Source of the DNA: Leptogranulimonas caecicola
Lineage (GTDB): Bacteria > Actinomycetota > Coriobacteriia > Coriobacteriales > Atopobiaceae
Reading direction: 5' to 3'
Assembly: GCF_023168405.1 (NCBI RefSeq)
Contig: NZ_AP025285.1
Location: 62,001 to 126,000 of the forward strand
Length of the DNA: 64,000 nt
Shown: piece by piece, positions 1-64,000 of the stretch
How the letters are laid out: each line of letters begins with the position of its first letter
Numbering within the stretch: the first letter of the stretch is position 1
Notes under the pieces: generated by a model
Seen by the model: only the letters and a program-made list of their open reading frames with translations
The model's database searches: none
Told to the model about the DNA's origin: nothing
Position numbers and translations under genes: made by a program

Positions 1-515
1 TCATCTGGGTCAAGGAGGGTATCGACCCCGAGGAGACCAACGGCCACATCGACGACGTCGCCACCTTCATCGCCCCTGGCGTAGTGGCCGTCATCTGGAC
101 CGACGACCCCGACTACCCCTTCTACAGCCAGTGCCACGACGCCTATGAGACCCTCTCTGCCGCCACTGACGCCAAGGGCCGCAAGCTCAAGGTCTACAAG
201 CTTCCCATGCCGGTGAACCCCTTGTACATGACCCAGGAAGCCTGCGATTCCATCGATGTGGACGAGAGCGCCGAGCCCCGCGTTCCCGATGAGCCCCTCA
301 TTGCTTCCTACATGAACTACCTGGTCACCAACCACGGCGTCATCGTGCCTCAGTACGGCGACGTGAACGACCAGCTGGCCGTCGACACTCTTCAGAAGAT
401 CTACGACGAGACCTGGGGTGAGGGCGTCTATAAGTGCGTGGGCGTCAAGAGCGAGCAGGTAGTCTGCGGCGGCGGCAACATCCACTGCATCACCCAGCAG
501 GAGCCTGTCGCCTAA
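1..515 (+). CDS. aguA: agmatine deiminase, C-terminal part (5' end outside window)
   Basis: Agmatine deiminase hydrolyses agmatine to N-carbamoylputrescine and ammonia in the cytoplasm, the first step of the agmatine deiminase pathway. The frame is open from base 3 and ends at 513-515. Visible family signatures are ETNGHIDD near the left edge, which carries active-site residues of the guanidine-modifying fold, and GGGNIHCITQQ near the C-terminus with the nucleophilic Cys. The start lies left of the window, so the length cannot be judged. A strong terminator follows at 627-670. The next pathway gene, ptcA, starts 2.5 kb downstream because a nuclease and repeat island lies between them. Family assignment is secure; substrate is supported by ptcA and aguD nearby. 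Confidence 0.93.
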   Translation, partial: IWVKEGIDPEETNGHIDDVATFIAPGVVAVIWTDDPDYPFYSQCHDAYETLSAATDAKGRKLKVYKLPMPVNPLYMTQEACDSIDVDESAEPRVPDEPLIASYMNYLVTNHGVIVPQYGDVNDQLAVDTLQKIYDETWGEGVYKCVGVKSEQVVCGGGNIHCITQQEPVA

Positions 516-626
516 TTAGCGTGCCCCGCCTCCGACCATGGCACGCTTCCTAGGCACATGCCCTTGTATCCCCTAAGGCGTCAGGGAGTGCCGGCTCCCC
601 GCACGTCCTCAAAGACCGCTGTCTTT

Positions 627-670
627 CCCCAAGACCTCGCAGGACTCAGTGCCTGCGAGGTCTTTTGGGG
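627..670 (+). terminator. rho-independent terminator of aguA
   Basis: The arms AAGACCTCGCAGG (631-643) and CCTGCGAGGTCTT (652-664) pair perfectly. CCCC and GGGG extend the stem on the outside, and TTTT follows the inner right arm. Confidence 0.85.
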
Positions 671-758
671 TGGGTGGTTTAAATTACGCGACGCAAAATC
701 GAGGCACCTACTAGCTGGCGCACTTATTAAGTACTTAGCCAATGCGCCCTTGGAAGGT

Positions 759-877
759 GCGCCTACTAAGTACTTTTTTAGGCTTTCTCGCGGCTTGGGA
801 AGGAAAAAAGTACTTAGTAGCCGATAAAAATGCAGGTCAAGCAGATTGCCTACTAAGCACATGTACTTAGTAGGTGC
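759..877. repeat. 119-nt palindromic element, family A, left copy
   Basis: A perfect 17-bp inverted repeat has arms CTACTAAGTACTTTTTT (763-779) and its complement (804-820), with a 24-nt loop. About 30 nt later comes a hairpin with CCTACTAAG (849-857) and CTTAGTAGG (866-874). The same element, same length and orientation, recurs at 2461-2579. By hand 94 of 119 positions match, with differences mainly in loop and spacer. The two copies bracket the nuclease gene at 1001-2011. A decayed extra motif, TAAGTACTTA, sits just left at 728-737. Confidence 0.9.
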
Positions 878-936
878 GAGAAGTGGCAGGTGCGAGAAGT
901 GGCAGGTGCGAGAAGTGGCAGGTGCGAAGAGTGGTG
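873..936. repeat. 16-bp tandem repeat, three exact copies plus one degenerate
   Basis: The unit GGTGCGAGAAGTGGCA repeats at 873-888, 889-904 and 905-920, followed by an imperfect copy to about 936. It abuts the right end of repeat A and the 3' side of the nuclease gene. No function can be read from it. Confidence 0.9.
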
Positions 937-1000
937 GCAGTGAGGAGTGACAGACATGGAGGAGAGCGAGCATACCTCCATACTTGATGACGTAAGGGGA

Positions 1001-2011
1001 TTACCAAAAATCATGTGGGCCCAATACGGTTTGCCGGAGTTCAGCCTGTTTTGACTCCACTGGTGTCTGAAGAGGTACACCTAACTTTCGAGAGATTATC
1101 TCGGCAACGCGTTTTAAAGCGGATTCGCTATAAAGGGTCTGTCGGGTTATGGGGAGCACTTCGATATCCATAGCCATAAGGGCGGCTATTCGCTGTCGGT
1201 CGTGAGTGTTGAGGGATCGGCTGTGGTACTCATCGCTGTCATACTCGACGTCGAGGGCGGCTTTGGGCCAGAAAAGGTCAGGTTTCACAGTCTTTTGAGC
1301 AGGCAGCAACTGGCGCGCGGATTCATTGAGCGCAATGCTGGGGTTTGCCTTGGGTTTTGGCAAGCCGTAGCCGCCTAGTCGAGCGGGGCAGGTGAGCAGC
1401 AGGAGGAGCGCTGCCTCTGCGGGAGAAGCTAGGTTATTGATAAGGCAAGCGGCGGTGGACTGTGCTTTTTTCCGGCACCGCAACAGAGGGTGCATAGCTA
1501 AATAGTGCTGTATTGATTCGGCAGAGCAGAGGGGCGGGGCGCCGATAAAACCGCTGGTAAGATCCGGACGGGGCCGATACTGCCCGCATAACCAAGAGCC
1601 CAGGAGGAGCAGCTGGCTAGAGGTGAGTCTGCCGGCTGACTGGCGAAAATGCTCCATCGGGGCAGTGAGATAGATGGCGCTTTCACAATCTTTAGGAAGA
1701 GAGGCCGGCCATAGCCGTACCAATGCTCCCGGCGGGAGGTCGGCTGTGCATACAGTTACTGTGCAATTCTTGAGTCTGTGAGCCTTCGTTGGATCGTTCA
1801 CCAGGAGGCTTGCAGTAGTGTCGCATGGACTCAGGGCCTGACGAATTTCATGGCTGTTTCTGTAGAGCCTTGATCTTTCGAGCAGGTCTATGGCCAATCT
1901 GTTTGCTTGGCTGTTGGCGAGAGCCATTCTTTGCTCCTCGGGGGTGCATAGAAACTGGGATATCCCAGATACCAGGGCTAGATGAGCCGATATGCCACAA
2001 AGGATTAACAC
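1001..2011 (-). CDS. PD-(D/E)xK-like nuclease, DUF559/Vsr-type fold (paralog A)
   Basis: A 336-aa protein whose C-terminal third resembles DUF559/Vsr-type endonuclease domains: PD at residues 244-245, then LDVEYDS with D254 and E256, then HDRQR (271-275) followed by a hydrophobic strand. These fit a metal-dependent PD-(D/E)xK site. The middle part resembles other Coriobacteriia proteins with an SPxEaAL and LGGYGLP stretch. I chose GTG at 2011 because GGAGGGG precedes it and the following LILCGIS aligns with the N-terminus of the paralog at 61863-62867 (334 aa). The gene is visibly more AT-rich than its neighbours and lies between aguA and ptcA, which suggests insertion. Direct 119-nt repeats flank it. 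Nuclease activity is inferred; the target is unknown. Confidence 0.75.
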   Translation of the reverse strand: MLILCGISAHLALVSGISQFLCTPEEQRMALANSQANRLAIDLLERSRLYRNSHEIRQALSPCDTTASLLVNDPTKAHRLKNCTVTVCTADLPPGALVRLWPASLPKDCESAIYLTAPMEHFRQSAGRLTSSQLLLLGSWLCGQYRPRPDLTSGFIGAPPLCSAESIQHYLAMHPLLRCRKKAQSTAACLINNLASPAEAALLLLLTCPARLGGYGLPKPKANPSIALNESARQLLPAQKTVKPDLFWPKAALDVEYDSDEYHSRSLNTHDRQRIAALMAMDIEVLPITRQTLYSESALKRVAEIISRKLGVPLQTPVESKQAELRQTVLGPHDFW

Positions 2012-2460
2012 CGTACCCCTCCGCCTATCAATATCAAATTTAAAATATATACGGAGGCTTGGCGGGCGACCGTTGCTTTTGGTAGCACTGCTTTTTGACG
2101 GCTGCCAAGGGGTGGCGTTTGCTTTCGCTGTTCTCTCGCTGCCACTTTGGCCTTGCACCCTTTGGGGGAGAGCTTTTTAGACGTGCTGAATATCAGGCAT
2201 CCAACACGACAAGCTTCATAACAACGGAGCGCCCCTCCCGAGCCTCAAAACCCGGAGTTTTCATCACCAGGTTTCTCGAGCTTACTCTTTTGAGGGACAC
2301 CTTTATGGGTAAAGTGGGTGTCCACTATATTTCGATACCTTCATCCGTGCCGGGTCGTGGGCACCCCACATGTGCGCGGCCACGACCCGGTGGGAGAGGC
2401 CCGCAGTCGGGCAGTAGGAGACCTGCAGTCGGGTGGCCACAGTTGGGTGACTCCGGTCAG
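2012..2460. other. gene-free stretch upstream of nuclease A
   Basis: No convincing gene was found. On the minus strand an AT-rich patch around 2030-2055 (TATATATTTTAAAT) is a likely -10 region for the nuclease. A perfect 11-bp hairpin, CCGGGTCGTGG (2350-2360) with its complement at 2380-2390, lies further out. Confidence 0.5.
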
Positions 2461-2579
2461 GCGCCTACTAAGTACTTTTTTGGGTCCTCGCGCGGCTCAA
2501 GAAAGAAAAAAGTACTTAGTAGGTGATAAAACCGCAGCTCATCAGATGCGCCTACTAAGTACTTGTACTTAGTAGGCGC
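2461..2579. repeat. 119-nt palindromic element, family A, right copy
   Basis: This is the direct copy of 759-877 with identical length and spacing: 17-bp arms at 2465-2481 and 2506-2522 around a 24-nt loop, and a hairpin CCTACTAAG / CTTAGTAGG at 2551-2576. Between copies the arms are unchanged while the loop sequence differs, as expected if the folded or palindromic form is what matters. Confidence 0.9.
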
Positions 2580-2995
2580 TGCAGTGCTGCAGGATGCTTA
2601 GTCGGCACTTTAGGATGTTTGGCACTCTCGGCGCGATACTCAGCGGACGCGGCCAGGCGCTGCGGGTCACTCAGCAGGATGCTTGGCGGTAGGATGGCCG
2701 CCCGCACAGCAGCCTTTTGTCGCTTCTTGCCCTCGGCATAATGCTGTTGCCCCCGTTCTGTCGGGCAGCCCTGCCCGACAGAACAATCTCCGCTCGATCC
2801 AGCTCGGCGAGGGTTCCAATAGCCGGTCTAGCAAGGGTTTATCTAGGGTTGATTTCTCCCAGTGGCACCTCAACCCTAAATAACCTTGCCCTTCGAAAAC
2901 CATCGATAAATATTGGACTCGTAGATCAGGCGGAGCCCATCCGCCCCAGGGAGAAGGGCCTCAACACCTAAGGCTCTCGGAGAAAGGACATCGCT
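2580..2995. other. leader region before ptcA with a 13-bp hairpin
   Basis: No gene was recognised. GTTCTGTCGGGCA (2755-2767) pairs perfectly with 2772-2784 around a 4-nt loop, without a T run. It could be an operator or an attenuator for the agmatine genes. The ptcA ribosome site AGAAAGGA lies just before 2996. Confidence 0.5.
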
Positions 2996-4084
2996 ATGGC
3001 TCAGGGATTCCCCAAGGATTTCATCGACACCAACGATCTCACCAAAGAGCAGATCCTCCAGATCATCGATCTCTCCATTGCTCTTAAGAAGTGCATCAAA
3101 AACGGCTACTATCCCCATCTGCTCCAGGACAAGACCCTGGGCATGATCTTCCAGCAGGTGTCCACCCGCACCCGCATCTCCTTCGAGACCGCAATGACCG
3201 ACCTGGGCGGCCACGCCCAGTTCTACGGCCCCGGCACCATCCAGCTCGGCGGCCATGAGTCCATCGAGGACACCGCCCGCGTCATGGGCTCCCTCGTGGA
3301 CATCCTCATGGCCCGCGTCAATCGTCATAAGGATGTAGTGAGCTTGGCGAAGTACTCCGCGGCCCCCGTCATCAACGGTATGAGCGAGTTCAACCATCCC
3401 ACCCAGGAGCTCGGCGACCTCATGACCATGATCGAGAACCTGCCCGCCGGTAAGAAGATCGAGGACTGTAAGTTTGCCTTCATCGGCGACGCCACCCAGA
3501 CCTGCGTGTCGCTCATGTTCATCTGCTCGAAGATGGGCATGGACTTCGTGCAGTTCGGGCCGAAGGGGCATCAAATTCCCGACGGCGCCCTGCATGTAGG
3601 CACCGATGAGGAGCGCGCTGCCTTTGGCAAGCAGCTCATGGCCATCGGCGAGGCCAACTGCAAGGTCTCCGGCGGCACCATCACCATTTCCGACGACCCC
3701 GAGTGCATCAAGGGCGCCGACTTCGTCTACACCGACGTGTGGTACGGCCTCTACGACGCTCAGGTGGACGGCGCCTCCTACATGGACGTCTTCTATCCCA
3801 AGTACCAGGTGACCATGGACCTCATGAACCTGGCCAGCCCCAACTCCAAGTTCATGCACTGCCTGCCCGCCACCCGCGGCGAGGAGGTCGTCGACGAGGT
3901 CATGGACGATCCCGAGCGTTCCCTCTGCTGGGTCGAGGCTGAGAACCGCAAGCACTCCATCCGTGGCCTACTCGCCACCTTCTGCCCCTGGAACGTGGTG
4001 ACCGACGAGGTCAACGGCGCCAAACAGGAGCTGGTGGCTGCCCTTCAGGCTATGAAGCTCCCCACCTCTGAGCTGGACAACTAA
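2996..4084 (+). CDS. ptcA: putrescine carbamoyltransferase
   Basis: A 362-aa member of the ornithine/aspartate carbamoyltransferase family. It transfers the carbamoyl group of N-carbamoylputrescine to phosphate, giving putrescine and carbamoyl phosphate for ATP formation by carbamate kinase (no such gene in this window). Visible motifs are the carbamoyl-phosphate loop STRTR (56-60), QLGGHES (83-89), which in place of the ornithine-type sequence favours putrescine, HPTQE, and HCLPA near the C-terminus. The start follows AGAAAGGA. A hairpin at 4110-4154 separates it from the antiporter gene, allowing partial read-through. Ornithine carbamoyltransferase is the alternative, less likely given aguA and aguD alongside. 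Confidence 0.92.
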
Positions 4085-4109
4085 TACCTGACCCCTACTC
4101 AATCACAGA

Positions 4110-4154
4110 GGGCTGCCTGGGTGCGACTCCTAACAATGCGCCTCCAGGCAGCCC
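4110..4154 (+). terminator. hairpin between ptcA and aguD
   Basis: GGGCTGCCTGG (4110-4120) and CCAGGCAGCCC (4144-4154) form a perfect 11-bp stem. There is no T run, so it is an attenuator or processing site rather than a full stop. Confidence 0.6.
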
Positions 4155-4178
4155 TTGGGCACAACGAAAGGAGTAGTT

Positions 4179-5618
4179 GTGGCTGGTAAGAAGTTCTCGT
4201 TTATAGACGTCATCCTGTCGGTGATCTGCGTGGTGTTCGTGGCCGAGGCTGCAGCCCCCGCCGCCGCCATCGGCAACGCCCAATTCTTCTGGTGGATCTT
4301 TTTGATCATCACCTTCCTTTTGCCTTACGGCATGGTGGTGGCCGAGCTTGGCACCACCTATGACTCAGACGGCGGCCTCTATGACTGGGTCCGCGACGCG
4401 CTGGGTGACAAGTGGGGCTCCCGCGTGGCCTGGTACTACTGGATCAACTTCCCCCTGTGGATCGCCTCCTGCGCCACCCTGTTCCCCGACATCATCGGCT
4501 TTGTCACCGGCATGGAGTTCACTGTCTGGGGCACTCTGGCCATCGAGCTAGCCTTTGTCTGGATCGTCGTCCTCATGGCCACCTCCAAGGTCTCTGACTC
4601 TGCTTGGGTGCTCAACGGCGGCGCCATCCTCAAAGTGGCCATCGCGGTGGTCGTAGGCTGCCTGGGCATTTGGTACGCCACTGCCAACGGCTTTGCCAAC
4701 GACATGAGCCCGGCCACCTTCCTGCCGGACCTCACCAACGTGAGCGCCCTCACCTTCCTGTCCATCATCCTCTTTAACTTCACGGGCTTCGAGGTGGTCA
4801 CCACCTTCGCCGAATCCATGAAGAACCCCGAGAAGGACATCCCCAAGGCAATCATCTTGGGCGGCCTGACCATCGGCGCCATCTACCTGTTCTGCGGCTT
4901 TGGCATTGGCGCTGCTATCCCCACCAGCGAGATCGACCCCGACTTTGGCATGATCTTCGCTGTGCAAACCATGGCGGGCGACTCGCCTCTGTTCGCCATC
5001 ATCTGCATCGTGTTCCTGATCACCCTGTTCGCCAATATGGCCAGCTGGTCCTTTGGCGTGAACTTCGTGGCCGACTATGCCGCCAAGCACGGCAATATGC
5101 CTCGCGTCTTTGGCATCGAGTCCAAGAAGACCGAGATGCCCAACGGCGCCAACGTGGTCAACGGCGTGGTGGCAAGCCTCGCTTTGCTGCTCCAGCTGAT
5201 CCCCATCGACTTCATCTCCGACCAGATCTTCTGGATGCTGTTCTCCATGAACGTGGTGTTCCTGCTCATCAGCTACATCCTCGTGTTCCCGGCCTTCCTG
5301 CGCTTGCGCAAGATCGACCCGGACCGTCCCCACGTCTTCACCTTCCCCTTCAAGGGCGCTGCTATGAAGGTCATGGTGGCCATCCCCGCCATTGAGCTGG
5401 TGCTGTCCATTGTCGTCACTATCGTGCCTCTCAACGGCACCAAGGACGAGCTGGCCAAGATCCCCATGTTGGTGGGTGTCATCCTCTTCGTGCTTCTGGG
5501 CGAGGTAGTGCGTGTTTGGTCTGCCCGCGGTCGCAAAGAGGAGTACACGGGCCTTACCCCCGAGCTGGCTGCTGAGCGCTTGGCAGAAGAAGCCGAGAAG
5601 GGCCCCGACCATCAATAG
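4179..5618 (+). CDS. aguD: agmatine/putrescine antiporter (APC superfamily)
   Basis: A 479-aa polytopic membrane protein with about 12 hydrophobic segments, of the amino acid-polyamine-organocation superfamily. With aguA and ptcA next to it, the likely role is exchange of external agmatine for internal putrescine. I chose GTG at 4179, since AAAGGAG precedes it by six bases and the product then begins MAGKKFSF, matching the paralog's MAAGRFSL. A longer reading from 4155 uses TTG and has no ribosome site. A tandem paralog follows at 5692. The C-terminal tail is charged and cytoplasmic in appearance. Substrate is inferred from context. Confidence 0.85.
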   Translation: MAGKKFSFIDVILSVICVVFVAEAAAPAAAIGNAQFFWWIFLIITFLLPYGMVVAELGTTYDSDGGLYDWVRDALGDKWGSRVAWYYWINFPLWIASCATLFPDIIGFVTGMEFTVWGTLAIELAFVWIVVLMATSKVSDSAWVLNGGAILKVAIAVVVGCLGIWYATANGFANDMSPATFLPDLTNVSALTFLSIILFNFTGFEVVTTFAESMKNPEKDIPKAIILGGLTIGAIYLFCGFGIGAAIPTSEIDPDFGMIFAVQTMAGDSPLFAIICIVFLITLFANMASWSFGVNFVADYAAKHGNMPRVFGIESKKTEMPNGANVVNGVVASLALLLQLIPIDFISDQIFWMLFSMNVVFLLISYILVFPAFLRLRKIDPDRPHVFTFPFKGAAMKVMVAIPAIELVLSIVVTIVPLNGTKDELAKIPMLVGVILFVLLGEVVRVWSARGRKEEYTGLTPELAAERLAEEAEKGPDHQ

Positions 5619-5635
5619 CGAATCTGTGTGACTAG

Positions 5636-5670
5636 AAGGCGCTGCCCTGCCCGTCGGGCGGCGCCTTTTC
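5636..5670 (+). terminator. terminator between the two aguD paralogs
   Basis: AAGGCGC-GCCC pairs with GGGC-GCGCCTT around a short loop and is followed by TTTTC. Confidence 0.75.
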
Positions 5671-5691
5671 TACTGGTAAGGAGGCCGGCGT

Positions 5692-7129
5692 ATGGCAGCT
5701 GGCAGATTTTCCTTGAAAGACGTGGTTTTGTCCGTTATCTGTGTCGTGTTCACCATCGAGGCGGTGGCCCCTCCCTCGGCTATGGGCAACGTGCAATTCT
5801 TTTGGTGGGGCGTGCTTATCGTCACCTTCCTGTTGCCCTACGGAATGGTGGTGGCCGAGCTGGGCTCCACCTACACCTCCGACGGTGGCCTCTACGATTG
5901 GGTGCGCGCCGGCCTAGGGGACAAGTGGGGTTCCAGGTGTGCCTGGTATTACTGGGTGAACTTCCCTTTGTGGATCGCCAGTGTGGCCTGCATCTACCCC
6001 AGCGTGCTCCTGAGCGTCTGGGGCGTCGAGCTGCCCCTGTGGGGCCGCATTCTTTTGGAGCTGGCCTTTGTCTGGGGCGTGACGCTGGGCGCCTTCTCGC
6101 CGGTCTCCGACGCCGACTGGATCATGAACGGCGGTGCCATCATCAAGGTGCTCATCACGTTGGGGGTAGCCGGCGTGGGCCTGTGGTTTGCCGGCGCCCA
6201 TGGCTTTGCGAACCCCATGACCCCCGACACCTTTCTGCCCAACTTGGCAGACCCCAACTCGCTCACCTATCTCTCGGTGATCCTCTTTAACTTCATGGGC
6301 TTCGAGGTGGTGGCCACCTTCACCGACTCCATGGCCAACCCTCGCCGCGACATCCCCATCGCCATCGTGGCTGGAGGCATCACCATCGCCGCAGTCTACA
6401 TCCTCTGCGGCATCGGCATTGGCGCCGCCGTCCCCACCGAGTCTTTGAACCTAGACTCCGGCATCGTGGACGCGGTGGTAGCCATGGTGGGGGGAGGGCT
6501 CGCCGCTGGTGAGTCTGGTGGGCGCCGCGTTCTTGGTGACCCTTTTCGCCAACATGGTGAGCTGGTCTTTTGGCATCAACTCTGTGGCCTGCAAGGCCGC
6601 CGAGGAAGGCAACATGCCTCGTTCCTTCGCCCTGCGGTCGCGCACCAACTCCATGCCCAACGGCAGCGCTCTCATGACCGGCATCGTGGCAAGCCTGGTA
6701 TTGCTGCTGCAAGTGCCTCTGGGCGAAGACTCCGAGGTCTTTTGGATATTCTTCTCCATAAACGTGGTCTTTCTGCTCCTGAGCTATCTGCCCATGTTTC
6801 CCGCATTCGCCCGCCTGCGTGCCACCGACTCTCGCGAGCGCGTCTTTTGCGCCCCCTTCAAGGGCAGGTTGTTGGCCGTGATGCTGGCGTTGCCTGTGGC
6901 AGAGATCGTGCTGGCTGCCGTGGCCACCACGGTACCCCTCAACGGCACTCCCGACGAGCTGGCCAAACTGCCCCTTTTGGCGGGCGTGCTCATCCTGCTG
7001 GCCGCTGGAGAGGTTCAACGCCTCCTGAGCCGCAAGCGCCAATTGGCGTGCAGAACAGCTCCGCCCGCAGGTCCCACCGGCTCTGCTCCAGACGACTCCG
7101 ACTCTGGTCCCATGGTCCTCTCCCAGTGA
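5692..7129 (+). pseudogene. second agmatine/putrescine-type antiporter, frameshifted at a G6 run
   Basis: A paralog of the upstream antiporter whose reading frame breaks at 6489-6494. Frame 1 matches the paralog up to AVVAMVG; the match continues in frame 2 from GEGSPLVSL through ITLFANM-like and MPNG segments to a stop at 7127-7129. Removing one G from the run of six restores a full-length protein of about 478 aa with no other damage. It may therefore be a recent mutation, a slippage-switched gene or a sequencing error. The start ATG follows AAGGAGG. A terminator built from the word TGCCGAGAAA and its complement follows at 7176-7225. Confidence 0.85.
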
Positions 7130-7175
7130 CCTTCGCAGCCAACAGCTGCAACCAAAACGCTTTGGCACTTCTCCT

Positions 7176-7225
7176 TGCCGAGAAAACCTCACCTTCCCTG
7201 CCTGGGATGGAAGGGTTTCTCGGCA
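7176..7225 (+). terminator. terminator made of an inverted TGCCGAGAAA pair
   Basis: TGCCGAGAAA (7176-7185) and TTTCTCGGCA (7216-7225) form the base of a stem-loop, with AACC/GGTT-like inner pairing. See the finding on this word. Confidence 0.8.
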
Positions 7226-7780
7226 GGGCTTGCATTGCCTGCGCCTACCTGTGAGTGCGGGGTGCGGCGGGCGAGGAGCTGTCCCAGAGAGCCCCTGGAA
7301 GCCTGAGGGCTACCGGGGGCATTTCATGTGTGTGGCCTGGAGGAGCGCCATTAGCCATGTCCACTACCGTTGGCGGAAGCTATGATGGAGTTTACAAATA
7401 TATTTATTGCGCAGTGCTTGGGGTTGTAGGGGAGGTGCGCGTGCGGGAGCCTGGAAGGAGGCGTGCGGTCTCCTTGGGCTTGTCCTGCAAGAAACCCTTG
7501 CAAGCAGGTAATTTTTTGCGAGGGCGGACGGCGTAGAAGAAGCCTGAATTCAGTGGCGTTCAGCTATGCCCCAGAGCTGAAAATGAGTGATAATCATAAG
7601 GCGATAGTGCGCCTATTTCTGGCTAGAGGCTGTGTACATGGCGCCCCTTGGGGCTGCCCGTGGCGAAGGCCTGGTGGCTTAAGCGAGCGGCGCACCATCC
7701 TTGGAACAGGCTTTAGCTGGGGTTTCCCCGGTACACAATCACCCTTTGAGGGTGGGTCGTTAGGCTTTGAAGGAGAGGAT
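7226..7780. other. long leader upstream of nifJ, no gene recognised
   Basis: The open frame 7463-7780 is in phase with nifJ but lacks family resemblance, so it is treated as untranslated. TTTACA with an AT-rich stretch about 20 bases on (7391-7412), and GATAAT near 7588, are weak promoter candidates. No known riboswitch consensus was recognised. Confidence 0.45.
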
Positions 7781-10700
7781 ATGGCAAGAAAATTCAAGTC
7801 AATGGATGGCAACGAGGCCGCAGCCTGGGTCTCTTATGCCTTCACCGAGGTGGCGAGCATTTATCCCATCACGCCATCCAGCCCCATGGCTGATCATGTG
7901 GATCAGTGGGCTGCTCAGGGTCTCAAGAACATCTTTGGCACCCCGGTGAAAATCCAGGAGATGGAGTCTGAGGCCGGCGCCGCCGGCGCTGTTCACGGCT
8001 CTCTGGGCGCTGGCGCCCTCACCACCAGCTACACGGCCTCCCAGGGTCTGCTGCTGATGATCCCCAACATGTACAAGATGGCCGGCGAGGGCCTGCCCAA
8101 CGTGCTGCATGTGAGCGCCCGTACCGTGGCCACCCAGGCCCTCAACATCTTTGGCGACCACTCCGACGTTATGGCTTGCCGCCAGACCGGCTATGCCATG
8201 CTGGCTGAGGGCAACGTCCAGGAGGTCATGGACCTGGCTCCTGTGGCCCACCTGGCCGCCATCGAGGGCAGCGTGCCCTTCCTCAACTTCTTCGATGGCT
8301 TCCGCACCTCTCACGAGATCCAGAAGGTGGCCACCTGGGATTTCGAGGACCTCAAGGACATGGTCGACATGGACGCCGTCCAGGCCTTCCGCGACCATGC
8401 GCTCAACCCCGAGCACCCCACCGCCCGCGGCTCCCACGAGAACGGCGACATCTTCTTCCAGCATCGCGAGGCGTGCAACAGCGCGTACAACGCGCTGCCC
8501 CAGATCGTCCAGGGCTACATGGACAAGATCAACGAGAAGCTGGGCACCAGCTATCACCTCTTCGACTACTACGGCGCCGCCGACGCCGACCGCGTAGTGG
8601 TCTGCATGGGCTCCTTCTGCGACACCCTGGAAGAGGTCATCGACTACCTCAACGCTCACGGCGAGAAGGTAGGCCTCGTCAAGGTGCGCCTCTATCGTCC
8701 TTGGTCTGTAGAGGACTTCGCCGCTGCTCTGCCCAAGACCGTCAAGAAGATCGCCGTGCTCGACCGCACCAAGGAGCCCGGCTCCATTGGCGAGCCTCTC
8801 TACCAGGACGTCATCACCTCCCTGGTAGAGGCCGGCATCACCGAGATCCCCGTCATCGGCGGTCGCTACGGCCTGGGCTCCAAGGACGAGCCTCCTGCAG
8901 CCGCCTTCGCCGTCTACGAGGAGCTCAAGAAGGATGAGCCCAAGCGCGAGTTCACCATCGGCATCGAGGATGACGTCACCTTCCTCTCCCTGCCTATGGA
9001 CCCGGATGCCCCCAACACCGCTGCCCCTGGCACCATCGAGTGCAAGTTCTGGGGCCTGGGCGGCGACGGCACCGTGGGCGCCAACAAGAACTCCATCAAG
9101 ATCATCGGCGACCACACCGACAAGTACGTGCAGGCCTACTTCCAGTACGACTCCAAGAAGACCGGCGGCGTGACCGTAAGCCACCTGCGCTTTGGCGACT
9201 CTCCCATCCGCGCTCCTTACTACGTCACCAAGGCCGACTTCGTGGCCTGCCACAACCCCAGCTACATCATCAAGGGCTTCAAGATGGTCCGCGACGTCAA
9301 GCCGGGCGGCATCTTCCTGGTGAACTCCCAGTGGTCCGACGAGGAGTTCGCCGAGCACCTGCCTGCTGAGGCCAAGCGCTATATTGCCGAGAACAACGTC
9401 AACGTCTACCTGATCGATGCCATCGACTTGGCCCAGAAGGTGGGCATGGGCAAGCGCACCAACACCGTGCTGCAGTCCGCCTTCTTCGCCCTGGCAGACA
9501 TCCTGCCTGCCGAGGAGGCCCTCCAGTACATGAAGGACGCCGCCACCAAGTCTTACTCAAAGAAGGGCGACGCCGTGGTGGCCGCCAACCACAAGGCTAT
9601 CGACGCCGGCGCCACCGCCTTCCACAAGTTCGAGGTGCCCGCTGACTGGGCCAACGCCACCGAGGTCGTCGAGGACGAGACCCTGCGTGGCCGCGACGCC
9701 ATCGTCGAGCAGGTCCAAAAGATCATGAACCCCATCAACCGCATGGACGGCGACAGCCTGCCTGTGAGCGCCTTCGCAAAGAACGCCGACGGCGCCTGGG
9801 AGCTCGGTGCTTCCGCCTACGAGAAGCGCGGCACTGCAGTTATGGTTCCTCGCTGGGATCCCGAGAAGTGCATCCAGTGCAACAACTGCGCCTATGTGTG
9901 CCCCCACGCCGCCATCCGTCCCATCGTCATGGACGCCGAGGAGCAGGCCAACGCTCCTGAGGCCATGAAGACTCTGGAGCTCAAGGTCCCCAAGAACACC
10001 GGCTACACCTTCACGGTTGCCGTGTCCCCGCTGGACTGCATGGGTTGCTACAACTGCCTCTCCGCATGCCCCAAGTCCACCCAGGAGGACGGTGGCGCCC
10101 TCACCATGGTGTCTCAGGCCGAGGAAGCCGACCAGATTCCTGTCTGGGACTACGCGGTCAACGATGTCACCGAGAAGCGCGAGCTCTTTAGCGACAAGAA
10201 CACCCGCGGCAGCCAGTTCTCCATGCCCATGTTGGAGTTCTCTGGCTCTTGCGCCGGCTGCGCCGAGACCAGCTATGCTCGTCTCGTCACCCAGCTCTTC
10301 GGCGACCGTATGTTCATTTCCAACGCCACTGGTTGCTCCTCCATCTGGGGCAATCCTGCGGCCACCTCTCCCTTCACCTGCAACGCTGCCGGTCACGGCC
10401 CTGCCTGGAACAACTCCCTGTTCGAGGACAACGCCGAGCATGGCCTGGGCTTGCTCATCGGCTACAAGGCCGAGCAGAACCGCCTGGCCGCTCAGACCGA
10501 GAAGCTGCTGGAGGTCGAGGGCCTGCCCGAGGGCCTCAAAGAGGCTGCTACCGCATGGCTCGAGAACAGGGACACCACTGGCATCTCCCAGCAGGTCTCC
10601 GCTGACTATGCCTCTGCCTTGGTAAAGAGCGACAACCCCGTAGCCGAGGACATTGCCGCCAACAAGTCCTACCTGTCCAAGAAGTCCTTCTGGATCTTCG

Positions 10701-11356
10701 GCGGCGACGGCTGGGCTTATGACATCGGCTTTGGCGGCCTCGATCACGTGCTGGCTTCCGGCGAGAACGTGAATGTCTTCGTCTTCGACACCGAGGTCTA
10801 CTCCAACACCGGCGGCCAGGCCTCCAAGGCGTCCAACCTGGGCCAGGTTGCCCAGTTCGCCGCCTCCGGCAAGTCCATCAAGAAAAAGCCGCTGGCTGAG
10901 ATGATGATGAGCTACGGCTACGTCTATGTGGCTCAGGTGGCCATGGGCGCCAATCCCTCCCAGCTGCTCAAGGCCCTTGCTGAGGCCGAGGCCTACGACG
11001 GCCCTTCCCTCATCATCGGCTACAGCCCCTGCGAGATGCACTCCATCAAGAAGGGCGGCATGCTGCACTGCCAGGAGGAGCAGAAGCGCGCCGTGGATTG
11101 CGGCTACTGGAACCTGTTCCGCTTCAACCCCGCCGCTCCCGCCGGCAAGCGTTTTGTCTTGGATTCCAAGGCGCCCAAGGGCGGTTACCAGGAGTTCCTG
11201 GAGAACGAGAACCGCTATGCCTCGCTGCGCCGTTTCTTCCCGGACCGCGCTTCCGAGCTGTTCGCCGAGAACGAGCAGGCTGCCATGGATCGCTACGAGC
11301 ACCTGCTCAAGCTGCAGTCCATGTATGATCAGGCAGACGAGCCTGCCGAGAAGTAA
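7781..11356 (+). CDS. nifJ: pyruvate:ferredoxin (flavodoxin) oxidoreductase
   Basis: A 1191-aa single-chain enzyme, the usual length for this family. It converts pyruvate and CoA to acetyl-CoA and CO2 and passes electrons to ferredoxin or flavodoxin in anaerobic cytoplasm. Order: pyruvate-binding core with YPITPSSPM near the N-terminus, gamma-type domain in the middle, two 4Fe-4S clusters (CIQCNNCAYVCP and CMGCYNCLSACP, about residues 695-770), then the thiamine diphosphate domain with GDGWAYDIG (about 974) and SNTGGQASKA. The ATG at 7781 follows AAGGAGAGG and gives the standard N-terminus; the longer open frame upstream is not conserved. It is a single-gene unit with a strong terminator. Confidence 0.97.
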   Translation: MARKFKSMDGNEAAAWVSYAFTEVASIYPITPSSPMADHVDQWAAQGLKNIFGTPVKIQEMESEAGAAGAVHGSLGAGALTTSYTASQGLLLMIPNMYKMAGEGLPNVLHVSARTVATQALNIFGDHSDVMACRQTGYAMLAEGNVQEVMDLAPVAHLAAIEGSVPFLNFFDGFRTSHEIQKVATWDFEDLKDMVDMDAVQAFRDHALNPEHPTARGSHENGDIFFQHREACNSAYNALPQIVQGYMDKINEKLGTSYHLFDYYGAADADRVVVCMGSFCDTLEEVIDYLNAHGEKVGLVKVRLYRPWSVEDFAAALPKTVKKIAVLDRTKEPGSIGEPLYQDVITSLVEAGITEIPVIGGRYGLGSKDEPPAAAFAVYEELKKDEPKREFTIGIEDDVTFLSLPMDPDAPNTAAPGTIECKFWGLGGDGTVGANKNSIKIIGDHTDKYVQAYFQYDSKKTGGVTVSHLRFGDSPIRAPYYVTKADFVACHNPSYIIKGFKMVRDVKPGGIFLVNSQWSDEEFAEHLPAEAKRYIAENNVNVYLIDAIDLAQKVGMGKRTNTVLQSAFFALADILPAEEALQYMKDAATKSYSKKGDAVVAANHKAIDAGATAFHKFEVPADWANATEVVEDETLRGRDAIVEQVQKIMNPINRMDGDSLPVSAFAKNADGAWELGASAYEKRGTAVMVPRWDPEKCIQCNNCAYVCPHAAIRPIVMDAEEQANAPEAMKTLELKVPKNTGYTFTVAVSPLDCMGCYNCLSACPKSTQEDGGALTMVSQAEEADQIPVWDYAVNDVTEKRELFSDKNTRGSQFSMPMLEFSGSCAGCAETSYARLVTQLFGDRMFISNATGCSSIWGNPAATSPFTCNAAGHGPAWNNSLFEDNAEHGLGLLIGYKAEQNRLAAQTEKLLEVEGLPEGLKEAATAWLENRDTTGISQQVSADYASALVKSDNPVAEDIAANKSYLSKKSFWIFGGDGWAYDIGFGGLDHVLASGENVNVFVFDTEVYSNTGGQASKASNLGQVAQFAASGKSIKKKPLAEMMMSYGYVYVAQVAMGANPSQLLKALAEAEAYDGPSLIIGYSPCEMHSIKKGGMLHCQEEQKRAVDCGYWNLFRFNPAAPAGKRFVLDSKAPKGGYQEFLENENRYASLRRFFPDRASELFAENEQAAMDRYEHLLKLQSMYDQADEPAEK

Positions 11357-11421
11357 TTTCTCCCTGACTCGCATCCCGTGAGTCGCTCGTGAGCTACTTC
11401 TAAGTCGCTCGCATTGCTTGC

Positions 11422-11459
11422 AAGAGACCGCATTCCCCTTTGGGAGTGCGGTCTCTTTT
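11422..11459 (+). terminator. nifJ terminator
   Basis: AAGAGACCGCATTCCC and GGGAGTGCGGTCTCTT form a 16-bp stem with one G-T type mismatch, a 4-nt loop and a TTTT tail. Confidence 0.9.
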
Positions 11460-11552
11460 GCGTTGGGAGCTCTTCTTGGCAGGTGCTCACTTGCAACTAA
11501 GGCCTTCATGGGAAGTATTTTGGCGCCGTGTGCGTTATGAGGCGGGTCTAGG

Positions 11553-11578
11553 CACTGGAGTTTTGTAAAACCCCAGTG
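11553..11578. repeat. decayed copy of palindrome family E
   Basis: A 26-nt near-palindrome (CACTGGAGTTTTG with complement-like right half) matches the perfect 26-nt palindrome at 53337-53362. Weaker similarity extends on both sides (TTAT...GGTCT before, GCC...AGCCTT after), so it looks like an eroded element rather than a chance match. Confidence 0.6.
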
Positions 11579-11711
11579 CCCACTAGCCTTGTGAGCAAGC
11601 TGGCTTGACCTCAGGGATTCTGCAGGGGCTTGTTTCATAGGGACCGCACTCGGAACCAAAGGCGTTTTCGGTTCTAACTGCAATCCCGTTGGAAGGCAGA
11701 TAAGCCCGGCG

Positions 11712-11765
11712 GCAGGCGATAAAAAGGGATGTTGACCCAGGTCAACATCCCTTTTTATCGCCTGC
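11712..11765. terminator. 26-bp perfect inverted repeat, bidirectional terminator candidate
   Basis: The arms 11712-11737 and 11740-11765 are exact complements with a 2-nt spacer and contain A5/T5 blocks. They lie between nifJ on the plus strand and the small acidic gene on the minus strand. This is unusually long for a plain terminator. Confidence 0.7.
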
Positions 11766-11813
11766 TATTTGTTCTGGGACCACTCACTTGTAGCCAAGAA
11801 TTGTGCTGGAAGG

Positions 11814-11993
11814 TTAATCCTCCAGCTTGATGTCGCGCACTTCCACAACGCCTTCAACGTCGTCGGGATCAGTGGTGAGAGGCGCATCTACGCCCTCGGT
11901 TTCCTGCTCCACAGAGTTGGCGCCTTCCACCATCATGGGGTCGGCTTCGCCGGCTTTTACTTCGTCCACTTTTTTCTGGGTGTCGCTGCACAT
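11814..11993 (-). CDS. small acidic protein, 59 aa, unknown function
   Basis: ATG at 11991-11993 is preceded by GGAGGAACC, and the frame runs to TAA at 11814. The product begins MCSDTQKKVDEVKAG, is very rich in Glu and Asp, has one Cys near the start and no membrane segment. It lies downstream of the YitT-type gene on the same strand but behind that gene's hairpin at 12110-12142. The good ribosome site and strongly biased composition support translation. I do not recognise a family; it could be a regulatory or metal-handling peptide, but nothing shows this. Confidence 0.55.
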   Translation of the reverse strand: MCSDTQKKVDEVKAGEADPMMVEGANSVEQETEGVDAPLTTDPDDVEGVVEVRDIKLED

Positions 11994-12109
11994 GGTTCCT
12001 CCGGTAGGTGTAAGGGTTTTGCTTCATGCAAAACGCTGCTAGAAAGGGTTTTACCCGGCAATGGGGGTGACTATGTCCAAGCAGCTGCTCAGGGGCCTCA
12101 TCAACAAAG

Positions 12110-12142
12110 AAGCCATAGCAGCTCTTGCGGCGGCTATGGCTT
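12110..12142 (-). terminator. terminator of the YitT-type gene
   Basis: AAGCCATAGC (12110-12119) and GCTATGGCTT (12133-12142) pair perfectly; on the minus strand the stem is followed by CTTTGTTG. Confidence 0.65.
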
Positions 12143-12188
12143 CAGCGTAGGGGCGGTGGGGGAGCGAGGTGGCAGAGTTTCTCGGCAG

Positions 12189-13118
12189 CTAGATGGAGCG
12201 AAAGCCTCGACCGATGATCTCAGAGCTGCTCACCATGGTCATGAAGCTTTGAGGCTCGTGTTCGGCGAGGAAGGCGCGGAAGCGGACGGCCTCGGGTCGG
12301 GAGAGCACCACGGTGATTTGGGTCATGGGCTTGCCGGAGAACGCGCCTTGGACTTGGGTGAGGGTAGCGGTGCGGTAGAGCTGGTTGACCAAAAAGTCGA
12401 TGGCGGCGGCAGGGTCGGGGCAGAGCACGGTGCAGACCTTGGATTGGTTGAAGCCCTCGATGGCGTTGTCCACGATGAGGGTTTTGGCGAGAAGGCCCAG
12501 GATGCAGAGGAGGCCCGTCTCGGCACCGTAGAGAAAGACGGCGACAGCGACGATGGCGCCGTCGGTGGCAAGCAGGGCTTGGCCCACGCGAAGGTGGGTG
12601 CGGCGCTTGAGGATGAGGGCAAGGATGTCAGTGCCGCCAGTGGAGGCGCCCACGTTGAAGACAAGCGCGCTGCCCATAGCCGGCAACATTACGGCGAAGC
12701 AGAGCTCGAGCAGGGGGTTGGAGGTGAGCGGGGTGACTCGGGGCCAGATGATTTCGATGAGCGAGACGTAGAAGGAGAGGGCGAAGGAGGCGAAGACAGT
12801 CCAGCCCATGGTGCGAAGATCCAGCAGGATGAGGCCGGCGACCACCAGGACCACGTTGAGCATCCACATGAAGTCGCCTACGTCGAATTGGGGCAGCAGT
12901 GTGGAAAGGATGATGGAGAGGCCCGAGGTGCCGCCCAAAGCGAAGTGGTTGGGCGCCTTGAAGATGACGATGCCTATGGCGGTGAGCAACAGTCCCATGT
13001 TCACAAAGAAGAAAGTGCGTCTAAAGCTGGGGAGCTCTCGGCGGCGGCGCATGCGCTCGCCGTTGGCTTTGTCTTCGGGGGTGGCGTTGATTCCTGGAGG
13101 TATCAGGGGCATGTCCAT
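12189..13118 (-). CDS. YitT-family membrane protein with C-terminal DUF2179 domain
   Basis: A 309-aa protein. After a basic N-terminal tail come about five membrane segments (for example FFFVNMGLLLTAIGIVIF and VLVVAGLILLDLRTMGWTVF), with the family-typical stretch GGTSGLSIILS and GASTGGTDILALIL. A soluble C-terminal domain of about 90 residues follows (KPMTQITVVLSRPEA), typical of DUF2179. The physiological role of this family is not established. The ATG at 13118 is followed by another at 13112; neither has a strong ribosome site. The word TTTCTCGGCA directly abuts the stop codon. It is transcribed alone. Confidence 0.85.
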   Translation of the reverse strand: MDMPLIPPGINATPEDKANGERMRRRRELPSFRRTFFFVNMGLLLTAIGIVIFKAPNHFALGGTSGLSIILSTLLPQFDVGDFMWMLNVVLVVAGLILLDLRTMGWTVFASFALSFYVSLIEIIWPRVTPLTSNPLLELCFAVMLPAMGSALVFNVGASTGGTDILALILKRRTHLRVGQALLATDGAIVAVAVFLYGAETGLLCILGLLAKTLIVDNAIEGFNQSKVCTVLCPDPAAAIDFLVNQLYRTATLTQVQGAFSGKPMTQITVVLSRPEAVRFRAFLAEHEPQSFMTMVSSSEIIGRGFRSI

Positions 13119-13236
13119 GGCGGGCGAGACTCTTTTCGCGGGAATTGAAAGATCGAGGGATAGGGTGGGTGCCTGGCAAGAGGTTCGGGCGCAGAGGGCG
13201 CGATGAACGCGCTTTTGCCAGGCGAGGCAGTGCGGA

Positions 13237-14808
13237 TTAGCGGTCGCTCATGTTGAAGCGGTCGCGCATGTTCACGCTAGTGGTAAAGAGCACCGATGCC
13301 AAGACGTCGTCGGTGGCTTTTTGGATGAGGTCGCAAGTTTTTTGGTTAGCGGCTTCGAGCGCCTGTGTGAGCTGGGCGCCTCCTAGCTGGGCGCAGGCAG
13401 CGTCGGTGGCTTCTACCTGGGCATGGCCTTGGCCTAGGGTGGCGTCTTGGTAGGCAGAAACGGTATTCCAGTTGCTGCCAAACTGGGCGTCGGCCAGGGC
13501 GGCGAGGATGCGGTTCTCCCAGTAGAAGGTCTCGGTGGTGGTGCGAGAGGCCACGTCCAGGTAGGCCGGGATGGAGTGGACGTTGGTGTAGAGCGGGATG
13601 AAGGTGGAGTAGGTCATGTCGCCCATGGCGGTCCATTGGATCGCCTTCAGGCCCTCAGGCGCATAGGGGCGGATCTGGATCAAGGCGCACTCGTTGTTGC
13701 GGTTGATGCCTATGGTGCGATAGTACTTGCGGGTGAGCTCGTTGCCGCGGGTGCCGTAAGGGTCGTAGGGCGTGTCCTGATAGTGGCTGGAGAGCACCTG
13801 CTTGACGTCTTCCACGGTGACCTTGTGCTCGGGCACGCGGCACCAGGGCAGATCGTCGCTCTCTGGCTGGTACTGGGCGTCGGGGCCGTCGTAGGTGTCC
13901 GAGGGGTTCAGGCAGCGCTGCATGTACCAGGCGCGGGGAGTGTTGTAGATGTGGTCGGTGTAATCGTGGCTGCCAAAGAGGATGCGGGGGTTCACGATGC
14001 GAGGCAGCCCGCGGAGGCGGTCCTTGTCGGTACTCATGGCGTTCACTGCAGAGGCCAACGCGCTTTTGGCGAGGGACTGAGGCATGGCCAGGTTGAGCTT
14101 GTGGTCGATGATGAAGTTGATGATGTCGGCGCTGGCAAGATACTCGCTGCCGTCACCGGTGGCGTCCAGAAGATCCAGGCGGTCGATGCCCAGCTGGTTG
14201 GGTTGGGTGACATAGGCGTTGTCGGGCACGCGGCGGGCGATCCAGTGGTGGCCGCCGATAGTCTCTAGGTACCAGACCTCGTTTTCATCGGAGAAGGCGA
14301 TGCCATTGGACTCGTAGGTGCCATAGCGCTCCAACAGCTGCCCTAGGCGAAGGACGCCTTCGCGGGCGGTGGTGATATAGGGAAGCACCAGGGTGACCAG
14401 GTCTTCCTCGCCAATGCCGCCCGGCTTCTCGGGGAGGTAGCCTGGCTGGCCTTGGGCGCCCTGGGCGGGCTGATAGGCCACCAGGGGGTCTGCGCCTAAG
14501 ACGCGGGGATTGGTGGTGATGGTCTCGGTGGCGCTCATGCCTACATTGAAGTCGTTGACGCCGGCTTCTGCCCAAATGCCCTCTTTGGGATCCACATTGG
14601 GCATGGCGGTATAGCGCTGAGGGGTCTCTGGCAGCTCGATATCCAGATGAGAGATGACGCAGTGGTAGTGGCGGGGCTGATCGGCAGGCTCGACCACCAC
14701 CATTTTCTTGGGGCAAAAGGCGCCGTCGCCGTCGTCCTCGTCGCGGGCGATCATGGTGGAGCCGTCGTAGGTGGCGCCCTTGCCTACCAACAATGTTGTG
14801 CAAGCCAT
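13237..14808 (-). CDS. pepD: C69-family dipeptidase, cytoplasmic
   Basis: A 523-aa peptidase of family C69 (N-terminal nucleophile fold), which cleaves dipeptides in the cytoplasm. The ATG at 14808 follows AGAGGA and gives MACTTLLVGKGATYDGS, placing the catalytic Cys at position 3 near the N-terminus as in the family; the longer frame from 14838 would bury it. EDDGDG, GINEWGV-like (AEAGVNDFNVGMS) and HHWIARRVPD segments are typical. It is divergent from a secreted relative at 15333, and the two probably handle peptides outside and inside the cell. Removal of the initiator residues would be needed for full activity. Confidence 0.9.
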   Translation of the reverse strand: MACTTLLVGKGATYDGSTMIARDEDDGDGAFCPKKMVVVEPADQPRHYHCVISHLDIELPETPQRYTAMPNVDPKEGIWAEAGVNDFNVGMSATETITTNPRVLGADPLVAYQPAQGAQGQPGYLPEKPGGIGEEDLVTLVLPYITTAREGVLRLGQLLERYGTYESNGIAFSDENEVWYLETIGGHHWIARRVPDNAYVTQPNQLGIDRLDLLDATGDGSEYLASADIINFIIDHKLNLAMPQSLAKSALASAVNAMSTDKDRLRGLPRIVNPRILFGSHDYTDHIYNTPRAWYMQRCLNPSDTYDGPDAQYQPESDDLPWCRVPEHKVTVEDVKQVLSSHYQDTPYDPYGTRGNELTRKYYRTIGINRNNECALIQIRPYAPEGLKAIQWTAMGDMTYSTFIPLYTNVHSIPAYLDVASRTTTETFYWENRILAALADAQFGSNWNTVSAYQDATLGQGHAQVEATDAACAQLGGAQLTQALEAANQKTCDLIQKATDDVLASVLFTTSVNMRDRFNMSDR

Positions 14809-15332
14809 AGCATTCCTCTCTGGTCGGTGAGCAGCCATTTTATTTTAAGACTCTGTCCCATAACTCTGGAACAAGGGGTAAAAGCCGGAAAAACGGCCTG
14901 GAAAAATTGCCATAAATATAGATAAATACGCATTGATATTCATATTTTAGTATTTAGCGCATAGTGCATAAATAAAAGACCGTGCAATTAAGAAATTGCG
15001 CTCCAATGTGTTAAAGAGCAGGTTAATCCTGTGTAGCGTCTTGTTAGGCACCCTATAGAAACGAATGAAAATCAACCGTTACCGCATAAAAACCCACCGC
15101 TCGTCGGTGAATAAGCACCCTTGGAAGCTTCAGTGACATATCGACAAAGAAGGGAGTATCCTTATAGTTGCTGAAAGGGAGCCAAAGCTTTGCGGACCCA
15201 TAGAGAGTAACCGGTCGCGAAGGGGGAGCGGCTCCGTGGAGCTGTTGGGGTTTGAGGCTTTTTGAGCCTTTCCCAGCACGTCTGTTGGCAGAGAGAGGGA
15301 CTCAATCCGGAGTCCCCGAGAAAGGGATGCCT
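14809..15332. promoter_or_regulatory. AT-rich divergent promoter region between two dipeptidase genes
   Basis: About 520 bases contain no gene. Around 14900-14985 lie several TATAAT-like boxes (ATAAATATAGATAAATA, TTTAGTATTTA), fitting promoters for both directions. Small hairpins are GCAATT-AAG-AATTGC near 14985 and CACCG-CGGTG near 15094. No known operator was recognised. Confidence 0.5.
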
Positions 15333-18311
15333 ATGAAGACTCGATGGTTCAACAAGGCGATGACCGGCTTGGCACTGGGTGCCGCAGCCATCATGGCCCT
15401 CCCGGTAAACGCGCTGGCGTGCACTCAGGTGTGGATGCCCGACACGTATACCAAGGAGGCCAATACCTGGTATGCCGGCCGTGCCGAGGACACCGCCACC
15501 CGCCAAGCAAAGATCTTTGGCGTGGAGCCCGCCCATGAGGCTGGCTTTGTCTATCAGTCAAACGAGAACGGCGACTTTGCCGAGGGCGACAACTTCCAGT
15601 GGACCTCTGACACGCCCACCTATCGCTACACCTATGTGCGCGACCACGGCGACAATGGTTGGGGAGGCGCTAAGAACGCCTATTCCGCCGCCGGCATCAA
15701 CGAATGGGGCGTGTCTTGCTCGGCCACGCTGTCCACCTATCCCAGCTCCGAGATCAGGGCACTTGACCCCGCGGTAGACAGCGGCGTGGGCGAGTTCAAC
15801 TACGTGGCCTTGGCACTGGGCCAGAACAAGACCGCCAAAGACGCCGTGGCGTTCCTAGGCTCCTTGGTCGATAAGTACGGCTCTTGCTCCTCTGACCAGC
15901 TCATCATTAGCGACGCTCACGAGTCTTGGATGTTCTCCGTGGTTTCTGGCCACCAGTGGCTGGGCTTCCAGCTGCCTGAGGACAAGGCCTCTGTGAACCC
16001 CAACATGGGTTCGCTCACCTATCCTGAGGACTTGGACCTCTCTGACGCCGCCAAATGCCTCCACTCCAAGGACCTGGTGGAGATGCCCAAAAAGGCTGGT
16101 GTGCTCAAGTACTTCGAGGGCGCTGATGGCAAGCCCGACGAGACCAAGCCTGACATCGCCAGCACCTATGCCCGTGCCGACGAGGGCGCGGGCCAGTTCT
16201 CCCGCTTTGTCATTGGCCGCGCCTACTTCGACGGTCTTGACGGCGTGGATTACTACGTGAGCGGCGGCCGCATTCTTGATGTGACCGATGGCCGCACCTT
16301 GTTCTTCACCCCTGGCAAGGGCGACTGGACCACTACGGACATGATCCGCTCGCTGGCCGCTCGCGCCGACACTGTCACCGGCCTCAAGAAAGGCGTCGCC
16401 AATACTGTTACCGGCGTTGGCCGCCAGGACTCCCTCGAGACCCACATGTTCGAGATCAATCGTGTGGCGAGCGCTGACGCCTCCAAGGAGGATACCGCAG
16501 AGGCCACCGTTGAGTGGCTTGCCCTTAATCGTGATGACTTCTCCCTGGCAGTACCTTCCTTTGGCGGCTTGATGACCGAGGTCAACCCCCGCTACGGCAC
16601 TCAGGATCTCGACCTGACGCATCAGGGTGGCGGCGGTCGCGACAATCTTGCTGAGGCCCTTAAAGCCGGCCCCTGGGACTACTACATGCCCTACGTGATG
16701 ATGGACGTGAACACCATCTGCAACGCCGACCGCGAGCAGGTGGGCGAGACGGTGCACAGCTACATCCGTGCCCTCCAGGACAACTTCGTCACCCAGAACG
16801 AAGAAGTCAAGACCTATGTCAGGGGCCTTTCTGGCGAAGCGCAAACCGCTGCCGCTAACCTGGCCAACAGCGTGGCCACCGAGCAGGCCCATGCCAAGTA
16901 CATGACTCTTCTCACCGAGCTCCGCACCTGGCACAACGGCGATCAGAAGACCCCCTTCGTGCCCAGCGACTACGACACATCCACCCAGGGCATCAAGACT
17001 CCTATGACCTACTCCGCTGAGGTCAAAACTCCGCTCGCCGCTGCCGACGGCGTCGTAGCGGGCGCCGCTAATCGCTGGGTTGTCCTGAGTGAGACCGTGG
17101 ACGGCGCGCAGGTGCTCAAGCAGGTCCACGTGGACGCCGACGGCAAGATCCAGACCGGCCTTCAAAAGATCGACGGCATCGATTTTGTCATGGGCGAAGA
17201 CGGCACTGTACAGACCGGCTTTGTCAAGGTGGGCGACAAGACCTACTATGCCGCTCCCGAGGCCAAGACCGGTTGGCAGACCATCGACGGCAAGGATTAC
17301 TACTTTGGCACCGATGGCGTGATGGCCACCGGCAAGCAGACCATCGACGGCAAGAACTATCTCTTCGATGCCAACGGCGTCTCTCAAACTGGGTGGCAAA
17401 AGGATGGCGACAAGACCTCCTATTACAGCCCTGACATGGCCACTGGTTGGAAAGAGATCGACGGCAAGACCTACTACTTTGGCGATGACGGCGCCATGAA
17501 GACCGGCATCACCAAGGTGGGCGACAAGACCTACAACCTGGGCGACGACGGCGCCATGAAGACCGGTGTCTACACCGTAGACGGCAAGCTCATGGCCTTT
17601 GGCGAGGACGGCGCTCAGGCGACCGGTTGGGTCACCGTGGATGAGACCCCGTACTACCTGCCTGAGGACGGCTCCAAGGTCGATCCCGGTTGGCAGAAGA
17701 TGGACGGCACCTGGTATCTCTTTGGCGAAAACAACGCTGCCAAGACCGACTGGCAGGCAGTGGGCGGCAAGTGGTACCTCATGGACGAGGACGGCTCCAT
17801 GCTCTCCGGCTGGCAGAAGGACGGCGACACCTGGTACCTCTTGGGCGGCGCTGAGGACGGCGCCATGAAGACCGGCTGGCAGAAGGTCGGCGGCACCTGG
17901 TACCTGCTCGACGGCTCTGGCGCCATGAAGACCGGCTGGCAGGCAGCCAATGGCAAGTGGTACCTGCTGGGCGGCGCTGACGACGGCGCTATGAAGGCCG
18001 GTTGGCAGAAGGTCGGTGGCACCTGGTACCTCTTGGGCGGCGCTGACGACGGCGCCATGAAGTCCGGTTGGCAGCTGGTGAACGGCAAGTGGTACTACCT
18101 TGGCGGCGTTGACGACGGCGCTATGAAGACCGGCTGGCAGGCAGTCAACGGTTCCTGGTACCTGCTGGGCGGCGTTGACGACGGCGCTATGAAGACCGGT
18201 TGGCAGATCGACAACGGCAAGCTCTACCTGCTGCGCTCCGACGGTTCCATGGTAAGCAACACCCGCATAGGCGGCTTCACCATCGGTGCAGACGGCGCCG
18301 TGAGGTTCTAA
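15333..18311 (+). CDS. secreted C69 dipeptidase with C-terminal cell-wall-binding repeats
   Basis: A 992-aa protein. The signal peptide (MKTRWFNKAM..., hydrophobic ALGAAAIMALPV) ends in NALA just before Cys30, so cleavage by signal peptidase I would expose the catalytic Cys of the C69 fold as the mature N-terminus (CTQVWMPDTYT). The peptidase domain spans about 30-560 (AGRAEDTATR, GINEWGVSCSATLS). From about 600 to 970 it carries some 18 repeats of the GWQKxxGxWYL type, as in choline- or glucan-binding modules, to hold it at the cell surface. The start at 15333 is preferred over 15327 because GAAAGGG is better spaced. A terminator follows at 18344. The envelope ligand is unknown. Confidence 0.9.
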   Translation: MKTRWFNKAMTGLALGAAAIMALPVNALACTQVWMPDTYTKEANTWYAGRAEDTATRQAKIFGVEPAHEAGFVYQSNENGDFAEGDNFQWTSDTPTYRYTYVRDHGDNGWGGAKNAYSAAGINEWGVSCSATLSTYPSSEIRALDPAVDSGVGEFNYVALALGQNKTAKDAVAFLGSLVDKYGSCSSDQLIISDAHESWMFSVVSGHQWLGFQLPEDKASVNPNMGSLTYPEDLDLSDAAKCLHSKDLVEMPKKAGVLKYFEGADGKPDETKPDIASTYARADEGAGQFSRFVIGRAYFDGLDGVDYYVSGGRILDVTDGRTLFFTPGKGDWTTTDMIRSLAARADTVTGLKKGVANTVTGVGRQDSLETHMFEINRVASADASKEDTAEATVEWLALNRDDFSLAVPSFGGLMTEVNPRYGTQDLDLTHQGGGGRDNLAEALKAGPWDYYMPYVMMDVNTICNADREQVGETVHSYIRALQDNFVTQNEEVKTYVRGLSGEAQTAAANLANSVATEQAHAKYMTLLTELRTWHNGDQKTPFVPSDYDTSTQGIKTPMTYSAEVKTPLAAADGVVAGAANRWVVLSETVDGAQVLKQVHVDADGKIQTGLQKIDGIDFVMGEDGTVQTGFVKVGDKTYYAAPEAKTGWQTIDGKDYYFGTDGVMATGKQTIDGKNYLFDANGVSQTGWQKDGDKTSYYSPDMATGWKEIDGKTYYFGDDGAMKTGITKVGDKTYNLGDDGAMKTGVYTVDGKLMAFGEDGAQATGWVTVDETPYYLPEDGSKVDPGWQKMDGTWYLFGENNAAKTDWQAVGGKWYLMDEDGSMLSGWQKDGDTWYLLGGAEDGAMKTGWQKVGGTWYLLDGSGAMKTGWQAANGKWYLLGGADDGAMKAGWQKVGGTWYLLGGADDGAMKSGWQLVNGKWYYLGGVDDGAMKTGWQAVNGSWYLLGGVDDGAMKTGWQIDNGKLYLLRSDGSMVSNTRIGGFTIGADGAVRF

Positions 18312-18343
18312 GCTTTCCTCTCGCCTCGACCACGTCCTACCCC

Positions 18344-18382
18344 AAAGCCTCCCCATCGCTCTCTTGCGGCGGGGAGGCTTTT
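18344..18382 (+). terminator. terminator of the secreted dipeptidase gene
   Basis: AAAGCCTCCCC (18344-18354) pairs with GGGGAGGCTTT (18371-18381), followed by TCTCGGTA, a one-base variant of the TTTCTCGGCA word. Confidence 0.85.
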
Positions 18383-18582
18383 CTCGGTAAGAAAGAAAAC
18401 GTTGATGCAAAGGGCGCAGGCTTTCGCCGCAGGTGCCCAAGCTGTCGGGTAGTATGGAACACGGGTGTGCTGCCGAGACGATCGGCCCTCATAGCCGGGG
18501 CGGTTCGTGTGGCTGCATCATTCTTTTAGGTGTGAGAGGCGTCTCTTTGGGCCGCGGCGGCGCGGCTGCAGGAAGGATGTTC

Positions 18583-19194
18583 ATGGCCAATCGAGTTCCA
18601 CTGTCTGCGGGCCGTATGACCCGCATCGCAATGATCGCTGCGCTCTATGGGGCAGCCACGTTGGTGACCATGCTCTTTTTGGGCGGATTGGCCTGGGGCC
18701 CGGTGCAATTTCGCATCTCCGAGGCGCTCTGCGTGCTTGCCTTGTTCACGCCGGACGCCATCGGCGGCTTGGCCTTGGGATGCGCGGTGGCCAACACTTG
18801 CAACATAGTGCTGGGAGGAACCGGCACGCTGGGGCTTCTGGACGTGGCCTTTGGTACTTTGGCTACAGCGCTGGGAGCTTGGTTTACCTGGCACTTCAGG
18901 GCAAAGCCGGCGCTGGCCGTAGCGGGCCCGGTGATCTTCAACGCCCTCATCGTGCCGGCCTATTTGCCGCTCATGCTAACGGGCTTGGGGTTTTACACCA
19001 TTCCCTTCACCTCCATCTCGCTGGACGGGGCCTGGGGTGCCATGTACCTCTTTGGCGTGGCTGCCACGGCTCTGGGTGAAGGGGTAACCATGTACTGTCT
19101 GGGCTTGCCGTTGGCGCGGGCTCTCAAGCGCACGCCGCTGCCCGGCCTGCTCGCGTCCGACGATGTCGTCCCGGCTCAAGGGGACCGTTCATGA
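18583..19194 (+). CDS. QueT-family (DUF988) queuosine precursor transporter
   Basis: A 203-aa membrane protein with about six hydrophobic segments and the family stretch WGPVQFRISEALCVLALF followed by GLALGCAVAN. QueT proteins are predicted S-components of ECF transporters that import queuosine precursors such as preQ1, sharing an energising module encoded elsewhere. GGAAGG at 18571-18576 fits the ATG at 18583 (six-base gap) and not the one at 18577, which it touches. The stop overlaps the next gene by four bases (ATGA). The roughly 200-base leader from 18383 holds a GGGCGC...GTGCCC hairpin, but I could not match a preQ1 riboswitch consensus by eye. Confidence 0.85.
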   Translation: MANRVPLSAGRMTRIAMIAALYGAATLVTMLFLGGLAWGPVQFRISEALCVLALFTPDAIGGLALGCAVANTCNIVLGGTGTLGLLDVAFGTLATALGAWFTWHFRAKPALAVAGPVIFNALIVPAYLPLMLTGLGFYTIPFTSISLDGAWGAMYLFGVAATALGEGVTMYCLGLPLARALKRTPLPGLLASDDVVPAQGDRS

Positions 19195-20612
19195 ATCCAG
19201 CCATCGTTATCCCGTCCTATTGGACCTCCACCGAGGAGCGGGTGGGCGGCTATGACCACGCCACTCCGGTAGGTACTCCCAACCCGGAGCTGGCCCGTTG
19301 CCTGGAGTCCTTGGAGCAGGTGCGCGGCGTGGTGCGCACCATCATCTTGCTGGTGGCCTCTCCTGAGTCCGAGCGGCGAGCCCGCGCCCAGGTGGATGCC
19401 ATCTGCGCTGAGCATCCCAACCTCTCGCCCCTGGTCATTGGCGAGGCCGAGGGCCGTGTCCTTCAAAACTGCGTGGTGGAGATCGCCCCGCGGCTCACCG
19501 GCGAGTGCGTGAGCCTGCGCGGCTACGGTGCCATCCGCAACATGGGACTGGTGGCTGCGGCAGTCTTTGGCCACGATGTGGTGGTCTTTTTGGATGACGA
19601 CGAGGTGGTGCTCTCGCCCTCCTTCTTGGCAGAGGCTGTCTATGGCCTGGGCCAGCGCACCCGTCAGAATCTGCCGGTGCTGGTGAAGAGCGGCTACTTC
19701 GTCGACGAGGGCGAGTCTTGCCTGGCCAGCGAGGATCTTGCCTGGTATGACAGCGACTGGGACAAGAACCTGCAGTTCAACCGCTGGATGCGCGAAGCCC
19801 AGGCAGGCCCGCGCATCTCCAGGTCCAGCTTCATGTGCGGCGGCTGCATGGCCATCTGCGCCGAGGCCTACTCCCGCGTGGCCTTCGACCCCTTCATCAC
19901 CCGCGGCGAGGACATGGACTACCTGTTCAACCTGCGCCTCTATGGCTTGGACGTGTGGTTCGACAACCAATGGCGCGTGATGCACCTGCCGCCCTCCACG
20001 CCTCGGCCCGCCAACCGCTTTCGCCAAAACGTCTTTCGCTGGGTCTACGAGCGGGCCAAGCTCGCCCGAGCAGCCACCAAGATCGACCTCAATCAGGTAA
20101 CCCCCGAGTCCCTCATGCCCTATCCCGGCCCTTGGATCTCCGACGACCTGGACCGCCGCATCGCCTCCACTGCGCTGCGCCGGGCCCTGGGCACCCCCGA
20201 CCACGCCGAGTATCTGGCCATCTGGCGCTCCGGGCTCAAAGAGGCGGCCGCCAATGCCGAGAACCACGTGCTCTCCTACCTGAGCTTCATGAGTTGGTGG
20301 CCCTCTATTGTCAGCCGCCTGTGGTCCGAGCGCCAGGTGGCCGCTTGGCTCTTCGACCATGGCACCCCTCCGGGAATCCCCGCTCAGAACCCCTACCTAG
20401 CGCCGGCTTCCACCGCTGATTCCACCATGGCGGCTGCTCAAGCGCAGCCGGAAGCCACTGGCTCTATGGACGAAGCCTGGGAAGACGCTCAGGAGACGGT
20501 GGAGGCCGCCGATGAGCAGGAGGAGTCCTTATCGGCAGCCAAGGAGGCCCTAGAGGCGTCTGAGCAGGATGCCGTCAGCGAGACAGATGGTGCCCATGGC
20601 GCGCAACAGTAA
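19191..20612 (+). CDS. family 2-type glycosyltransferase-like protein
   Basis: A 473-aa protein starting IVIPSYW, with VVVFLDDDEVV (the DxD-type nucleotide-sugar and metal site, about residue 130), a CGGCMAICAEAY segment and RGEDMDYLFNLRL, as in GT-A fold enzymes that use a processed acceptor. About 130 C-terminal residues are rich in Ala, Glu and Gln and look disordered. The gene overlaps queT by four bases and the histidine kinase gene by about 17, so the three are translationally linked. The acceptor is unknown; cell-envelope glycan is a reasonable guess. No membrane segment was seen. Confidence 0.75.
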   Translation: MNPAIVIPSYWTSTEERVGGYDHATPVGTPNPELARCLESLEQVRGVVRTIILLVASPESERRARAQVDAICAEHPNLSPLVIGEAEGRVLQNCVVEIAPRLTGECVSLRGYGAIRNMGLVAAAVFGHDVVVFLDDDEVVLSPSFLAEAVYGLGQRTRQNLPVLVKSGYFVDEGESCLASEDLAWYDSDWDKNLQFNRWMREAQAGPRISRSSFMCGGCMAICAEAYSRVAFDPFITRGEDMDYLFNLRLYGLDVWFDNQWRVMHLPPSTPRPANRFRQNVFRWVYERAKLARAATKIDLNQVTPESLMPYPGPWISDDLDRRIASTALRRALGTPDHAEYLAIWRSGLKEAAANAENHVLSYLSFMSWWPSIVSRLWSERQVAAWLFDHGTPPGIPAQNPYLAPASTADSTMAAAQAQPEATGSMDEAWEDAQETVEAADEQEESLSAAKEALEASEQDAVSETDGAHGAQQ

Positions 20613-22017
20613 AGACAACTACATCAACAACTTCATCACCGCCATCCTGTGCCTGTGCATCTTCACCATGGCGATCCTGCTTATTTGGGGCGTTGCCCAG
20701 GGCGAGACCATGGTGTGGGTCATCGCGGCTATAGGCATCGGCGTGGTGATAGTGGTGGGCGCGGGAGCCTCGGGCGCTCCGGATTCCGTGCGCTCTCAAG
20801 CCACCGAGCGCACGCTACGCACCGCATCGCTCACTCTGGAGCATCTGCGGGGAGGCCTCACTTTCGAGGGATGCCGCGCCGTGTGCCAGTCTCTGCTGCC
20901 AGAGACGGTGGCTATTGCCGTTGCCATCACCGACCACGAGAAGGTCATCGCCTATGTAGGCGAGTCCGAGGAAAACTTCCCTCCCGGCCGCCCCATCTCC
21001 ACCCAAGCCACTCGCGAGGCGTTGGACAGCGGGCGTACCCAGACCTTCTCGCTCATGAAGCGCCTGGACAACGACGCCATGGCCAACATGGACGCCCAGA
21101 GCCGCCTCAAGCTCATGAGCTTTGTGCCGGCAGGCATCGTGGTGCCTCTGGTGGTGCGCAACCACACCATCGGCACCCTCAAGTTCTTCTATCGCAGCTA
21201 CAAAGACATCGACAACACCCAGCACGCCGTGGCCGAGGGCTTTGGCGAGCTGCTCTCCACCCAGCTCTCCCTCTACGAGCTGGAGCGCCAGGCCCAGCTC
21301 ACCGCCCAGGCCGAGGTCAAGGCGCTTCAAGCCCAGATCAACCCCCACTTCCTCTTCAACACCCTGAACACCATCGCGGCCTTTACCCGCACCGACCCCA
21401 TGCGCGCCCGCGCCCTGCTGCGCGAGTTTGCCACCTTCTACCGCCAGACGCTGGAAAACTCAGAGTCGCTCATCCCTCTGGAGCGCGAGCTGGAGCAAAC
21501 CCGCCGCTACCTCACCTTCGAGTACGCTCGCTTTGGCGAGGACCGCATTGCCGAGCAGGAGCGCGTCGAGGAGGGCTGCGAGAACGTCATGGTGCCCGCC
21601 TTCGTGATCCAGCCCATCGTGGAAAACGCCGTGCGCCATGCCATGCGTGAGGAGGGCGTCCTACATATCGACATCCATGTAACCCGCGAGGACTCCGACA
21701 TTCTCATTGCCGTGGCCGATGACGGCTGCGGCATGAGCGAGGAGCAGGTGGAGGCCATGCTGCAAAAGGCGTCGGGCATGTCAGATGCCGAGAAAGGCAC
21801 GGGCATCGCCCTGCGCAACGTCGAGGAGCGCTTGGCGCGCTATTACGGCCCGGGCTCCGGCATCGACATCGTGAGCCGTTTGGGGGAAGGCACGGCAGTG
21901 ACCCTCAAGCTGGTCGGGGCCATCCACGGGCCTGCTCCGGTAGCCCCCAGGCCCCACGGAGGGGTCCAAGGCGGGGCTGAGATACCGGCAGATAGCGAGA
22001 ATCGCCCAGTGGTGTAA
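20596..22017 (+). CDS. LytS/YehU-type sensor histidine kinase
   Basis: A 473-aa kinase. Two membrane segments lie near the N-terminus (AILCLCIFTMAILLIW and VWVIAAIGIGVVIVV), then a GAF-like sensor region (about 60-215), then a His_kinase domain with QINPHFLFNTLN (phospho-acceptor His about 251), followed by an ATPase domain with ENAVRHA (N box) and DDGCGM (G box). It starts inside the end of the glycosyltransferase gene; ATG at 20569 or 20587 are alternatives, none with a strong ribosome site. The partner regulator follows at 22162 after 144 bases. The signal is unknown; LytS-type kinases respond to envelope or small-metabolite cues. Confidence 0.88.
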   Translation: MARNSKDNYINNFITAILCLCIFTMAILLIWGVAQGETMVWVIAAIGIGVVIVVGAGASGAPDSVRSQATERTLRTASLTLEHLRGGLTFEGCRAVCQSLLPETVAIAVAITDHEKVIAYVGESEENFPPGRPISTQATREALDSGRTQTFSLMKRLDNDAMANMDAQSRLKLMSFVPAGIVVPLVVRNHTIGTLKFFYRSYKDIDNTQHAVAEGFGELLSTQLSLYELERQAQLTAQAEVKALQAQINPHFLFNTLNTIAAFTRTDPMRARALLREFATFYRQTLENSESLIPLERELEQTRRYLTFEYARFGEDRIAEQERVEEGCENVMVPAFVIQPIVENAVRHAMREEGVLHIDIHVTREDSDILIAVADDGCGMSEEQVEAMLQKASGMSDAEKGTGIALRNVEERLARYYGPGSGIDIVSRLGEGTAVTLKLVGAIHGPAPVAPRPHGGVQGGAEIPADSENRPVV

Positions 22018-22161
22018 GATGGGATTCAGCTGGTTTTGTGGTTGTCCAAGGAGGTTGGACGGTCATAAAAGGTGTAAGAGTTTATCAACAACCGGACCTT
22101 GCTCGAGATTCGGCTGCCGCTCTTTGATGATTTGAAGATGCACGACCCATGAGGTGATTGA

Positions 22162-22881
22162 ATGCTCAGTGCAATGATCGTGGACGATGAAGCTCCTGCG
22201 CGCTCGGAACTGCGCTTTTTGCTGGAAGAGACCGGCAGGGTAGACTCCATTGACGGGGCTTCCAGCGCGCGCGAAGCGGTGGAAAAGATCATTGAGACTC
22301 GGCCGGACGTCCTGTTTTTGGATATCTCCATGCCCAAGACCAGCGGGATGCAGCTGGCAGAGGCCCTGCATAAGCTCAAGAACCCGCCGGCGGTGATCTT
22401 TGTGACCGCCTACAGCGAGTATGCGGTGCAGGCCTTTGACGTCAACGCCGTGGACTATCTCATGAAGCCGGTGGAGACCGACCGTCTGGTAACCGCCTTG
22501 AACAAGGTGGAGAGCCGCATGGCGCCGGTGGCCCCGGCCAACCCGCCTCAGGAGCGCATCGCGGTGGAGAAGGGCGGCCGCAAGGTGCTGGTGCCTATCG
22601 ATCAGATTCGCTACATCGAGGCCAAGGACGATTATTCCTGCATCTATACGGATACCGATCGCTATCTGTCCACCATCTCGCTGGCGCAGCTGGAGGCCAA
22701 GCTGGTGCCCCACGGATTCTTCCGCGTGCACCGCGGCTATATCGTGAACCTGGCCCATGTGGAAGACGTCGAGGTGGTGTCCAGCGGAATTTTGCAGCTG
22801 GGTTTGAATGGCATCGAAGATAAGAAGATCTCGGTGTCTCGCCGTCGCGTGGTGCAGCTCAAGCGCGTCTTGGGCATATAA
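22162..22881 (+). CDS. LytTR-family response regulator
   Basis: A 239-aa regulator. Receiver domain 1-120 has the acidic pair D8/D9, phospho-acceptor D54 (LFLDISMP), T-loop FVTAYSEYA and K at LMKPVE. A LytTR DNA-binding domain (about 135-237) carries IRYIEAKDDYSCIYT and FFRVHRGYIVNL. It pairs with the kinase just upstream. The 144-base gap holds possible promoter sequence, so it may have separate expression. LytTR proteins bind paired direct repeats; none was identified here. Target genes are unknown. Confidence 0.92.
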   Translation: MLSAMIVDDEAPARSELRFLLEETGRVDSIDGASSAREAVEKIIETRPDVLFLDISMPKTSGMQLAEALHKLKNPPAVIFVTAYSEYAVQAFDVNAVDYLMKPVETDRLVTALNKVESRMAPVAPANPPQERIAVEKGGRKVLVPIDQIRYIEAKDDYSCIYTDTDRYLSTISLAQLEAKLVPHGFFRVHRGYIVNLAHVEDVEVVSSGILQLGLNGIEDKKISVSRRRVVQLKRVLGI

Positions 22882-22970
22882 GGCTGCGAGAGGGCATCCT
22901 AGGGCGCTGCAAGCGCAGTGCTCCAAAGGTCTTTTGAAAGCTCCCCTTTAAGGGGCTGACAGCCATAGAC

Positions 22971-22997
22971 GAGCCGTCCTTTGGGGCGGCTCTTTTT
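22971..22997 (+). terminator. terminator after the response regulator gene
   Basis: GAGCCG and CGGCTC enclose a 10-nt loop, followed by TTTTT. A second hairpin, AGCTCCCC/GGGGCT, lies just upstream at 22938-22957. Confidence 0.8.
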
Positions 22998-23018
22998 AGA
23001 CGGAGGACGCACAGGGTC

Positions 23019-23648
23019 ATGGCAGACAAGCGAGTGGATATCATCAGCGACACGCACGGCTATATCTCGGACGAGCTCAAGCGCGAGCTTCGCGGGGCCG
23101 ATGTCATAGTGCACGCAGGCGACATCACCTCGTCGTCTGACTTTGCGCTGCTCAAGTCCATAGCTCCCCTGCACCTGTGCCTGGGCAACAACGACTACAC
23201 CGGTCAATACGGCCCGGATATCAAACGAGTGATGCGCTTCTCCATCGACGGCGTGCGCTTTCAAGTGGCTCATCATGAGGAGCAGCTCAAGCCGGCCTCG
23301 GCCGACGTGTGCGTCTACGGCCATAGTCACAAGCCCTCGATCCGCCGTTCTGCCGAGGGAGGCCAGGTGCTGCGCCGTCGCCTGCAGTCCAAGCCGCTGC
23401 GCGCCATGGAGAATCCCGGGCAGGTGATGGAAGCCGTGGGCTATTCAGACGCGGGGGCCCTCAACTATCCTGCCGAGGCCGGCGCTTGGCTCATCAATCC
23501 CGGCAGCCCCACATTGCCGCGCACCCCCATGGGGCCCACCATGGCACGGCTGTGGATCCGCGACGGTTTGGTAGAAGACCCCCAGATCATCCAGCTACCC
23601 GTGAGCGACATGCAGATGGGCAGCCCCTGGTTCCGCTTTGGGATGTAG
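23019..23648 (+). CDS. YfcE/MJ0936-type metallophosphoesterase
   Basis: A 209-aa calcineurin-like phosphoesterase with metal-binding motifs in order: DTHG (11-14), HAGD (about 32), GNND (about 62) and GHSH (about 102). It is slightly longer than typical YfcE owing to a roughly 35-residue Arg-rich insert after GHSHKPS. A ribosome site, GGAGG, lies upstream. YfcE-type enzymes hydrolyse simple phosphodiesters in vitro; the natural substrate is unknown. It stands alone, followed by a non-coding region with repeat C. Confidence 0.88.
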   Translation: MADKRVDIISDTHGYISDELKRELRGADVIVHAGDITSSSDFALLKSIAPLHLCLGNNDYTGQYGPDIKRVMRFSIDGVRFQVAHHEEQLKPASADVCVYGHSHKPSIRRSAEGGQVLRRRLQSKPLRAMENPGQVMEAVGYSDAGALNYPAEAGAWLINPGSPTLPRTPMGPTMARLWIRDGLVEDPQIIQLPVSDMQMGSPWFRFGM

Positions 23649-23733
23649 GGCGGTTGTTGTGGCCCGCGGTGGCGCGACTGACGCGGGTGTCGTTGGGGCA
23701 GCTCCAGTGCTGTTGAAGTAGTGCGGCTGAGGC

Positions 23734-23850
23734 ATTAGCTACGTGGATTCACGTAGCTAATGCCTTCTTCCGACCTGGGGTTTTCCGTTTCACTACGTGG
23801 ATTCACGTAGTGAAACGGCCATTTTCAGCCCAAAATCCACGTAGCAAAAC
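23734..23850. repeat. 117-nt palindromic element, family C, copy 1
   Basis: It contains two long hairpins with four-base centres: GCATTAGCTACGTG with its complement (23732-23763), and CGTTTCACTACGTG with its complement (23786-23817), then a half-site ATCCACGTAGCAAAAC. The reverse complement of 30286-30401 matches over the whole length with one indel. No nuclease gene is adjacent. Further CGTAGCAAAACGGG fragments continue to about 23888. Confidence 0.9.
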
Positions 23851-23908
23851 GGGGCGCCCAGCAAAACGAAACCCGTAGCAAAACGGGCCGCCCAGCCAAA
23901 ACGCACAC

Positions 23909-24751
23909 CTACTTGCTGTGGCGTGGCGCCTCCACTATGCGCTTGAGCCGGTGGGAAGAGGGATTCACTGGCTCGCTTAGGAACACAGGCGCCACCACCT
24001 TGGTGTAAAACGCCAGCCAAATGAGCGAGGTGCAAAAGCCCGCCAGCACGTCTGAGGTGTAATGAACCCCCAGGTAGATACGGGAGATGCCCACCAGCGC
24101 GATGACTGCCACAAAGAAGAGGCTCCACAGCATGCGCAAAGTGCGGTCCTCGTCGTAGCGCCAGATCATCCATACCAGAAGACCAAAGAACGCCATGGAC
24201 ACCATGGAGTGTCCCGAGGGAAACGAATACCCCGTCTCCGAGATAAGCCTGAACCCCTCCGGCCTAGGCCTATGGACAATGAACTTGAGCACGCTGTTGA
24301 GCAGCACTACTAGCACCAGATTGACGGTGGCGCACAAGCCCGGCCGGCGTCCTGGCGCAAAGGCGGCCACAATCACCAGCATCACTAGCAGCACCACGGG
24401 ACTCGCCAGGCTGGTGATCTCCTCCATGATGGGCGTGACAGCATCGCTGCGGTTCTCCACGATGAAGTGGTAGCCCAGCGTATCCAGCCTCACGATCTCG
24501 CCAAACCACACGTCTTCCAGGATGGCCAAGAAGCACAGCAGCGCCACGCACACCAGGATGGTGCGCACATGGCGGCGGCATAGGTGCAAGAAGCGCTGCC
24601 AGTAGTGGGGCTTTGCCACCTCGGGAGAGAGCCAAGCTGCGGTCTCGGCAGGGGAGTGCGGGGCGGGATGGGCGTTCTTCTCGGCAGGAACGGCTGCATG
24701 CCGAGAAACTCCTGCCTCCTGTATAGGATCCTTCTTGGGGGTGCGGGTCAT
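23909..24751 (-). CDS. PAP2-family membrane phosphatase
   Basis: A 280-aa protein with a roughly 65-residue polar N-terminal tail, then six membrane segments. It carries the three PAP2 catalytic motifs: KFIVHRPRP, PSGHS and SRIYLGVHYTSD. Such enzymes dephosphorylate lipid phosphates such as undecaprenyl diphosphate or phosphatidic acid at the membrane outer face. The ATG at 24751 follows GGAAGG; the open frame beyond it is not conserved. The N-terminal tail encodes an inverted pair of the TGCCGAGAAA-type word (24678-24708). Which lipid is the substrate cannot be told. Confidence 0.88.
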   Translation of the reverse strand: MTRTPKKDPIQEAGVSRHAAVPAEKNAHPAPHSPAETAAWLSPEVAKPHYWQRFLHLCRRHVRTILVCVALLCFLAILEDVWFGEIVRLDTLGYHFIVENRSDAVTPIMEEITSLASPVVLLVMLVIVAAFAPGRRPGLCATVNLVLVVLLNSVLKFIVHRPRPEGFRLISETGYSFPSGHSMVSMAFFGLLVWMIWRYDEDRTLRMLWSLFFVAVIALVGISRIYLGVHYTSDVLAGFCTSLIWLAFYTKVVAPVFLSEPVNPSSHRLKRIVEAPRHSK

Positions 24752-24998
24752 AAGGTCTTGCCTTCCGAGAAAAGATGCGAGCGTGAGCGGGAAGCTCTTG
24801 GTGGAATGGGGTGTGCGGGGACGAGGGCGGCACAAAAAGCCCGCACGCTCCGTTTTACCGTACACGTGCGGGCCCGTGATTTGTCTCACAGCTTTGTAAT
24901 GATTGGGTAAGCCTTGCGACTGGCGCGCTCATGCGGGCGCTTCGGCGATGCAAGCCGGCCAGGCGCCGAGGCTCGCCTGCCGCTTGGCGGCGCTTGGC

Positions 24999-25319
24999 TT
25001 AGAGGTATTGAGCCAGCTCCTGGACCAAACGGTCGCGAGGCACTGCGCCTACTACGGTGTGCACGGCCTTGCCGTCCTTGAAGAGCATGAGCGTGGGGAT
25101 GGACATGACCTGGAAGCGGGCGGCCAGATCCTGATTGTCCTCGACGTTGACCTTGCATACCTTGAGCACGGATGCCATTTGATCGGCCAGGTCGTCGACG
25201 ATGGGCGACATCATGCGGCAGGGGCCGCACCAGCTGGCCCAAAAGTCCACCAGCACAGGCTTGTCTGAGCTTGAGATGACCTCGTCAAAATTCTGAGCAG
25301 TGAGTTCTGTGACTGCCAT
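24999..25319 (-). CDS. trxA: thioredoxin
   Basis: A 106-aa thioredoxin with the redox motif WCGPC (about 31-35), VDFWASWCGPCRMMSP and the cis-Pro segment MSIPTLMLF. It is a general cytoplasmic disulfide reductant. ATG at 25319 follows AAGGAGGAA, giving the family's standard length; the longer open frame upstream is not coding. A single-gene unit divergent from the gene at 25570. Confidence 0.96.
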   Translation of the reverse strand: MAVTELTAQNFDEVISSSDKPVLVDFWASWCGPCRMMSPIVDDLADQMASVLKVCKVNVEDNQDLAARFQVMSIPTLMLFKDGKAVHTVVGAVPRDRLVQELAQYL

Positions 25320-25569
25320 GATTCCTCCTTGGAGGTAGGCCAACTTGAAAAAGCCGGCAATGTGTGTCCGACAGGTGCATACCCACCAGTTCGCGTTTAC
25401 GATACGAGAAGGGCGATTCCTGCAGGTTTTGCCAACAAAGCTTGCACGATTGCACTGTACCTTAGTTACAGGGTGCCCGCTCCGCCAATCTTCGGGGCAT
25501 CGCTCGCGGCCCGCCCGCGCCGCAGCCCCGACCTCACGCCACTGCCCGTCGCTTTCCCAGGGAGGGACC

Positions 25570-26124
25570 ATGACTTCTGCCCGAGAAGAACTCCGCCGCC
25601 AGGCTCGCGACAAAACTGCTGCAGAGGTAGCCCAGCTAGAGCAGCGAGGCTTGGTGCTGGCGGGTAACGGCTTCGCTTCGGTGCTCCTGGTGAAAGGCGA
25701 GCCCGGACCTGCTGAGGCTGCTGGTGGCGTGCTTTTGTCGGGAGCCGACGGCGCCGCCCTCCACGCCGCCCTCGAGCGCCTGGGCTATGCCCCGGAAGAC
25801 TGGTGCGCCCTGAGCGCTGTGACTGCCGCGGGGGCGCCGGTGGATCCGGAGGGCTTTCGGCTGGCACTGGCCGCCTTGAGCCCCTCTACGGTGATTCTTT
25901 GCGACGAGACGGCGGCCAACCTGGCCCGAGAAACCCTCGCCCCCGAGCTTGTGGCTCTGCCAACGCTCGAATGCGCCATGTTGCAGCCGGGCTATGTGAC
26001 CGAGGTGCTGGGCCTGCGCCTGTTGAATCTAGGCGGCTTCGAGGCGGCTCTGGCCGATCCCGCCGCCAAGCAGCTGCAGTGGGCCTACCTCAAGCAGCTG
26101 CCTCCGCTGGGAGAACCCTACTAG
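25570..26124 (+). CDS. conserved hypothetical protein, possible remote uracil-DNA-glycosylase fold
   Basis: A 184-aa protein starting at an ATG with GGAGGGACC before it. After a charged helix (REELRRQARDKT) comes LVKGEPGPAEAAGG, then a long helix and LSPSTVILCDETAANLARE. The order of a glycine-rich strand-turn with GEPG, a helix, and a late LxPxxVILCxxxA helix recalls family 4-type uracil-DNA glycosylases, but catalytic residues and Fe-S cysteines are not evident. It may therefore be an inactive relative or an unrelated fold. No helpful neighbours: trxA is divergent and pgi follows after 295 bases. Confidence 0.5.
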   Translation: MTSAREELRRQARDKTAAEVAQLEQRGLVLAGNGFASVLLVKGEPGPAEAAGGVLLSGADGAALHAALERLGYAPEDWCALSAVTAAGAPVDPEGFRLALAALSPSTVILCDETAANLARETLAPELVALPTLECAMLQPGYVTEVLGLRLLNLGGFEAALADPAAKQLQWAYLKQLPPLGEPY

Positions 26125-26418
26125 GCGCCGCGAGAGTATCTTTGCAGAGGCGCATGCAGACCTGCCGCCCCATACCTGCTAGGCGCCGCCTTACGCCACA
26201 AGGCGCCGCGTCTTAGTGTCATACGAGTTCGTTTCACATCTGTAGAAACCGCAGTGACTGCCGAGTTGGCCGCCGCGTGTCCCGCCGTGGAGTAGATTGA
26301 AGGTCATAGAGGCGAAACAGTTCGCCATGGGGGCGAGCCTCGCAATTGAGGGCCTTGCACCCCGCGAGAAGGGAGCTTGCGGCAGCGTCGCGGCGCCCAG
26401 AAGGAGAAGGGAACATTC

Positions 26419-28116
<1,698 letters not shown>

Positions 28117-28160
28117 GTGCCGTGCGACGTGCTGCTGGTGCGCGTAAATGCGGCCGGCAA

Positions 28161-28180
28161 AGAGGGGTTTGCGCCCCTCT
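28161..28180 (+). terminator. hairpin after pgi
   Basis: AGAGGGG and CCCCTCT enclose TTTGCG. There is no T run, so its efficiency is uncertain. Confidence 0.55.
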
Positions 28181-28197
28181 GAAAACTTACTGCGTTG

Positions 28198-28257
28198 GCT
28201 ACAAATAGTGTTACTAACGTGGTAGAAAATGCTACTTTAGTAACGCATTAATGTAGC
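28198..28257. repeat. 60-nt nested palindrome (family F, single copy here)
   Basis: Four nested pairs run outside to inside: GCTACA/TGTAGC, GTTACTAA/TTTAGTAAC and GTAG/CTAC. The sequence is AT-rich compared with its surroundings. Its style resembles families A-E, with short words repeated in both orientations, but no second copy lies in the window. Confidence 0.65.
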
Positions 28258-28356
28258 ATATGCAGCAGCTTTTTCCAGTGCTGCAAAGGGTAACCTCTTT
28301 GCTCTTTGGAGTTCTTAGAGCCGGCCCTTGCGGCCCTGCGCGGCCCTGCGCTTATA

Positions 28357-28391
28357 GAACCCTGTTGTCACCAACGGCAACAGGGTTCTTG
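28357..28391 (+). terminator. second terminator downstream of pgi
   Basis: AGAACCCTGTTG (28357-28368) and CAACAGGGTTCT (28378-28389) form a perfect 12-bp stem followed by TT. Confidence 0.75.
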
Positions 28392-28505
28392 GCTTCTTAG
28401 GTGAGATATTTTGTGGGTCGCAGGCGCCCCCAGTGCCCCTGTTAGAATGAGGACAATGAACTCAACCATGAGCCCGTGAGGGCGCATTCAGGCAGGAGGC
28501 CGGCC

Positions 28506-29249
28506 GTGGCGCAGCTTATCGATATCCAGCAGGTGGTCATAGGGCCTAGAGATCTCATCGCAACCGTGCGCATCGCTGATGGCGCACCCCTCATGACCTC
28601 GGAGGATGTAGAGGCCACTGCCCATGTCTACTGGCTCATGCCAGAGATCGCCAACCATGCCTGCCTAGGTGACGCCGGCACCACTTTCCAGGACGCTATG
28701 GGAGACACGGAGCTGGCCCATCTGCTGGAGCATGTCACCCTGGAGCTTTTGGCTCAAACCAACATGGCGGGCGATATGAGTCACGGGCGCACGGCTCCAA
28801 CAGATGTGGATCGCACCTACACCGTCACGTTAGCCTGCCCTGACGACGTGTTGGTGGCGGGGGCGCTTTCCTCGGCAGCCTGGATCTTGCAGTGGGCCTA
28901 TAGCGGCGCCAATCCCGACACCGAGCCCAACGTTCCCGCTATCGTCCAGGGCTTGGTGGACCTCACCCAGGCGGCCTTCGCGTCGCCGGAAGACGATGCT
29001 GAGACGTCTGAGGACGCCGCCATCGAGCCGGTGGACGAGGCAGAAATCGATACTGTCGCCGAGCTGGATGAAGCCGCCCAGGACCAGGAAGCGCCGCAGA
29101 TGCCAGAGGCCCCGCAGGCGCCCGAGGTTCCGCAACCCGCAGAGGTCGTTGAGGCTCAGGCGGAGGCTGTCCCTTCGGCCACGGAGACCGCAGAGATGGT
29201 CATCGACCGTGCGCCAGCTGCAACTCAGGATCCCCAAGACATGGACTAG
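28506..29249 (+). CDS. protein resembling the N-terminal domain of cyanophycin synthetase
   Basis: A 247-aa protein. GTG at 28506 follows AGGAGG; the open frame begins at 28476. Residues about 40-140 match in pattern the CphA N-terminal domain: LMPEIANHACL, then LAHLLEHVTLELLAQTNMAGDMSHGRT, which parallels the family's WLGHVIEHIALELQxLAG and GFGRT segments, then a YTVTLACPDDVLVAGALSSA strand-helix. The last 100 residues are acidic and Pro/Ala-rich, probably disordered. The ATP-grasp and ligase domains of CphA are absent. No cyanophycin gene is nearby, so the role is unknown; a peptide-binding adaptor is one idea. Confidence 0.55.
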   Translation: MAQLIDIQQVVIGPRDLIATVRIADGAPLMTSEDVEATAHVYWLMPEIANHACLGDAGTTFQDAMGDTELAHLLEHVTLELLAQTNMAGDMSHGRTAPTDVDRTYTVTLACPDDVLVAGALSSAAWILQWAYSGANPDTEPNVPAIVQGLVDLTQAAFASPEDDAETSEDAAIEPVDEAEIDTVAELDEAAQDQEAPQMPEAPQAPEVPQPAEVVEAQAEAVPSATETAEMVIDRAPAATQDPQDMD

Positions 29250-29625
29250 CGCTTTTCCCAATGGGGTGCCAGCAGCTGAGGGCGCGGGTTTCTCGACAAG
29301 GCGAAGTGGCGCAAGCGAGGCCCTGCTGCTGCCAGAGTATCTTGGACACAGCGCGAATGGCGTGATGCAGTCGTGAGGTGGGCGCTGCGCGAGCAGTGAA
29401 GGTGCTTTTGGTAATTGAGGGAATTTTCTAAAAGACGCCCAACCTAAAAAGGCGTAGGAGAGGCCCTGGCTAAACTGGGTATACAAGTGCATCAGTGAAG
29501 TGGACGTAGCCGAGTGAGTGCGTCATCGTTAGTAGAGATGCGTGATCAAAGACCGCAGGGCGGCCTGCATGAGCGGGTCTGCACCTAATTCGCCTCTTCG
29601 GAGGGCGGCACACAAGGAGGATATG
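29250..29625. other. intergenic stretch, nothing clear
   Basis: No gene or strong hairpin was seen. GGTTTCTCGACA at 29287 is a one-base variant of the recurrent TTTCTCGGCA word. Confidence 0.4.
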
Positions 29626-30063
29626 ATGGCTAAGGGTGGACTTGGGTTTGTGTTTGGCGCCGTGGTGGGTGCTGGTATCGGCGCGGTGTGCGGCCTGCTG
29701 CTGGCCCCGCGCTCTGGCGAAGAGACCCGCGCCATGGCGGCAGATTCCATGAATGATGTATGGGACAAGGCTGTCGACGCCTATGAGAAGGGCGCCGACC
29801 AGGTAGCCAGCAAGCTCAACAACGTGTCTCCTGCCGTCTCTGCCAAGACTGACGAGCTGCGCGCCAAGGTCGATCTGGCTCGCGAGCGCATGGATCAGCT
29901 GCGCTCTTCGCTGTCTGACTCTGTGAACCAGGCTTCGGCCAGCGTCCAGGACGCCCTCAACAACGTCGCCCAACAGGCAGAGGCCGCAGCTCCCGCTTCC
30001 GCTGCCACCCCTGCTCCTGCCGAGAAGCCCGTGGATGCCAAGGTGGAGCCCGTCGAGGGCTAG
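29626..30063 (+). CDS. YtxH-domain protein
   Basis: A 145-aa protein. The N-terminal glycine-rich membrane segment (FVFGAVVGAGIGAVCGLLLAPRSGEETR) is the YtxH signature, followed by a long amphipathic, probably coiled-coil helix and a Pro/Ala tail. Of the two ATG codons, 29626 has the better spacing (five bases) from AAGGAGG than 29623 (two). YtxH proteins are often stress-linked but have no known activity. Followed by a terminator at 30176. Confidence 0.82.
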   Translation: MAKGGLGFVFGAVVGAGIGAVCGLLLAPRSGEETRAMAADSMNDVWDKAVDAYEKGADQVASKLNNVSPAVSAKTDELRAKVDLARERMDQLRSSLSDSVNQASASVQDALNNVAQQAEAAAPASAATPAPAEKPVDAKVEPVEG

Positions 30064-30175
30064 GCCTTTCCGGCGAGCCGCTGGGCTGGGATTTGCCGCT
30101 AGGCTGCGGCTGCCCAAGGCTACGGCGTTAGGTCGAGCGACGATCCGCTGAGCTACGGTTTTTAGTGCGAGCTGC

Positions 30176-30212
30176 AAAGCCCGAGTCACCTGCCGGTGCC
30201 TCGGGCTTTTTG
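30176..30212 (+). terminator. terminator of the YtxH gene
   Basis: AAAGCCCGAG pairs with CTCGGGCTTT, followed by TT. Confidence 0.85.
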
Positions 30213-30285
30213 GTGGCGAGGGTTGGTGGAGCTGCGAGCCGGTAGGGTTGGTAGGGCTGGTATGGCTGGCCGGACTGCTGAGACT

Positions 30286-30401
30286 GTTTTGCTACGTGGA
30301 TTTTGGAGCCAATTTGGCGGTTTCACTACGTGAATTCACGTAGTGAAACCTAAAACTCCAGGTCGCGAAAAACATTAGCTACGTGAATCCACGTAGCTAA
30401 T
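30286..30401. repeat. 116-nt palindromic element, family C, copy 2 (inverted to copy 1)
   Basis: It contains a perfect 32-nt palindrome at 30319-30350 (left arm GGTTTCACTACGTGAA) and a second hairpin at 30374-30401 (left arm ATTAGCTACGTG). On the reverse strand it aligns along its full length with 23734-23850. Confidence 0.9.
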
Positions 30402-30552
30402 CCCATGAAGCGAGTAGGTTTCTTAGGGTATGGCGCTAAACGGCCCTCAGGTAGCCAGATGCGCGTCATCGATGGCCTATGTTCAACAGTAACTAATTTG
30501 ATTGGTAGGTTTTAGGGGCATTAGGCGTGCGTTCGGGCTTAAATCCAAACTT

Positions 30553-30610
30553 GAGTTCACAAAACCCCAGGTCGCGAAAGCTCGGTGGAGCGTGAATCCA
30601 CTAATCAAAT
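30553..30610. repeat. decayed third copy of family C
   Basis: CAAAACCCCAGGTCGCGAAA and the following CGTGAATCCAC match the CTCCAGGTCGCGAAA and CGTGAATCCAC parts of 30286-30401, but the palindromic partners are lost. A C9 run follows at 30625-30633. The rest of 30402-30853 shows no gene. Confidence 0.6.
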
Positions 30611-30853
30611 GTCATATATTGGCACCCCCCCCCGGTCGCCGCCTCTAAATCGAGAGTTCCCGGACCCGCAAGCCCCAGGCTCATCGCACGCTTTCTGCCC
30701 AGGCTGCCGCCCGCAAGCCTGCGGCCTACATCTCCCTAAATTTCACGGCCGTGGACGTCGCCGTGAATCTCGCCCAAAAGCGTTCCTGAGCGCGCCGCAC
30801 TCTGCACGGTCACGGTAGAATAGCGGCACCACGCCGAGACTTTGGATGTAGAA

Positions 30854-31969
30854 ATGTTAACCATGGAACAGCTTATAGGTCAGAAGGTTTTTCAGCCCCG
30901 GCCTGCCTCCAAAAAGACGCGCACCGACGGCACCCCCGCTGCTCCCAAGCGCATAGGCAAGGTCCACAACCTGGTCTTTTCTCCTGATGGGCTTCAGGTC
31001 GTGGGGCTCCTGGTCAAGCGCCCGGACGTGGCTGGCATGATTAAGCGCGAGGATCTCTTCGTACCCCTTAGCGGCTTTACCACCTTCGAGGGCGGCCTCC
31101 TCATCAAGGACGGCACCCCTACCGACGAAGCCGCTGCCAAGGCGCTCCGTCTCGATTTGGATAAATGCATCATCTGGGGCGGCATGGACGTGGTGTCCCA
31201 GGACGGCGCTTCGCTGGGCTACGTGGCCGACTGCTCCTTCGATTGGAAGACAGGCGCCCTCGGCACGCTCTATGTCACCGACGGCGCCATGGCCGCCACG
31301 CTGGTAGGCTCTGTGCCCCTGCCGGCCAACCTTTTGGTGGGCTACTCCAAAGGCACTATGGTGGTGAAGCCCGAGGCCGCCCAGGTCCAGCTCACCGGCG
31401 GCATCATGGCCAAGGCTGGCGAGGGTTTTGGCCAGGCTCAGGTGGCTGGCAAAAAAGCCGCGGCTAAAGCAGGTAAAGTGGCCGGCGACGCCCTGGACAA
31501 GGGATCCTTCGCCCTGGGCCGCGCGTTGGGCTCTGCCAAGCGTTCCTTATCAGAAGCCCTGGCAGACGACGAGGAAGAGGCTCCCGCCGCCCCTGCTAAA
31601 GCTCTGGACGTGCAGGTGGAAAAGCCGCCCGCGCCTCAAAAGCTCTCCGGTGAGACCCAGACGCCCACTCCCCCTACCTATGCGCCTGCCTCGGCTTCCA
31701 AAACTTCTTCTGCCGAGAAGCCCTCGCCCGCTCGCGCTGGCGCCTCTTCTAAGGACAGCAAGGCCAGAGCAGCTGCGACGCCTAAGGCCCCCGGCACTAA
31801 GCCGGAGGCCTCTAAGCCTTCCGGCCTCGGCGCGTCCGCCGGAAAAAAGAAGGCAGCCCCGCAGGCCACCACGGCAGACAAGGCCGCCAAGGCTGTGGGC
31901 AAGCAGCTGGGGCGCACCAAAGGCATGTTCAAGAGCTTCCTCAAAGAGTTTGATGAGGCCAGCAAGTGA
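30854..31969 (+). CDS. PRC-barrel domain protein with long disordered tail
   Basis: A protein of about 371 aa. Residues 1-85 and 95-180 look like two PRC-barrel units (IGKVHNLVFSPDGLQVVGLLVKRP and SLGYVADCSFDWKTGALGTLYVTDG). The remaining half is rich in Ala, Lys and Pro, ending in a basic KQLGRTKGMFKSFLKEFDEA helix. PRC barrels occur in RNA-processing and photosynthetic proteins and in many proteins of unknown role. The start is uncertain: ATG at 30854 or 30863, or TTG at 30842, all with weak ribosome sites. No function can be assigned. Confidence 0.7.
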   Translation: MLTMEQLIGQKVFQPRPASKKTRTDGTPAAPKRIGKVHNLVFSPDGLQVVGLLVKRPDVAGMIKREDLFVPLSGFTTFEGGLLIKDGTPTDEAAAKALRLDLDKCIIWGGMDVVSQDGASLGYVADCSFDWKTGALGTLYVTDGAMAATLVGSVPLPANLLVGYSKGTMVVKPEAAQVQLTGGIMAKAGEGFGQAQVAGKKAAAKAGKVAGDALDKGSFALGRALGSAKRSLSEALADDEEEAPAAPAKALDVQVEKPPAPQKLSGETQTPTPPTYAPASASKTSSAEKPSPARAGASSKDSKARAAATPKAPGTKPEASKPSGLGASAGKKKAAPQATTADKAAKAVGKQLGRTKGMFKSFLKEFDEASK

Positions 31970-32173
31970 TCCTCGACTTGCAATCATGGAGGTCCCCAGG
32001 GCAATCCTTTATCCCTAATGGGTACAAAATTCCAGTTGTAAGCCGCACTTTCTGGCAAGAGCTAACAGCTTTGTAAGCCCTTTGGAACTAGGCACACATG
32101 CCTTGGTCACAGCTTCGCGCTACTCTAAGAACTACCGGGCGGTTCCGCCCGTGTTATGAGAACGGATTGATTC

Positions 32174-33679
32174 ATGAGCCAACAGCCACGCCATCGCGCC
32201 GCAGATCATAGTCGTCACAAGGCCTCCCACCGCGCCGACAATCCCGCGCCCAAGCACGTCAAAGCCCCGGGGGCAGATCCTCGCAATCAGGCCAATCCCG
32301 CAGCTCAGCACACGGGCGCCAATCCCTACCTTGATTCCAAAGAAGGTGCAGCTCAGACTGGCTACAGGGCTCCAGCTCCCAATCCGGTGCTTTCCAGCGA
32401 CGCCCCCATTGGGCACACGGCTCATGGCTTCAAGCCGGTGCGTGAGGTGGGCGGCGGCAAGCATAAAATATCAAAACAAAAGCGCAACCGGGCCATCCTG
32501 GTCATCGTCCTTATCTTCGCCGCCATCGGCGGCATGGCAGCGCTGGCCTGGTTCAACCGCAATGTGACTTTCAACCTCAACGGCCAGGAGGCCACCGTCA
32601 AGGTGGGTACCACCATCGACCAGCTCATGCGCGACAAGGGGCTCTCCTACGCCCCCGGCGATCTCTTGAGCGTCAAGGGCGATGTGCTTGAGCAGGGTGC
32701 GGGCAACGCCTATTCGGCCAAGCTGGGTGACCAAGACATGGCTCCCCAGGAGGCTGGCTCCTACCGCATTCAGGGAGGCGAAGACCTCACCCTGGTCGAC
32801 GGTACCGACACCACAGAGGAGTACGACTCCCAAATCGTCGAAGAGCAGCCCAAGCTGGTTATGGAGGGCGCGTGGGGCTCGGTCTCTTATGTCAAGCAGT
32901 GGGGCAAGGTGGGCCAAATCGAGATGCGCACCGGCAAGCGCTCCGGCGAGACCGCCCAGGGCGATGTCAAGCAAGAGGTGCAAAACTGCATCATCGCGGC
33001 CCGCATGGTGGAGCCGGCCAACGGCGAGAAGCTTGTGGCGCTTACCTTCGACGACGGCCCTTCCGAGTACACCCAGCAGTACCTGGACATCCTCAAGCGC
33101 TACGACGCCAAGGCCACCTTCTTCAACCTGGGCGACAACATCGCCAACTACCCCGATACCGCCAAAGCCATCGTGGATGCGGGCATGCAGCTGGCCAGCC
33201 ATACCCAGACCCATCAGCAACTGCCGCTTTTAGGTGCCGAGAAGCTCCAGCAAGAGCTCACTGCCACCTTTACTGAGATCGATAAGGCTACCGGTGTGAA
33301 GACTACCGTCATCCGCCCGCCTTACGGCGACTTCAAGCAGCGCACCTGGATTGAGTCTGGCGGCCTCATGAGCCTGTCGGTTCTCTGGACCCAGGACACC
33401 TTGGATTGGAAGCGCCCCGGCGCATCCACCATCGTGGACAACGCGCTGGCAGGCATCGGGCCAGGATCCATCATCCTCATGCACGACGGCGGCGGCAACC
33501 GCGAGCAGGACGTGCAGGCGCTCCCCACCATCATCGAGCGCTTGCAAGCAGACGGCTACAAGCTGGTGACTGTCGACGAGCTGCTGGCTTCGGACCCCAA
33601 TGTGCCCCAGGACATTGCTTCCGGCAATGCCACGCTGCCCGAAGGCTGCGTCTGGCCAACTGAGCTGGGCGACGCCTAA
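32174..33679 (+). CDS. membrane-anchored polysaccharide deacetylase (NodB fold)
   Basis: A 501-aa protein. A His/Ala-rich cytoplasmic tail of about 100 residues precedes one membrane segment (AILVIVLIFAAIGGMAALAW), an extracellular DUF348/ubiquitin-like stretch (about 125-215), and a NodB deacetylase domain from about 285: TFDDGPS (metal Asp pair), SHTQTHQQL (metal His pair), RPPYGDF, and ILMHDGGG. Such enzymes remove acetyl groups from peptidoglycan or other surface glycans, often giving lysozyme resistance. Stop and the next gene's start are adjacent (TAAATG), so the GntR gene may be co-translated. Confidence 0.88.
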   Translation: MSQQPRHRAADHSRHKASHRADNPAPKHVKAPGADPRNQANPAAQHTGANPYLDSKEGAAQTGYRAPAPNPVLSSDAPIGHTAHGFKPVREVGGGKHKISKQKRNRAILVIVLIFAAIGGMAALAWFNRNVTFNLNGQEATVKVGTTIDQLMRDKGLSYAPGDLLSVKGDVLEQGAGNAYSAKLGDQDMAPQEAGSYRIQGGEDLTLVDGTDTTEEYDSQIVEEQPKLVMEGAWGSVSYVKQWGKVGQIEMRTGKRSGETAQGDVKQEVQNCIIAARMVEPANGEKLVALTFDDGPSEYTQQYLDILKRYDAKATFFNLGDNIANYPDTAKAIVDAGMQLASHTQTHQQLPLLGAEKLQQELTATFTEIDKATGVKTTVIRPPYGDFKQRTWIESGGLMSLSVLWTQDTLDWKRPGASTIVDNALAGIGPGSIILMHDGGGNREQDVQALPTIIERLQADGYKLVTVDELLASDPNVPQDIASGNATLPEGCVWPTELGDA

Positions 33680-34420
33680 ATGAGCTCTGAAGGCATAGCA
33701 CATCGCATCGAGACGTCCATCGACGCTGCGTCTTGCATGCATCTTCTGGAGCGCGAACCCAAAGAGCAGGCGGCCGACTGGTGCTACCGCGTGCTGCTGC
33801 ACAACATCCAGATGCTCTATATGCCGCCGGGGGCCATTCTGCGCGAGCCGGATCTGGCCAGCCGCCTAGATGTCTCGCGCACCCCAGTGCACGAGGCCAT
33901 CAAGCGCCTCATCGAGGCCCATCTGGTCTATGTGGCCCCTAAGCGCGCCACCTTCGTCTCCCTCATCGACATGGAGGTCCATGCCCAAGGTCGCTTTGCG
34001 CGCACCGCAGTGGAACCCTTGCTCATCGCCCAGCTTCAGGGCCGCCTTACCCCTGAGCAGCGGGCCGACTTCGCCACCAACATCGAGCATCAGGAACTCA
34101 TGGCCCGCCAGGGCGCAAACCCCCGCGAGGTGGTGGCAGTTGACGACCAGTTTCACCACCTGCTCTACACCCACACGGGAAACGAGTTGGTGTGGCAGGC
34201 AAACCGCATGGTCTCGGCCCAGTTCGACCGAGTGCGTTACATGGGCCTGGTCCTGGGCTACGAGCGCCTCATGGTAGGGGAGCACGACTTCATCCTCGAC
34301 ATTCTGGAGACCGGTGACGTGCCTGTCATCGACATCTATGACATGGTGGACGCCCACCTCAAGGGCTACCGCCGCTTCATCGACCGCCTCATGGTGGATC
34401 ACCCGGAGTACTTCGTCTGA
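33680..34420 (+). CDS. GntR/FadR-type transcriptional regulator
   Basis: A 246-aa regulator with a winged helix-turn-helix around 55-95 (LREPDLASRLDVSRTPVHEAIKRL) and an all-helical FCD-like ligand domain (VDDQFHHLLYTHTGN). It starts right after the deacetylase stop codon but lies beside, and convergent to, the ketodeoxygluconate genes eda and kdgK; that makes it a candidate controller of sugar-acid catabolism. The candidate operators between kdgK and the kduD-like gene are possible targets. A terminator follows at 34478-34513. Confidence 0.85.
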   Translation: MSSEGIAHRIETSIDAASCMHLLEREPKEQAADWCYRVLLHNIQMLYMPPGAILREPDLASRLDVSRTPVHEAIKRLIEAHLVYVAPKRATFVSLIDMEVHAQGRFARTAVEPLLIAQLQGRLTPEQRADFATNIEHQELMARQGANPREVVAVDDQFHHLLYTHTGNELVWQANRMVSAQFDRVRYMGLVLGYERLMVGEHDFILDILETGDVPVIDIYDMVDAHLKGYRRFIDRLMVDHPEYFV

Positions 34421-34477
34421 CTGCCACCCCGCGGCGCCACCAGCTCACTCCGTCCCATAACCTCGCTTCACAAAACA

Positions 34478-34513
34478 ACGCGCCTCCAGGGGGCAGAACC
34501 TGGAGGTGCGTTT
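34478..34513 (+). terminator. terminator of the GntR-type gene
   Basis: CGC-CCTCCAGG pairs with CCTGGAGG-GCG, followed by TTTCTG. Confidence 0.75.
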
Positions 34514-34529
34514 CTGTGAGGAAGAAGCT

Positions 34530-34560
34530 TTTCTCGGCAGAAATTGGGGCTGCCGAGAAA
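34530..34560. terminator. terminator of eda made of an inverted TGCCGAGAAA pair
   Basis: TTTCTCGGCA (34530-34539) and TGCCGAGAAA (34551-34560) are exact complements with an 11-nt loop. On the minus strand the stem is followed by AGCTTCTTCC. Confidence 0.8.
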
Positions 34561-34603
34561 CCCGAGGCCCTCAGGGTTGTGCCCGTGGGGTGGGATGCGA
34601 GGG

Positions 34604-35257
34604 CTAAGAGATGAGGGTGGACGCCTCGCGTGCCAGGCGCTCCACGGTGGCAAAGTCGCCGGCGGAGACCACGTCGGCGGGGGCGACCCAGGTGCCGCCC
34701 ACGCAAAAGACGTTGGGGGCAGCCAGGTAGGCGGGCGCATTGGTGGGCTTGATGCCGCCGGTGCACATGAACTTGACCTGGGGGAAGGGACCGCCCATGG
34801 CGTGGAGGGCGGCGGTGCCGCCAGAGAGCTCGGCGGGGAAGAGCTTGACGTGGGTGACGCCTAGTCGCAGGGCTCGCATGAGCTCGGAAGGGGTGGAGAG
34901 GCCGGGTACCACGGGGACGTTGTGGTCAACGCAGTAGGCGACGGAGTCTTCGGCCAGACCGGGGCTCACGATGAATCGGGCGCCCGCTTCGAGGGCGGCC
35001 TGGGTGGTAGGTACATCCAGCACGGTGCCGGCGCCTACCAAAAGCTCGGGGACTTCTGCGGCCATGCGGGCGATGCACTTGGCGGCGCAGGGGGTGCGAA
35101 AGGTGACTTCGGCAGCAGGTAGGCCCCCGGCCACCAGGGCGCGGGCCAGCGGCACGGCAAAGGCCGGATTGTCGATGGTGATCACCGGGATGATGGCGAT
35201 CTCTTCCAGGCGGTCGAGCACGTTGGTGACCTGGGGATTCGTGGCATAGGTGGACAT
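34604..35257 (-). CDS. eda: 2-keto-3-deoxy-6-phosphogluconate aldolase (KDPG/KHG aldolase)
   Basis: A 217-aa class I aldolase that splits KDPG into pyruvate and glyceraldehyde-3-phosphate. Motifs: AAEVTFRTPCA (catalytic Glu), LLVGAGTVLD, and VKLFPAE with the Schiff-base Lys, then CTGGIKPTN. Start at 35257; the ribosome site GGAGG lies in the last codons of kdgK, whose stop is only four bases away, so the two are co-translated. It completes the pathway begun by the kinase. Confidence 0.93.
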   Translation of the reverse strand: MSTYATNPQVTNVLDRLEEIAIIPVITIDNPAFAVPLARALVAGGLPAAEVTFRTPCAAKCIARMAAEVPELLVGAGTVLDVPTTQAALEAGARFIVSPGLAEDSVAYCVDHNVPVVPGLSTPSELMRALRLGVTHVKLFPAELSGGTAALHAMGGPFPQVKFMCTGGIKPTNAPAYLAAPNVFCVGGTWVAPADVVSAGDFATVERLAREASTLIS

Positions 35258-35261
35258 GGTT

Positions 35262-36227
35262 TTAGGCCTCCTGGGGCGCGTGGGCCGGATCATTCATGAA
35301 GGCTTCCAGTGCCTCGCGGCAAGGCAAGCCCTCGTTGTCTCCGCGGCTGGTGAGCTGGATTGCGCCTATGGCGCAGCCGCGACGCACGGCCTCGGGGATG
35401 GAGGCATGCTCCAGCAGGGCGGAGATGACACCGGCTGCAAAACCGTCGCCGGCCCCCACGGTGTCCACGATGGTGTCCACATAAAAGCCGGGCACATAAC
35501 CGCTCTCGCCTGTGGCCGAGGCCCAGTAAGCCCCCTTGGCGCCCAGCTTGACGATGACCAGCTTGGAGCCAGTCTCAAGGTAATGGGCGGCAGCCGCCTG
35601 CTCGTCTGTGGTGCCCAGCAGCACTTCGCACTCATTGATGCCGGGCAAGAAGATGTCTGAGAGGGCCGCGAGGGCGTTGGTGGTGTCCACCATGGTTTGG
35701 GTGTCGGGCCAAAGCTGCGGGCGCAGGTTACAGTCGAAGGAGATGGCCACGCCGGCGTCTTTGGCTTGGCCCATGAGGTCGAGGGTGGCGGCGCGGCAGG
35801 AGTCGGAAAGCGCAGGCAGAATGCCCGTGAGGTGCACTAGGGCGCATTGGGAGAGATCGACGTTTACGAGGTCCTCAGGGCTCAGGGTGCTGGCTGCCGA
35901 GCCGGCGCGGAAGTAATAGATCTCGGGGTCGCCTGAGGTCACCTGGCTCTTGAGCATGAAGCCTGTGTTGCGCTCGGTGGTCTTGATCACCTGGGAGGTG
36001 TCGATGCCAATCTCTGCCATGAGCTTTAAGATGCGGGCGCCAAAGGGGTCGGGGCCCAGTTTGGTGAGGAAGGCGGCCTCGTGGCCTAGGCGGGTGAGGC
36101 CCACGGCCACGTTGAACTCGGCTCCGGCAATGGCAAAGGTGTAGCTGCCGACGTCTTCTAGGGGTCCGGGATTGTCGGCGATGAATAAGCCCATGGGCTC
36201 TCCCACGAGCAGGACGTTTTTGGGCAT
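35262..36227 (-). CDS. kdgK: 2-keto-3-deoxygluconate kinase (PfkB/ribokinase family)
   Basis: A 321-aa sugar kinase giving KDPG for the aldolase encoded next. It shows the N-terminal EPMGLFIAD and FNVAVGLTRLGH segments, SFDCNLRPQLW, and the PfkB anion-hole and catalytic motif VGAGDGFAAG near the C-terminus. ATG at 36227 follows AAAGGAGC; the upstream open frame to 36344 is not conserved. Pairing with eda makes a ketodeoxygluconate substrate much more likely than fructose or ribose. Confidence 0.9.
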   Translation of the reverse strand: MPKNVLLVGEPMGLFIADNPGPLEDVGSYTFAIAGAEFNVAVGLTRLGHEAAFLTKLGPDPFGARILKLMAEIGIDTSQVIKTTERNTGFMLKSQVTSGDPEIYYFRAGSAASTLSPEDLVNVDLSQCALVHLTGILPALSDSCRAATLDLMGQAKDAGVAISFDCNLRPQLWPDTQTMVDTTNALAALSDIFLPGINECEVLLGTTDEQAAAAHYLETGSKLVIVKLGAKGAYWASATGESGYVPGFYVDTIVDTVGAGDGFAAGVISALLEHASIPEAVRRGCAIGAIQLTSRGDNEGLPCREALEAFMNDPAHAPQEA

Positions 36228-36271
36228 GGGATAGCTCCTTTCGCAAAACGATGCCTCTAAGGCGTATTGAG

Positions 36272-36441
36272 ATATATATTTCCACGCCTGGAAGAGCTTG
36301 AGGAGCACAATGCCCAACTTTTGTGCTATAGAGCGCATTTCCACGAAGGATTGAGTCAGCTGAAAACGCTGTGGAAAATGCGATCTATACTAAGATATTC
36401 GCAGGTAAATATAGAAAAAATACTGCATAATCTATTTCCAT
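36272..36441. promoter_or_regulatory. candidate operators between kdgK and the kduD-like gene
   Basis: The word TTTCCAC or its complement occurs four times: ATATATTTCCACG (36273-36285), GAGCGCATTTCCACG (36331-36345), CTGTGGAAAATGCGATC (36369-36385) and CTATTTCCATGAC (about 36431). The second and third form an inverted pair, CGCATTTCCAC against GTGGAAAATGCG. A related GATAGAAATATATAAC lies at about 36525. These sit in a 504-base divergent gap with no gene and may bind the GntR-type regulator. Confidence 0.5.
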
Positions 36442-36731
36442 GACGCTTTCTAAGCACATCTTGAACTACCGCTCGCCACTGAAATACCACCGTCTGCCGC
36501 CTGAAAGACACCTAAGGGCTCCCAGATAGAAATATATAACTAGCCAACGGACCAACGGCACATCGCCCGCGGCCAACTAGGAGCCAAAAGGTGTTGCAGC
36601 CCACCCAAGGGAGGCAACCTCAGGCGTAAGGGTTTCTCGGCATATAGATGTTGGGACGTCTCTCACACACGCCAGGCTCTTGCCACTTCATGCAGGACCG
36701 CAGGTGCGGCCCCCACTCTAAGGAGGAACAG

Positions 36732-37493
36732 ATGACTTCCCTTTTCGATCTTTCCGGCAAGAAGGCCATCGTCACCGGAGGCACGCGCGGCCTGGGTCGC
36801 GGCATCGCCGAGGGCCTCATGGAGGCCGGCGCGGCAGTGACTATTTTTGGCACCGGCGAGTCGACGAAGACCGTGGCCGCCGAGTTTTGCGCCAAGGGCT
36901 TCGATTGCCGCGGCATCATCGTGGACATTGGCGACCGCGTGGCCTGCAAGGAGGCCTATGACGAGGCTGTGCGCGAGATGGGCGGCCTGGACATCCTGGT
37001 GAACTGCGCCGGCGTGCAGGCCCGTCACCCCTCCGAGGAGTTCCCCTTTGAGGACTGGGACTGGGTCATCAACGTGAACCTCAACGCCACCTTCGAGCTC
37101 TGCCAGCTGGCCGGCAACACCTTCATCGCCCAGGGCCACGGCAAGATCATCAACCTGGCTTCCATGCTCACCTTCTTTGGCGGCTTCACTGTGCCCGCCT
37201 ACGCCGCATCCAAGGGCGCCGTCGCGCAGCTCACCAAGGCCCTGTGCAACGAGTGGGCCTCCAAGGGCATCAATGTAAACGCCATCGCACCCGGCTACAT
37301 GGACACCGACATGAACACCGCCCTCACCGACCCCACCAATCCCCGCTACAAGGAGATCACCGACCGCATCCCGGCCCACCGTTGGGGCACCGGCGACGAC
37401 ATGAAAGGCGCCGCCATTTTCCTGGCCTCCGCCGCCTCTGACTATCTGAATGGCGCGGTGATTCCTGTAGACGGCGGCTACCTGGTCAAATAG
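36732..37493 (+). CDS. short-chain dehydrogenase, KduD-like
   Basis: A 253-aa SDR enzyme, the usual KduD length. It carries the nucleotide-binding TGGTRGLGRG, NCAG, the catalytic YAASKGA, and the C-terminal GAVIPVDGGY. Next to kdgK and eda the best guess is 2-dehydro-3-deoxygluconate 5-dehydrogenase, producing KDG from its 5-keto form; gluconate 5-dehydrogenase is an alternative. ATG at 36732 follows AAGGAGGAACAG. The isomerase KduI is not in the window. Confidence 0.8.
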   Translation: MTSLFDLSGKKAIVTGGTRGLGRGIAEGLMEAGAAVTIFGTGESTKTVAAEFCAKGFDCRGIIVDIGDRVACKEAYDEAVREMGGLDILVNCAGVQARHPSEEFPFEDWDWVINVNLNATFELCQLAGNTFIAQGHGKIINLASMLTFFGGFTVPAYAASKGAVAQLTKALCNEWASKGINVNAIAPGYMDTDMNTALTDPTNPRYKEITDRIPAHRWGTGDDMKGAAIFLASAASDYLNGAVIPVDGGYLVK

Positions 37494-37531
37494 TGTCAAT
37501 TGCCATAGATATTTGAAGGAGCCCTTACATC

Positions 37532-38482
37532 ATGCAGGTCATCATCACTGACAACGATCACGCCAATATCGATACCGAGAAGGCCATCCTCGATGCTGCG
37601 GGCGTTCCCTTTCGCCTGGAGCAATGCGTCACCGAGGACGACGTCATCGAGCGCTGTGCCGACGGCGAGATCTTCCTCAACCAGTACGCGCCTATCACCC
37701 GCAAGGTGGTAGAGGCCCTGCCCAACCTCAAGCTCGTGGTGCGCTATGGCGTGGGTGTGAACAATGTGGACGTCGAGGCCTGCACCGAGCACGGCGTGCA
37801 GGTGGAGAACGTGCCGGACTACGGCATGAACGAAGTGGCAGACCAAGCCATCGCCCTCATGATGGCGCTGCTGCGCAAGGTGGTGTACATGAACGAGTAC
37901 ACCAAGCATGTGGGCTGGGACTACACCAAGTCCATGCCCATCCATCGCCTTTCCGACCTCACCTGCGGCGTCATTGGCCTAGGCCGCATCGGCCGCGAGT
38001 TTGCCAAGCGCGCCCATGCCCTGGGCATGAAGGTCATTGGCTATGACCCTTACTTCACCCCCGGCGACGACTTTGCCTTTGTGAAGCAAGTGGAGCTGGA
38101 CGAGCTTATGGCAAATGCCGACGTGATCTCTGTGCACTGCCCGCCTGAGCATGCCATGGACATGTTCAACAAGGACGCCTTCGCCCGCATGAAGAATACC
38201 GCCTACCTCATCAACGTGGCCCGCGGCGGCATCGTGAACGAGGCCGATCTCGAAGTGGCCTTGAACGAGGGCCAGATCGCCGGCGCTGCCCTGGACTGCA
38301 TGGACAACGAGCCTGTGGAGCCCGGCAACCCTCTCTTTGCCCATGACAACCTGCTGGTCACCCCTCACATGGCTTGGTACTCCGAGGAGGCCGCAGACGA
38401 GCTCAACTCCAAAGTGGCCGAGGAGGCTGTGGCCTTCGCAACCGGCAAGCCTATCCGCTATCCCGTGAACCATCTGGCATAG
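37532..38482 (+). CDS. D-isomer-specific 2-hydroxyacid dehydrogenase
   Basis: A 316-aa NAD-dependent enzyme with the Rossmann motif GLGRIGREFAKR (about 150), VARGGIVNE (catalytic Arg region), a Glu in the DNEPVEPGNP loop and TPHMAW with the catalytic His. Resembles the phosphoglycerate dehydrogenase/CtBP branch. It follows the KduD-like gene after 38 bases with its own ribosome site GAAGGAG, so both belong to one operon. It probably reduces a 2-keto acid or oxidises an aldonate derivative; the exact substrate is unknown. Confidence 0.85.
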   Translation: MQVIITDNDHANIDTEKAILDAAGVPFRLEQCVTEDDVIERCADGEIFLNQYAPITRKVVEALPNLKLVVRYGVGVNNVDVEACTEHGVQVENVPDYGMNEVADQAIALMMALLRKVVYMNEYTKHVGWDYTKSMPIHRLSDLTCGVIGLGRIGREFAKRAHALGMKVIGYDPYFTPGDDFAFVKQVELDELMANADVISVHCPPEHAMDMFNKDAFARMKNTAYLINVARGGIVNEADLEVALNEGQIAGAALDCMDNEPVEPGNPLFAHDNLLVTPHMAWYSEEAADELNSKVAEEAVAFATGKPIRYPVNHLA

Positions 38483-38574
38483 TGCGCAAAGCCTGCGAGC
38501 TGCAGGGGGGTGCAGTCTCCCTGGCTCGCAGGGCGCGTGACGCCTATGCATGACTCCCCTAAAGGAGGGACCTT

Positions 38575-39673
38575 ATGCGCAAGCGCATCCCCATTTTGAT
38601 AGTGGGCACCATCACGCTGCTGTTTTTAGGCCTCATCTACGGCTACTCAGTGGTCATGGCGCCCCTCAAAGCCCAGTTTGACTGGTCGGTCTCCGGCATG
38701 ACGGTGATCTTTGCCCTGTCCATGATCTCTTTCACCATTGGCAATCTGGTGGCAGGCAAGCTCCTGAAGCGCCACAACGTGCGCTTTGTAATGACCGTGG
38801 CCATCGCGTTCTTGCTGGTGGGCTTCATTGGCTCTGCTTTGGTAGACGGTGCTGCCAGCCTTCCTGCGGTCTGGTGCACCTACGGCGTCATTGCCTCGGT
38901 GGGCATCGGCTTCGTCTACAACGTCATCGTGCCTACGATCACCGCCTGGTACCCAGACAAGACCGGCATGGCCCAAGGCGTCTGCCTCATGGGCTACGGC
39001 CTGGGCGGCTTCGTGCTGGGCCCCGTGCTCACGCAGCTCTACACCGTCATGGACTGGCGAATCGTGTTCGTGGCCATGGCGGTGATCTTCTCGGGCCTGG
39101 TGTTTGCCAGCTCTATCGTCATCCACATGCCCTCGCCTGAGGAGGCTGCTCAGCTTCCTGCTTCCAAAGCCATGGGCGACAACGCCGGCAACGCCGCCGG
39201 CACCAAGGACGTGCCCACCCACGAGCTGTTCCGCGACCCCACGTTCTACTTCTTCTACCTGTGGATGTTCTTGCTGGGTGCGGTGGGTATGGCGACCACC
39301 GGCATCGGCCGCGAGTTTCCCACCAGCCTGGGCGCCGACGCCGTCACCGCCGCCTTTGTCATTGGCTTTGTGAACATCGGCTCTGGCCTGGGGCGCCGTC
39401 ATCGTCACCATGGCCTTTGTGGTGCGCAAGGTCTGGGGTCAGGCCAACTTCGCCGAGAACCTGGCAGTGGTCAACTCCTACGGCATCTTTGCCGCCCTGG
39501 TGGGCTCCATGGGCTCCGGCGTGCTGGTGCAGGCGGTGGGCTCTCTGGCCACCGTGCTTGTCGTGATGGCGTGCTTTGGCGTACTGGGTCTGGCAGATTC
39601 CCTGATCTTGAACGCTCATCGCTCCAAGGTTGCCCGCCTCAAGCTGGCTAAAGCGGGCGCAAAGGCCGAGTAG
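38575..39673 (+). pseudogene. MFS transporter (oxalate/formate antiporter-like), internal deletion with frame change
   Basis: The frame from ATG 38575 (ribosome site AAGGAGGG) encodes membrane segments 1-7 of an MFS transporter, up to FVNIGSGLG at about 39393. The match then resumes in the next frame at AWGAVIVTMAFVVRKVWG and runs to the stop at 39671-39673. The joined product is about 365 aa against roughly 420 for the family, and the segment usually lying between these two points (about helices 8-9) is missing. So this looks like a deletion of non-triplet length rather than a single-base error. It follows the dehydrogenase gene and presumably once imported the sugar acid. Confidence 0.75.
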
Positions 39674-39722
39674 GGTTTCTCGGCAGCATTTAACTCCAAT
39701 CATCCTCGCGAAGGAGGATCTC

Positions 39723-40160
39723 ATGAAAGACGAAACCTGTGCCTATTGCATGACCTGGGACGACCCTAGCCTCATGAATGCCTACGGCATTCCCCTGGCT
39801 GAGCTGGATAATTCCAACCTGATCCTCTTCAAGGAGCAGAGTCATCCGGGCCGCGTTATCGTAGCCGCCAAGCAGCACGTGGACGACATCTCCGACCTCT
39901 CTGAGGAAGAGGCCCTGGCCTACATGGCCGACGTGCGTCGCGTGGCCGCCGCCCTGCACAAGGCCTTCGCGCCCCAGAAGATCAACTTTGGCGCCTACGG
40001 CGACCTCATGCACCATCTGCATTTCCACCTGGTGCCCAAGTACTCCGATGACGACTACGAGTGGGGCGACGTCTTCGCCATGAATCCCGGCCGCGTGGCC
40101 CTCACGCAAGCCGAGTATGACGAGCTGGGCAAGAAGATCCTTGCCGCGCTGGAGGACTGA
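39723..40160 (+). CDS. HIT-family nucleotide-binding protein
   Basis: A 145-aa histidine-triad protein with MHHLHFHLVPKY (HxHxH triad) near residue 100 and an N-terminal CAYCM pair that may bind zinc. ATG at 39723 follows GAAGGAGGATC. HIT proteins hydrolyse nucleoside phosphoramidates or dinucleotides; the substrate here is unknown. Last gene of the ketodeoxygluconate group, ended by a terminator at 40198-40229. Confidence 0.88.
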   Translation: MKDETCAYCMTWDDPSLMNAYGIPLAELDNSNLILFKEQSHPGRVIVAAKQHVDDISDLSEEEALAYMADVRRVAAALHKAFAPQKINFGAYGDLMHHLHFHLVPKYSDDDYEWGDVFAMNPGRVALTQAEYDELGKKILAALED

Positions 40161-40197
40161 CGTTTCTGCCCAGTCTCACAACATGGCCCGTCTGCTG

Positions 40198-40229
40198 AGC
40201 CGGCCTGCCTTGCGAGGCGGCCGGCTTTT
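40198..40229 (+). terminator. terminator after the HIT gene
   Basis: AGCCGGCC and GGCCGGCT form the stem, followed by TTTTC. Confidence 0.85.
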
Positions 40230-40785
40230 CGCATGCGTATGCAGACAGAGGGGGGTGTTCCGGGCCTAATCCCGGTGGTCAAGCCGATCTGAGAGGTACA
40301 GACTTGCCGACAGCGCTTGTAAGCAAGCCTGAAGAAGGATAGGGTGGCGCACCTAGTCTTTGATAGTGAGTTTTATGGTGCCAGCACTTGTAAATAATTC
40401 CCAGGGAACAACCTCGATAAGAACAATATAGTTGTCGAATAATTAAGGATATGTGATAATCAAAATAAGGGGACTTCGCAAGAAGGAGCTGCTATGGGCA
40501 TTCGGCAAAGAAGTTGGGTCACAGTGGCGATTTGTAGGAGTCCTTCTTGTGGGCGCACTGCTTATGCCTTCGCCTCTTGTTACTGGGGGTGGATTTGCAC
40601 CTAGCGGTGCGCAACAAGCAAATTTCGCAATCACCGGCTCAACAGGCAAAGTGCTTGCGTTGGGCGTAAGCGAGAGAGCTGCTAATCGTCACCCAGATAA
40701 CGGATAGCGACTATTCCTATAGCTGTAAATACGTCATAGGGACTACGTTCGAGCGCGCAGACGCCCCGGCGTCCCATATCACACA
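40230..40785. other. AT-rich gap with a possible signal-peptide remnant
   Basis: An 84-codon frame at 40453-40707 contains FVGVLLVGALLMPSPLV and GGGFAPSGAQQANFAITG, as at the start of a secreted protein. It has no good start: the well-placed AGAAGGAGC-ATG at 40494 is in another frame and stops after 36 codons. It may be the broken 5' end of a surface-protein gene. The DNA is much more AT-rich than its neighbours. Confidence 0.35.
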
Positions 40786-40835
40786 AGAAGCCGAGAAACC
40801 CGCAGCTTAAGGAGGCTGGGGGTTTCTCGGCTTCT
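40786..40835. terminator. terminator of the DeoR-type gene (minus strand)
   Basis: AGAAGCCGAGAAACCC (40786-40801) and its exact complement (40820-40835) form a 16-bp stem containing the core of the TGCCGAGAAA word with one base changed. Confidence 0.8.
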
Positions 40836-40912
40836 AGGGTTTCGAGGGTAGTTGGCACCTAGCGCGCTGTGGCGTGGGGCGTGGCGGAAAGACCCCGCAG
40901 CTGCTGCGCGCG

Positions 40913-41737
40913 TTAGAACAGGGCCGGGACACCCATGGCGGCGATGTCGCCCAGGAGGCTGACGTCGGTGGTGTCGGTGATGACGGCGGTGAAGTCGGTG
41001 AGCGAGGCGAAGCGGTAGCCGGCGTGGAAGTCGAACTTGGAGTGCTCGGCCAAGAGGAACTTGTAGGTGGCGTTCTCGATGGCGCGCTGCTTGACCTGGC
41101 CGCTTTCCATGGTGTCGCAGGTCACCGAGCGTTTGGGCAGGCTGATGCCGGCGCAGGAGATAAACGCCTTCTCAAAGAGCAGGGGCTCCAACAGGCTGAT
41201 GGTGGTGGGGCCGGTGAACCCGCGCATGTCGGGTGAGAGGTAGCCGCCGGTTACCAGGGCTGTGACCAGAGGGTTTTTGGCCAGGATGGCGGGGACGTCG
41301 ATCATGTTGGTGGTGACGATGCAGCGCTTGTCGCCGGCAGCCAGCATCTCGGCGATATGGCGGGAGGTCTCGGAGACGTCTAAGAAGATGGCGTCCCCGT
41401 CGTTGATCTCCATATAGGCGCGGGAGGCCACCTGCCGCCGGCTCTCCTCTTTGGCCGGGTCTGCCGACGTCCCAATGGTCGCCGTGGGCTCGGGAATGAT
41501 GCGCGCGGCAGAGGCGGCAGCGGCGATGTCGGAGGGCGTAGGGGCTTCTGCCTCGCGGTCTATGCGAATGGCTCCGCCATAGACGCGTTTTAGGAGCCCC
41601 TGTTTGGAGAGGGCTTTGAGATCCTTGCGAATGCTGTCTACCGAAATATCGAACAGTTCAGCGAGTTCTTCGACGGTTACTCGTCCCTGTGTTTCAAGAT
41701 AAGCAAGAATACCTTCTCGGCGTTCGTTGGGGAACAC
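40913..41737 (-). CDS. DeoR-family transcriptional regulator
   Basis: A 274-aa regulator starting at GTG 41737. The N-terminal winged helix (RREGILAYLETQGRVTVEELAELFDISVDSIRKDLKAL) and KRVYGGA hinge are typical, followed by a sugar-phosphate-sensing domain of the ribose-5-phosphate-isomerase-like fold (FLDVSETSRHIAEML, GFTGPTT). It is divergent from the PTS operon, which it most likely controls through the CAAAACAGGAAA sites at 41891-42033. The likely effector is a phosphorylated intermediate. A related regulator is encoded at 52438-53202. Confidence 0.9.
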   Translation of the reverse strand: MFPNERREGILAYLETQGRVTVEELAELFDISVDSIRKDLKALSKQGLLKRVYGGAIRIDREAEAPTPSDIAAAASAARIIPEPTATIGTSADPAKEESRRQVASRAYMEINDGDAIFLDVSETSRHIAEMLAAGDKRCIVTTNMIDVPAILAKNPLVTALVTGGYLSPDMRGFTGPTTISLLEPLLFEKAFISCAGISLPKRSVTCDTMESGQVKQRAIENATYKFLLAEHSKFDFHAGYRFASLTDFTAVITDTTDVSLLGDIAAMGVPALF

Positions 41738-41890
41738 AAGGAGTCACCTCGTTTCACGCGTTGGACAGGGTTGGGGGAGTGTGCAGATGACGCGCTCCTA
41801 AAGCAGCTGCGTCGCACGACCGGGTTGGAGGGCCTGGCGCCCGCAGCAGGAGGCTGACGGGCTTTTATTGGGGGAGTAAAGCGGAAAAAA

Positions 41891-42033
41891 CTAGATTTCC
41901 TAGTATGTATTTAATACCAAGAGGGCTATTTCTGGGTCGTCATTTCCTGGTTTTGCCGTTTACCCCAGAAACTCTACCGCTGAAGGGACAAAACAGGAAA
42001 AATCAGGAAAAGACGTCGTGCAAAACAGGAAAT
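41891..42033. promoter_or_regulatory. repeated CAAAACAGGAAA operator candidates upstream of the PTS operon
   Basis: ATTTCCTGGTTTTG (41942-41955) is the inverted form of ACAAAACAGGAAA (41988-42000), followed by TCAGGAAA (42003-42010) and CAAAACAGGAAAT (42021-42033). CTAGATTTCCTAG lies at 41891-41903. Several copies in both orientations close to the PTS start fit DeoR-type binding. Confidence 0.6.
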
Positions 42034-42085
42034 GTGGCATTCTCTGGTTGTCCGACGTTCAGTAGCTTTTTAGGAAAGGAGCGCT

Positions 42086-42553
42086 ATGGCCAAAGCAATC
42101 GCGTCCATGCTCAAGCGCGAGAACGTCCAAATCTGGGAAGGCGCTGACTCTTGGGAGGAGGCCGTCGTCATCGCTTGCACCCCGCTGATCGACAACGGCT
42201 TCGTGGCTCCCCGTTACGCCGAGGGCATCATCGACAACGCCAACGAGTTTGGCCCCTACTTCGTGATCTGCCCCGATTTGGCACTGCTTCACGCCCGCCC
42301 CGAGCAGGGTGCCCTCAAGACCCAGCTTTCGGTCACCGTCATGCGCGAGCCGGTCTTCTTCAAGCCCGAGGGCCCCGGCGTGCGCGTCCTGGTCACCCTG
42401 GCCGCGACCGATGCCAACTCTCACCTGGAGGTCATGAAGGAGCTGGCAGTCATGTTCTCCAATCCTGACACCATCGAGAAGATCGCTACCGCCAAGACCG
42501 CCGATGAGGTCTACGACGACTTTGTCGCCGACGCCGAGAAGGCTGGCGAGTAG
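42086..42553 (+). CDS. PTS EIIA component, mannitol/fructose-ascorbate type
   Basis: A 155-aa EIIA with the phosphorylated His in LLHARPEQGA (about residue 71) and the C-terminal helix region typical of the UlaC/fructose-mannitol group. It receives phosphate from HPr and passes it to the EIIB encoded at 44371. ATG at 42086 follows GGAAAGGAGC. The gene is separated from EIIC by a stem-loop made of TTTCTCGGCA and its complement (42584-42621). Confidence 0.9.
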   Translation: MAKAIASMLKRENVQIWEGADSWEEAVVIACTPLIDNGFVAPRYAEGIIDNANEFGPYFVICPDLALLHARPEQGALKTQLSVTVMREPVFFKPEGPGVRVLVTLAATDANSHLEVMKELAVMFSNPDTIEKIATAKTADEVYDDFVADAEKAGE

Positions 42554-42583
42554 CTCTCCGAGCTCTTGAGGTGAGGGCGAGCG

Positions 42584-42621
42584 TTTCTCGGCAGGGACAC
42601 GCAGAAGAACGTGCCGAGAAA
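42584..42621. terminator. stem-loop of an inverted TGCCGAGAAA pair between EIIA and EIIC genes
   Basis: TTTCTCGGCA (42584-42593) pairs exactly with TGCCGAGAAA (42612-42621). Placed inside an operon, it may attenuate transcription or set relative component levels. Confidence 0.7.
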
Positions 42622-42718
42622 CCCTTGCACCAAGCTAGGCACTATCCAGCCCGCGGGCTGGCGCGCATAGGTAAAGAAGAAGGCGCAGCCTTCCAAGCAA
42701 ACAGAAAGGAGATAGACC

Positions 42719-44140
42719 ATGGCAGTGCTCGACTTTATCATCAACATTCTGTCGACCCCGGCTATCCTCGTTGGTCTTCTCTCCCTCCTCGGTCTCGTGC
42801 TTCAGAAGAAGCCCGTGGAGGACGTCGTAAGCGGCACCATCAAAACCATCGTTGGTTTCCTGGTGCTCTCCGCTGGTGCAGCATTCCTGCAGAGCGGCTC
42901 CCTGCTCGCCTTTGGTGAGCTGTTCAACTACGCCTTCTCCATGCAGGGCGTGGTTCCCAACAACGAGGCCGTGGTCTCCATGGCCCTCACTGACTTCGGC
43001 CAGGCTTCGGCCATCATCATGGCCCTGGGCATGGTGCTCAACATCGTGCTCGCCCGCTTCTCCCGTATGCCCTACATCTTCCTGACCGGTCACCACACCC
43101 TGTACATGGCCTGCATGCTCGCCGTCGTGTTCTCCGTGGGCGGCCTCTCTGGTTGGCCTCTGTACATCGCCGGCGCCTGCGTGCTCGGCCTCATCATGGT
43201 GCTCTCCCCCTTCTTCTGCCAGTTCACCTTCCGCAAGGTGACCAAGACCGACTCCATCGCTCTGGGCCACTTCGGCGGCATCGGCTACGCCATCTCCGGC
43301 TGGATCGGCCACTTCTTCGAGGGCAGCACCTCCACCGAGTCCATCAACTTCCCCAAGCGCCTTACCTTCCTGCGTGACACCGTGGTCTCCATCTCCATCA
43401 CCATGATGGTGTTCTTCCTGGTCGTCACCGGCGTGGCCGTGGGCCGCGGCATCCTGGATGCCGACCCCACCCAGTTCCAGTACCTCAACGAGCTGCTGAA
43501 CGTTGGCACCGAGACCCGCACCAACTGGATCGTGTGGGCCCTGACCTCCGGCATGTCCTTCGCCGGCGGCGTCTACATCATCCTCTCCGGCGTGCGTCTG
43601 GTCGTTGGCGAGATCGTCCCCGCCTTCAAGGGCATCGCTTCCAAGCTGGTCCCTGGCGCCATCCCCGCCATCGACTGCCCTGTCGCCTTCCCCTATGCTC
43701 CTAACGCCGTGATCATCGGCTTCCTCACCTCCTTCGTAGGTGGCATCGTCGGCCTCGGCATCCTGGGCGTCATCAATGCCTCCCTCGTGCCCGTGGCCCT
43801 CATCCTCCCCGGTGTTGTTCCTCACTTCTTCTGCGGTGCTACCGCCGGCGTCTTTGGTAACGCCCGCGGCGGCGTGAAGGGCTGCGTTGCCGGCTCCTTC
43901 GTGCACGGCTTGCTCATCACCTTCCTGCCGGCCATCTGCATGCCCGTCTTCACCGGCCTTGGCTTCACCTCCGCCACCTTCTCTGACTTCGACTTCTCCA
44001 TCCTGGGCATCTGCTTCGGCAACCTGGCTCAGATCTGCCCCGGCTGGCCTCTCCTGGTCATCTGCATCGTGTGCTTCCTGGCCCCCATCGTCTACAACTT
44101 CGTGGCTCCCAAGCCCAAGAAGGAAGACGCTGCTGCCTAA
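42719..44140 (+). CDS. PTS EIIC component, ascorbate (UlaA/SgaT) family
   Basis: A 473-aa permease with about ten membrane segments, of the L-ascorbate PTS family: GQASAIIMALGMVLNIVLARFSR, the GHHTLYMACM stretch, and GHFGGIGYAISGWIG. It moves the sugar across the membrane with phosphorylation by EIIB. Start follows AAAGGAG. With transketolase, deoC and an aldolase downstream but no UlaD/E/F homologs visible, the substrate is more likely a pentose- or pentitol-like compound than ascorbate. Confidence 0.88.
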   Translation: MAVLDFIINILSTPAILVGLLSLLGLVLQKKPVEDVVSGTIKTIVGFLVLSAGAAFLQSGSLLAFGELFNYAFSMQGVVPNNEAVVSMALTDFGQASAIIMALGMVLNIVLARFSRMPYIFLTGHHTLYMACMLAVVFSVGGLSGWPLYIAGACVLGLIMVLSPFFCQFTFRKVTKTDSIALGHFGGIGYAISGWIGHFFEGSTSTESINFPKRLTFLRDTVVSISITMMVFFLVVTGVAVGRGILDADPTQFQYLNELLNVGTETRTNWIVWALTSGMSFAGGVYIILSGVRLVVGEIVPAFKGIASKLVPGAIPAIDCPVAFPYAPNAVIIGFLTSFVGGIVGLGILGVINASLVPVALILPGVVPHFFCGATAGVFGNARGGVKGCVAGSFVHGLLITFLPAICMPVFTGLGFTSATFSDFDFSILGICFGNLAQICPGWPLLVICIVCFLAPIVYNFVAPKPKKEDAAA

Positions 44141-44370
44141 GCTCTGCGATCTAGCGTCACGTCGCTTTTCTCCGGTGGGGCGAGGACCCTCCAACCTCCT
44201 CCTCGCTCCACCACTTCTTTTGCGCCAAGAGGCTCAACAAGCCTTTTAAGGCACTCTTGAGGCTTTTGGCGTGTTTTCCTTGGTTTTCTCACACCTTGGG
44301 CATCTCCGAGGTTCATCATCGGAACCGTACGCCCACGCGCCGTCAAGGCGCCTCATCGAAAGGATCCATT

Positions 44371-44658
44371 ATGGCTATCAAGAAGATTATGTGCGCTTGC
44401 GGCTCCGGCCTGGGCTCCAGTCTCATGGTGCAGATGAACATCGACGATGTCCTGCGCGATCTTGGCAAGACCGACGTCTCCGTGGATCACACCACCATCT
44501 CTGACGTGGTCCCCGGCGCTGCCGACCTGTTTGTCATTGGCCGCGACCTCGAGAACTTTGTCACCGACATCCCCGAGGAGCAGAAGGTCATCCTGGTCAA
44601 CATCGTTGACAAGGACGAGCTCAAGACCAAGCTCCAGGAGAAGTTCGACGCCGAGTAG
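44371..44658 (+). CDS. PTS EIIB component, ascorbate type
   Basis: A 95-aa EIIB with the phospho-Cys loop near the N-terminus (MCACGSGLGSSLMVQMN). ATG at 44371 follows GAAAGGATCC. The order EIIA-EIIC-EIIB on one strand marks one transporter. A terminator at 44747-44775 separates it from the transketolase genes. Confidence 0.92.
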   Translation: MAIKKIMCACGSGLGSSLMVQMNIDDVLRDLGKTDVSVDHTTISDVVPGAADLFVIGRDLENFVTDIPEEQKVILVNIVDKDELKTKLQEKFDAE

Positions 44659-44746
44659 GCGCTTGGCCCACTCGCGCCCAGGGGCTCGAGAGAAGCCCCT
44701 GGATTTCTCCGCCCTGCCTGCGTAGGCGGAACTATAGCTCTCTTGT

Positions 44747-44775
44747 GGCGGGCACCTTTGCGGGCCCGCCTTTTT
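44747..44775 (+). terminator. terminator after the EIIB gene
   Basis: GGCGGGC (44747-44753) and GCCCGCC (44764-44770), then TTTTT. Confidence 0.8.
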
Positions 44776-44828
44776 CTAAGCGTTCAATTACGCAACCATG
44801 AACTCAATCACTGATGAAAGGAGCAAGG

Positions 44829-45680
44829 ATGCAGGAACAGGAGCTGAAATCCATTCAGCTGCTCGCCACCAAGATTCGTCGTGACGTCATGCAGATGCTG
44901 CTTCCCTTAGGATCCGGTCACCTGGGAGGCTCGTACTCCATCGCCGACCTCATGGCCCTGCTCTACGGCAAGGTTTTGAAGGTGGACCCGTCCAATCCTC
45001 GCTGGGAGGATCGCGACCGCGTCGTTTTGTCTAAGGGCCACGCCGGTCCCGCCTGGTATGCCGCTCTGGCCGAGACCGGCTTCTTCGACCGCGACATGCT
45101 CATGACCCTCAACCAGGGCCACACCGATCTCCCCAGCCACCCCGACCGCCTGAAGACCCCCGGCGTCGACATGACCACCGGCTCTTTGGGCCAGGGTTGC
45201 TCCACCGCTGCCGGCATCGCCTATGCCCAGCGTCTCAAGGGCACCGACACCTACACCTACCTTATCGTGGGCGACGGCGAGCTCAACGAGGGCCAGTGCT
45301 GGGAGGCGTTCGAGTTCATCGCTGCCAACCGCTTGAACCGCTGCATCGTCATCATCGACGACAACAAGAAGCAGCTGGACGGTTACACCAAGGATGTGCT
45401 CAACCCCTTCGACATCTCTCAGAAGATGCGCGCCTTTGGCTTCTACACCCAGACCGTCAACGGCCAGGACGTCGAGGCCCTGGACGCCGCCATCACCGAG
45501 GCCAAGCACCACGAGGACTCTGCTGTGGCTATCGTCATGGACACCGTCAAGGGCGCCGGCGTACCGTACTTCGAGCAGCTCATGAGCAATCACTCTCCCA
45601 AGTTCGACGCTCCTGCCAAGGCTGCTGCCGAGGAAGCCATCGCTCAGTTCACCGCAATCATCGAGGGGAGTGAAGCCTAA
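44829..45680 (+). CDS. transketolase, N-terminal subunit
   Basis: A 283-aa thiamine-diphosphate-binding half of a split transketolase, with SGHLGGSYSIADLMALLYG, LSKGHAGPAWYAAL and the TPP motif GDGELNEGQCWEAF. It works with the C-terminal half encoded directly after it. ATG at 44829 follows AAAGGAGCAAGG. Beside a PTS, deoC and an aldolase it probably serves one sugar's catabolism rather than general pentose-phosphate metabolism. Confidence 0.92.
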   Translation: MQEQELKSIQLLATKIRRDVMQMLLPLGSGHLGGSYSIADLMALLYGKVLKVDPSNPRWEDRDRVVLSKGHAGPAWYAALAETGFFDRDMLMTLNQGHTDLPSHPDRLKTPGVDMTTGSLGQGCSTAAGIAYAQRLKGTDTYTYLIVGDGELNEGQCWEAFEFIAANRLNRCIVIIDDNKKQLDGYTKDVLNPFDISQKMRAFGFYTQTVNGQDVEALDAAITEAKHHEDSAVAIVMDTVKGAGVPYFEQLMSNHSPKFDAPAKAAAEEAIAQFTAIIEGSEA

Positions 45681-46643
45681 ATGTTCCAGCTCGCTCAAGA
45701 CCGTTCCCAGATGGGCACCGAGCTGCGCGCCGTCGTAGTCTCGACCCTGCAGGACCTCATGAAGGAGAACGACCGCGTCGTGGCTTTGGAGGCAGACCTG
45801 GGTGGCGCTTCCGGCTTCACCAAGATCCAGGCTTCCAATCCTGACCGCTTCGTGCAATGCGGCATCGCCGAGGCCGACATGATGGGCATCGCCGCCGGCA
45901 TGTCTTCTGAAGGCTTCATCCCCTTCACCCACACCTTTGGCCCCTTCGCCACCCGCCGCTGCTTTGACCAGGTGTTCCTTTCGGGCGCTTACGCCGGCAA
46001 CACCATCAACATCTACGGCTCCGACCCCGGCTTTGCCGTAGCCACCAATGGCGGCACCCACACCACCTACGAGGACATGGGCCTCATGCGCACCATCCCT
46101 GGCGCCGTGGTGTGCGACGCAGCCGACGCCACCCAGATGGAGTGGATCATCCGCGCCTTTGCAAACCTTGGCGCCGGCGTGCACTATGTCCGCGGCAACC
46201 GCAAGGCCGTCCGCGAGGTCTACGCCCCCGGCTCCACCTTCGAGATGGGTAAGGGCAACGTGCTGCGCTCCGGCTCCGACGTGCTCATCATCGCCGCCGG
46301 CCAGCTGGTGTCCGACGCTCTGGACGCCGCTGAGACCCTGGAGGCTCAGGGCATTTCCTGCGAGGTCATCGACATGTTCTGCGTCAAGCCTCTGGACGTC
46401 GACCTGGTGGTCTCCGAGACCGCCGGCAAGAAGTGCGTGGTCACCTTCGAGAACCACGGCGTCATCGGCGGTCTGGGCTCTGCAGTGGCCGAGGTCCTTG
46501 CCGAGAAGAACCTGGGCGTGCCTCTGGTGCGCCACGGTGTCGTCGAGCGCTTTGGTCAGGTGGGCCCCGCCTCCTTCCTCCAGAAGGAGTATCACCTCAC
46601 CGCCGACGACCTGGTGAACACCGTCACCGAGGCTTTGGCCTAG
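45681..46643 (+). CDS. transketolase, C-terminal subunit
   Basis: A 320-aa partner of the preceding gene: pyrimidine-binding domain (VVALEADLGGASGF, CGIAEADMMGIAAGMSSEGF) and the C-terminal transketolase domain (VTFENHGVIGGLGSAVAEVL). The ATG follows the previous TAA with no gap, so the two halves are translationally coupled, giving equal amounts. A DXPS-like activity is less likely given the split-gene arrangement. Confidence 0.92.
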   Translation: MFQLAQDRSQMGTELRAVVVSTLQDLMKENDRVVALEADLGGASGFTKIQASNPDRFVQCGIAEADMMGIAAGMSSEGFIPFTHTFGPFATRRCFDQVFLSGAYAGNTINIYGSDPGFAVATNGGTHTTYEDMGLMRTIPGAVVCDAADATQMEWIIRAFANLGAGVHYVRGNRKAVREVYAPGSTFEMGKGNVLRSGSDVLIIAAGQLVSDALDAAETLEAQGISCEVIDMFCVKPLDVDLVVSETAGKKCVVTFENHGVIGGLGSAVAEVLAEKNLGVPLVRHGVVERFGQVGPASFLQKEYHLTADDLVNTVTEALA

Positions 46644-46858
46644 AGGCTTTAAACAGCCTCTGCCCTAAAGGCTTTGGCCTAAAGGGCTGCGGCTCAAAGG
46701 CGCCTTGTCTCTGCGGCCCTCTTGGCCGCCCCTCGCTCTTGGAGTCCTGTCGCGCCGGTTCAGGCACCGAGCGCCGTTGGCGCGGCAGGGCCTCTGGAGC
46801 TTCCCGGCAACCCATCGGGAGGGCTCTCACATCATTCTTTTAAAGGAGATCTTGTTCC

Positions 46859-47500
46859 ATGAAACTCAACGGGCTTATCGACCACACCATCCTGAAGGCC
46901 ACTGCTACCCGTGCCGACATCGAGCGTCTCTGCGATGAGGCCATCGAGCACAACTTCGCTTCTGTGTGCGTCAACACCTGCTGGGTGCCCCTGTGCGCCG
47001 AGCGCCTGGCCAACTCCGAGGTAGAGGTCTGCTGCGTAGTGGGCTTCCCCCTGGGCGCCATGGCCACCGATCCCAAGGCTTACGAGGCTCGTTGGGCCGT
47101 GGATAACGGAGCCGACGAGGTGGACATGGTCCTCAACGTGGGCTGGCTTTTGGCCGGCGAGGACGACGCCGTGCGCGCCGACATCGCTGCGGTAGTCGAG
47201 GCTGCCCAGGGTCGCTGCGTCAAGGTGATCCTGGAGACCTGCTACCTCAACGACGAGCAGATCGAGCGCGCCTGCCGCCTCTCCGTCGAGGCGCATGCCA
47301 CCTTCGTCAAGACCAGCACCGGCTTTGGCACCGGCGGCGCCACCGTGCATGACGTGGCCCTCATGACCAAGGCCGTCAACGGCGCTGCCAAGGTAAAGGC
47401 TTCCGGTGGCATCCACACCGCCGAGGAGGCTGCCGCCATGGTCGAGGCTGGCGCCGACCGCATTGGCACCAGCTCTGGCATTGCCATCGTTGCCGAGTAG
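46859..47500 (+). CDS. deoC: deoxyribose-phosphate aldolase
   Basis: A 213-aa class I aldolase with IDHTILKA, ASVCVNTCWVP, VGFPLG, DEVDMVLNVGWLLAG, VILETCYL and the Schiff-base segment FVKTSTGFGTGGAT. DeoC cleaves 2-deoxyribose-5-phosphate to acetaldehyde and glyceraldehyde-3-phosphate. ATG follows AAAGGAG. In this operon-like group it may act on a related phosphorylated sugar. The 215-base gap before it contains short AAAGGCTTTGGCCT-type tandem repeats. Confidence 0.93.
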   Translation: MKLNGLIDHTILKATATRADIERLCDEAIEHNFASVCVNTCWVPLCAERLANSEVEVCCVVGFPLGAMATDPKAYEARWAVDNGADEVDMVLNVGWLLAGEDDAVRADIAAVVEAAQGRCVKVILETCYLNDEQIERACRLSVEAHATFVKTSTGFGTGGATVHDVALMTKAVNGAAKVKASGGIHTAEEAAAMVEAGADRIGTSSGIAIVAE

Positions 47501-47580
47501 CGCGCACCTCAAAAAGCGCGCGATACTCGCTCTTCACACGCTTACATCCCACTGGCTGACCACCCAGAAAGGAATCACCC

Positions 47581-48249
47581 ATGAAGTTCTTCATCGACAC
47601 CGCCGACCTCGCAGAGATCAAGACCGCCTACTCCTGGGGCTGCGTGGCAGGGGTCACCACCAACCCCTCCCTCTACGCCAAGACCGGCGGCAAGCTGGCC
47701 GACTTCGAGGCCCACATGGTAAAGATCGCCGAGGCCTGCCCCGACGTTCCGGTCTCTGCCGAGTCCACCGCCACCACCACCGAGGACATGGTGGCAGGGG
47801 GTCTGCGCCTGGCAGCCCTTGCCCCCAACATCGTGGTGAAGCTTCCCATCTGCGCTGAGTCTTTGGCCGCCACCAAGGAGCTCAAGAAGCACGGCGTCAA
47901 CGTCAACATGACCCTCATCTTCACCGTGCCCCAGGCCTTGATGGCCTGCTCTGCCGGCGCCCGCTATGTCTCCCCCTTCGTGGGCCGCTTCGACGACATC
48001 GCAGAAGACGGCATAGAGCAGCTGGCAAACATCGTGACCGCCGTGAAGAACTACTACGGCCCCGAGCACACCGAGATCATCGCCGCCTCTCTTCGCACCC
48101 CCAACCACGTGACCCAGGCGGCCCTCCTGGGTGCAGACATCGCCACGGTGCCTTTCGCCGCCATGGAGAAGTGCCTGCACCATCCTCTGACCGACCGCGG
48201 CCTGGCCGCCTTCGAGGCCGACTGGAAGAAGGTCACCTCCGCCCAGTAA
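47581..48249 (+). CDS. transaldolase-like / fructose-6-phosphate aldolase family protein
   Basis: A 222-aa protein of the small TalC/FSA family: FIDTADLAEIKTAYSWGCVAGVTTNPSL at the N-terminus, VVKLPI with the Schiff-base Lys (about 86), and YVSPFVGRFDDI. It follows deoC after 80 bases with ribosome site AAAGGAA. It is more distant from the two FSA-like proteins at 57263 and 60623 than those are from each other and, by its SPFVGR segment, is closer to true transaldolases. The donor substrate is uncertain. Confidence 0.88.
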   Translation: MKFFIDTADLAEIKTAYSWGCVAGVTTNPSLYAKTGGKLADFEAHMVKIAEACPDVPVSAESTATTTEDMVAGGLRLAALAPNIVVKLPICAESLAATKELKKHGVNVNMTLIFTVPQALMACSAGARYVSPFVGRFDDIAEDGIEQLANIVTAVKNYYGPEHTEIIAASLRTPNHVTQAALLGADIATVPFAAMEKCLHHPLTDRGLAAFEADWKKVTSAQ

Positions 48250-48323
48250 GGCGTACCCTTCGCGATCTCAGCGCCTCCAAGGCGCCCCAGCGCTCCCTGG
48301 CGCTTCCAACCTAAGGCATCGCT

Positions 48324-48368
48324 GCTCGCCCCCCTTAAGGCCTCCGGCTTTAAGGGGGGCGAGCTTTT
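48324..48368 (+). terminator. terminator of the PTS-transketolase group
   Basis: GCTCGCCCCCCTTAA (48324-48338) and its exact complement (48350-48364) form a 15-bp stem; TTTTCTCGGCA follows, carrying the recurrent word. Confidence 0.92.
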
Positions 48369-48469
48369 CTCGGCAACGGGAGTATCTTAGGGGTGTCTGG
48401 CGGCTTCTCAACATAGCGCCTTAGAAAAGCCGCTTCGCAAAACCCTGCTAAAAAGCTACGCCCACCTAT

Positions 48470-48664
48470 CCCGCTACATCTCGGGGTGTAGCGGGCTTTT
48501 AGGAGGCACCCGGACATACCCCAGGGGTGTTACTGGATGGTTGGCAAAATACCTCTAGGGTGTAGCCGGTTTTGCGTGAATGTGGGCGCGTTTTCGCGGT
48601 TACACCATGGTGGTGTAACCGGGTGTCCCAAAAAACGCAGTCATACCCAGGTGGTGTGACCGGG
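48470..48664. repeat. cluster of five related palindromes, family D
   Basis: Five degenerate copies of a TACACC/GGTGTA palindrome lie 35-60 bases apart: 48470-48495 (CCCGCTACA ... TGTAGCGGG), 48508-48536, 48545-48574 (CAAAAtACC ... GGTTTTG), 48597-48621 (perfect, arms CGGTTACACCA) and 48642-48664. They fill the gap between convergent transcription units; no gene is present. Confidence 0.85.
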
Positions 48665-48729
48665 TAGCTGTCGGGATCCTAAGTGCGCACCCAACGTATT
48701 CCGCGCGAGCCGCCCAGCGTTACAACAGC

Positions 48730-50004
48730 TCAGTATCCCAACCCTTGGAGCACGAACATCACAATGGTGAGGATGATGATGACCGCAATGGTGGCCCAGG
48801 TGATGGCGGTCCAGAGGTGGCCGTTGACGTAGCGGCCCATGATGCGCTTGTCGGACGCGATGATTACCATGTAGATCATGAGCACGGGCAACAGCACGCC
48901 GTTGACCACCTGGGCGGCCATCATGATGCCAAAGAGATCAATGTGGGGGATGAGCACCACTCCGGCGGAGAGCACGATGATGGCGGTGATGATGCCGCGG
49001 TAGACGGGGGCCTCGCTCCAACCGTGGTCGGCACCGTGCTCCCAGCCAAAGGCTTCGCAGATGGCGCTGGAAGTGATGCCGGGAAGCACCGCGGCGGCCA
49101 GCAGAGAAGCGCCTACCAAACCCAAGCCAAAGAGGCGCTCGGCGTAGGGGCCTGCGATGGGGGCAAGCGCCTGGGCGGCCTGGGCGGCGTCATCCACTGC
49201 TACCCCCGCAGGGTGCAGCGTCACGCCGGTGGCCATGATGATGAACCATGAAATGATCGACGCCAGGATGGCGCCGGTGGCGGTGTCGATGCGCTGGTAG
49301 GGGATCTCGTCGGCGCCTACATTTTTGTCGACCACGTTGGACTCGGCCAAGAAGATCATCCAGGGCGCGATGGTGGTGCCGATGTTTGCCACCAGCAGGC
49401 TCAGGTATTCGGGCGTGGGGGTGATGCGCGGGATGACGGTGGCGTTCAGGGCGTCGGCCCAGTTGGGCTGCACCATAAATCCTGCGACCACATAGGCGAT
49501 GAACACGCAGCATATGGCCAAAAGCACTTTTTCGATGCGCTTGTAGCTGCCGCTCATGGTGAGCAGCCAGATGACGATGGCGGCGATGGGCACCGAGATG
49601 GGCGCTGGAATGCCAAAGAGCGACATGCCAGAGGCGATGCCTGCGAACTCGGAGAGGGTCACCATGGTGTTGGAGACCAGCAGGGCCAGCATTGCGAATG
49701 CCGATAAGCGCACCCCAAATTGCTCGCGAATCAAGCTGGCGAAGCCCTTGCCGGTGACACAGCCCATGCGGGCAGCTGTCTCTTGGACCACGATCATCAA
49801 GAATCCCATGATGGGCACGGTCCACAGCTGGCCAAAGCCAAAGAGCGCGCCGGCGTTGGAGTAGGTGGCGATGCCGCCGGCGTCGGTGCCGGAGAGGGCG
49901 GCGATGAGGCCCGGGCCCATGGCGGCAAGCACCGTGAGCAGGCGCATCTTGCGCTTTTGAGCAGGGGCTTGCGGGGTAGTGGGGGTGTTCTTCTCGGTAG
50001 CCAT
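48730..50004 (-). CDS. NRAMP-related transporter, Mg-type (NRMT) candidate
   Basis: A 424-aa member of the SLC11/NRAMP fold with about 11 membrane segments. The transition-metal site is altered: in helix 1 the canonical DPGN reads DAGG, and in helix 6 the canonical MPH reads APW, so the coordinating Asn and Met are Gly and Ala. These are the changes I recall for the magnesium-transporting NRMT branch described from Eggerthella lenta. The stop of an MgtE-like gene is only two bases upstream, giving a Mg-linked operon. A Mn or Fe importer is the alternative but lacks the key Met. Confidence 0.82.
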   Translation of the reverse strand: MATEKNTPTTPQAPAQKRKMRLLTVLAAMGPGLIAALSGTDAGGIATYSNAGALFGFGQLWTVPIMGFLMIVVQETAARMGCVTGKGFASLIREQFGVRLSAFAMLALLVSNTMVTLSEFAGIASGMSLFGIPAPISVPIAAIVIWLLTMSGSYKRIEKVLLAICCVFIAYVVAGFMVQPNWADALNATVIPRITPTPEYLSLLVANIGTTIAPWMIFLAESNVVDKNVGADEIPYQRIDTATGAILASIISWFIIMATGVTLHPAGVAVDDAAQAAQALAPIAGPYAERLFGLGLVGASLLAAAVLPGITSSAICEAFGWEHGADHGWSEAPVYRGIITAIIVLSAGVVLIPHIDLFGIMMAAQVVNGVLLPVLMIYMVIIASDKRIMGRYVNGHLWTAITWATIAVIIILTIVMFVLQGLGY

Positions 50005-50006
50005 AG

Positions 50007-51836
50007 CTAGGCGCCCATCACGAGGGCGGGCAGGCAGATGGCCATGAAGAGCACGATGGACACCGTGAGGGCCAGCAAGCGCAGCGAGAGGCGGGAGACC
50101 TCCTCGCCGTGGGCGTCCTTTTGGCGCAGATAGTGCAGGTAGAGGGGTGCGGTGCCATAGCTGATGAGGGCGGAGCCGGCAGAGGCCCAGAAGCCCGCGC
50201 TCACCGCATCAAGGGCAGCGGTGGGGGCGAACAGGCCGCCTATGCCAATGGCGAGCAGCATGACCAGCGTCAGGTAGACGAGGGCGATGCCCAGGCCACG
50301 GAAGACAAAGGAGCTGGTGGAGGGGGAGTCTTCGTCGTCGGGGTCGAACTCGATGAAGAAGCCGGTGGTGTAGCTCACCATGTCGTCGGCCATGAGGAGA
50401 CAGACGGGCAGCGCCACGGAGGCAGCTAGCGCAGCGGCTTGGATGCCTAGTGCGGAACCCGCAGCGGCCATGGCCACCACGCCGCACACCCAGAAGAAGA
50501 ACCAGAGCTGGTTTCCCAAGAGCCAGCGCAGGTCGTGGGTGGGCTTATCGGTATCGGAGTCGCTTCGGCCGCCGGCCAGCTGCAGGTCTTCCTCGTGCTC
50601 TTCTTCCAGGACGTCTAGAGCGTCGTCCACGGTGACGATGCCCACGATTTGCTGGGTCTCGGTGACCACGGGGATGGCCAGCAGGTTGTACTTGGAGATG
50701 GCCTCGGCGACGTCTTCTTGGTCGTCGTCGGGGTTGGCAGTGATGACGTCGGTCTCCATGATGGCCGAGAGCTGGGTGTCCGGCGATTCCATGAGCAGCG
50801 CGCGCAGGGTGAGCACGCCCAGCAGGCGGCGATCGTCGTCGCACACATAGATATAGTTGACGGTTTCGATGTCGTCCTCGTCCATGGTGCGGATCTTGGC
50901 AATGGCGTCGGCGATGGTGGCCGAAGGTGGCAGCGCCGCGAACTCCGAGGTCATGATGCGGCCAGCGGTATCCTCGCGATAACCCAGCAGCTGGCGGATG
51001 GCCTTCTCCTCCTTGACGCCCATGAGGCGCAGCAGGGTCTCGGCACGCTCGTAGTCCAACTCGCTCACTAGGTCCGCGGCGTCGTCCGGGTCCATCTGGG
51101 AGAGCATGCGCGAAGCCGAGGCCACGTCCATGTCATCCATGATCTCTGCGGCCATGCCGTCGTCGTCCAGCTCGGCCATGGCGTCGGCTGCCTGGGAGTC
51201 GTCCAGCTGGGCAAAGACCTGGCCGCGCAGCCGCGGGTCCAGCTGCTCGATGATGTCCGCGATGTCCGCCGGATGCATGTCGTCCAGGGTTTTATGGGAG
51301 ATGTTGAGCTGCACATCGGAAAGCTCGCGGTCCAGAAGGTCCATATAGCTCCAGGCGATGATCTTCTCGGGAATGTCGTGGCCCAGCGTGTGGGCGATCT
51401 TGGCAACCCCGCGCTCGACGGTGGGGGAGAGGTTGCGCAAGATGCCGCGGGCTCCCACCTCGGCGCCTAACAGGCGCAGCTGGGAGGAGCCGGAGTCCGA
51501 GAGCTTGAGGTCGTTCACGCGCACTACGCGCAGGCCGCGAGTATCAACGATTTGCTTGTTCATGAGGTCGCGGTTGATGAGGACCTCTTCTGGCTGTAGG
51601 TAAGAGAAGCGGATGTCTGTGGAGGGCACCTTAAGGCGCACCGTGTCGCCATCAAAGCTGTCGACATATTTGCGCCAGCTGATCATGAAGGGCGTTTTGC
51701 CGGGGCCCTGAAACGCCAGGGACGTGACCCGGGGGAACACCTCGCCTGTGGCGATGCCCAGGTCGTTCACGACGCCGATGCGCTCGCCCCCTGAATCCAG
51801 AACGGGAATGCCCAGCATCTGAGACAGATAGATCAT
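50007..51836 (-). CDS. MgtE-like protein with MgtE-N and CBS domains and an unusual membrane domain
   Basis: A 609-aa protein. The N-terminal PRC-barrel-like part (LDSGGERIGVVNDLG) is followed by an MgtE_N superhelix (about 190-310, DMHPADIADIIEQLDP, DDAADLVSEL), two CBS domains (about 315-440, GRIMTSEFAALPP, VGIVTVDDALDVLEEE), an acidic linker and about five membrane segments. The last part lacks the recognisable MgtE pore pattern. In MgtE the N and CBS domains sense cytosolic Mg2+. Start at 51836 follows AAAGGAGC. Transcribed with the NRAMP-related gene; it may be the Mg sensor or partner of that transporter. Confidence 0.8.
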   Translation of the reverse strand: MIYLSQMLGIPVLDSGGERIGVVNDLGIATGEVFPRVTSLAFQGPGKTPFMISWRKYVDSFDGDTVRLKVPSTDIRFSYLQPEEVLINRDLMNKQIVDTRGLRVVRVNDLKLSDSGSSQLRLLGAEVGARGILRNLSPTVERGVAKIAHTLGHDIPEKIIAWSYMDLLDRELSDVQLNISHKTLDDMHPADIADIIEQLDPRLRGQVFAQLDDSQAADAMAELDDDGMAAEIMDDMDVASASRMLSQMDPDDAADLVSELDYERAETLLRLMGVKEEKAIRQLLGYREDTAGRIMTSEFAALPPSATIADAIAKIRTMDEDDIETVNYIYVCDDDRRLLGVLTLRALLMESPDTQLSAIMETDVITANPDDDQEDVAEAISKYNLLAIPVVTETQQIVGIVTVDDALDVLEEEHEEDLQLAGGRSDSDTDKPTHDLRWLLGNQLWFFFWVCGVVAMAAAGSALGIQAAALAASVALPVCLLMADDMVSYTTGFFIEFDPDDEDSPSTSSFVFRGLGIALVYLTLVMLLAIGIGGLFAPTAALDAVSAGFWASAGSALISYGTAPLYLHYLRQKDAHGEEVSRLSLRLLALTVSIVLFMAICLPALVMGA

Positions 51837-51990
51837 GAAACTGCTCCTTTGCGCCCGTAGGGGCTGGTAGCGGCGCTGCCTCATGGCAGCCTGTCACACC
51901 CCTGGGGCGCGACCCGCTAAGGAGCCGGTCTCAGGGGTCATCGACTGTGCGGTCGAGGTTTCATCTAAACCCTTTCTCCTTTGATGACCC
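51837..51990 (-). promoter_or_regulatory. structured 5' leader of the MgtE-like/NRAMP operon
   Basis: The minus-strand leader holds several stems: CGAC/GTCG near 51945, an ACCGGC/GCGGGT stem nested in CCCCTG/CAGGGG (about 51897-51940), and GCTGCC-ATGA-GGCAGC near 51880. Position before a Mg operon suggests a metal-responsive riboswitch, but no M-box consensus was recognised by eye. Confidence 0.4.
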
Positions 51991-52268
51991 ACGTTTGCGC
52001 GGCGCCCGATTTGCCAGAGACGTCCGCTAAAGCGTTCCTATTCTACACGCTCTGCCCCTATGTACCCCCTCGGCTACCAGCCAACTCTGCCGACGGGCAC
52101 AACTTTTACCCGCCACTCCCTGCGTGGGGGTTACCCCTGGTCGCACTTTCTCGCGTCCCTGGACTAAACTACGATAAACTCGGATAAACTAATAGTCCTC
52201 GTAGAGCGCCATGCGCCCCTGCAGAACGTGGCATTGCATTGGCCATGCCGCCATTTCGCCCCCTCTGC

Positions 52269-52318
52269 TGCCGAGAAGCCCGCGCCCTCCTGGGCTCGTG
52301 CCCGTGGGCTTCTCGGCG
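52269..52318. repeat. inverted pair of the TGCCGAGAAG variant word, no adjoining gene end
   Basis: TGCCGAGAAG (52269-52278) and CTTCTCGGCG (52309-52318), with GCCC/GGGC inner extension, form a stem-loop. It lies in a divergent promoter gap (mgtE-like on minus, deoR-type on plus), where a terminator is not expected. The rest of 51991-52437 shows no gene. Confidence 0.7.
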
Positions 52319-52437
52319 CTCGCCATTGCTCAAGCCCCTGCCAAGAGCGCCCTTCTCCCTAGAGGTTGCAAGTCCCTGCCAAGAACCCCTCCCGGGGCAG
52401 TAGGCTGCTGCTGCCAGGGATTTTAGAAAGGACTGTC

Positions 52438-53202
52438 ATGTTTTTGAAAGAGCGCCAGGACGCTATCGCAGACCTCATCGCCCTTGAAGGCCGCGTGACC
52501 GTGGGTGAGCTGGCCCAGCTTTTTGGCGTGAGCGACGACTGCATTCGCAAGGACCTCAAAACCTTGGTAGAGCAGGGAAGGGCTCGCAAAGTCTACGGCG
52601 GCGCCATACGGCCGGAGTCGTTGGCCGACCGCATGATCATGAATCGCGTGGATATCCATGAGCCTCAGAAGCGCGCGTTGGCCCAAAAGGCTTACGAATT
52701 GGTGGAGGAGAACTCCACCATCTACCTGGATTGCTCTTCCACCAACCACTATCTGGCGGAGCTTTTGGCCACCGGCCCCAAGCCAGTTCATGTGGCTTCA
52801 AACATGATCGATGTGCTCCAAGTGTTGGCCGGTCGCGATCACCTGCAGGTCACGGGCATTGGCGGCACCGTCTCCGGCGAGCTCAACGGTTTTACAGGCC
52901 CTCAGACCCTGGCCATGCTGGAGCCCCTGCGTTTTGATGCGGCCTTTATGGGAGCGCTGGGAGTGGATCCCAAAACTGGAGATGTGACCACCTTCGATGC
53001 CGATGACGGCATGGTCAAGCGCGCCGTCCTTGCTCGCTGTCAGGCGGCCTACCTGCTCATCGACAGCTCCAAGGTGGGGGCCTGGGGCACGTTTTCCTAC
53101 GCCACTTTGGACTCCTTTGCAGGCATCGTCATGGAACCGGAGGCCAAAGAGACGGCCCGTGGCCAAGTGCTGGCCGAGCTTCAGGCCCCTCTGCTCTGGT
53201 AG
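52438..53202 (+). CDS. DeoR-family transcriptional regulator
   Basis: A 254-aa paralog of the regulator at 40913-41737: helix-turn-helix at about 5-50 (EGRVTVGELAQLFGVSDDCIRKDLKTL), ARKVYGGA hinge, and a sugar-phosphate sensor domain (YLDCSSTNHYLAELL, GFTGPQT, LIDSSKVG). ATG at 52438 follows AGAAAGGA; the longer open frame from 52366 uses TTG. Its likely target is the glycyl radical enzyme operon 660 bases downstream, though a promoter region with repeat E lies between. Confidence 0.9.
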   Translation: MFLKERQDAIADLIALEGRVTVGELAQLFGVSDDCIRKDLKTLVEQGRARKVYGGAIRPESLADRMIMNRVDIHEPQKRALAQKAYELVEENSTIYLDCSSTNHYLAELLATGPKPVHVASNMIDVLQVLAGRDHLQVTGIGGTVSGELNGFTGPQTLAMLEPLRFDAAFMGALGVDPKTGDVTTFDADDGMVKRAVLARCQAAYLLIDSSKVGAWGTFSYATLDSFAGIVMEPEAKETARGQVLAELQAPLLW

Positions 53203-53313
53203 GGGATGCGGCTAGGCGAGGCAGTAAGGAATGCAGCCAAGCGCGGCCGCCAAGGTGCTTTTACCTGCGCGAAGTTGGTAGCCTGAGCTCTCCGCACAGG
53301 TGTCGAATGCGCG

Positions 53314-53446
53314 TCTCGTTATTAGAGGTCTGACTGCACTGGGGTTTTGCAAAACCCCAGTGCCGAAAGCCTTCTTATAACGAGATTTCCCTCAAAACGG
53401 GCTCATTTCCTTCGAAAACCATGCCGAAAGCCCTCTAATAACGAGA
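53314..53446. repeat. 133-nt palindromic element, family E
   Basis: The outer inverted pair is TCTCGTTATTAGAGG (53314-53328) with CCTCTAATAACGAGA (53432-53446). A perfect 26-nt palindrome lies at 53337-53362 (left arm CACTGGGGTTTTG). A direct repeat TGCCGAAAGCC-TATAACGAGA occurs at 53361-53385 and 53422-53446. A decayed relative sits at 11553-11578. The remainder to 53860 has no gene; it contains GC-rich CGCCGC-type low-complexity sequence. Confidence 0.85.
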
Positions 53447-53860
53447 TGGGCGCCCAGAGACAGCAACTCAACAGCCCGGCGCCCGCAACCTGACAACCTA
53501 GCGACGGCAACTCAGCAGCCCAGCGACGGACCCTTCCTGGCTCCCGCGCGCCGCTCAACCCTCCTTCCCAGTCATTCGTGGAGAAAACGAGACGAATTGG
53601 GCGAAAATACGACAAAATAATAGCAAGCGCAGTCCAACTGCGATAGAATCAGAGCCAGTAGGGGGGGCTTCTCGGCATCCCCGCCGCGTCGGTGCTCGCC
53701 GCATCGGCATCCCGCCGCACCGGACCCCCAGTGGCCCCGCCGCTTAGGCACCTCACAGGCTCACCGCGCCGGACCGCCATAGGTGTCCGCCGCGAGAGCG
53801 GCGCGCCCTGCGGCCCTGCTGCAAAACCCAAGGTACATCCCAACGCAACTCGGAGGCGCC

Positions 53861-56161
53861 ATGCTCACCCCGCGCACGCAAGCCATCAAAGACAGCCTAT
53901 TTGCCAAGTCTCGCGTCATCGACCTGGAGCGCGCCCTGCTCTATCAGGAGAGCTATGAGCAGACCCAGGGCGAGCCGGCCATCCTGTGCCGTGCAAAAGC
54001 GCTGGTGCATCTGCTGGAGAACCACGAGATCGTCATCGACGAGCACGACCTGTTCGCAGGCAACCGCACCCGCGAGCCCCGCGCCGGCGTGCTGTCGCCC
54101 GAGATGAGCCCCTACTGGATCCTGGACGAGCTGGATCAGTTCCCCGTGCGCCCGCAGGACCGCTTCGAGATGTCTGAAGCCGATAAAACCCTCTATCGCG
54201 ACCAGGTCTATCCCTTCTGGGCCGGGCAGAGCTTGAACGATTGGTATCGCGCGCACTTGGACCCCCAGGTGGCAGAGGCGCAGACCACCAAGGTGTTCGC
54301 GGTGGCCCAAACCGACAAGGGCCAAGGCCATATCATCCCCAACTTCCCAGTGCTCATGGAGCGCGGTTGGGCGGCGCTGCTGGAGGATGCAAGGCAGCAG
54401 CTGGCATCCCAGCCTGACAACCTGTTCTACCAGGCAGCGGTCATCGTCCTTGAGGGCACCATCGCCTACATCCGCCGCTACGAGTTCATCTGTCGCGACA
54501 AAGCCCAAGACCCTGCCACCTCGCCGGAGCGCGCACAAGAGCTGCAAGAGATGGCCGATATTCTCGGTAACTTGGCGCAGCGTGCCCCCCAAGACTTCCG
54601 TGAGGGCCTCCAGCAGCTCTGGCTGGCCGAGCTGGTCTGCGAGCACGAGTCCAACGCAAGCTCCATCTCGCTGGGCCGGGTGGACCAGTACCTCTGGCCG
54701 CTCTATCAGGCCTCCAAAGCCGCGGGCACAAGCGACGAGACCATCCGCGAGTGGCTCCAGGACTTCTACCTCAAGTGCAACACCATCGTGTTCGCCCGTT
54801 CCACGGAGAGCGCCAAGTTCTTCGCCGGATTCCCCTCGGGCCTCAACATCGTGGTGGGCGGCGTGGACGCGATGGGCCAGGATGCCACCAACGAGCTCTC
54901 CAGCCTGCTGTTAGACGTGCAAAACGACACCCGCCTGCCCCAGCCCAACCTCTCGCTGCGCATGCATGCCCAAACGCCGGCGTCGCTGCTTCATGAGGCG
55001 GCCCAGGTCATCCGCCTGGGCGACGGCATGCCCCAGGTCTTCAACGACGAGGTCAACATCCTGTCCTTCGTGAACCGCGGCATCTCGCTGGAGGACGCCC
55101 GCGACTACGGCGTGGTGGGGTGCGTAGAACTCTCCATCCCCGGCGCCATGTACGGCCTGCACGACATCTCCATGTTCAATATGGTGCGCTGCCTGGAGAT
55201 CGCCCTGCACGAGAACCCCCAGGGCTTCGCCACCTTCGACGAGCTCATCGACGCTACCGAGAAGGTCATCGACCGCTACGTGGGGCTCATGGTTCGCGGG
55301 TGCAACACCTGCGACGAGGCTCACGCCGCCACCTCTCCCACGCCGCTGCTCTCCTGCCTCATCAACGACTGCATGGAAAACGGGCAAGACCTCACTGCCG
55401 GCGGCGCGCGCTACAACCCCTCCGGCGTCCAGGGCGTGGGCACCGCTAACCTGGCAGACTCTTTGGAGGTCATCCGCCAGGCGGTCTTCGAGGAGCAGCT
55501 GCTCACCTTGCCCCAGCTCGTCGCCATGCTGGACCGCGACTGGACCGGCGAGGGCGACGAGGTCTGGCGCCAGCGCTTCATCAACCGCTATCCCAAGTAC
55601 GGCAACGACGTGGACCAGGTAGACGAGCTGGGCGCCCGCCTGCTCTCCCACTACGGCCACGAGGTGGCCGGCTACACCAATCCCCGCGGCGGCCACTTCC
55701 AGCCGGGTTCCTACACCGTGAGCGCCCACATCCCGCTGGGCGAGGCCTGCGGCGCCACCCCCGACGGCCGCCATGCCCACGAGCAGCTGGCCGACGGCGG
55801 CCTTTCCCCCATGGTGGGCCGCGACACCAACGGCCCCACGGCAAGCCTGCGCTCGGTGTCCAAGCTGGACAACGCGCTGGATTCCAACGGGTCCCTGCTC
55901 AACGTCAAGTTCTCCCCGGCCACTCTAGCCGGCGAGGAGGGCCTGGCCAAGATGGCCGCCTACCTCAAGGCCTTCTCGCGCTACAAGATCCAGCACATCC
56001 AGTTCAACGTGGTTGACCGCGCCACCCTCCTGGACGCCCAGAAGCATCCCGAGAACCACAAAGACCTGGTGGTGCGCGTCGCCGGCTACTCCGCCATGTT
56101 CGTGGAGCTGGCCCGCGGCATCCAGGACGACATCATCAACCGGAGCGAGCATGTGCTCTAA
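53861..56161 (+). CDS. glycyl radical enzyme, PflD/YbiW-like
   Basis: A 766-aa glycyl radical enzyme. The active-site Cys is in VVGCVELSIPG (about residue 425), with the single-Cys GCVE pattern of lyases/dehydratases rather than the double Cys of pyruvate formate-lyase. The C-terminal RVAGYSAMF carries the radical Gly. ATG at 53861 follows CGGAGG. Its activase overlaps its 3' end and an FSA-type aldolase follows. That trio, also known next to E. coli PflD, suggests a sugar-phosphate substrate; I recall recent work assigning such enzymes to 1,5-anhydroglucitol-6-phosphate. The substrate is not proven by the sequence. Confidence 0.88.
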   Translation: MLTPRTQAIKDSLFAKSRVIDLERALLYQESYEQTQGEPAILCRAKALVHLLENHEIVIDEHDLFAGNRTREPRAGVLSPEMSPYWILDELDQFPVRPQDRFEMSEADKTLYRDQVYPFWAGQSLNDWYRAHLDPQVAEAQTTKVFAVAQTDKGQGHIIPNFPVLMERGWAALLEDARQQLASQPDNLFYQAAVIVLEGTIAYIRRYEFICRDKAQDPATSPERAQELQEMADILGNLAQRAPQDFREGLQQLWLAELVCEHESNASSISLGRVDQYLWPLYQASKAAGTSDETIREWLQDFYLKCNTIVFARSTESAKFFAGFPSGLNIVVGGVDAMGQDATNELSSLLLDVQNDTRLPQPNLSLRMHAQTPASLLHEAAQVIRLGDGMPQVFNDEVNILSFVNRGISLEDARDYGVVGCVELSIPGAMYGLHDISMFNMVRCLEIALHENPQGFATFDELIDATEKVIDRYVGLMVRGCNTCDEAHAATSPTPLLSCLINDCMENGQDLTAGGARYNPSGVQGVGTANLADSLEVIRQAVFEEQLLTLPQLVAMLDRDWTGEGDEVWRQRFINRYPKYGNDVDQVDELGARLLSHYGHEVAGYTNPRGGHFQPGSYTVSAHIPLGEACGATPDGRHAHEQLADGGLSPMVGRDTNGPTASLRSVSKLDNALDSNGSLLNVKFSPATLAGEEGLAKMAAYLKAFSRYKIQHIQFNVVDRATLLDAQKHPENHKDLVVRVAGYSAMFVELARGIQDDIINRSEHVL

Positions 56162-57113
56162 GCCCGTGTTCGCAACCCCTGCCGCCCCCCGCAGCTCGCA
56201 GGCAGATCCCAACATTCCCCCAGCTCCCGCACCCTCTGTGCCCCAAGCTGCCGAGAAGCCCGCCTACCTCACTGCCCCCATCACCAATGTGCAGCGCTAC
56301 TCCCTGCACGACGGCGGCGGCATCCGCACCACGGTCTTCTTGAAGGGCTGCCCCTTCAAGTGCCCCTGGTGCTGCAACCCCGAGAACCTCTCGAGCACGC
56401 CCGAGGTCTCCTTCAAGGAGTCCCTCTGCATGGGCTGCACCCCCAAAGCCCCAGGCGAAAGGCTCTGCTCCACCCCGCCCGAGCTCTGTCCCACCGGCGC
56501 CAAGACGCTCTTGGGCGTGCCGCGCACACCGGAGGACATGGCTCAGGAGGTGCTGCGCGACGCCGTGCTCTTCGAGGAGTCTGACGGCGGCGTCACTGCC
56601 TCCGGCGGAGAGGCGCTGCTCTGGGCAGACTGGCTTGTCGCCTTCTTTGGCCGCATCAAAAAGGCGGCCATGAAGACGGCCCTGGAGACCACGCTGGCGG
56701 TGAAGGCGCCACGCCTCCAAGACCTCGCCATTGTCTGCGACCTCTGGCTGGTAGACTTCAAGATCGCAGACCAACAGCGCTCCCTGGACCTCATTGGCGT
56801 CGACCCTCAGATCCGCGACGCCCAGCTCCAGGAGCTTTTGGCAAGCGGGGCGCGGGTGGTGGCGCGCATGCCCATCATCCCAAGGTTCACCGACGACCCC
56901 GCCAATGTGGCCGCCAACCTGGACCGTATTCGCGAGCTGGGCATCGGCCGAGTGGACATCCTGCCCTTCCATCAGCTGGGCAGCGGCAAGTACGACGCCG
57001 TAGGGCGCTCCTATGGCCTGGGAGACCTGGCCGCCCTCACAGACGACCAGGTGGCCTGGATTGTGGAGGAAGCGTCTAAAAGAGGGCTCAAAGCAACCCT
57101 CCACGGCGAATAA
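56151..57113 (+). CDS. glycyl radical enzyme activase (radical SAM)
   Basis: A 320-aa radical SAM enzyme that installs the glycyl radical on the preceding enzyme. The cluster motif CPFKCPWC (CX3CX2C) follows GGGIRTTVFLKG, and TASGGEALL is the SAM-binding GGE. A shortened Cys-bearing insert (SLCMGC, ELCPTGA) may hold one auxiliary cluster where relatives have two. ATG at 56151 lies within the GRE gene, overlapping it by 11 bases, with GGAG upstream. A Pro/Ala-rich extension of about 40 residues precedes the core, which is unusual. Confidence 0.9.
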   Translation: MCSKPVFATPAAPRSSQADPNIPPAPAPSVPQAAEKPAYLTAPITNVQRYSLHDGGGIRTTVFLKGCPFKCPWCCNPENLSSTPEVSFKESLCMGCTPKAPGERLCSTPPELCPTGAKTLLGVPRTPEDMAQEVLRDAVLFEESDGGVTASGGEALLWADWLVAFFGRIKKAAMKTALETTLAVKAPRLQDLAIVCDLWLVDFKIADQQRSLDLIGVDPQIRDAQLQELLASGARVVARMPIIPRFTDDPANVAANLDRIRELGIGRVDILPFHQLGSGKYDAVGRSYGLGDLAALTDDQVAWIVEEASKRGLKATLHGE

Positions 57114-57262
57114 GCGCCTGTTACTGATATCCCTGATTCCCTTAAAACCCCGACAGCCAGCCTGCAACCTAGGCCCGCTAGACTAGATTCAAAGAGTTTT
57201 CAACCGGTGTACACGCGTGTTGCCGCAGAGGAGAGCGCGCATAAACAATGAAAGGATTTACC

Positions 57263-57937
57263 ATGGAACTCATTCTGGACACCGCCGATCTCGAGGCTAT
57301 CCGCGAGCTCAACGACCTCTACGCTGTCGATGGCGTGACCACCAACCCCACCATCATCACCAAGAGCGGTAAGTCCTTCGAGGAGATTCGCGACGGCCTG
57401 ATGGAGATCCTCTCCCCCGAGCAGAAGCTCTTCATCCAGGTGGTAGCCACCGACTTCGACGGCATCATGGCCGAGGCCCGCTACATCTGCTCCCTGCGCC
57501 CCGAGAACACCTACGTCAAGATCCCCGTCACCCGTGACGGCATGCGCGCCATCAAGGCCTGCAAGGCCGAGGGCATGGGCGTCCTGGCCACCGCCATCTA
57601 CTCTGCCAGCCAGGGCTTCATGGCTGCCAAGAACGGCGCCGACTACCTGGCTCCCTACGTCAACCGCATGTGCAACCTGGGCGACGGCGTAGGCGAGGTC
57701 GTGCGTCTGCAGGCCATGCTCGAGCAGGCCAAGCTCCCCACCAAGATCCTGGCCGCTTCCTTCAAGAACGTGGAGCAGGTCAACGAGCTTCTGGAGAACG
57801 GCATCGAGGCCGTGACCATTCCCGTGGACGTGGCCTTCAACATGCTGGACATCCCCTCCACTCCCATGGCCGTGGATGACTTCACCCGCAACTGGCAGGC
57901 TGCCTACGGCCGCACCACCCTGTTGTCCGCCGAGTAG
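57263..57937 (+). CDS. fructose-6-phosphate aldolase-like protein (FSA/TalC family)
   Basis: A 224-aa aldolase: MELILDTADLEAI, VDGVTTNPTII, YVKIPVTRDG with the Schiff-base Lys (about 86), and ASQGFMAAKNGADYLAPYVNRM. FSA-type enzymes cleave or form fructose-6-phosphate and 1-deoxy analogs using hydroxyacetone-type donors. Placed 150 bases after the activase, it probably cleaves the glycyl radical enzyme's product. Start at 57263 follows GAAAGGA. Terminator at 58072-58106. A close paralog lies at 60623. Confidence 0.9.
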   Translation: MELILDTADLEAIRELNDLYAVDGVTTNPTIITKSGKSFEEIRDGLMEILSPEQKLFIQVVATDFDGIMAEARYICSLRPENTYVKIPVTRDGMRAIKACKAEGMGVLATAIYSASQGFMAAKNGADYLAPYVNRMCNLGDGVGEVVRLQAMLEQAKLPTKILAASFKNVEQVNELLENGIEAVTIPVDVAFNMLDIPSTPMAVDDFTRNWQAAYGRTTLLSAE

Positions 57938-58071
57938 CCCCTCCATTGACCCCCTTCGCAGCGCGCGGGCATCACTCTGGCTTCCTTACCGAGAATAGCC
58001 CCGCCTAGGCGTGCGGCTTTCTCCTGCCGTCCTGAGCCGCTGTTAAATCGCAACTATATATAAGTTTGCGC

Positions 58072-58106
58072 AAGAGTCCCGACGCCCTATGGCGTGGGAC
58101 TCTTTT
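58072..58106 (+). terminator. terminator of the FSA-like gene
   Basis: AAGAGTCCC-ACGCC pairs with GGCGT-GGGACTCTT, followed by TTTC. Confidence 0.88.
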
Positions 58107-59450
58107 TCATGCCCAAAGTCACGCTGCAAGTCGATGCCAGGCGCCGCTATAGCTGCTATATTCGCCGTCACCGGCGAGGTGGGCCCCGGCGTGGGTGGGC
58201 CGGTGGAGAATACCTACTCCATCAAGTGGGACGGCACTGCCAAAGAGACCAACTACACCGTCTCTGAGAATCTGGGCACCCTCCAGATCACTAGACGCCC
58301 AGTTGTCGTAACCGCTAACGATGCAGGCAAGATCTATGGTGATCAGGACCCAGAGCTCACCGCTACCCCAGGTGCTGCCGAAGGTAATGAGAACTCTGGT
58401 CTTGTAGGCAACGAGACGGTCGAGTTCACAGTCTCTCGTGAGACTGGCGAGAATGCCGGTAGCTATGTAATTACGGCTTCCGGTGCAGAGAACCAGGGAA
58501 ACTATGTGTTGACCATCGTGCCCGGCATCTTCACCATCGTCAACTCCGGCGAGAACATCGTCACTGGTGTGAACTTGGCCGGTGCTCAGGGCACTACCAA
58601 GATGTACGATGGCACGGCCTCGACGATTACTGCCACTGCTGCAGTGTCTGGCTCTACCTTCGAGTACTCGCTCGATGGAACCACCTGGACTTCTGAGGTG
58701 CCCTCCTTCACCAACGCCGGTACTTATCCGGTATGGGTGCGTGCCAACGCGGCTAACTACGACACCACTCCTGCAGTGCGTGCCACGGTTACCATCACTC
58801 CGGCTCCTGTGACCATCACGGTTGCAAATGCGACCAAAGTGGCGGGACAGGCAGACCCCGTCTTCCTAGGCGTGGTATCCGGTCTCGTCAATGAGAGCGA
58901 TCTAGGCATCGTGCGTTACTACCGCACCAACGATGCCGAGGCAGTAGGCACGTATCCCAACGTCCTCTCCGCTACCTTCACTGCTAACCCCAACTATGTG
59001 GTAAGCGTCCAGACCGGTACCTTCACCATCACGGCGCTGCCTGCTCCGGTCTTCCCGGCTCCCACTACGCCTGCAACTCCGGGTATCACCCCTGCTGGCC
59101 CGGCAGCTCCTGCTGGTCCTGCCGCCCCTGGTGGCGGTCCCGCAGCTGCGGTAGCTATCAATGATGCCCCTACACCTCTGGCAGAAACCCCTGCGGCGGA
59201 GCCTGAGGAGACCATCATCGCCGATGACGCGGTGCCTATGGCAGCTGCCCCCGAGCACGAGCAAGAGTGCTGGGTTCACATGGTGATGATCGCAGGCATC
59301 GTGCTCACCCTCATCTATGCTGCCGCAGTGGCTGTGCGCCGCATGAGCTTCACCAACAAGCTCAAGGGGCGCGAGGATGACTTCACCGGCGAAGGCACCG
59401 ATGCCGAGGATTACCCTGAGACCTCCGGCATGACCCCCACCATCGGGTAA
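58089..59450 (+). pseudogene. 3' remnant of a surface protein with MBG/Ig-like domains
   Basis: The open frame begins inside the preceding terminator hairpin and lacks a signal peptide and ribosome site. Coding similarity starts abruptly in mid-domain at VTGEVGPGVGGPVENTY. Three MBG/Ig-like repeats follow (ITRRPVVVTANDAGKIYGDQDP, KMYDGTAS, ITPAPVTITVANATKVAGQADP), then a Pro/Ala-rich stretch and a membrane anchor (MIAGIVLTLIYAAAVAV) with a basic-acidic tail. It looks like the 3' part of a large adhesin-like gene whose 5' part was lost or lies elsewhere. It may be a silent cassette. Confidence 0.7.
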
Positions 59451-59474
59451 TAGAGAAGGAGGGGGAATAGACTC

Positions 59475-59998
59475 ATGAAAAAGAGCAACATCGTTGTCTT
59501 CACTATCGCCGCAGTGGTGTCGGTGTTCCTGCTGGGACTCTGGTTCTTCCTGGGCTTCAACCAGATCGACTCGCCCCTCGACCTGGTGGTCTCTGTCATC
59601 TGGTGGGTTGCCATCGTTGTCTCGGTGCTTGCCATCGGCAAGGTGGAGAGCAACCGTCGCGAGAAGATCCGCTGGGGGACGGCCAGCTGTTCAACAGCGA
59701 GAGCGGCCTTGTGGCTGCTACCCCTGGCATGCCCCTCATGGACAGCGTCCAAAACATCGTCGAGAACTTGGACTACGGTTTTGAGATGCAGGACTTCCCT
59801 GAGAAAAGCGAGTTCATCCCTCGCTTGTTGGTCCGTACTACTCAGTACAAGAGCCAAAAGCAGGAGGACTTATCTCAGTCCCACGGGCACTCGCAGGACC
59901 AGGTGACCTGGGAGGGCGAAGTGCTCTTTCCCAACTCCTCTAGGGCGCGCAAGTTCACCTCTCCAGAGGAGCTGCAGTCTTTGCTGAGCATCGTGTAG
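59475..59998 (+). pseudogene. small membrane protein of the surface-protein locus, frameshifted at a G5 run
   Basis: ATG at 59475 (ribosome site AGAAGGAGGG) encodes two membrane segments (VVFTIAAVVSVFLLGLWFFLG and LVVSVIWWVAIVVSVLAIG) up to SNRREKIRW. Downstream of the G run at 59676-59680 the sensible frame is the next one: DGQLFNSESGLVAATPG through EGEVLFPNSSRARKFTSPEE to the stop at 59998. One added (or two removed) G restores a protein of about 174 aa. It directly follows the surface-protein remnant, so both may be decaying together. The family is unknown to me beyond co-occurrence with such adhesins. Confidence 0.7.
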
Positions 59999-60046
59999 AG
60001 ACTGTGATACCTGTGCTAGCTGGCATTGGCTAGACCCCCGTTACTA

Positions 60047-60082
60047 GGGCGGCTCACGATTGTGCGTGAGCCGCCCTTTTTT
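60047..60082 (+). terminator. terminator of the surface-protein locus
   Basis: GGGCGGCTCAC (60047-60057) and GTGAGCCGCCC (60066-60076), then T6. A second stem, AAAGGAGCT/AGCTCCTTT, lies at about 60107-60142. Confidence 0.92.
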
Positions 60083-60223
60083 AAAGGAGTACAATAGTTA
60101 AAACAGTAAAGGAGCTATGAAGAGGCCTTTAAAAGCTCCTTTAGAAGGGTCGCCCATAGAAGCGTTTGAGGTGTGTCTAGGTTTGTCATCTGGGTACTGC
60201 GGTTGATCTGCAAGGGAGGAGCC

Positions 60224-60481
60224 ATGAACTTCTCGGCACCGGTAAGAAACTTGCTATTGCTGTCCAGTGTGGCTCTTGCGATGGGTTTGCTTATTCAGGC
60301 TCCGTGGCCGTCTCGTCTGTTAGTTGTTTTGGGACTTGGTGCGTGGGTAGCGGCCATGGATGTGAGTGCGCGGAAGACGCCCATTGGGTCGGGGCGAATC
60401 CTCGCTCGGGTGATAGAGGGTATCGCGCTGGCGCTGCTGGTGGGATGGCTGGGGTTTATCGGTAGCCTATTGGGGTCTTGA
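60224..60481 (+). CDS. small membrane protein, unknown function
   Basis: An 85-aa protein starting at an ATG preceded by GGGAGGAGCC. Three hydrophobic segments (LLLLSSVALAMGLLIQ, LLVVLGLGAWVAAMDV, GIALALLVGWLGFIGSLLG) fill nearly the whole chain. No family was recognised. It stands between the surface-protein remnants and the second FSA-like gene. Confidence 0.6.
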   Translation: MNFSAPVRNLLLLSSVALAMGLLIQAPWPSRLLVVLGLGAWVAAMDVSARKTPIGSGRILARVIEGIALALLVGWLGFIGSLLGS

Positions 60482-60622
60482 GCTTGGCAGAGGCCAAGAA
60501 ACGGTGGCTTTTGGGTCCCCCATATATCGATAGAGGCCCATAATAGGGGAGTGTTGAAGAGAGACGGGCGCGCTTGGTCGTCTGTGGGCGGGTTGGCGTA
60601 TGCGTGGGAAAGGGGAGCGGCT

Positions 60623-61288
60623 ATGGAGCTGATTCTTGATACTGCAGACCTTGATGAGATTAAGAAGCTGGGAGCGATGCTCTCGGTGGATGGCGTGACC
60701 ACCAACCCCACCATCATCGCCCAGAGCGGCAAGACCTTTGACGAGGTGCGAGATTCGCTCTTTGCGCTGCTCGAGCCGGAGCAAAAGGTGTTCTTCCAGG
60801 TGATCTCCACCGACTACGAGGGCATCATGGAGGAGGCGCGCTACATCGCGTCGCTGCGCGAGAGCAACATCTTCGCCAAGATCCCTGCCACCCATGACGG
60901 TCTTAGAGCGGTGAAGGATTGCGTGGCCGAGGGGATCCATGTGCTGTGCACGGCTATCAGCTCTGCCAGCCAGGGCTTTATGGCCGCTAAAAACGGTGCC
61001 GATTACCTGGCGATCTATATTAACCGTATGTCCAATCAGGGGGACGGCGTCGAGGAGACGGTGCTTCTGCAGACCATGCTGGACGCTGCCGGTCTGCCCA
61101 CCAAGGTCATGGGCGCATCCCTCAAGAACGCATGGCAGATCAACCAGCTCATCGCCCACGGCATCGATGCCGTGACGCTGCCGGTGCCGCTGGTCTACTC
61201 GATGATCGACCAGCCGGGCACCATAGCCGCGCGCGACGTGTTCAACGACAACTGGGAGCACGCCTTTGGCAGGCGCACGCTGTGCTAG
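60623..61288 (+). CDS. second fructose-6-phosphate aldolase-like protein
   Basis: A 221-aa close paralog of the protein at 57263-57937, sharing MELILDTADL, VDGVTTNPTII, the Schiff-base context AKIPATHDG, and ASQGFMAAKNGADYLAIYINRM. ATG at 60623 follows GAAAGGGGAGCGG. No glycyl radical enzyme adjoins this copy. The two copies flank the surface-protein remnants, which suggests a local duplication with later insertion or rearrangement. Confidence 0.88.
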   Translation: MELILDTADLDEIKKLGAMLSVDGVTTNPTIIAQSGKTFDEVRDSLFALLEPEQKVFFQVISTDYEGIMEEARYIASLRESNIFAKIPATHDGLRAVKDCVAEGIHVLCTAISSASQGFMAAKNGADYLAIYINRMSNQGDGVEETVLLQTMLDAAGLPTKVMGASLKNAWQINQLIAHGIDAVTLPVPLVYSMIDQPGTIAARDVFNDNWEHAFGRRTLC

Positions 61289-61555
61289 GGCTATTTGACC
61301 TTTGTGAGGATGCAGATACCACCTATCTCTAAGGCTGGGGAAGTCGTAACTTTAGAGGTAGGGGTATTATTTGTCTGGGAACCCCTAGATTTGATTTGTG
61401 TCTGCCTGAGGGGCATGGGCTTCTCGGCTGCTACGGGTTTTTCGGCCACTAGAGTGCGTGAGGCCTTGGTAAGATTTGTGCGAGCGGAGCTAGTTCGGCA
61501 GCTGATGGCTTACGTAGATGGTTTACGTAGAAGGTTGTTGTAAGGCTGTGGCCGC
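61289..61555. other. gap between FSA-like gene and repeat B
   Basis: No supported gene. CTTCTCGGCT (61420) and a TTTTTCGGCC stretch (61438) are variants of the recurrent word. TTACGTAGATGGTTTACGTAG near 61510 is a short direct repeat. Confidence 0.4.
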
Positions 61556-61668
61556 TTCAGTGAGTGGGCGTTGGTGCTTCAGTGAGTAGAATTGCGCGCA
61601 CTGAAGTTCGTTGAGTGCCAAAACTGCTCACTGAAAGCTGCATGACCGCTCACTGAGCACGCTAATCA
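61556..61668. repeat. 113-nt palindromic element, family B, left copy
   Basis: Copies of the word CAGTGAG and its complement CTCACTG alternate along the element: TTCAGTGAGT, TTCAGTGAGT, GCACTGAA, GCTCACTGAA and GCTCACTGAGC, ending in GCTAATCA. The copy at 62952-63064 has the same length and orientation; by hand 83 of 113 positions match, with the words conserved and the spacers changed. Confidence 0.9.
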
Positions 61669-61862
61669 GTAAAGCACGTGTCTAATTAGCAAAGCACGTG
61701 TCCATTGAAGGATTCACGGGCGCTCATTGGATCCGTGAATACAGATTCTCTCTCGCCTTCGGTGTTGGATGGGGTGAGGGTGTGTTTTAGACGCGTATTT
61801 AAGTTGTGCGTCTTGGGAAGAGCTGCGTTTCTTCCAGGCACTTCTTCGGGAAAGGAGGATCT

Positions 61863-62867
61863 ATGATTCTTTGCGGTCTCTATGCTCGGCTCATCTATTT
61901 GTCGCGGGCTCCCCTCTCTCGCATTGCCGAAAGCGCTGAGTGTACGGAGCTTCTTCGTAACGCCAAAGCACCTTCCCGCGAGATATATCGCGTGCTCCAC
62001 GATCGCGAGTTGACTGGATTGCGCAGTGCGTATCCACAGGCACCATCGGCAGTTCAGGCTCTTGTGGGGCGCCGAGAACATCGTCATGAGGTGAAAGGCG
62101 GATCCATGCGTCTCTGGTCTGCGGCACTTCCTGGTGGCACGATTTGTCGGGTGGAAGAGGGGCCCGGTGCCGGTCTGCATGTGGTTTCGCCTGAGCTTTA
62201 CTTGCTCCTTCGAGCTGCAGAGCTATCCCGCTGGGAACTCGTGCTTCTTGCCATGGAGTTCTGGGGTCGTTTTGACTCGCGTGATGACCGAGAGAGCGGT
62301 GTCGAGGCCAGGCCTTATCCCCTTGCCTCCCAGAACTCTGTCGAGAGAGTAATGTTAGCTATAGAGGGTCGCGTCCCCGGTATGGCGTTGATGCGCTTCG
62401 CGCTTGCTCGAGGACTGCCGGGCTCTCGGTCTCCTCGAGAATCCGCCTTGGCGCTCTTTCTTTCACTTCCTCGCAAGCTCGGGGGACTGGGGCTCGATCC
62501 ACCAGAACTGAACACCTCTGTGGGTCTTTCGGCTCGCGGGAAGCAGATCTTTGGAGCGCCACAGGCCATGCCGGACCTGCTCTTTCCTGCGACGTCGATC
62601 GATGTTGAGTATGACTCTTCCGCTCATCATCTGGGTGCCGACGAAGTGCTTCATGACAAGTTGCGCCAGCTTGCATTGGAAGCCTCCGGGATCACGGTGA
62701 TGCCGATCACCGGGCCGGTAGTAAGGGAATACGGTCAGCTAGTTGCGGCCGCCGATGCCATTGCAGCGGCGGTCAACGGTCGGGATCCTTCCCCGCTTTC
62801 GGAACGGCTGGAGGAGCGGCGTCGCGAGCTGTATCGGCAGCTGTTTCGCCTGCGCAGCCTATGGTGA
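61863..62867 (+). CDS. PD-(D/E)xK-like nuclease, DUF559/Vsr-type fold (paralog B)
   Basis: A 334-aa paralog of the protein at 1001-2011. Shared features: N-terminal ILCG, the middle SPxEsAL...LPRKLGGLGL stretch, MPDLLFPATSIDVEYDS (PD 237-238, D247, E249), HDKLRQLALEASGITVMPIT, and a C-terminal RSLW resembling HDFW. The pattern suggests a metal-dependent endonuclease. ATG at 61863 follows AAAGGAGGATC. Two direct 113-nt repeats flank the gene, as at the other locus but with a wholly different repeat sequence. Activity and target are unknown; a defence, mobile or selfish role is possible. Confidence 0.78.
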   Translation: MILCGLYARLIYLSRAPLSRIAESAECTELLRNAKAPSREIYRVLHDRELTGLRSAYPQAPSAVQALVGRREHRHEVKGGSMRLWSAALPGGTICRVEEGPGAGLHVVSPELYLLLRAAELSRWELVLLAMEFWGRFDSRDDRESGVEARPYPLASQNSVERVMLAIEGRVPGMALMRFALARGLPGSRSPRESALALFLSLPRKLGGLGLDPPELNTSVGLSARGKQIFGAPQAMPDLLFPATSIDVEYDSSAHHLGADEVLHDKLRQLALEASGITVMPITGPVVREYGQLVAAADAIAAAVNGRDPSPLSERLEERRRELYRQLFRLRSLW

Positions 62868-62951
62868 GAGTTGGGCTGGCTTGGCGAACTGGCCCATTGG
62901 GTCGCTGGTGGCTGGTCGCTGGCGGCTTCAGCCTGTTGGGTCGCTGGCGGC

Positions 62952-63064
62952 TTCAGTGAGTGCGCTCATGCCCCTCAGTGAGCGGAATTCTGCTCACTGA
63001 AGCTCAGTGAGCACCTAATACGCTCACTGAAGGCACTTTGGCTGCTCACTGAGCAAGCTAATCA
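62952..63064. repeat. 113-nt palindromic element, family B, right copy
   Basis: Direct copy of 61556-61668 with no length change; it starts TTCAGTGAGT, contains CTCAGTGAGC, GCTCACTGAA and GCTCACTGAGC, and ends GCTAATCA. Confidence 0.9.
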
Positions 63065-63100
63065 TTGGAGTGCCGGTGGCCGAGGTAGGTTCCTTTGCAG

Positions 63101-64000
63101 CTAGAACTTGTTGGGGGTGCCGTCGGTGTCGGGGATTTGGGCGGCCAGCTGCGCTTTGACCTGCGGGATTTGTGCGGGGTCGTAGGGCGTCATCTGGTAG
63201 ACGTAGTTGAGCCAGTTGCGCCAGAGGAGGTTCGCGTGGGCGCGCCAGGTGAAGAGGGGCTGGCGCTCGGGGTCGTCGTCGGGGAAGTAATTTTCCGGCA
63301 GCTGGATGGGCAGGCCGGCTTTGAAGTCGCGCCAGTATTCGCCGGCCAGGGTGTCGCGACCGTACTCGAAGTGGCCCTGGACGTAGACCTCGAAGAAGTG
63401 ACGTGTGGCCACCAGTGCGGGGCCGGAGGTGAAGCCGCGGGAGAGGACCTGGAGCGACGGGTCGGCCTCGATGGCGTTGGGGTCGCTCGCGGCGTGGCGC
63501 GAGTGGGGCATGTTGTGCACCTCGTCGAAGCCGTTGGTTAAGAAGTTGTACTCATCGCAAAGACGCTGAGGGAAGACGCCAAAGAGCTTGGACCCTAGCA
63601 GGCGCTTGGGGATGTTGTGCAGGTGATAGAGGCCCGCCATGGCCCCCCAGCAGAGATACATGGTGGAAAAGACGTGGGTTTGTGCCCAGTCCATGATGTC
63701 GCAGAGTTCGTCCCAGTAGTCCACCTCTTCGAAGGGCATCTGCTCCACCGGGGCGCCGGTGATCACCAAGCCGTCGTAGTAGTGATCGCGAAAACTCTCG
63801 AACGGTTCGTAGAATTTCACCAGATGATCCTGGCTCACATGGGTGGACTCGTGGCTGGAGACGCGCATGAAGTCTACGTCCACCTGCAGCGGGCTCTTGG
63901 AGATGAGGCGCAGGATCTGAGTCTCGGTCTCGATCTTGGTGGGCATGAGGTTGAGAATGACCACCCTCAGCGGACGGATGTCCTGCTTTGCTGCAGCCTC
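63101..64000 (-). CDS. metA: homoserine O-acyltransferase (MetA), 5' end outside window
   Basis: The first committed enzyme of methionine synthesis, acylating homoserine with succinyl- or acetyl-CoA. The frame stays open to the right edge (EAAAKQDIRPLRVVILNLMPTK), so the start lies beyond. Motifs: LRVVILNLMPTK, VITGAPVE, the catalytic Cys in TMYLCWGAMAG, MPHSRH, and HFEYGRDTL with catalytic His and Glu. The acyl donor cannot be told reliably from this part. Its 3' end lies 36 bases from repeat B. Confidence 0.94.
   Translation of the reverse strand, partial: EAAAKQDIRPLRVVILNLMPTKIETETQILRLISKSPLQVDVDFMRVSSHESTHVSQDHLVKFYEPFESFRDHYYDGLVITGAPVEQMPFEEVDYWDELCDIMDWAQTHVFSTMYLCWGAMAGLYHLHNIPKRLLGSKLFGVFPQRLCDEYNFLTNGFDEVHNMPHSRHAASDPNAIEADPSLQVLSRGFTSGPALVATRHFFEVYVQGHFEYGRDTLAGEYWRDFKAGLPIQLPENYFPDDDPERQPLFTWRAHANLLWRNWLNYVYQMTPYDPAQIPQVKAQLAAQIPDTDGTPNKF

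Follow-up and report, generated by a model that had tools for sequence, protein, structure and literature searches.

NRAMP-related Mg2+ transporters (NrmT, or NRMT) encoded beside a gene for MgtE cytosolic domains, often after an M-box, are described in the accessible parts of Shin et al. 2014 (PMC4072509), where this pairing and the idea of a feedback sensor were published; co-expression of the partial-MgtE gene gave no better rescue in one pair tested there, and the role of the MgtE fragment beside NRMT was left open. EleNRMT from Eggerthella lenta (PDB 7qia), according to the available text of PMC8806188, carries Mg2+ and Mn2+ as a purified protein and was characterised alone, without a partner; DxxG-TxxA/T is given there as the signature of NRMTs. 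Within the window (the whole 64,000-nucleotide stretch that was analysed, from Leptogranulimonas caecicola, a member of a gut-associated actinobacterial order), we find an operon whose core, an NRMT with an MgtE-domain partner and the associated sensor idea, is already known, and whose putatively decayed membrane domain and leader ORF go further. Compared with the systems of PMC4072509, the partner carries a PRC barrel and a five-helix part that is most likely MgtE-derived and decayed, and the upstream region yielded a conserved leader ORF and no M-box; the accessible text of that paper holds no mention of a PRC barrel, a decayed five-helix domain or a leader. We lean towards reading the whole as a Mg2+ uptake operon with an NRMT importer and an MgtE-derived sensor partner, the synthesis of which would be set by a translated leader. 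The genes and protein domains are as follows:

48730..50004, minus strand: NRMT-type NRAMP transporter with DAGG and TTIAPW, 424 aa (the importer gene)
50007..51836, minus strand: partner gene encoding PRC, MgtE_N, a CBS pair and a five-helix membrane domain, 609 aa
51627..51836, minus strand: PRC-barrel, partner residues 1-70 (Pfam E 4.5e-5)
50970..51278, minus strand: MgtE_N, partner residues 187-289 (Pfam E 2e-24)
50604..50969, minus strand: CBS pair, partner residues ~290-411 (Pfam E 1.1e-21)
50010..50591, minus strand: putative decayed MgtE membrane domain, partner residues 416-609

Both genes are present in 115 of 149 Coriobacteriia genomes and are same-strand neighbours in 114 of these; in the 115th (G049) the partner match is in two pieces, the nearer of which adjoins NRMT. 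An absence of co-occurrence, which would count against the original prediction, is thereby excluded, and the pairing is not due to chance. Of 556 stretches confirmed with the partner as the sole query, the best 80 were taken as loci, and all 80 have NRMT downstream on the same strand; another adjacency count, 74/74, was set aside as evidence because its loci were picked for carrying both genes. The 123 partner genomes were chosen by eye; their matches begin within query residues 1-3 or are edge fragments (G133 and G137). Seven genomes of the class and one contig-edge fragment show a partner without NRMT, as do 9 of the 19 loci from beyond the class, of which one is cut by a contig end. Two genomes belonging to a single genus have a gene for an MgtA-type Mg2+ ATPase directly before the partner, in NRMT's place; one of the two ATPases is an edge fragment. 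Canonical MgtE (matches of at least 79 bits, chosen by eye) occurs in 3/116 NRMT genomes versus 16/33 others (Fisher 6e-10, with no correction for descent).

The DAGG and APW substitutions on which the original prediction had based a Mg-type NRAMP relative are present, the binding-site motif DxxG-TxxA/T reading D41-A-G-G44 and T-T-I-A-P-W. EleNRMT shares this motif and is the top match among PDB sequences (E 1.9e-145; next chain E 2.2e-28). The Mg-type assignment is supported by this family membership, by the M-boxes that precede the operon in relatives and by the MgtA-type pump in NRMT's place in two genomes, and the protein is probably a Mg2+ importer. The repeats after NRMT belong to one family, with two copies.

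The partner gene has an ATG start with AAAGGAG ahead, and 2 bases separate its stop from the NRMT start. Pfam matches confirm the MgtE_N, CBS and PRC-barrel modules that had been predicted for it. At the TtMgtE positions that we take to be sensor sites, nine acids are identical, E59 is replaced by D, and G136, A223 and D226 are changed; partner D251 and D255 (MgtE_N) fall at TtMgtE D91 and D95, and the CBS acids D372, E374, D405 and D408 align with D214, E216, D247 and D250. The MgtE pore motif, Asp432 and GGNxGxQ, has been replaced: the D432 position is L590 in the partner, and LMADDMVSYTTG stands at the place of the canonical GGNxGxQ stretch. The partner thus resembles the MgtE channel (TtMgtE, PDB 2yvx, 5x9h, 4u9n) in MgtE_N, CBS, linker acids and predicted five-helix fold, but lost the pore residues and gained a PRC barrel.

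The membrane part had been predicted to be different from that of MgtE, a view that was not supported, a chain of hhalign matches and the structural matches pointing to a decayed MgtE domain. Pfam gives no match on this part of the partner, and PF01769 has no match over its cut-off in the window protein or the genome; six partner ORFs from deeper Coriobacteriia pass that cut-off. Direct hhalign comparison of the window's clade with canonical MgtE gave 0.5 per cent (E 0.12), which is not significant, and comparison via intermediates reached MgtE at 99.2 and 97.1 per cent, with reversed controls at no more than 2.4. With a membrane-only model the five best structural rows were all MgtE (Z 11.1-12.8, a range in which the tool warns that values below about 13 can be common in helical bundles), the Foldseek E-values (0.09-0.16) were not significant, and a whole-model search returned mostly CBS domains. 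Given the link via intermediates, the similar predicted fold, the retained sensor acids and the lost pore Asp, the five-helix part is most likely a diverged or decayed MgtE membrane domain. A new fold was considered and rejected, both the intermediates and the domain-only model having given MgtE. Partners form a graded series, from five-helix through one-stretch (Eggerthellaceae) to soluble (f7), with NRMT or MgtA as neighbour, and provide natural test cases for the role of the MgtE fragment. Family labels of relatives (f1, f2, f3) are inferred, f2 through the near-identity of the L069 NRMT to EleNRMT (E 5.6e-247); the partners of these near relatives of EleNRMT contain just a single hydrophobic stretch.

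Two other readings of the proteins bear on this assignment. An NRMT that here chiefly imports Mn2+ or another transition metal is improbable: EleNRMT carries Mn2+ too (PMC8806188), and a relative from Acidobacterium (A. capsulatum), encoded beside a neighbour of this kind, transported Mn2+ for the most part, as far as the available text of PMC4072509 describes it, but the DxxG-TxxA site with EleNRMT as top match, the M-boxes ahead of relatives' operons and the substitution by MgtA all argue for Mg2+. Still less probable is a partner that remains a working channel importing Mg2+ itself. The similar predicted fold and retained sensor residues would suit such a channel, as would three genomes (G008, G011, G020; 82-94% complete) that have the partner and lack a match to NRMT, canonical MgtE or CorA; it is opposed by the replaced pore Asp and GGNxGxQ, and by the Eggerthellaceae copies seen, with one hydrophobic stretch at the end, and the f7 copies, with none. 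We favour a Mg2+ importer beside a putatively non-conducting, MgtE-derived partner, and sensor-gated Mg2+ uptake by the pair, as originally suggested and as proposed before by Shin et al. 2014, is plausible.

Upstream of the partner lies a short leader ORF, absent from the original prediction, with the following elements, of which the hairpins and pairings are predicted:

52040..52045, minus strand: TAGAAT, -10-like hexamer ~75 nt before the leader ORF
51983..51990, minus strand: hairpin H1 5' arm, GGGTCATC
51970..51982, minus strand: leader ORF ribosome-binding stretch, purine-rich, AAAGGAGAAAGGG
51938..51964, minus strand: leader ORF ATGAAACCTCGACCGCACAGTCGATGA, encoding MKPRPHSR*, 8 codons
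51935..51942, minus strand: hairpin H1 3' arm, GATGACCC, over the leader stop codon
51932..51938, minus strand: possible alternative hairpin H2 5' arm, ACCCCTG, sharing bases with the H1 3' arm (weakly supported)
51919..51926, minus strand: anti-Shine-Dalgarno GGCTCCTT, 11-18 nt past the leader stop
51898..51904, minus strand: possible hairpin H2 3' arm, CAGGGGT
51844..51850, minus strand: partner Shine-Dalgarno AAAGGAG, predicted to be paired in the leader fold

The pattern P[HY]S[x0-2]* was matched in 98 of 110 distinct upstream regions (130 segments minus 20 identical ones) versus 14/2200 shuffled, and -10-like hexamers precede 59/110 leaders versus 138/2200 shuffled. The leader regex missed 6/136 upstream regions, in which we recognised by eye MKPRPVSR* (L010 and L012, and again L191 and L190, the second copies in these genomes), MKVRKHNNR* (L066) and MKPRPCRLIR* (L169). 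Across relatives the ORF varies from 6 to 14 codons and starts with ATG, GTG or TTG, and the purine-rich stretch and the in-frame start and stop are kept. Synonymous and nonsynonymous codon changes stand at 37:16 in frame 0 and at 8:46 and 4:57 in the other frames. Two leader patterns each occur once per matching genome, directly before the partner in 51/51 and 25/27 cases, and in the genomes searched they are found only before the Mg2+ operon, bar one match at a contig end. Nine window ORFs seldom use the leader's CGA and AGT codons (1/159 Arg and 2/195 Ser codons, respectively), and in the leaders of relatives both hardly vary, so a constraint at the RNA level is also possible.

In deep Coriobacteriia the M-box riboswitch (RF00380) lies ahead of this operon. 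Neither a gathering search over all of the window nor a permissive one over 48200-52500 detected it, and 40 further Coriobacteriales loci from 38 genomes gave no match either. Scans of a subset of the loci fetched (55, 40 and 19 loci, and the window) placed an M-box ahead of the operon in 35/55 loci that include deep lineages, 33 of them distinct after two duplicates were dropped, and in 4/19 loci outside the class. A leader-type ORF follows the M-box in 32/33 distinct segments, the exception being L074. Leader ORFs precede the operon across the Coriobacteriia sampled; deep lineages have an M-box ahead of the ORF, and Atopobiaceae, Coriobacteriaceae and Eggerthellaceae have none. An earlier view of the leader as a Coriobacteriales novelty was corrected accordingly. 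In other Actinomycetota (19 loci), a loose pattern picked out ORFs at L211, L215, L217 and L218, none of them containing P-x-S. A search of mainly open-access literature yielded no report of a Coriobacteriia leader of this kind.

The window leader has a predicted fold with z -4.17, in which the segment past the leader stop is complementary to the partner Shine-Dalgarno. Energies of the anti-Shine-Dalgarno duplex favour the native combination (own -22.9, swapped -19.4, shuffled -16.6 kcal/mol; own versus swaps within families, p 2.7e-8), with the own duplex better than every sampled swap in only 20/110. H2 has at least 7 pairs in 61/82 leaders versus 44 per cent in controls. Support for H1 is uneven: at least 7 pairs form in 44/82 versus 20 per cent in controls, its covariation score of 0.143 is exceeded by that of a +3 slide (0.161), and its counts of pairs changed on both sides and of pair types are reached by 107/500 and 268/500 shuffles. 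In the M-box lineages, own H1 arms pair at -11.5 versus -9.8 kcal/mol when swapped, own being better in 30/32.

We read the leader as a translational attenuator on the Mg2+ operon, akin to Salmonella mgtQ minus its acidic residues. As likened from the description available in PMC8092293, mgtQ is likewise an 8-aa ORF before a Mg2+ transporter gene, with a ribosome-binding site occluded by pairing and alternative stem-loops, which here are predicted structures only; it differs in belonging to another phylum, in lying between two genes of an operon and in its acidic codons that destabilise the ribosome, neither Asp nor Glu being present in MKPRPHSR. By default, the leader would fold so that the segment past the MKPRPHSR* stop pairs with the partner Shine-Dalgarno and blocks the site; a ribosome held near the leader end, at the rare CGA and AGT codons or the stop, would cover the segment and free the site. 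Low Mg2+ may be what holds the ribosome, as suggested by the operon itself and the tandem M-box in relatives. NRMT would act as the importer, and the partner, a putative MgtE-channel descendant that kept the cytosolic MgtE_N/CBS sensor, lost the pore and carries a PRC barrel, would most likely sense cytosolic Mg2+ beside NRMT and restrain it when Mg2+ is plentiful.

The near-invariance of the CGA and AGT codons, together with an H1 whose arms flank the ORF and match better within than between species of the M-box lineages (30/32), would also suit a structured RNA, a ligand- or protein-binding hairpin with an incidental ORF. We consider this unlikely, since the purine-rich stretch and the in-frame start and stop are kept despite changes in length and start codon, and mostly synonymous changes are confined to frame 0. 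A translated leader with a signal other than Mg2+, for example charged tRNA for the rare Arg or Ser codons, the supply of Pro or His, or general translation stress, seems somewhat doubtful: the rare CGA and AGT codons, and Pro, are conserved, and Salmonella mgtM and mgtP are described in the available text of PMC8092293 as answering ATP and charged tRNA-Pro, but in the genomes searched the leader patterns stand only before the Mg2+ operon, bar the contig-end match, and a form of the leader follows the M-box in 32/33 distinct M-box segments. Returning to a Mg2+-responsive attenuator, we tentatively propose that the ultrashort leader (MxPxSP* to MKPRPHSR*) with its rare codons is a ribosome-based Mg2+ sensor on a Coriobacteriia importer that arose apart from enterobacterial mgtL/mgtQ, possibly at first as a tandem partner of the M-box and later alone in Coriobacteriales after M-box loss, the other regulator being an MgtE turned into a non-conducting NRMT sensor subunit. 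The leader would then offer a small-scale example in which a ribosomal signal has apparently taken over from a riboswitch on the same operon.

The gene pair itself is of a known kind, and the new content lies in a putatively decayed MgtE domain and, above all, in a short leader reading frame upstream of it. The features concerned are:

48730-50004, minus strand: NRMT, an NRAMP-related transporter of 424 aa, downstream gene of the pair
50007-51836, minus strand: partner, a PRC, MgtE_N, CBS and membrane-domain protein of 609 aa, upstream gene of the pair
51938-51964, minus strand: leader ORF ATGAAACCTCGACCGCACAGTCGATGA, encoding MKPRPHSR and a stop, upstream of the partner
preceding the leader ORF, minus strand: AAAGGAGAAAGGG
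51983-51990 and 51935-51942, minus strand: arms of H1, a predicted hairpin spanning the leader start and stop

Two bases separate the partner stop from the NRMT start. Top-ranking named relatives of the partner come predominantly from Atopobiaceae, which makes this family, of the order Coriobacteriales, the most likely source of the window. Shin et al. 2014 (PMC4072509) found that most NrmT genes adjoin a gene whose product resembles the cytosolic domain of MgtE, described the pair as co-transcribed behind M-box (Mg2+) riboswitches, and put forward feedback regulation by the neighbour as speculation; for the A. capsulatum pair they reported mainly Mn2+ activity and no help from the co-expressed partner gene. 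The co-occurrence on which the original prediction turned is borne out: among 149 Coriobacteriia genomes, NRMT is found in 116, a PRC-type partner in 123 and both in 115, as same-strand neighbours in 114 of these (partner first in 113, reversed in G105), while in the remaining genome, G049, the partner match is split and its nearer piece adjoins NRMT. When loci were retrieved with the partner as the only query, NRMT lay downstream in all of the best 80 out of 556. The partner occurs without NRMT in 7 class genomes plus one edge fragment, and in 9/19 loci outside the class, one of the 9 being cut by a contig end.

The substitutions originally noted in the NRAMP protein are present as D41AGG and TTIAPW, and correspond to the DxxG-TxxA binding-site motif given for NRMTs in PMC8806188. 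The top PDB match is EleNRMT (7qia; E 1.9e-145, second chain 2.2e-28), which according to the same paper carries Mg2+ and Mn2+, not Ca2+, without proton coupling.

The membrane part of the partner, originally described as a different five-helix part, is instead most likely MgtE-derived. Pfam gives no match on it, and PF01769, the MgtE membrane model, has none in the 2.0-Mb single-contig host genome, where NRAMP, MgtE_N and CorA match once each; six partner ORFs of deeper Coriobacteriia pass the PF01769 cut-off. In profile comparisons, the clade of the window (34 sequences) connects to deeper Coriobacteriia partners (36) at 99.2 per cent, and the latter to 10 canonical MgtE sequences at 97.1 per cent, with controls at no more than 2.4 (reversed) and 0.2 (NRMT); without the intermediates, the window's clade scores 0.5 per cent against canonical MgtE, not significant. 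Folded alone, the domain reaches pLDDT 91.4, and the top five rows of a structure search with this model are all MgtE (168-176 of 194 residues aligned, rmsd 4.5-4.7, Z 11.1-12.8), Z values of a size that the tool warns can be common among helical bundles; a designed helical protein ranks sixth at Z 10.5. Foldseek also ranks MgtE first, with E only 0.09-0.16, and the whole-protein model aligns MgtE over 182-609 (Z 18.9, rmsd 12.4). At the positions of the Mg2+ sites of TtMgtE, the partner is identical at D91, D95, D214, E216, D247, D250, E255, E258 and residue 259, has D for E59 and is changed at G136, A223 and D226; the position of the pore residue D432 is L590. On this profile chain, the structural matches, the site residues and the change at D432, the partner most likely descends from an MgtE whose sensor persists but whose pore is gone. 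We infer that it gates NRMT. Four copies of group f2, presumed Eggerthellaceae, end in a single hydrophobic stretch, which is absent from two copies of group f7. Partner-like proteins with MgtE-like membrane parts that by eye do not have GGNxGxQ were seen in other Actinomycetota (L203-L207, L211, L213, L214, L218), with no NRMT in the fetched flanks. Others with a membrane part and no adjoining NRMT are found at L081, L083, G008, G011, G020 (g34) and G038 (g48), the four G genomes being incomplete and having no NRMT, canonical MgtE or CorA match.

The genomic context points to Mg2+. In two f7 genomes of one genus without an NRMT match (L077, L078), the gene immediately ahead of a soluble PRC-MgtE_N-CBS partner encodes an MgtA-type Mg2+ ATPase, in one case full length and in the other an edge fragment. 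Canonical MgtE rarely occurs together with NRMT, being present in 3/116 NRMT genomes versus 16/33 others, as raw counts that ignore shared descent. An M-box precedes the operon in 2/15, 19/20 and 14/20 loci of three scans, chiefly in deep lineages, and in 4/19 loci outside the class; scans of the window and of 40 additional loci from Atopobiaceae, Coriobacteriaceae and Eggerthellaceae gave no M-box.

A regular expression for the leader matched 130/136 upstream regions, the other six being variants by eye. Its main forms are MKPRPHSR in Atopobiaceae, MKSKPRPHSR in Coriobacteriaceae and MKVRKSKPHSK in presumed Eggerthellaceae, with MNEHPHSN and others in further Coriobacteriales MAGs, each ending in a stop. 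P[HY]S[x0-2] followed by a stop occurs in 98/110 distinct regions versus 14/2200 mononucleotide-shuffled ones, and among 33 distinct leader 24-mers the reading frame has 37 synonymous and 16 non-synonymous codon changes, versus 8:46 and 4:57 out of frame. The main-form pattern is found in 51/149 genomes of the order, once each and always 51-167 nt upstream of the partner; its reversed control had no matches in the 149. In deep lineages, a 6- or 7-codon leader (e.g., MTPSSP, MKPHSP) lies behind the M-box in 32/33 distinct segments (shuffled, 18/1650), and its pattern occurs once each in 27/149 class genomes, 25 times 75-102 nt upstream of the partner, once before the NRMT-first operon of G105 and once at a contig end (G103). 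Since the short leader lies behind the M-box there, both were probably present together in the ancestor, with the M-box lost toward these Coriobacteriales families.

The window leader has a predicted fold with z -4.17, in which GGCTCCTT, 11-18 nt past the leader stop, would pair with the partner Shine-Dalgarno AAAGGAG. Across 110 leaders, pairing of the post-stop segment with the Shine-Dalgarno region averages -22.9 kcal/mol with its own sequence, -19.4 with other species and -16.6 when shuffled; own pairing is stronger than the family mean in 82/110 (p 2.7e-8) and than the mean of the shuffles in 107/110, but stronger than all sampled swaps in only 20/110. The M-box lineages give -29.3, -27.2 and -23.3, respectively, own pairing beating the swap mean in 23/32 (p 0.004). 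H1 has 86.8 per cent of cells paired versus 15-55 per cent when slid, and its covariation score exceeds all 500 shuffles, yet the score of a +3 slide is higher still, and of the five measures two are indistinct from shuffles.

A ribosome held near the leader end would cover the anti-Shine-Dalgarno. Slow decoding at CGA and AGT is a likely handle for holding it, because these codons are nearly fixed in the leader and are the rarest for their amino acids in nine window ORFs (CGA 1/159 Arg codons, jointly with AGA; AGT 2/195 Ser codons). The leader, we infer, senses Mg2+. Its closest analogue is Salmonella mgtQ, for which PMC8092293 describes an 8-aa ORF, alternative stems and an occluded RBS, all shared as predictions here; mgtQ relies on acidic codons, whereas the window leader has none.

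The whole pair is also present on NZ_ATVB01000014.1 (L169, 4001-7189), titled with the bifidobacterial name Alloscardovia omnicolens, with a degenerate leader, MKPRPCRLIR and a stop; this is either a transfer or a mislabelled contig. In the window, GGGTGTAGC[CG]GG occurs in two copies at 48484-48573, between an aldolase-like gene and the NRMT end, and less exact versions are visible by eye close to them; 53783-57113 holds a putative glycyl-radical-enzyme-like ORF and, after it, an ORF resembling an activating enzyme.
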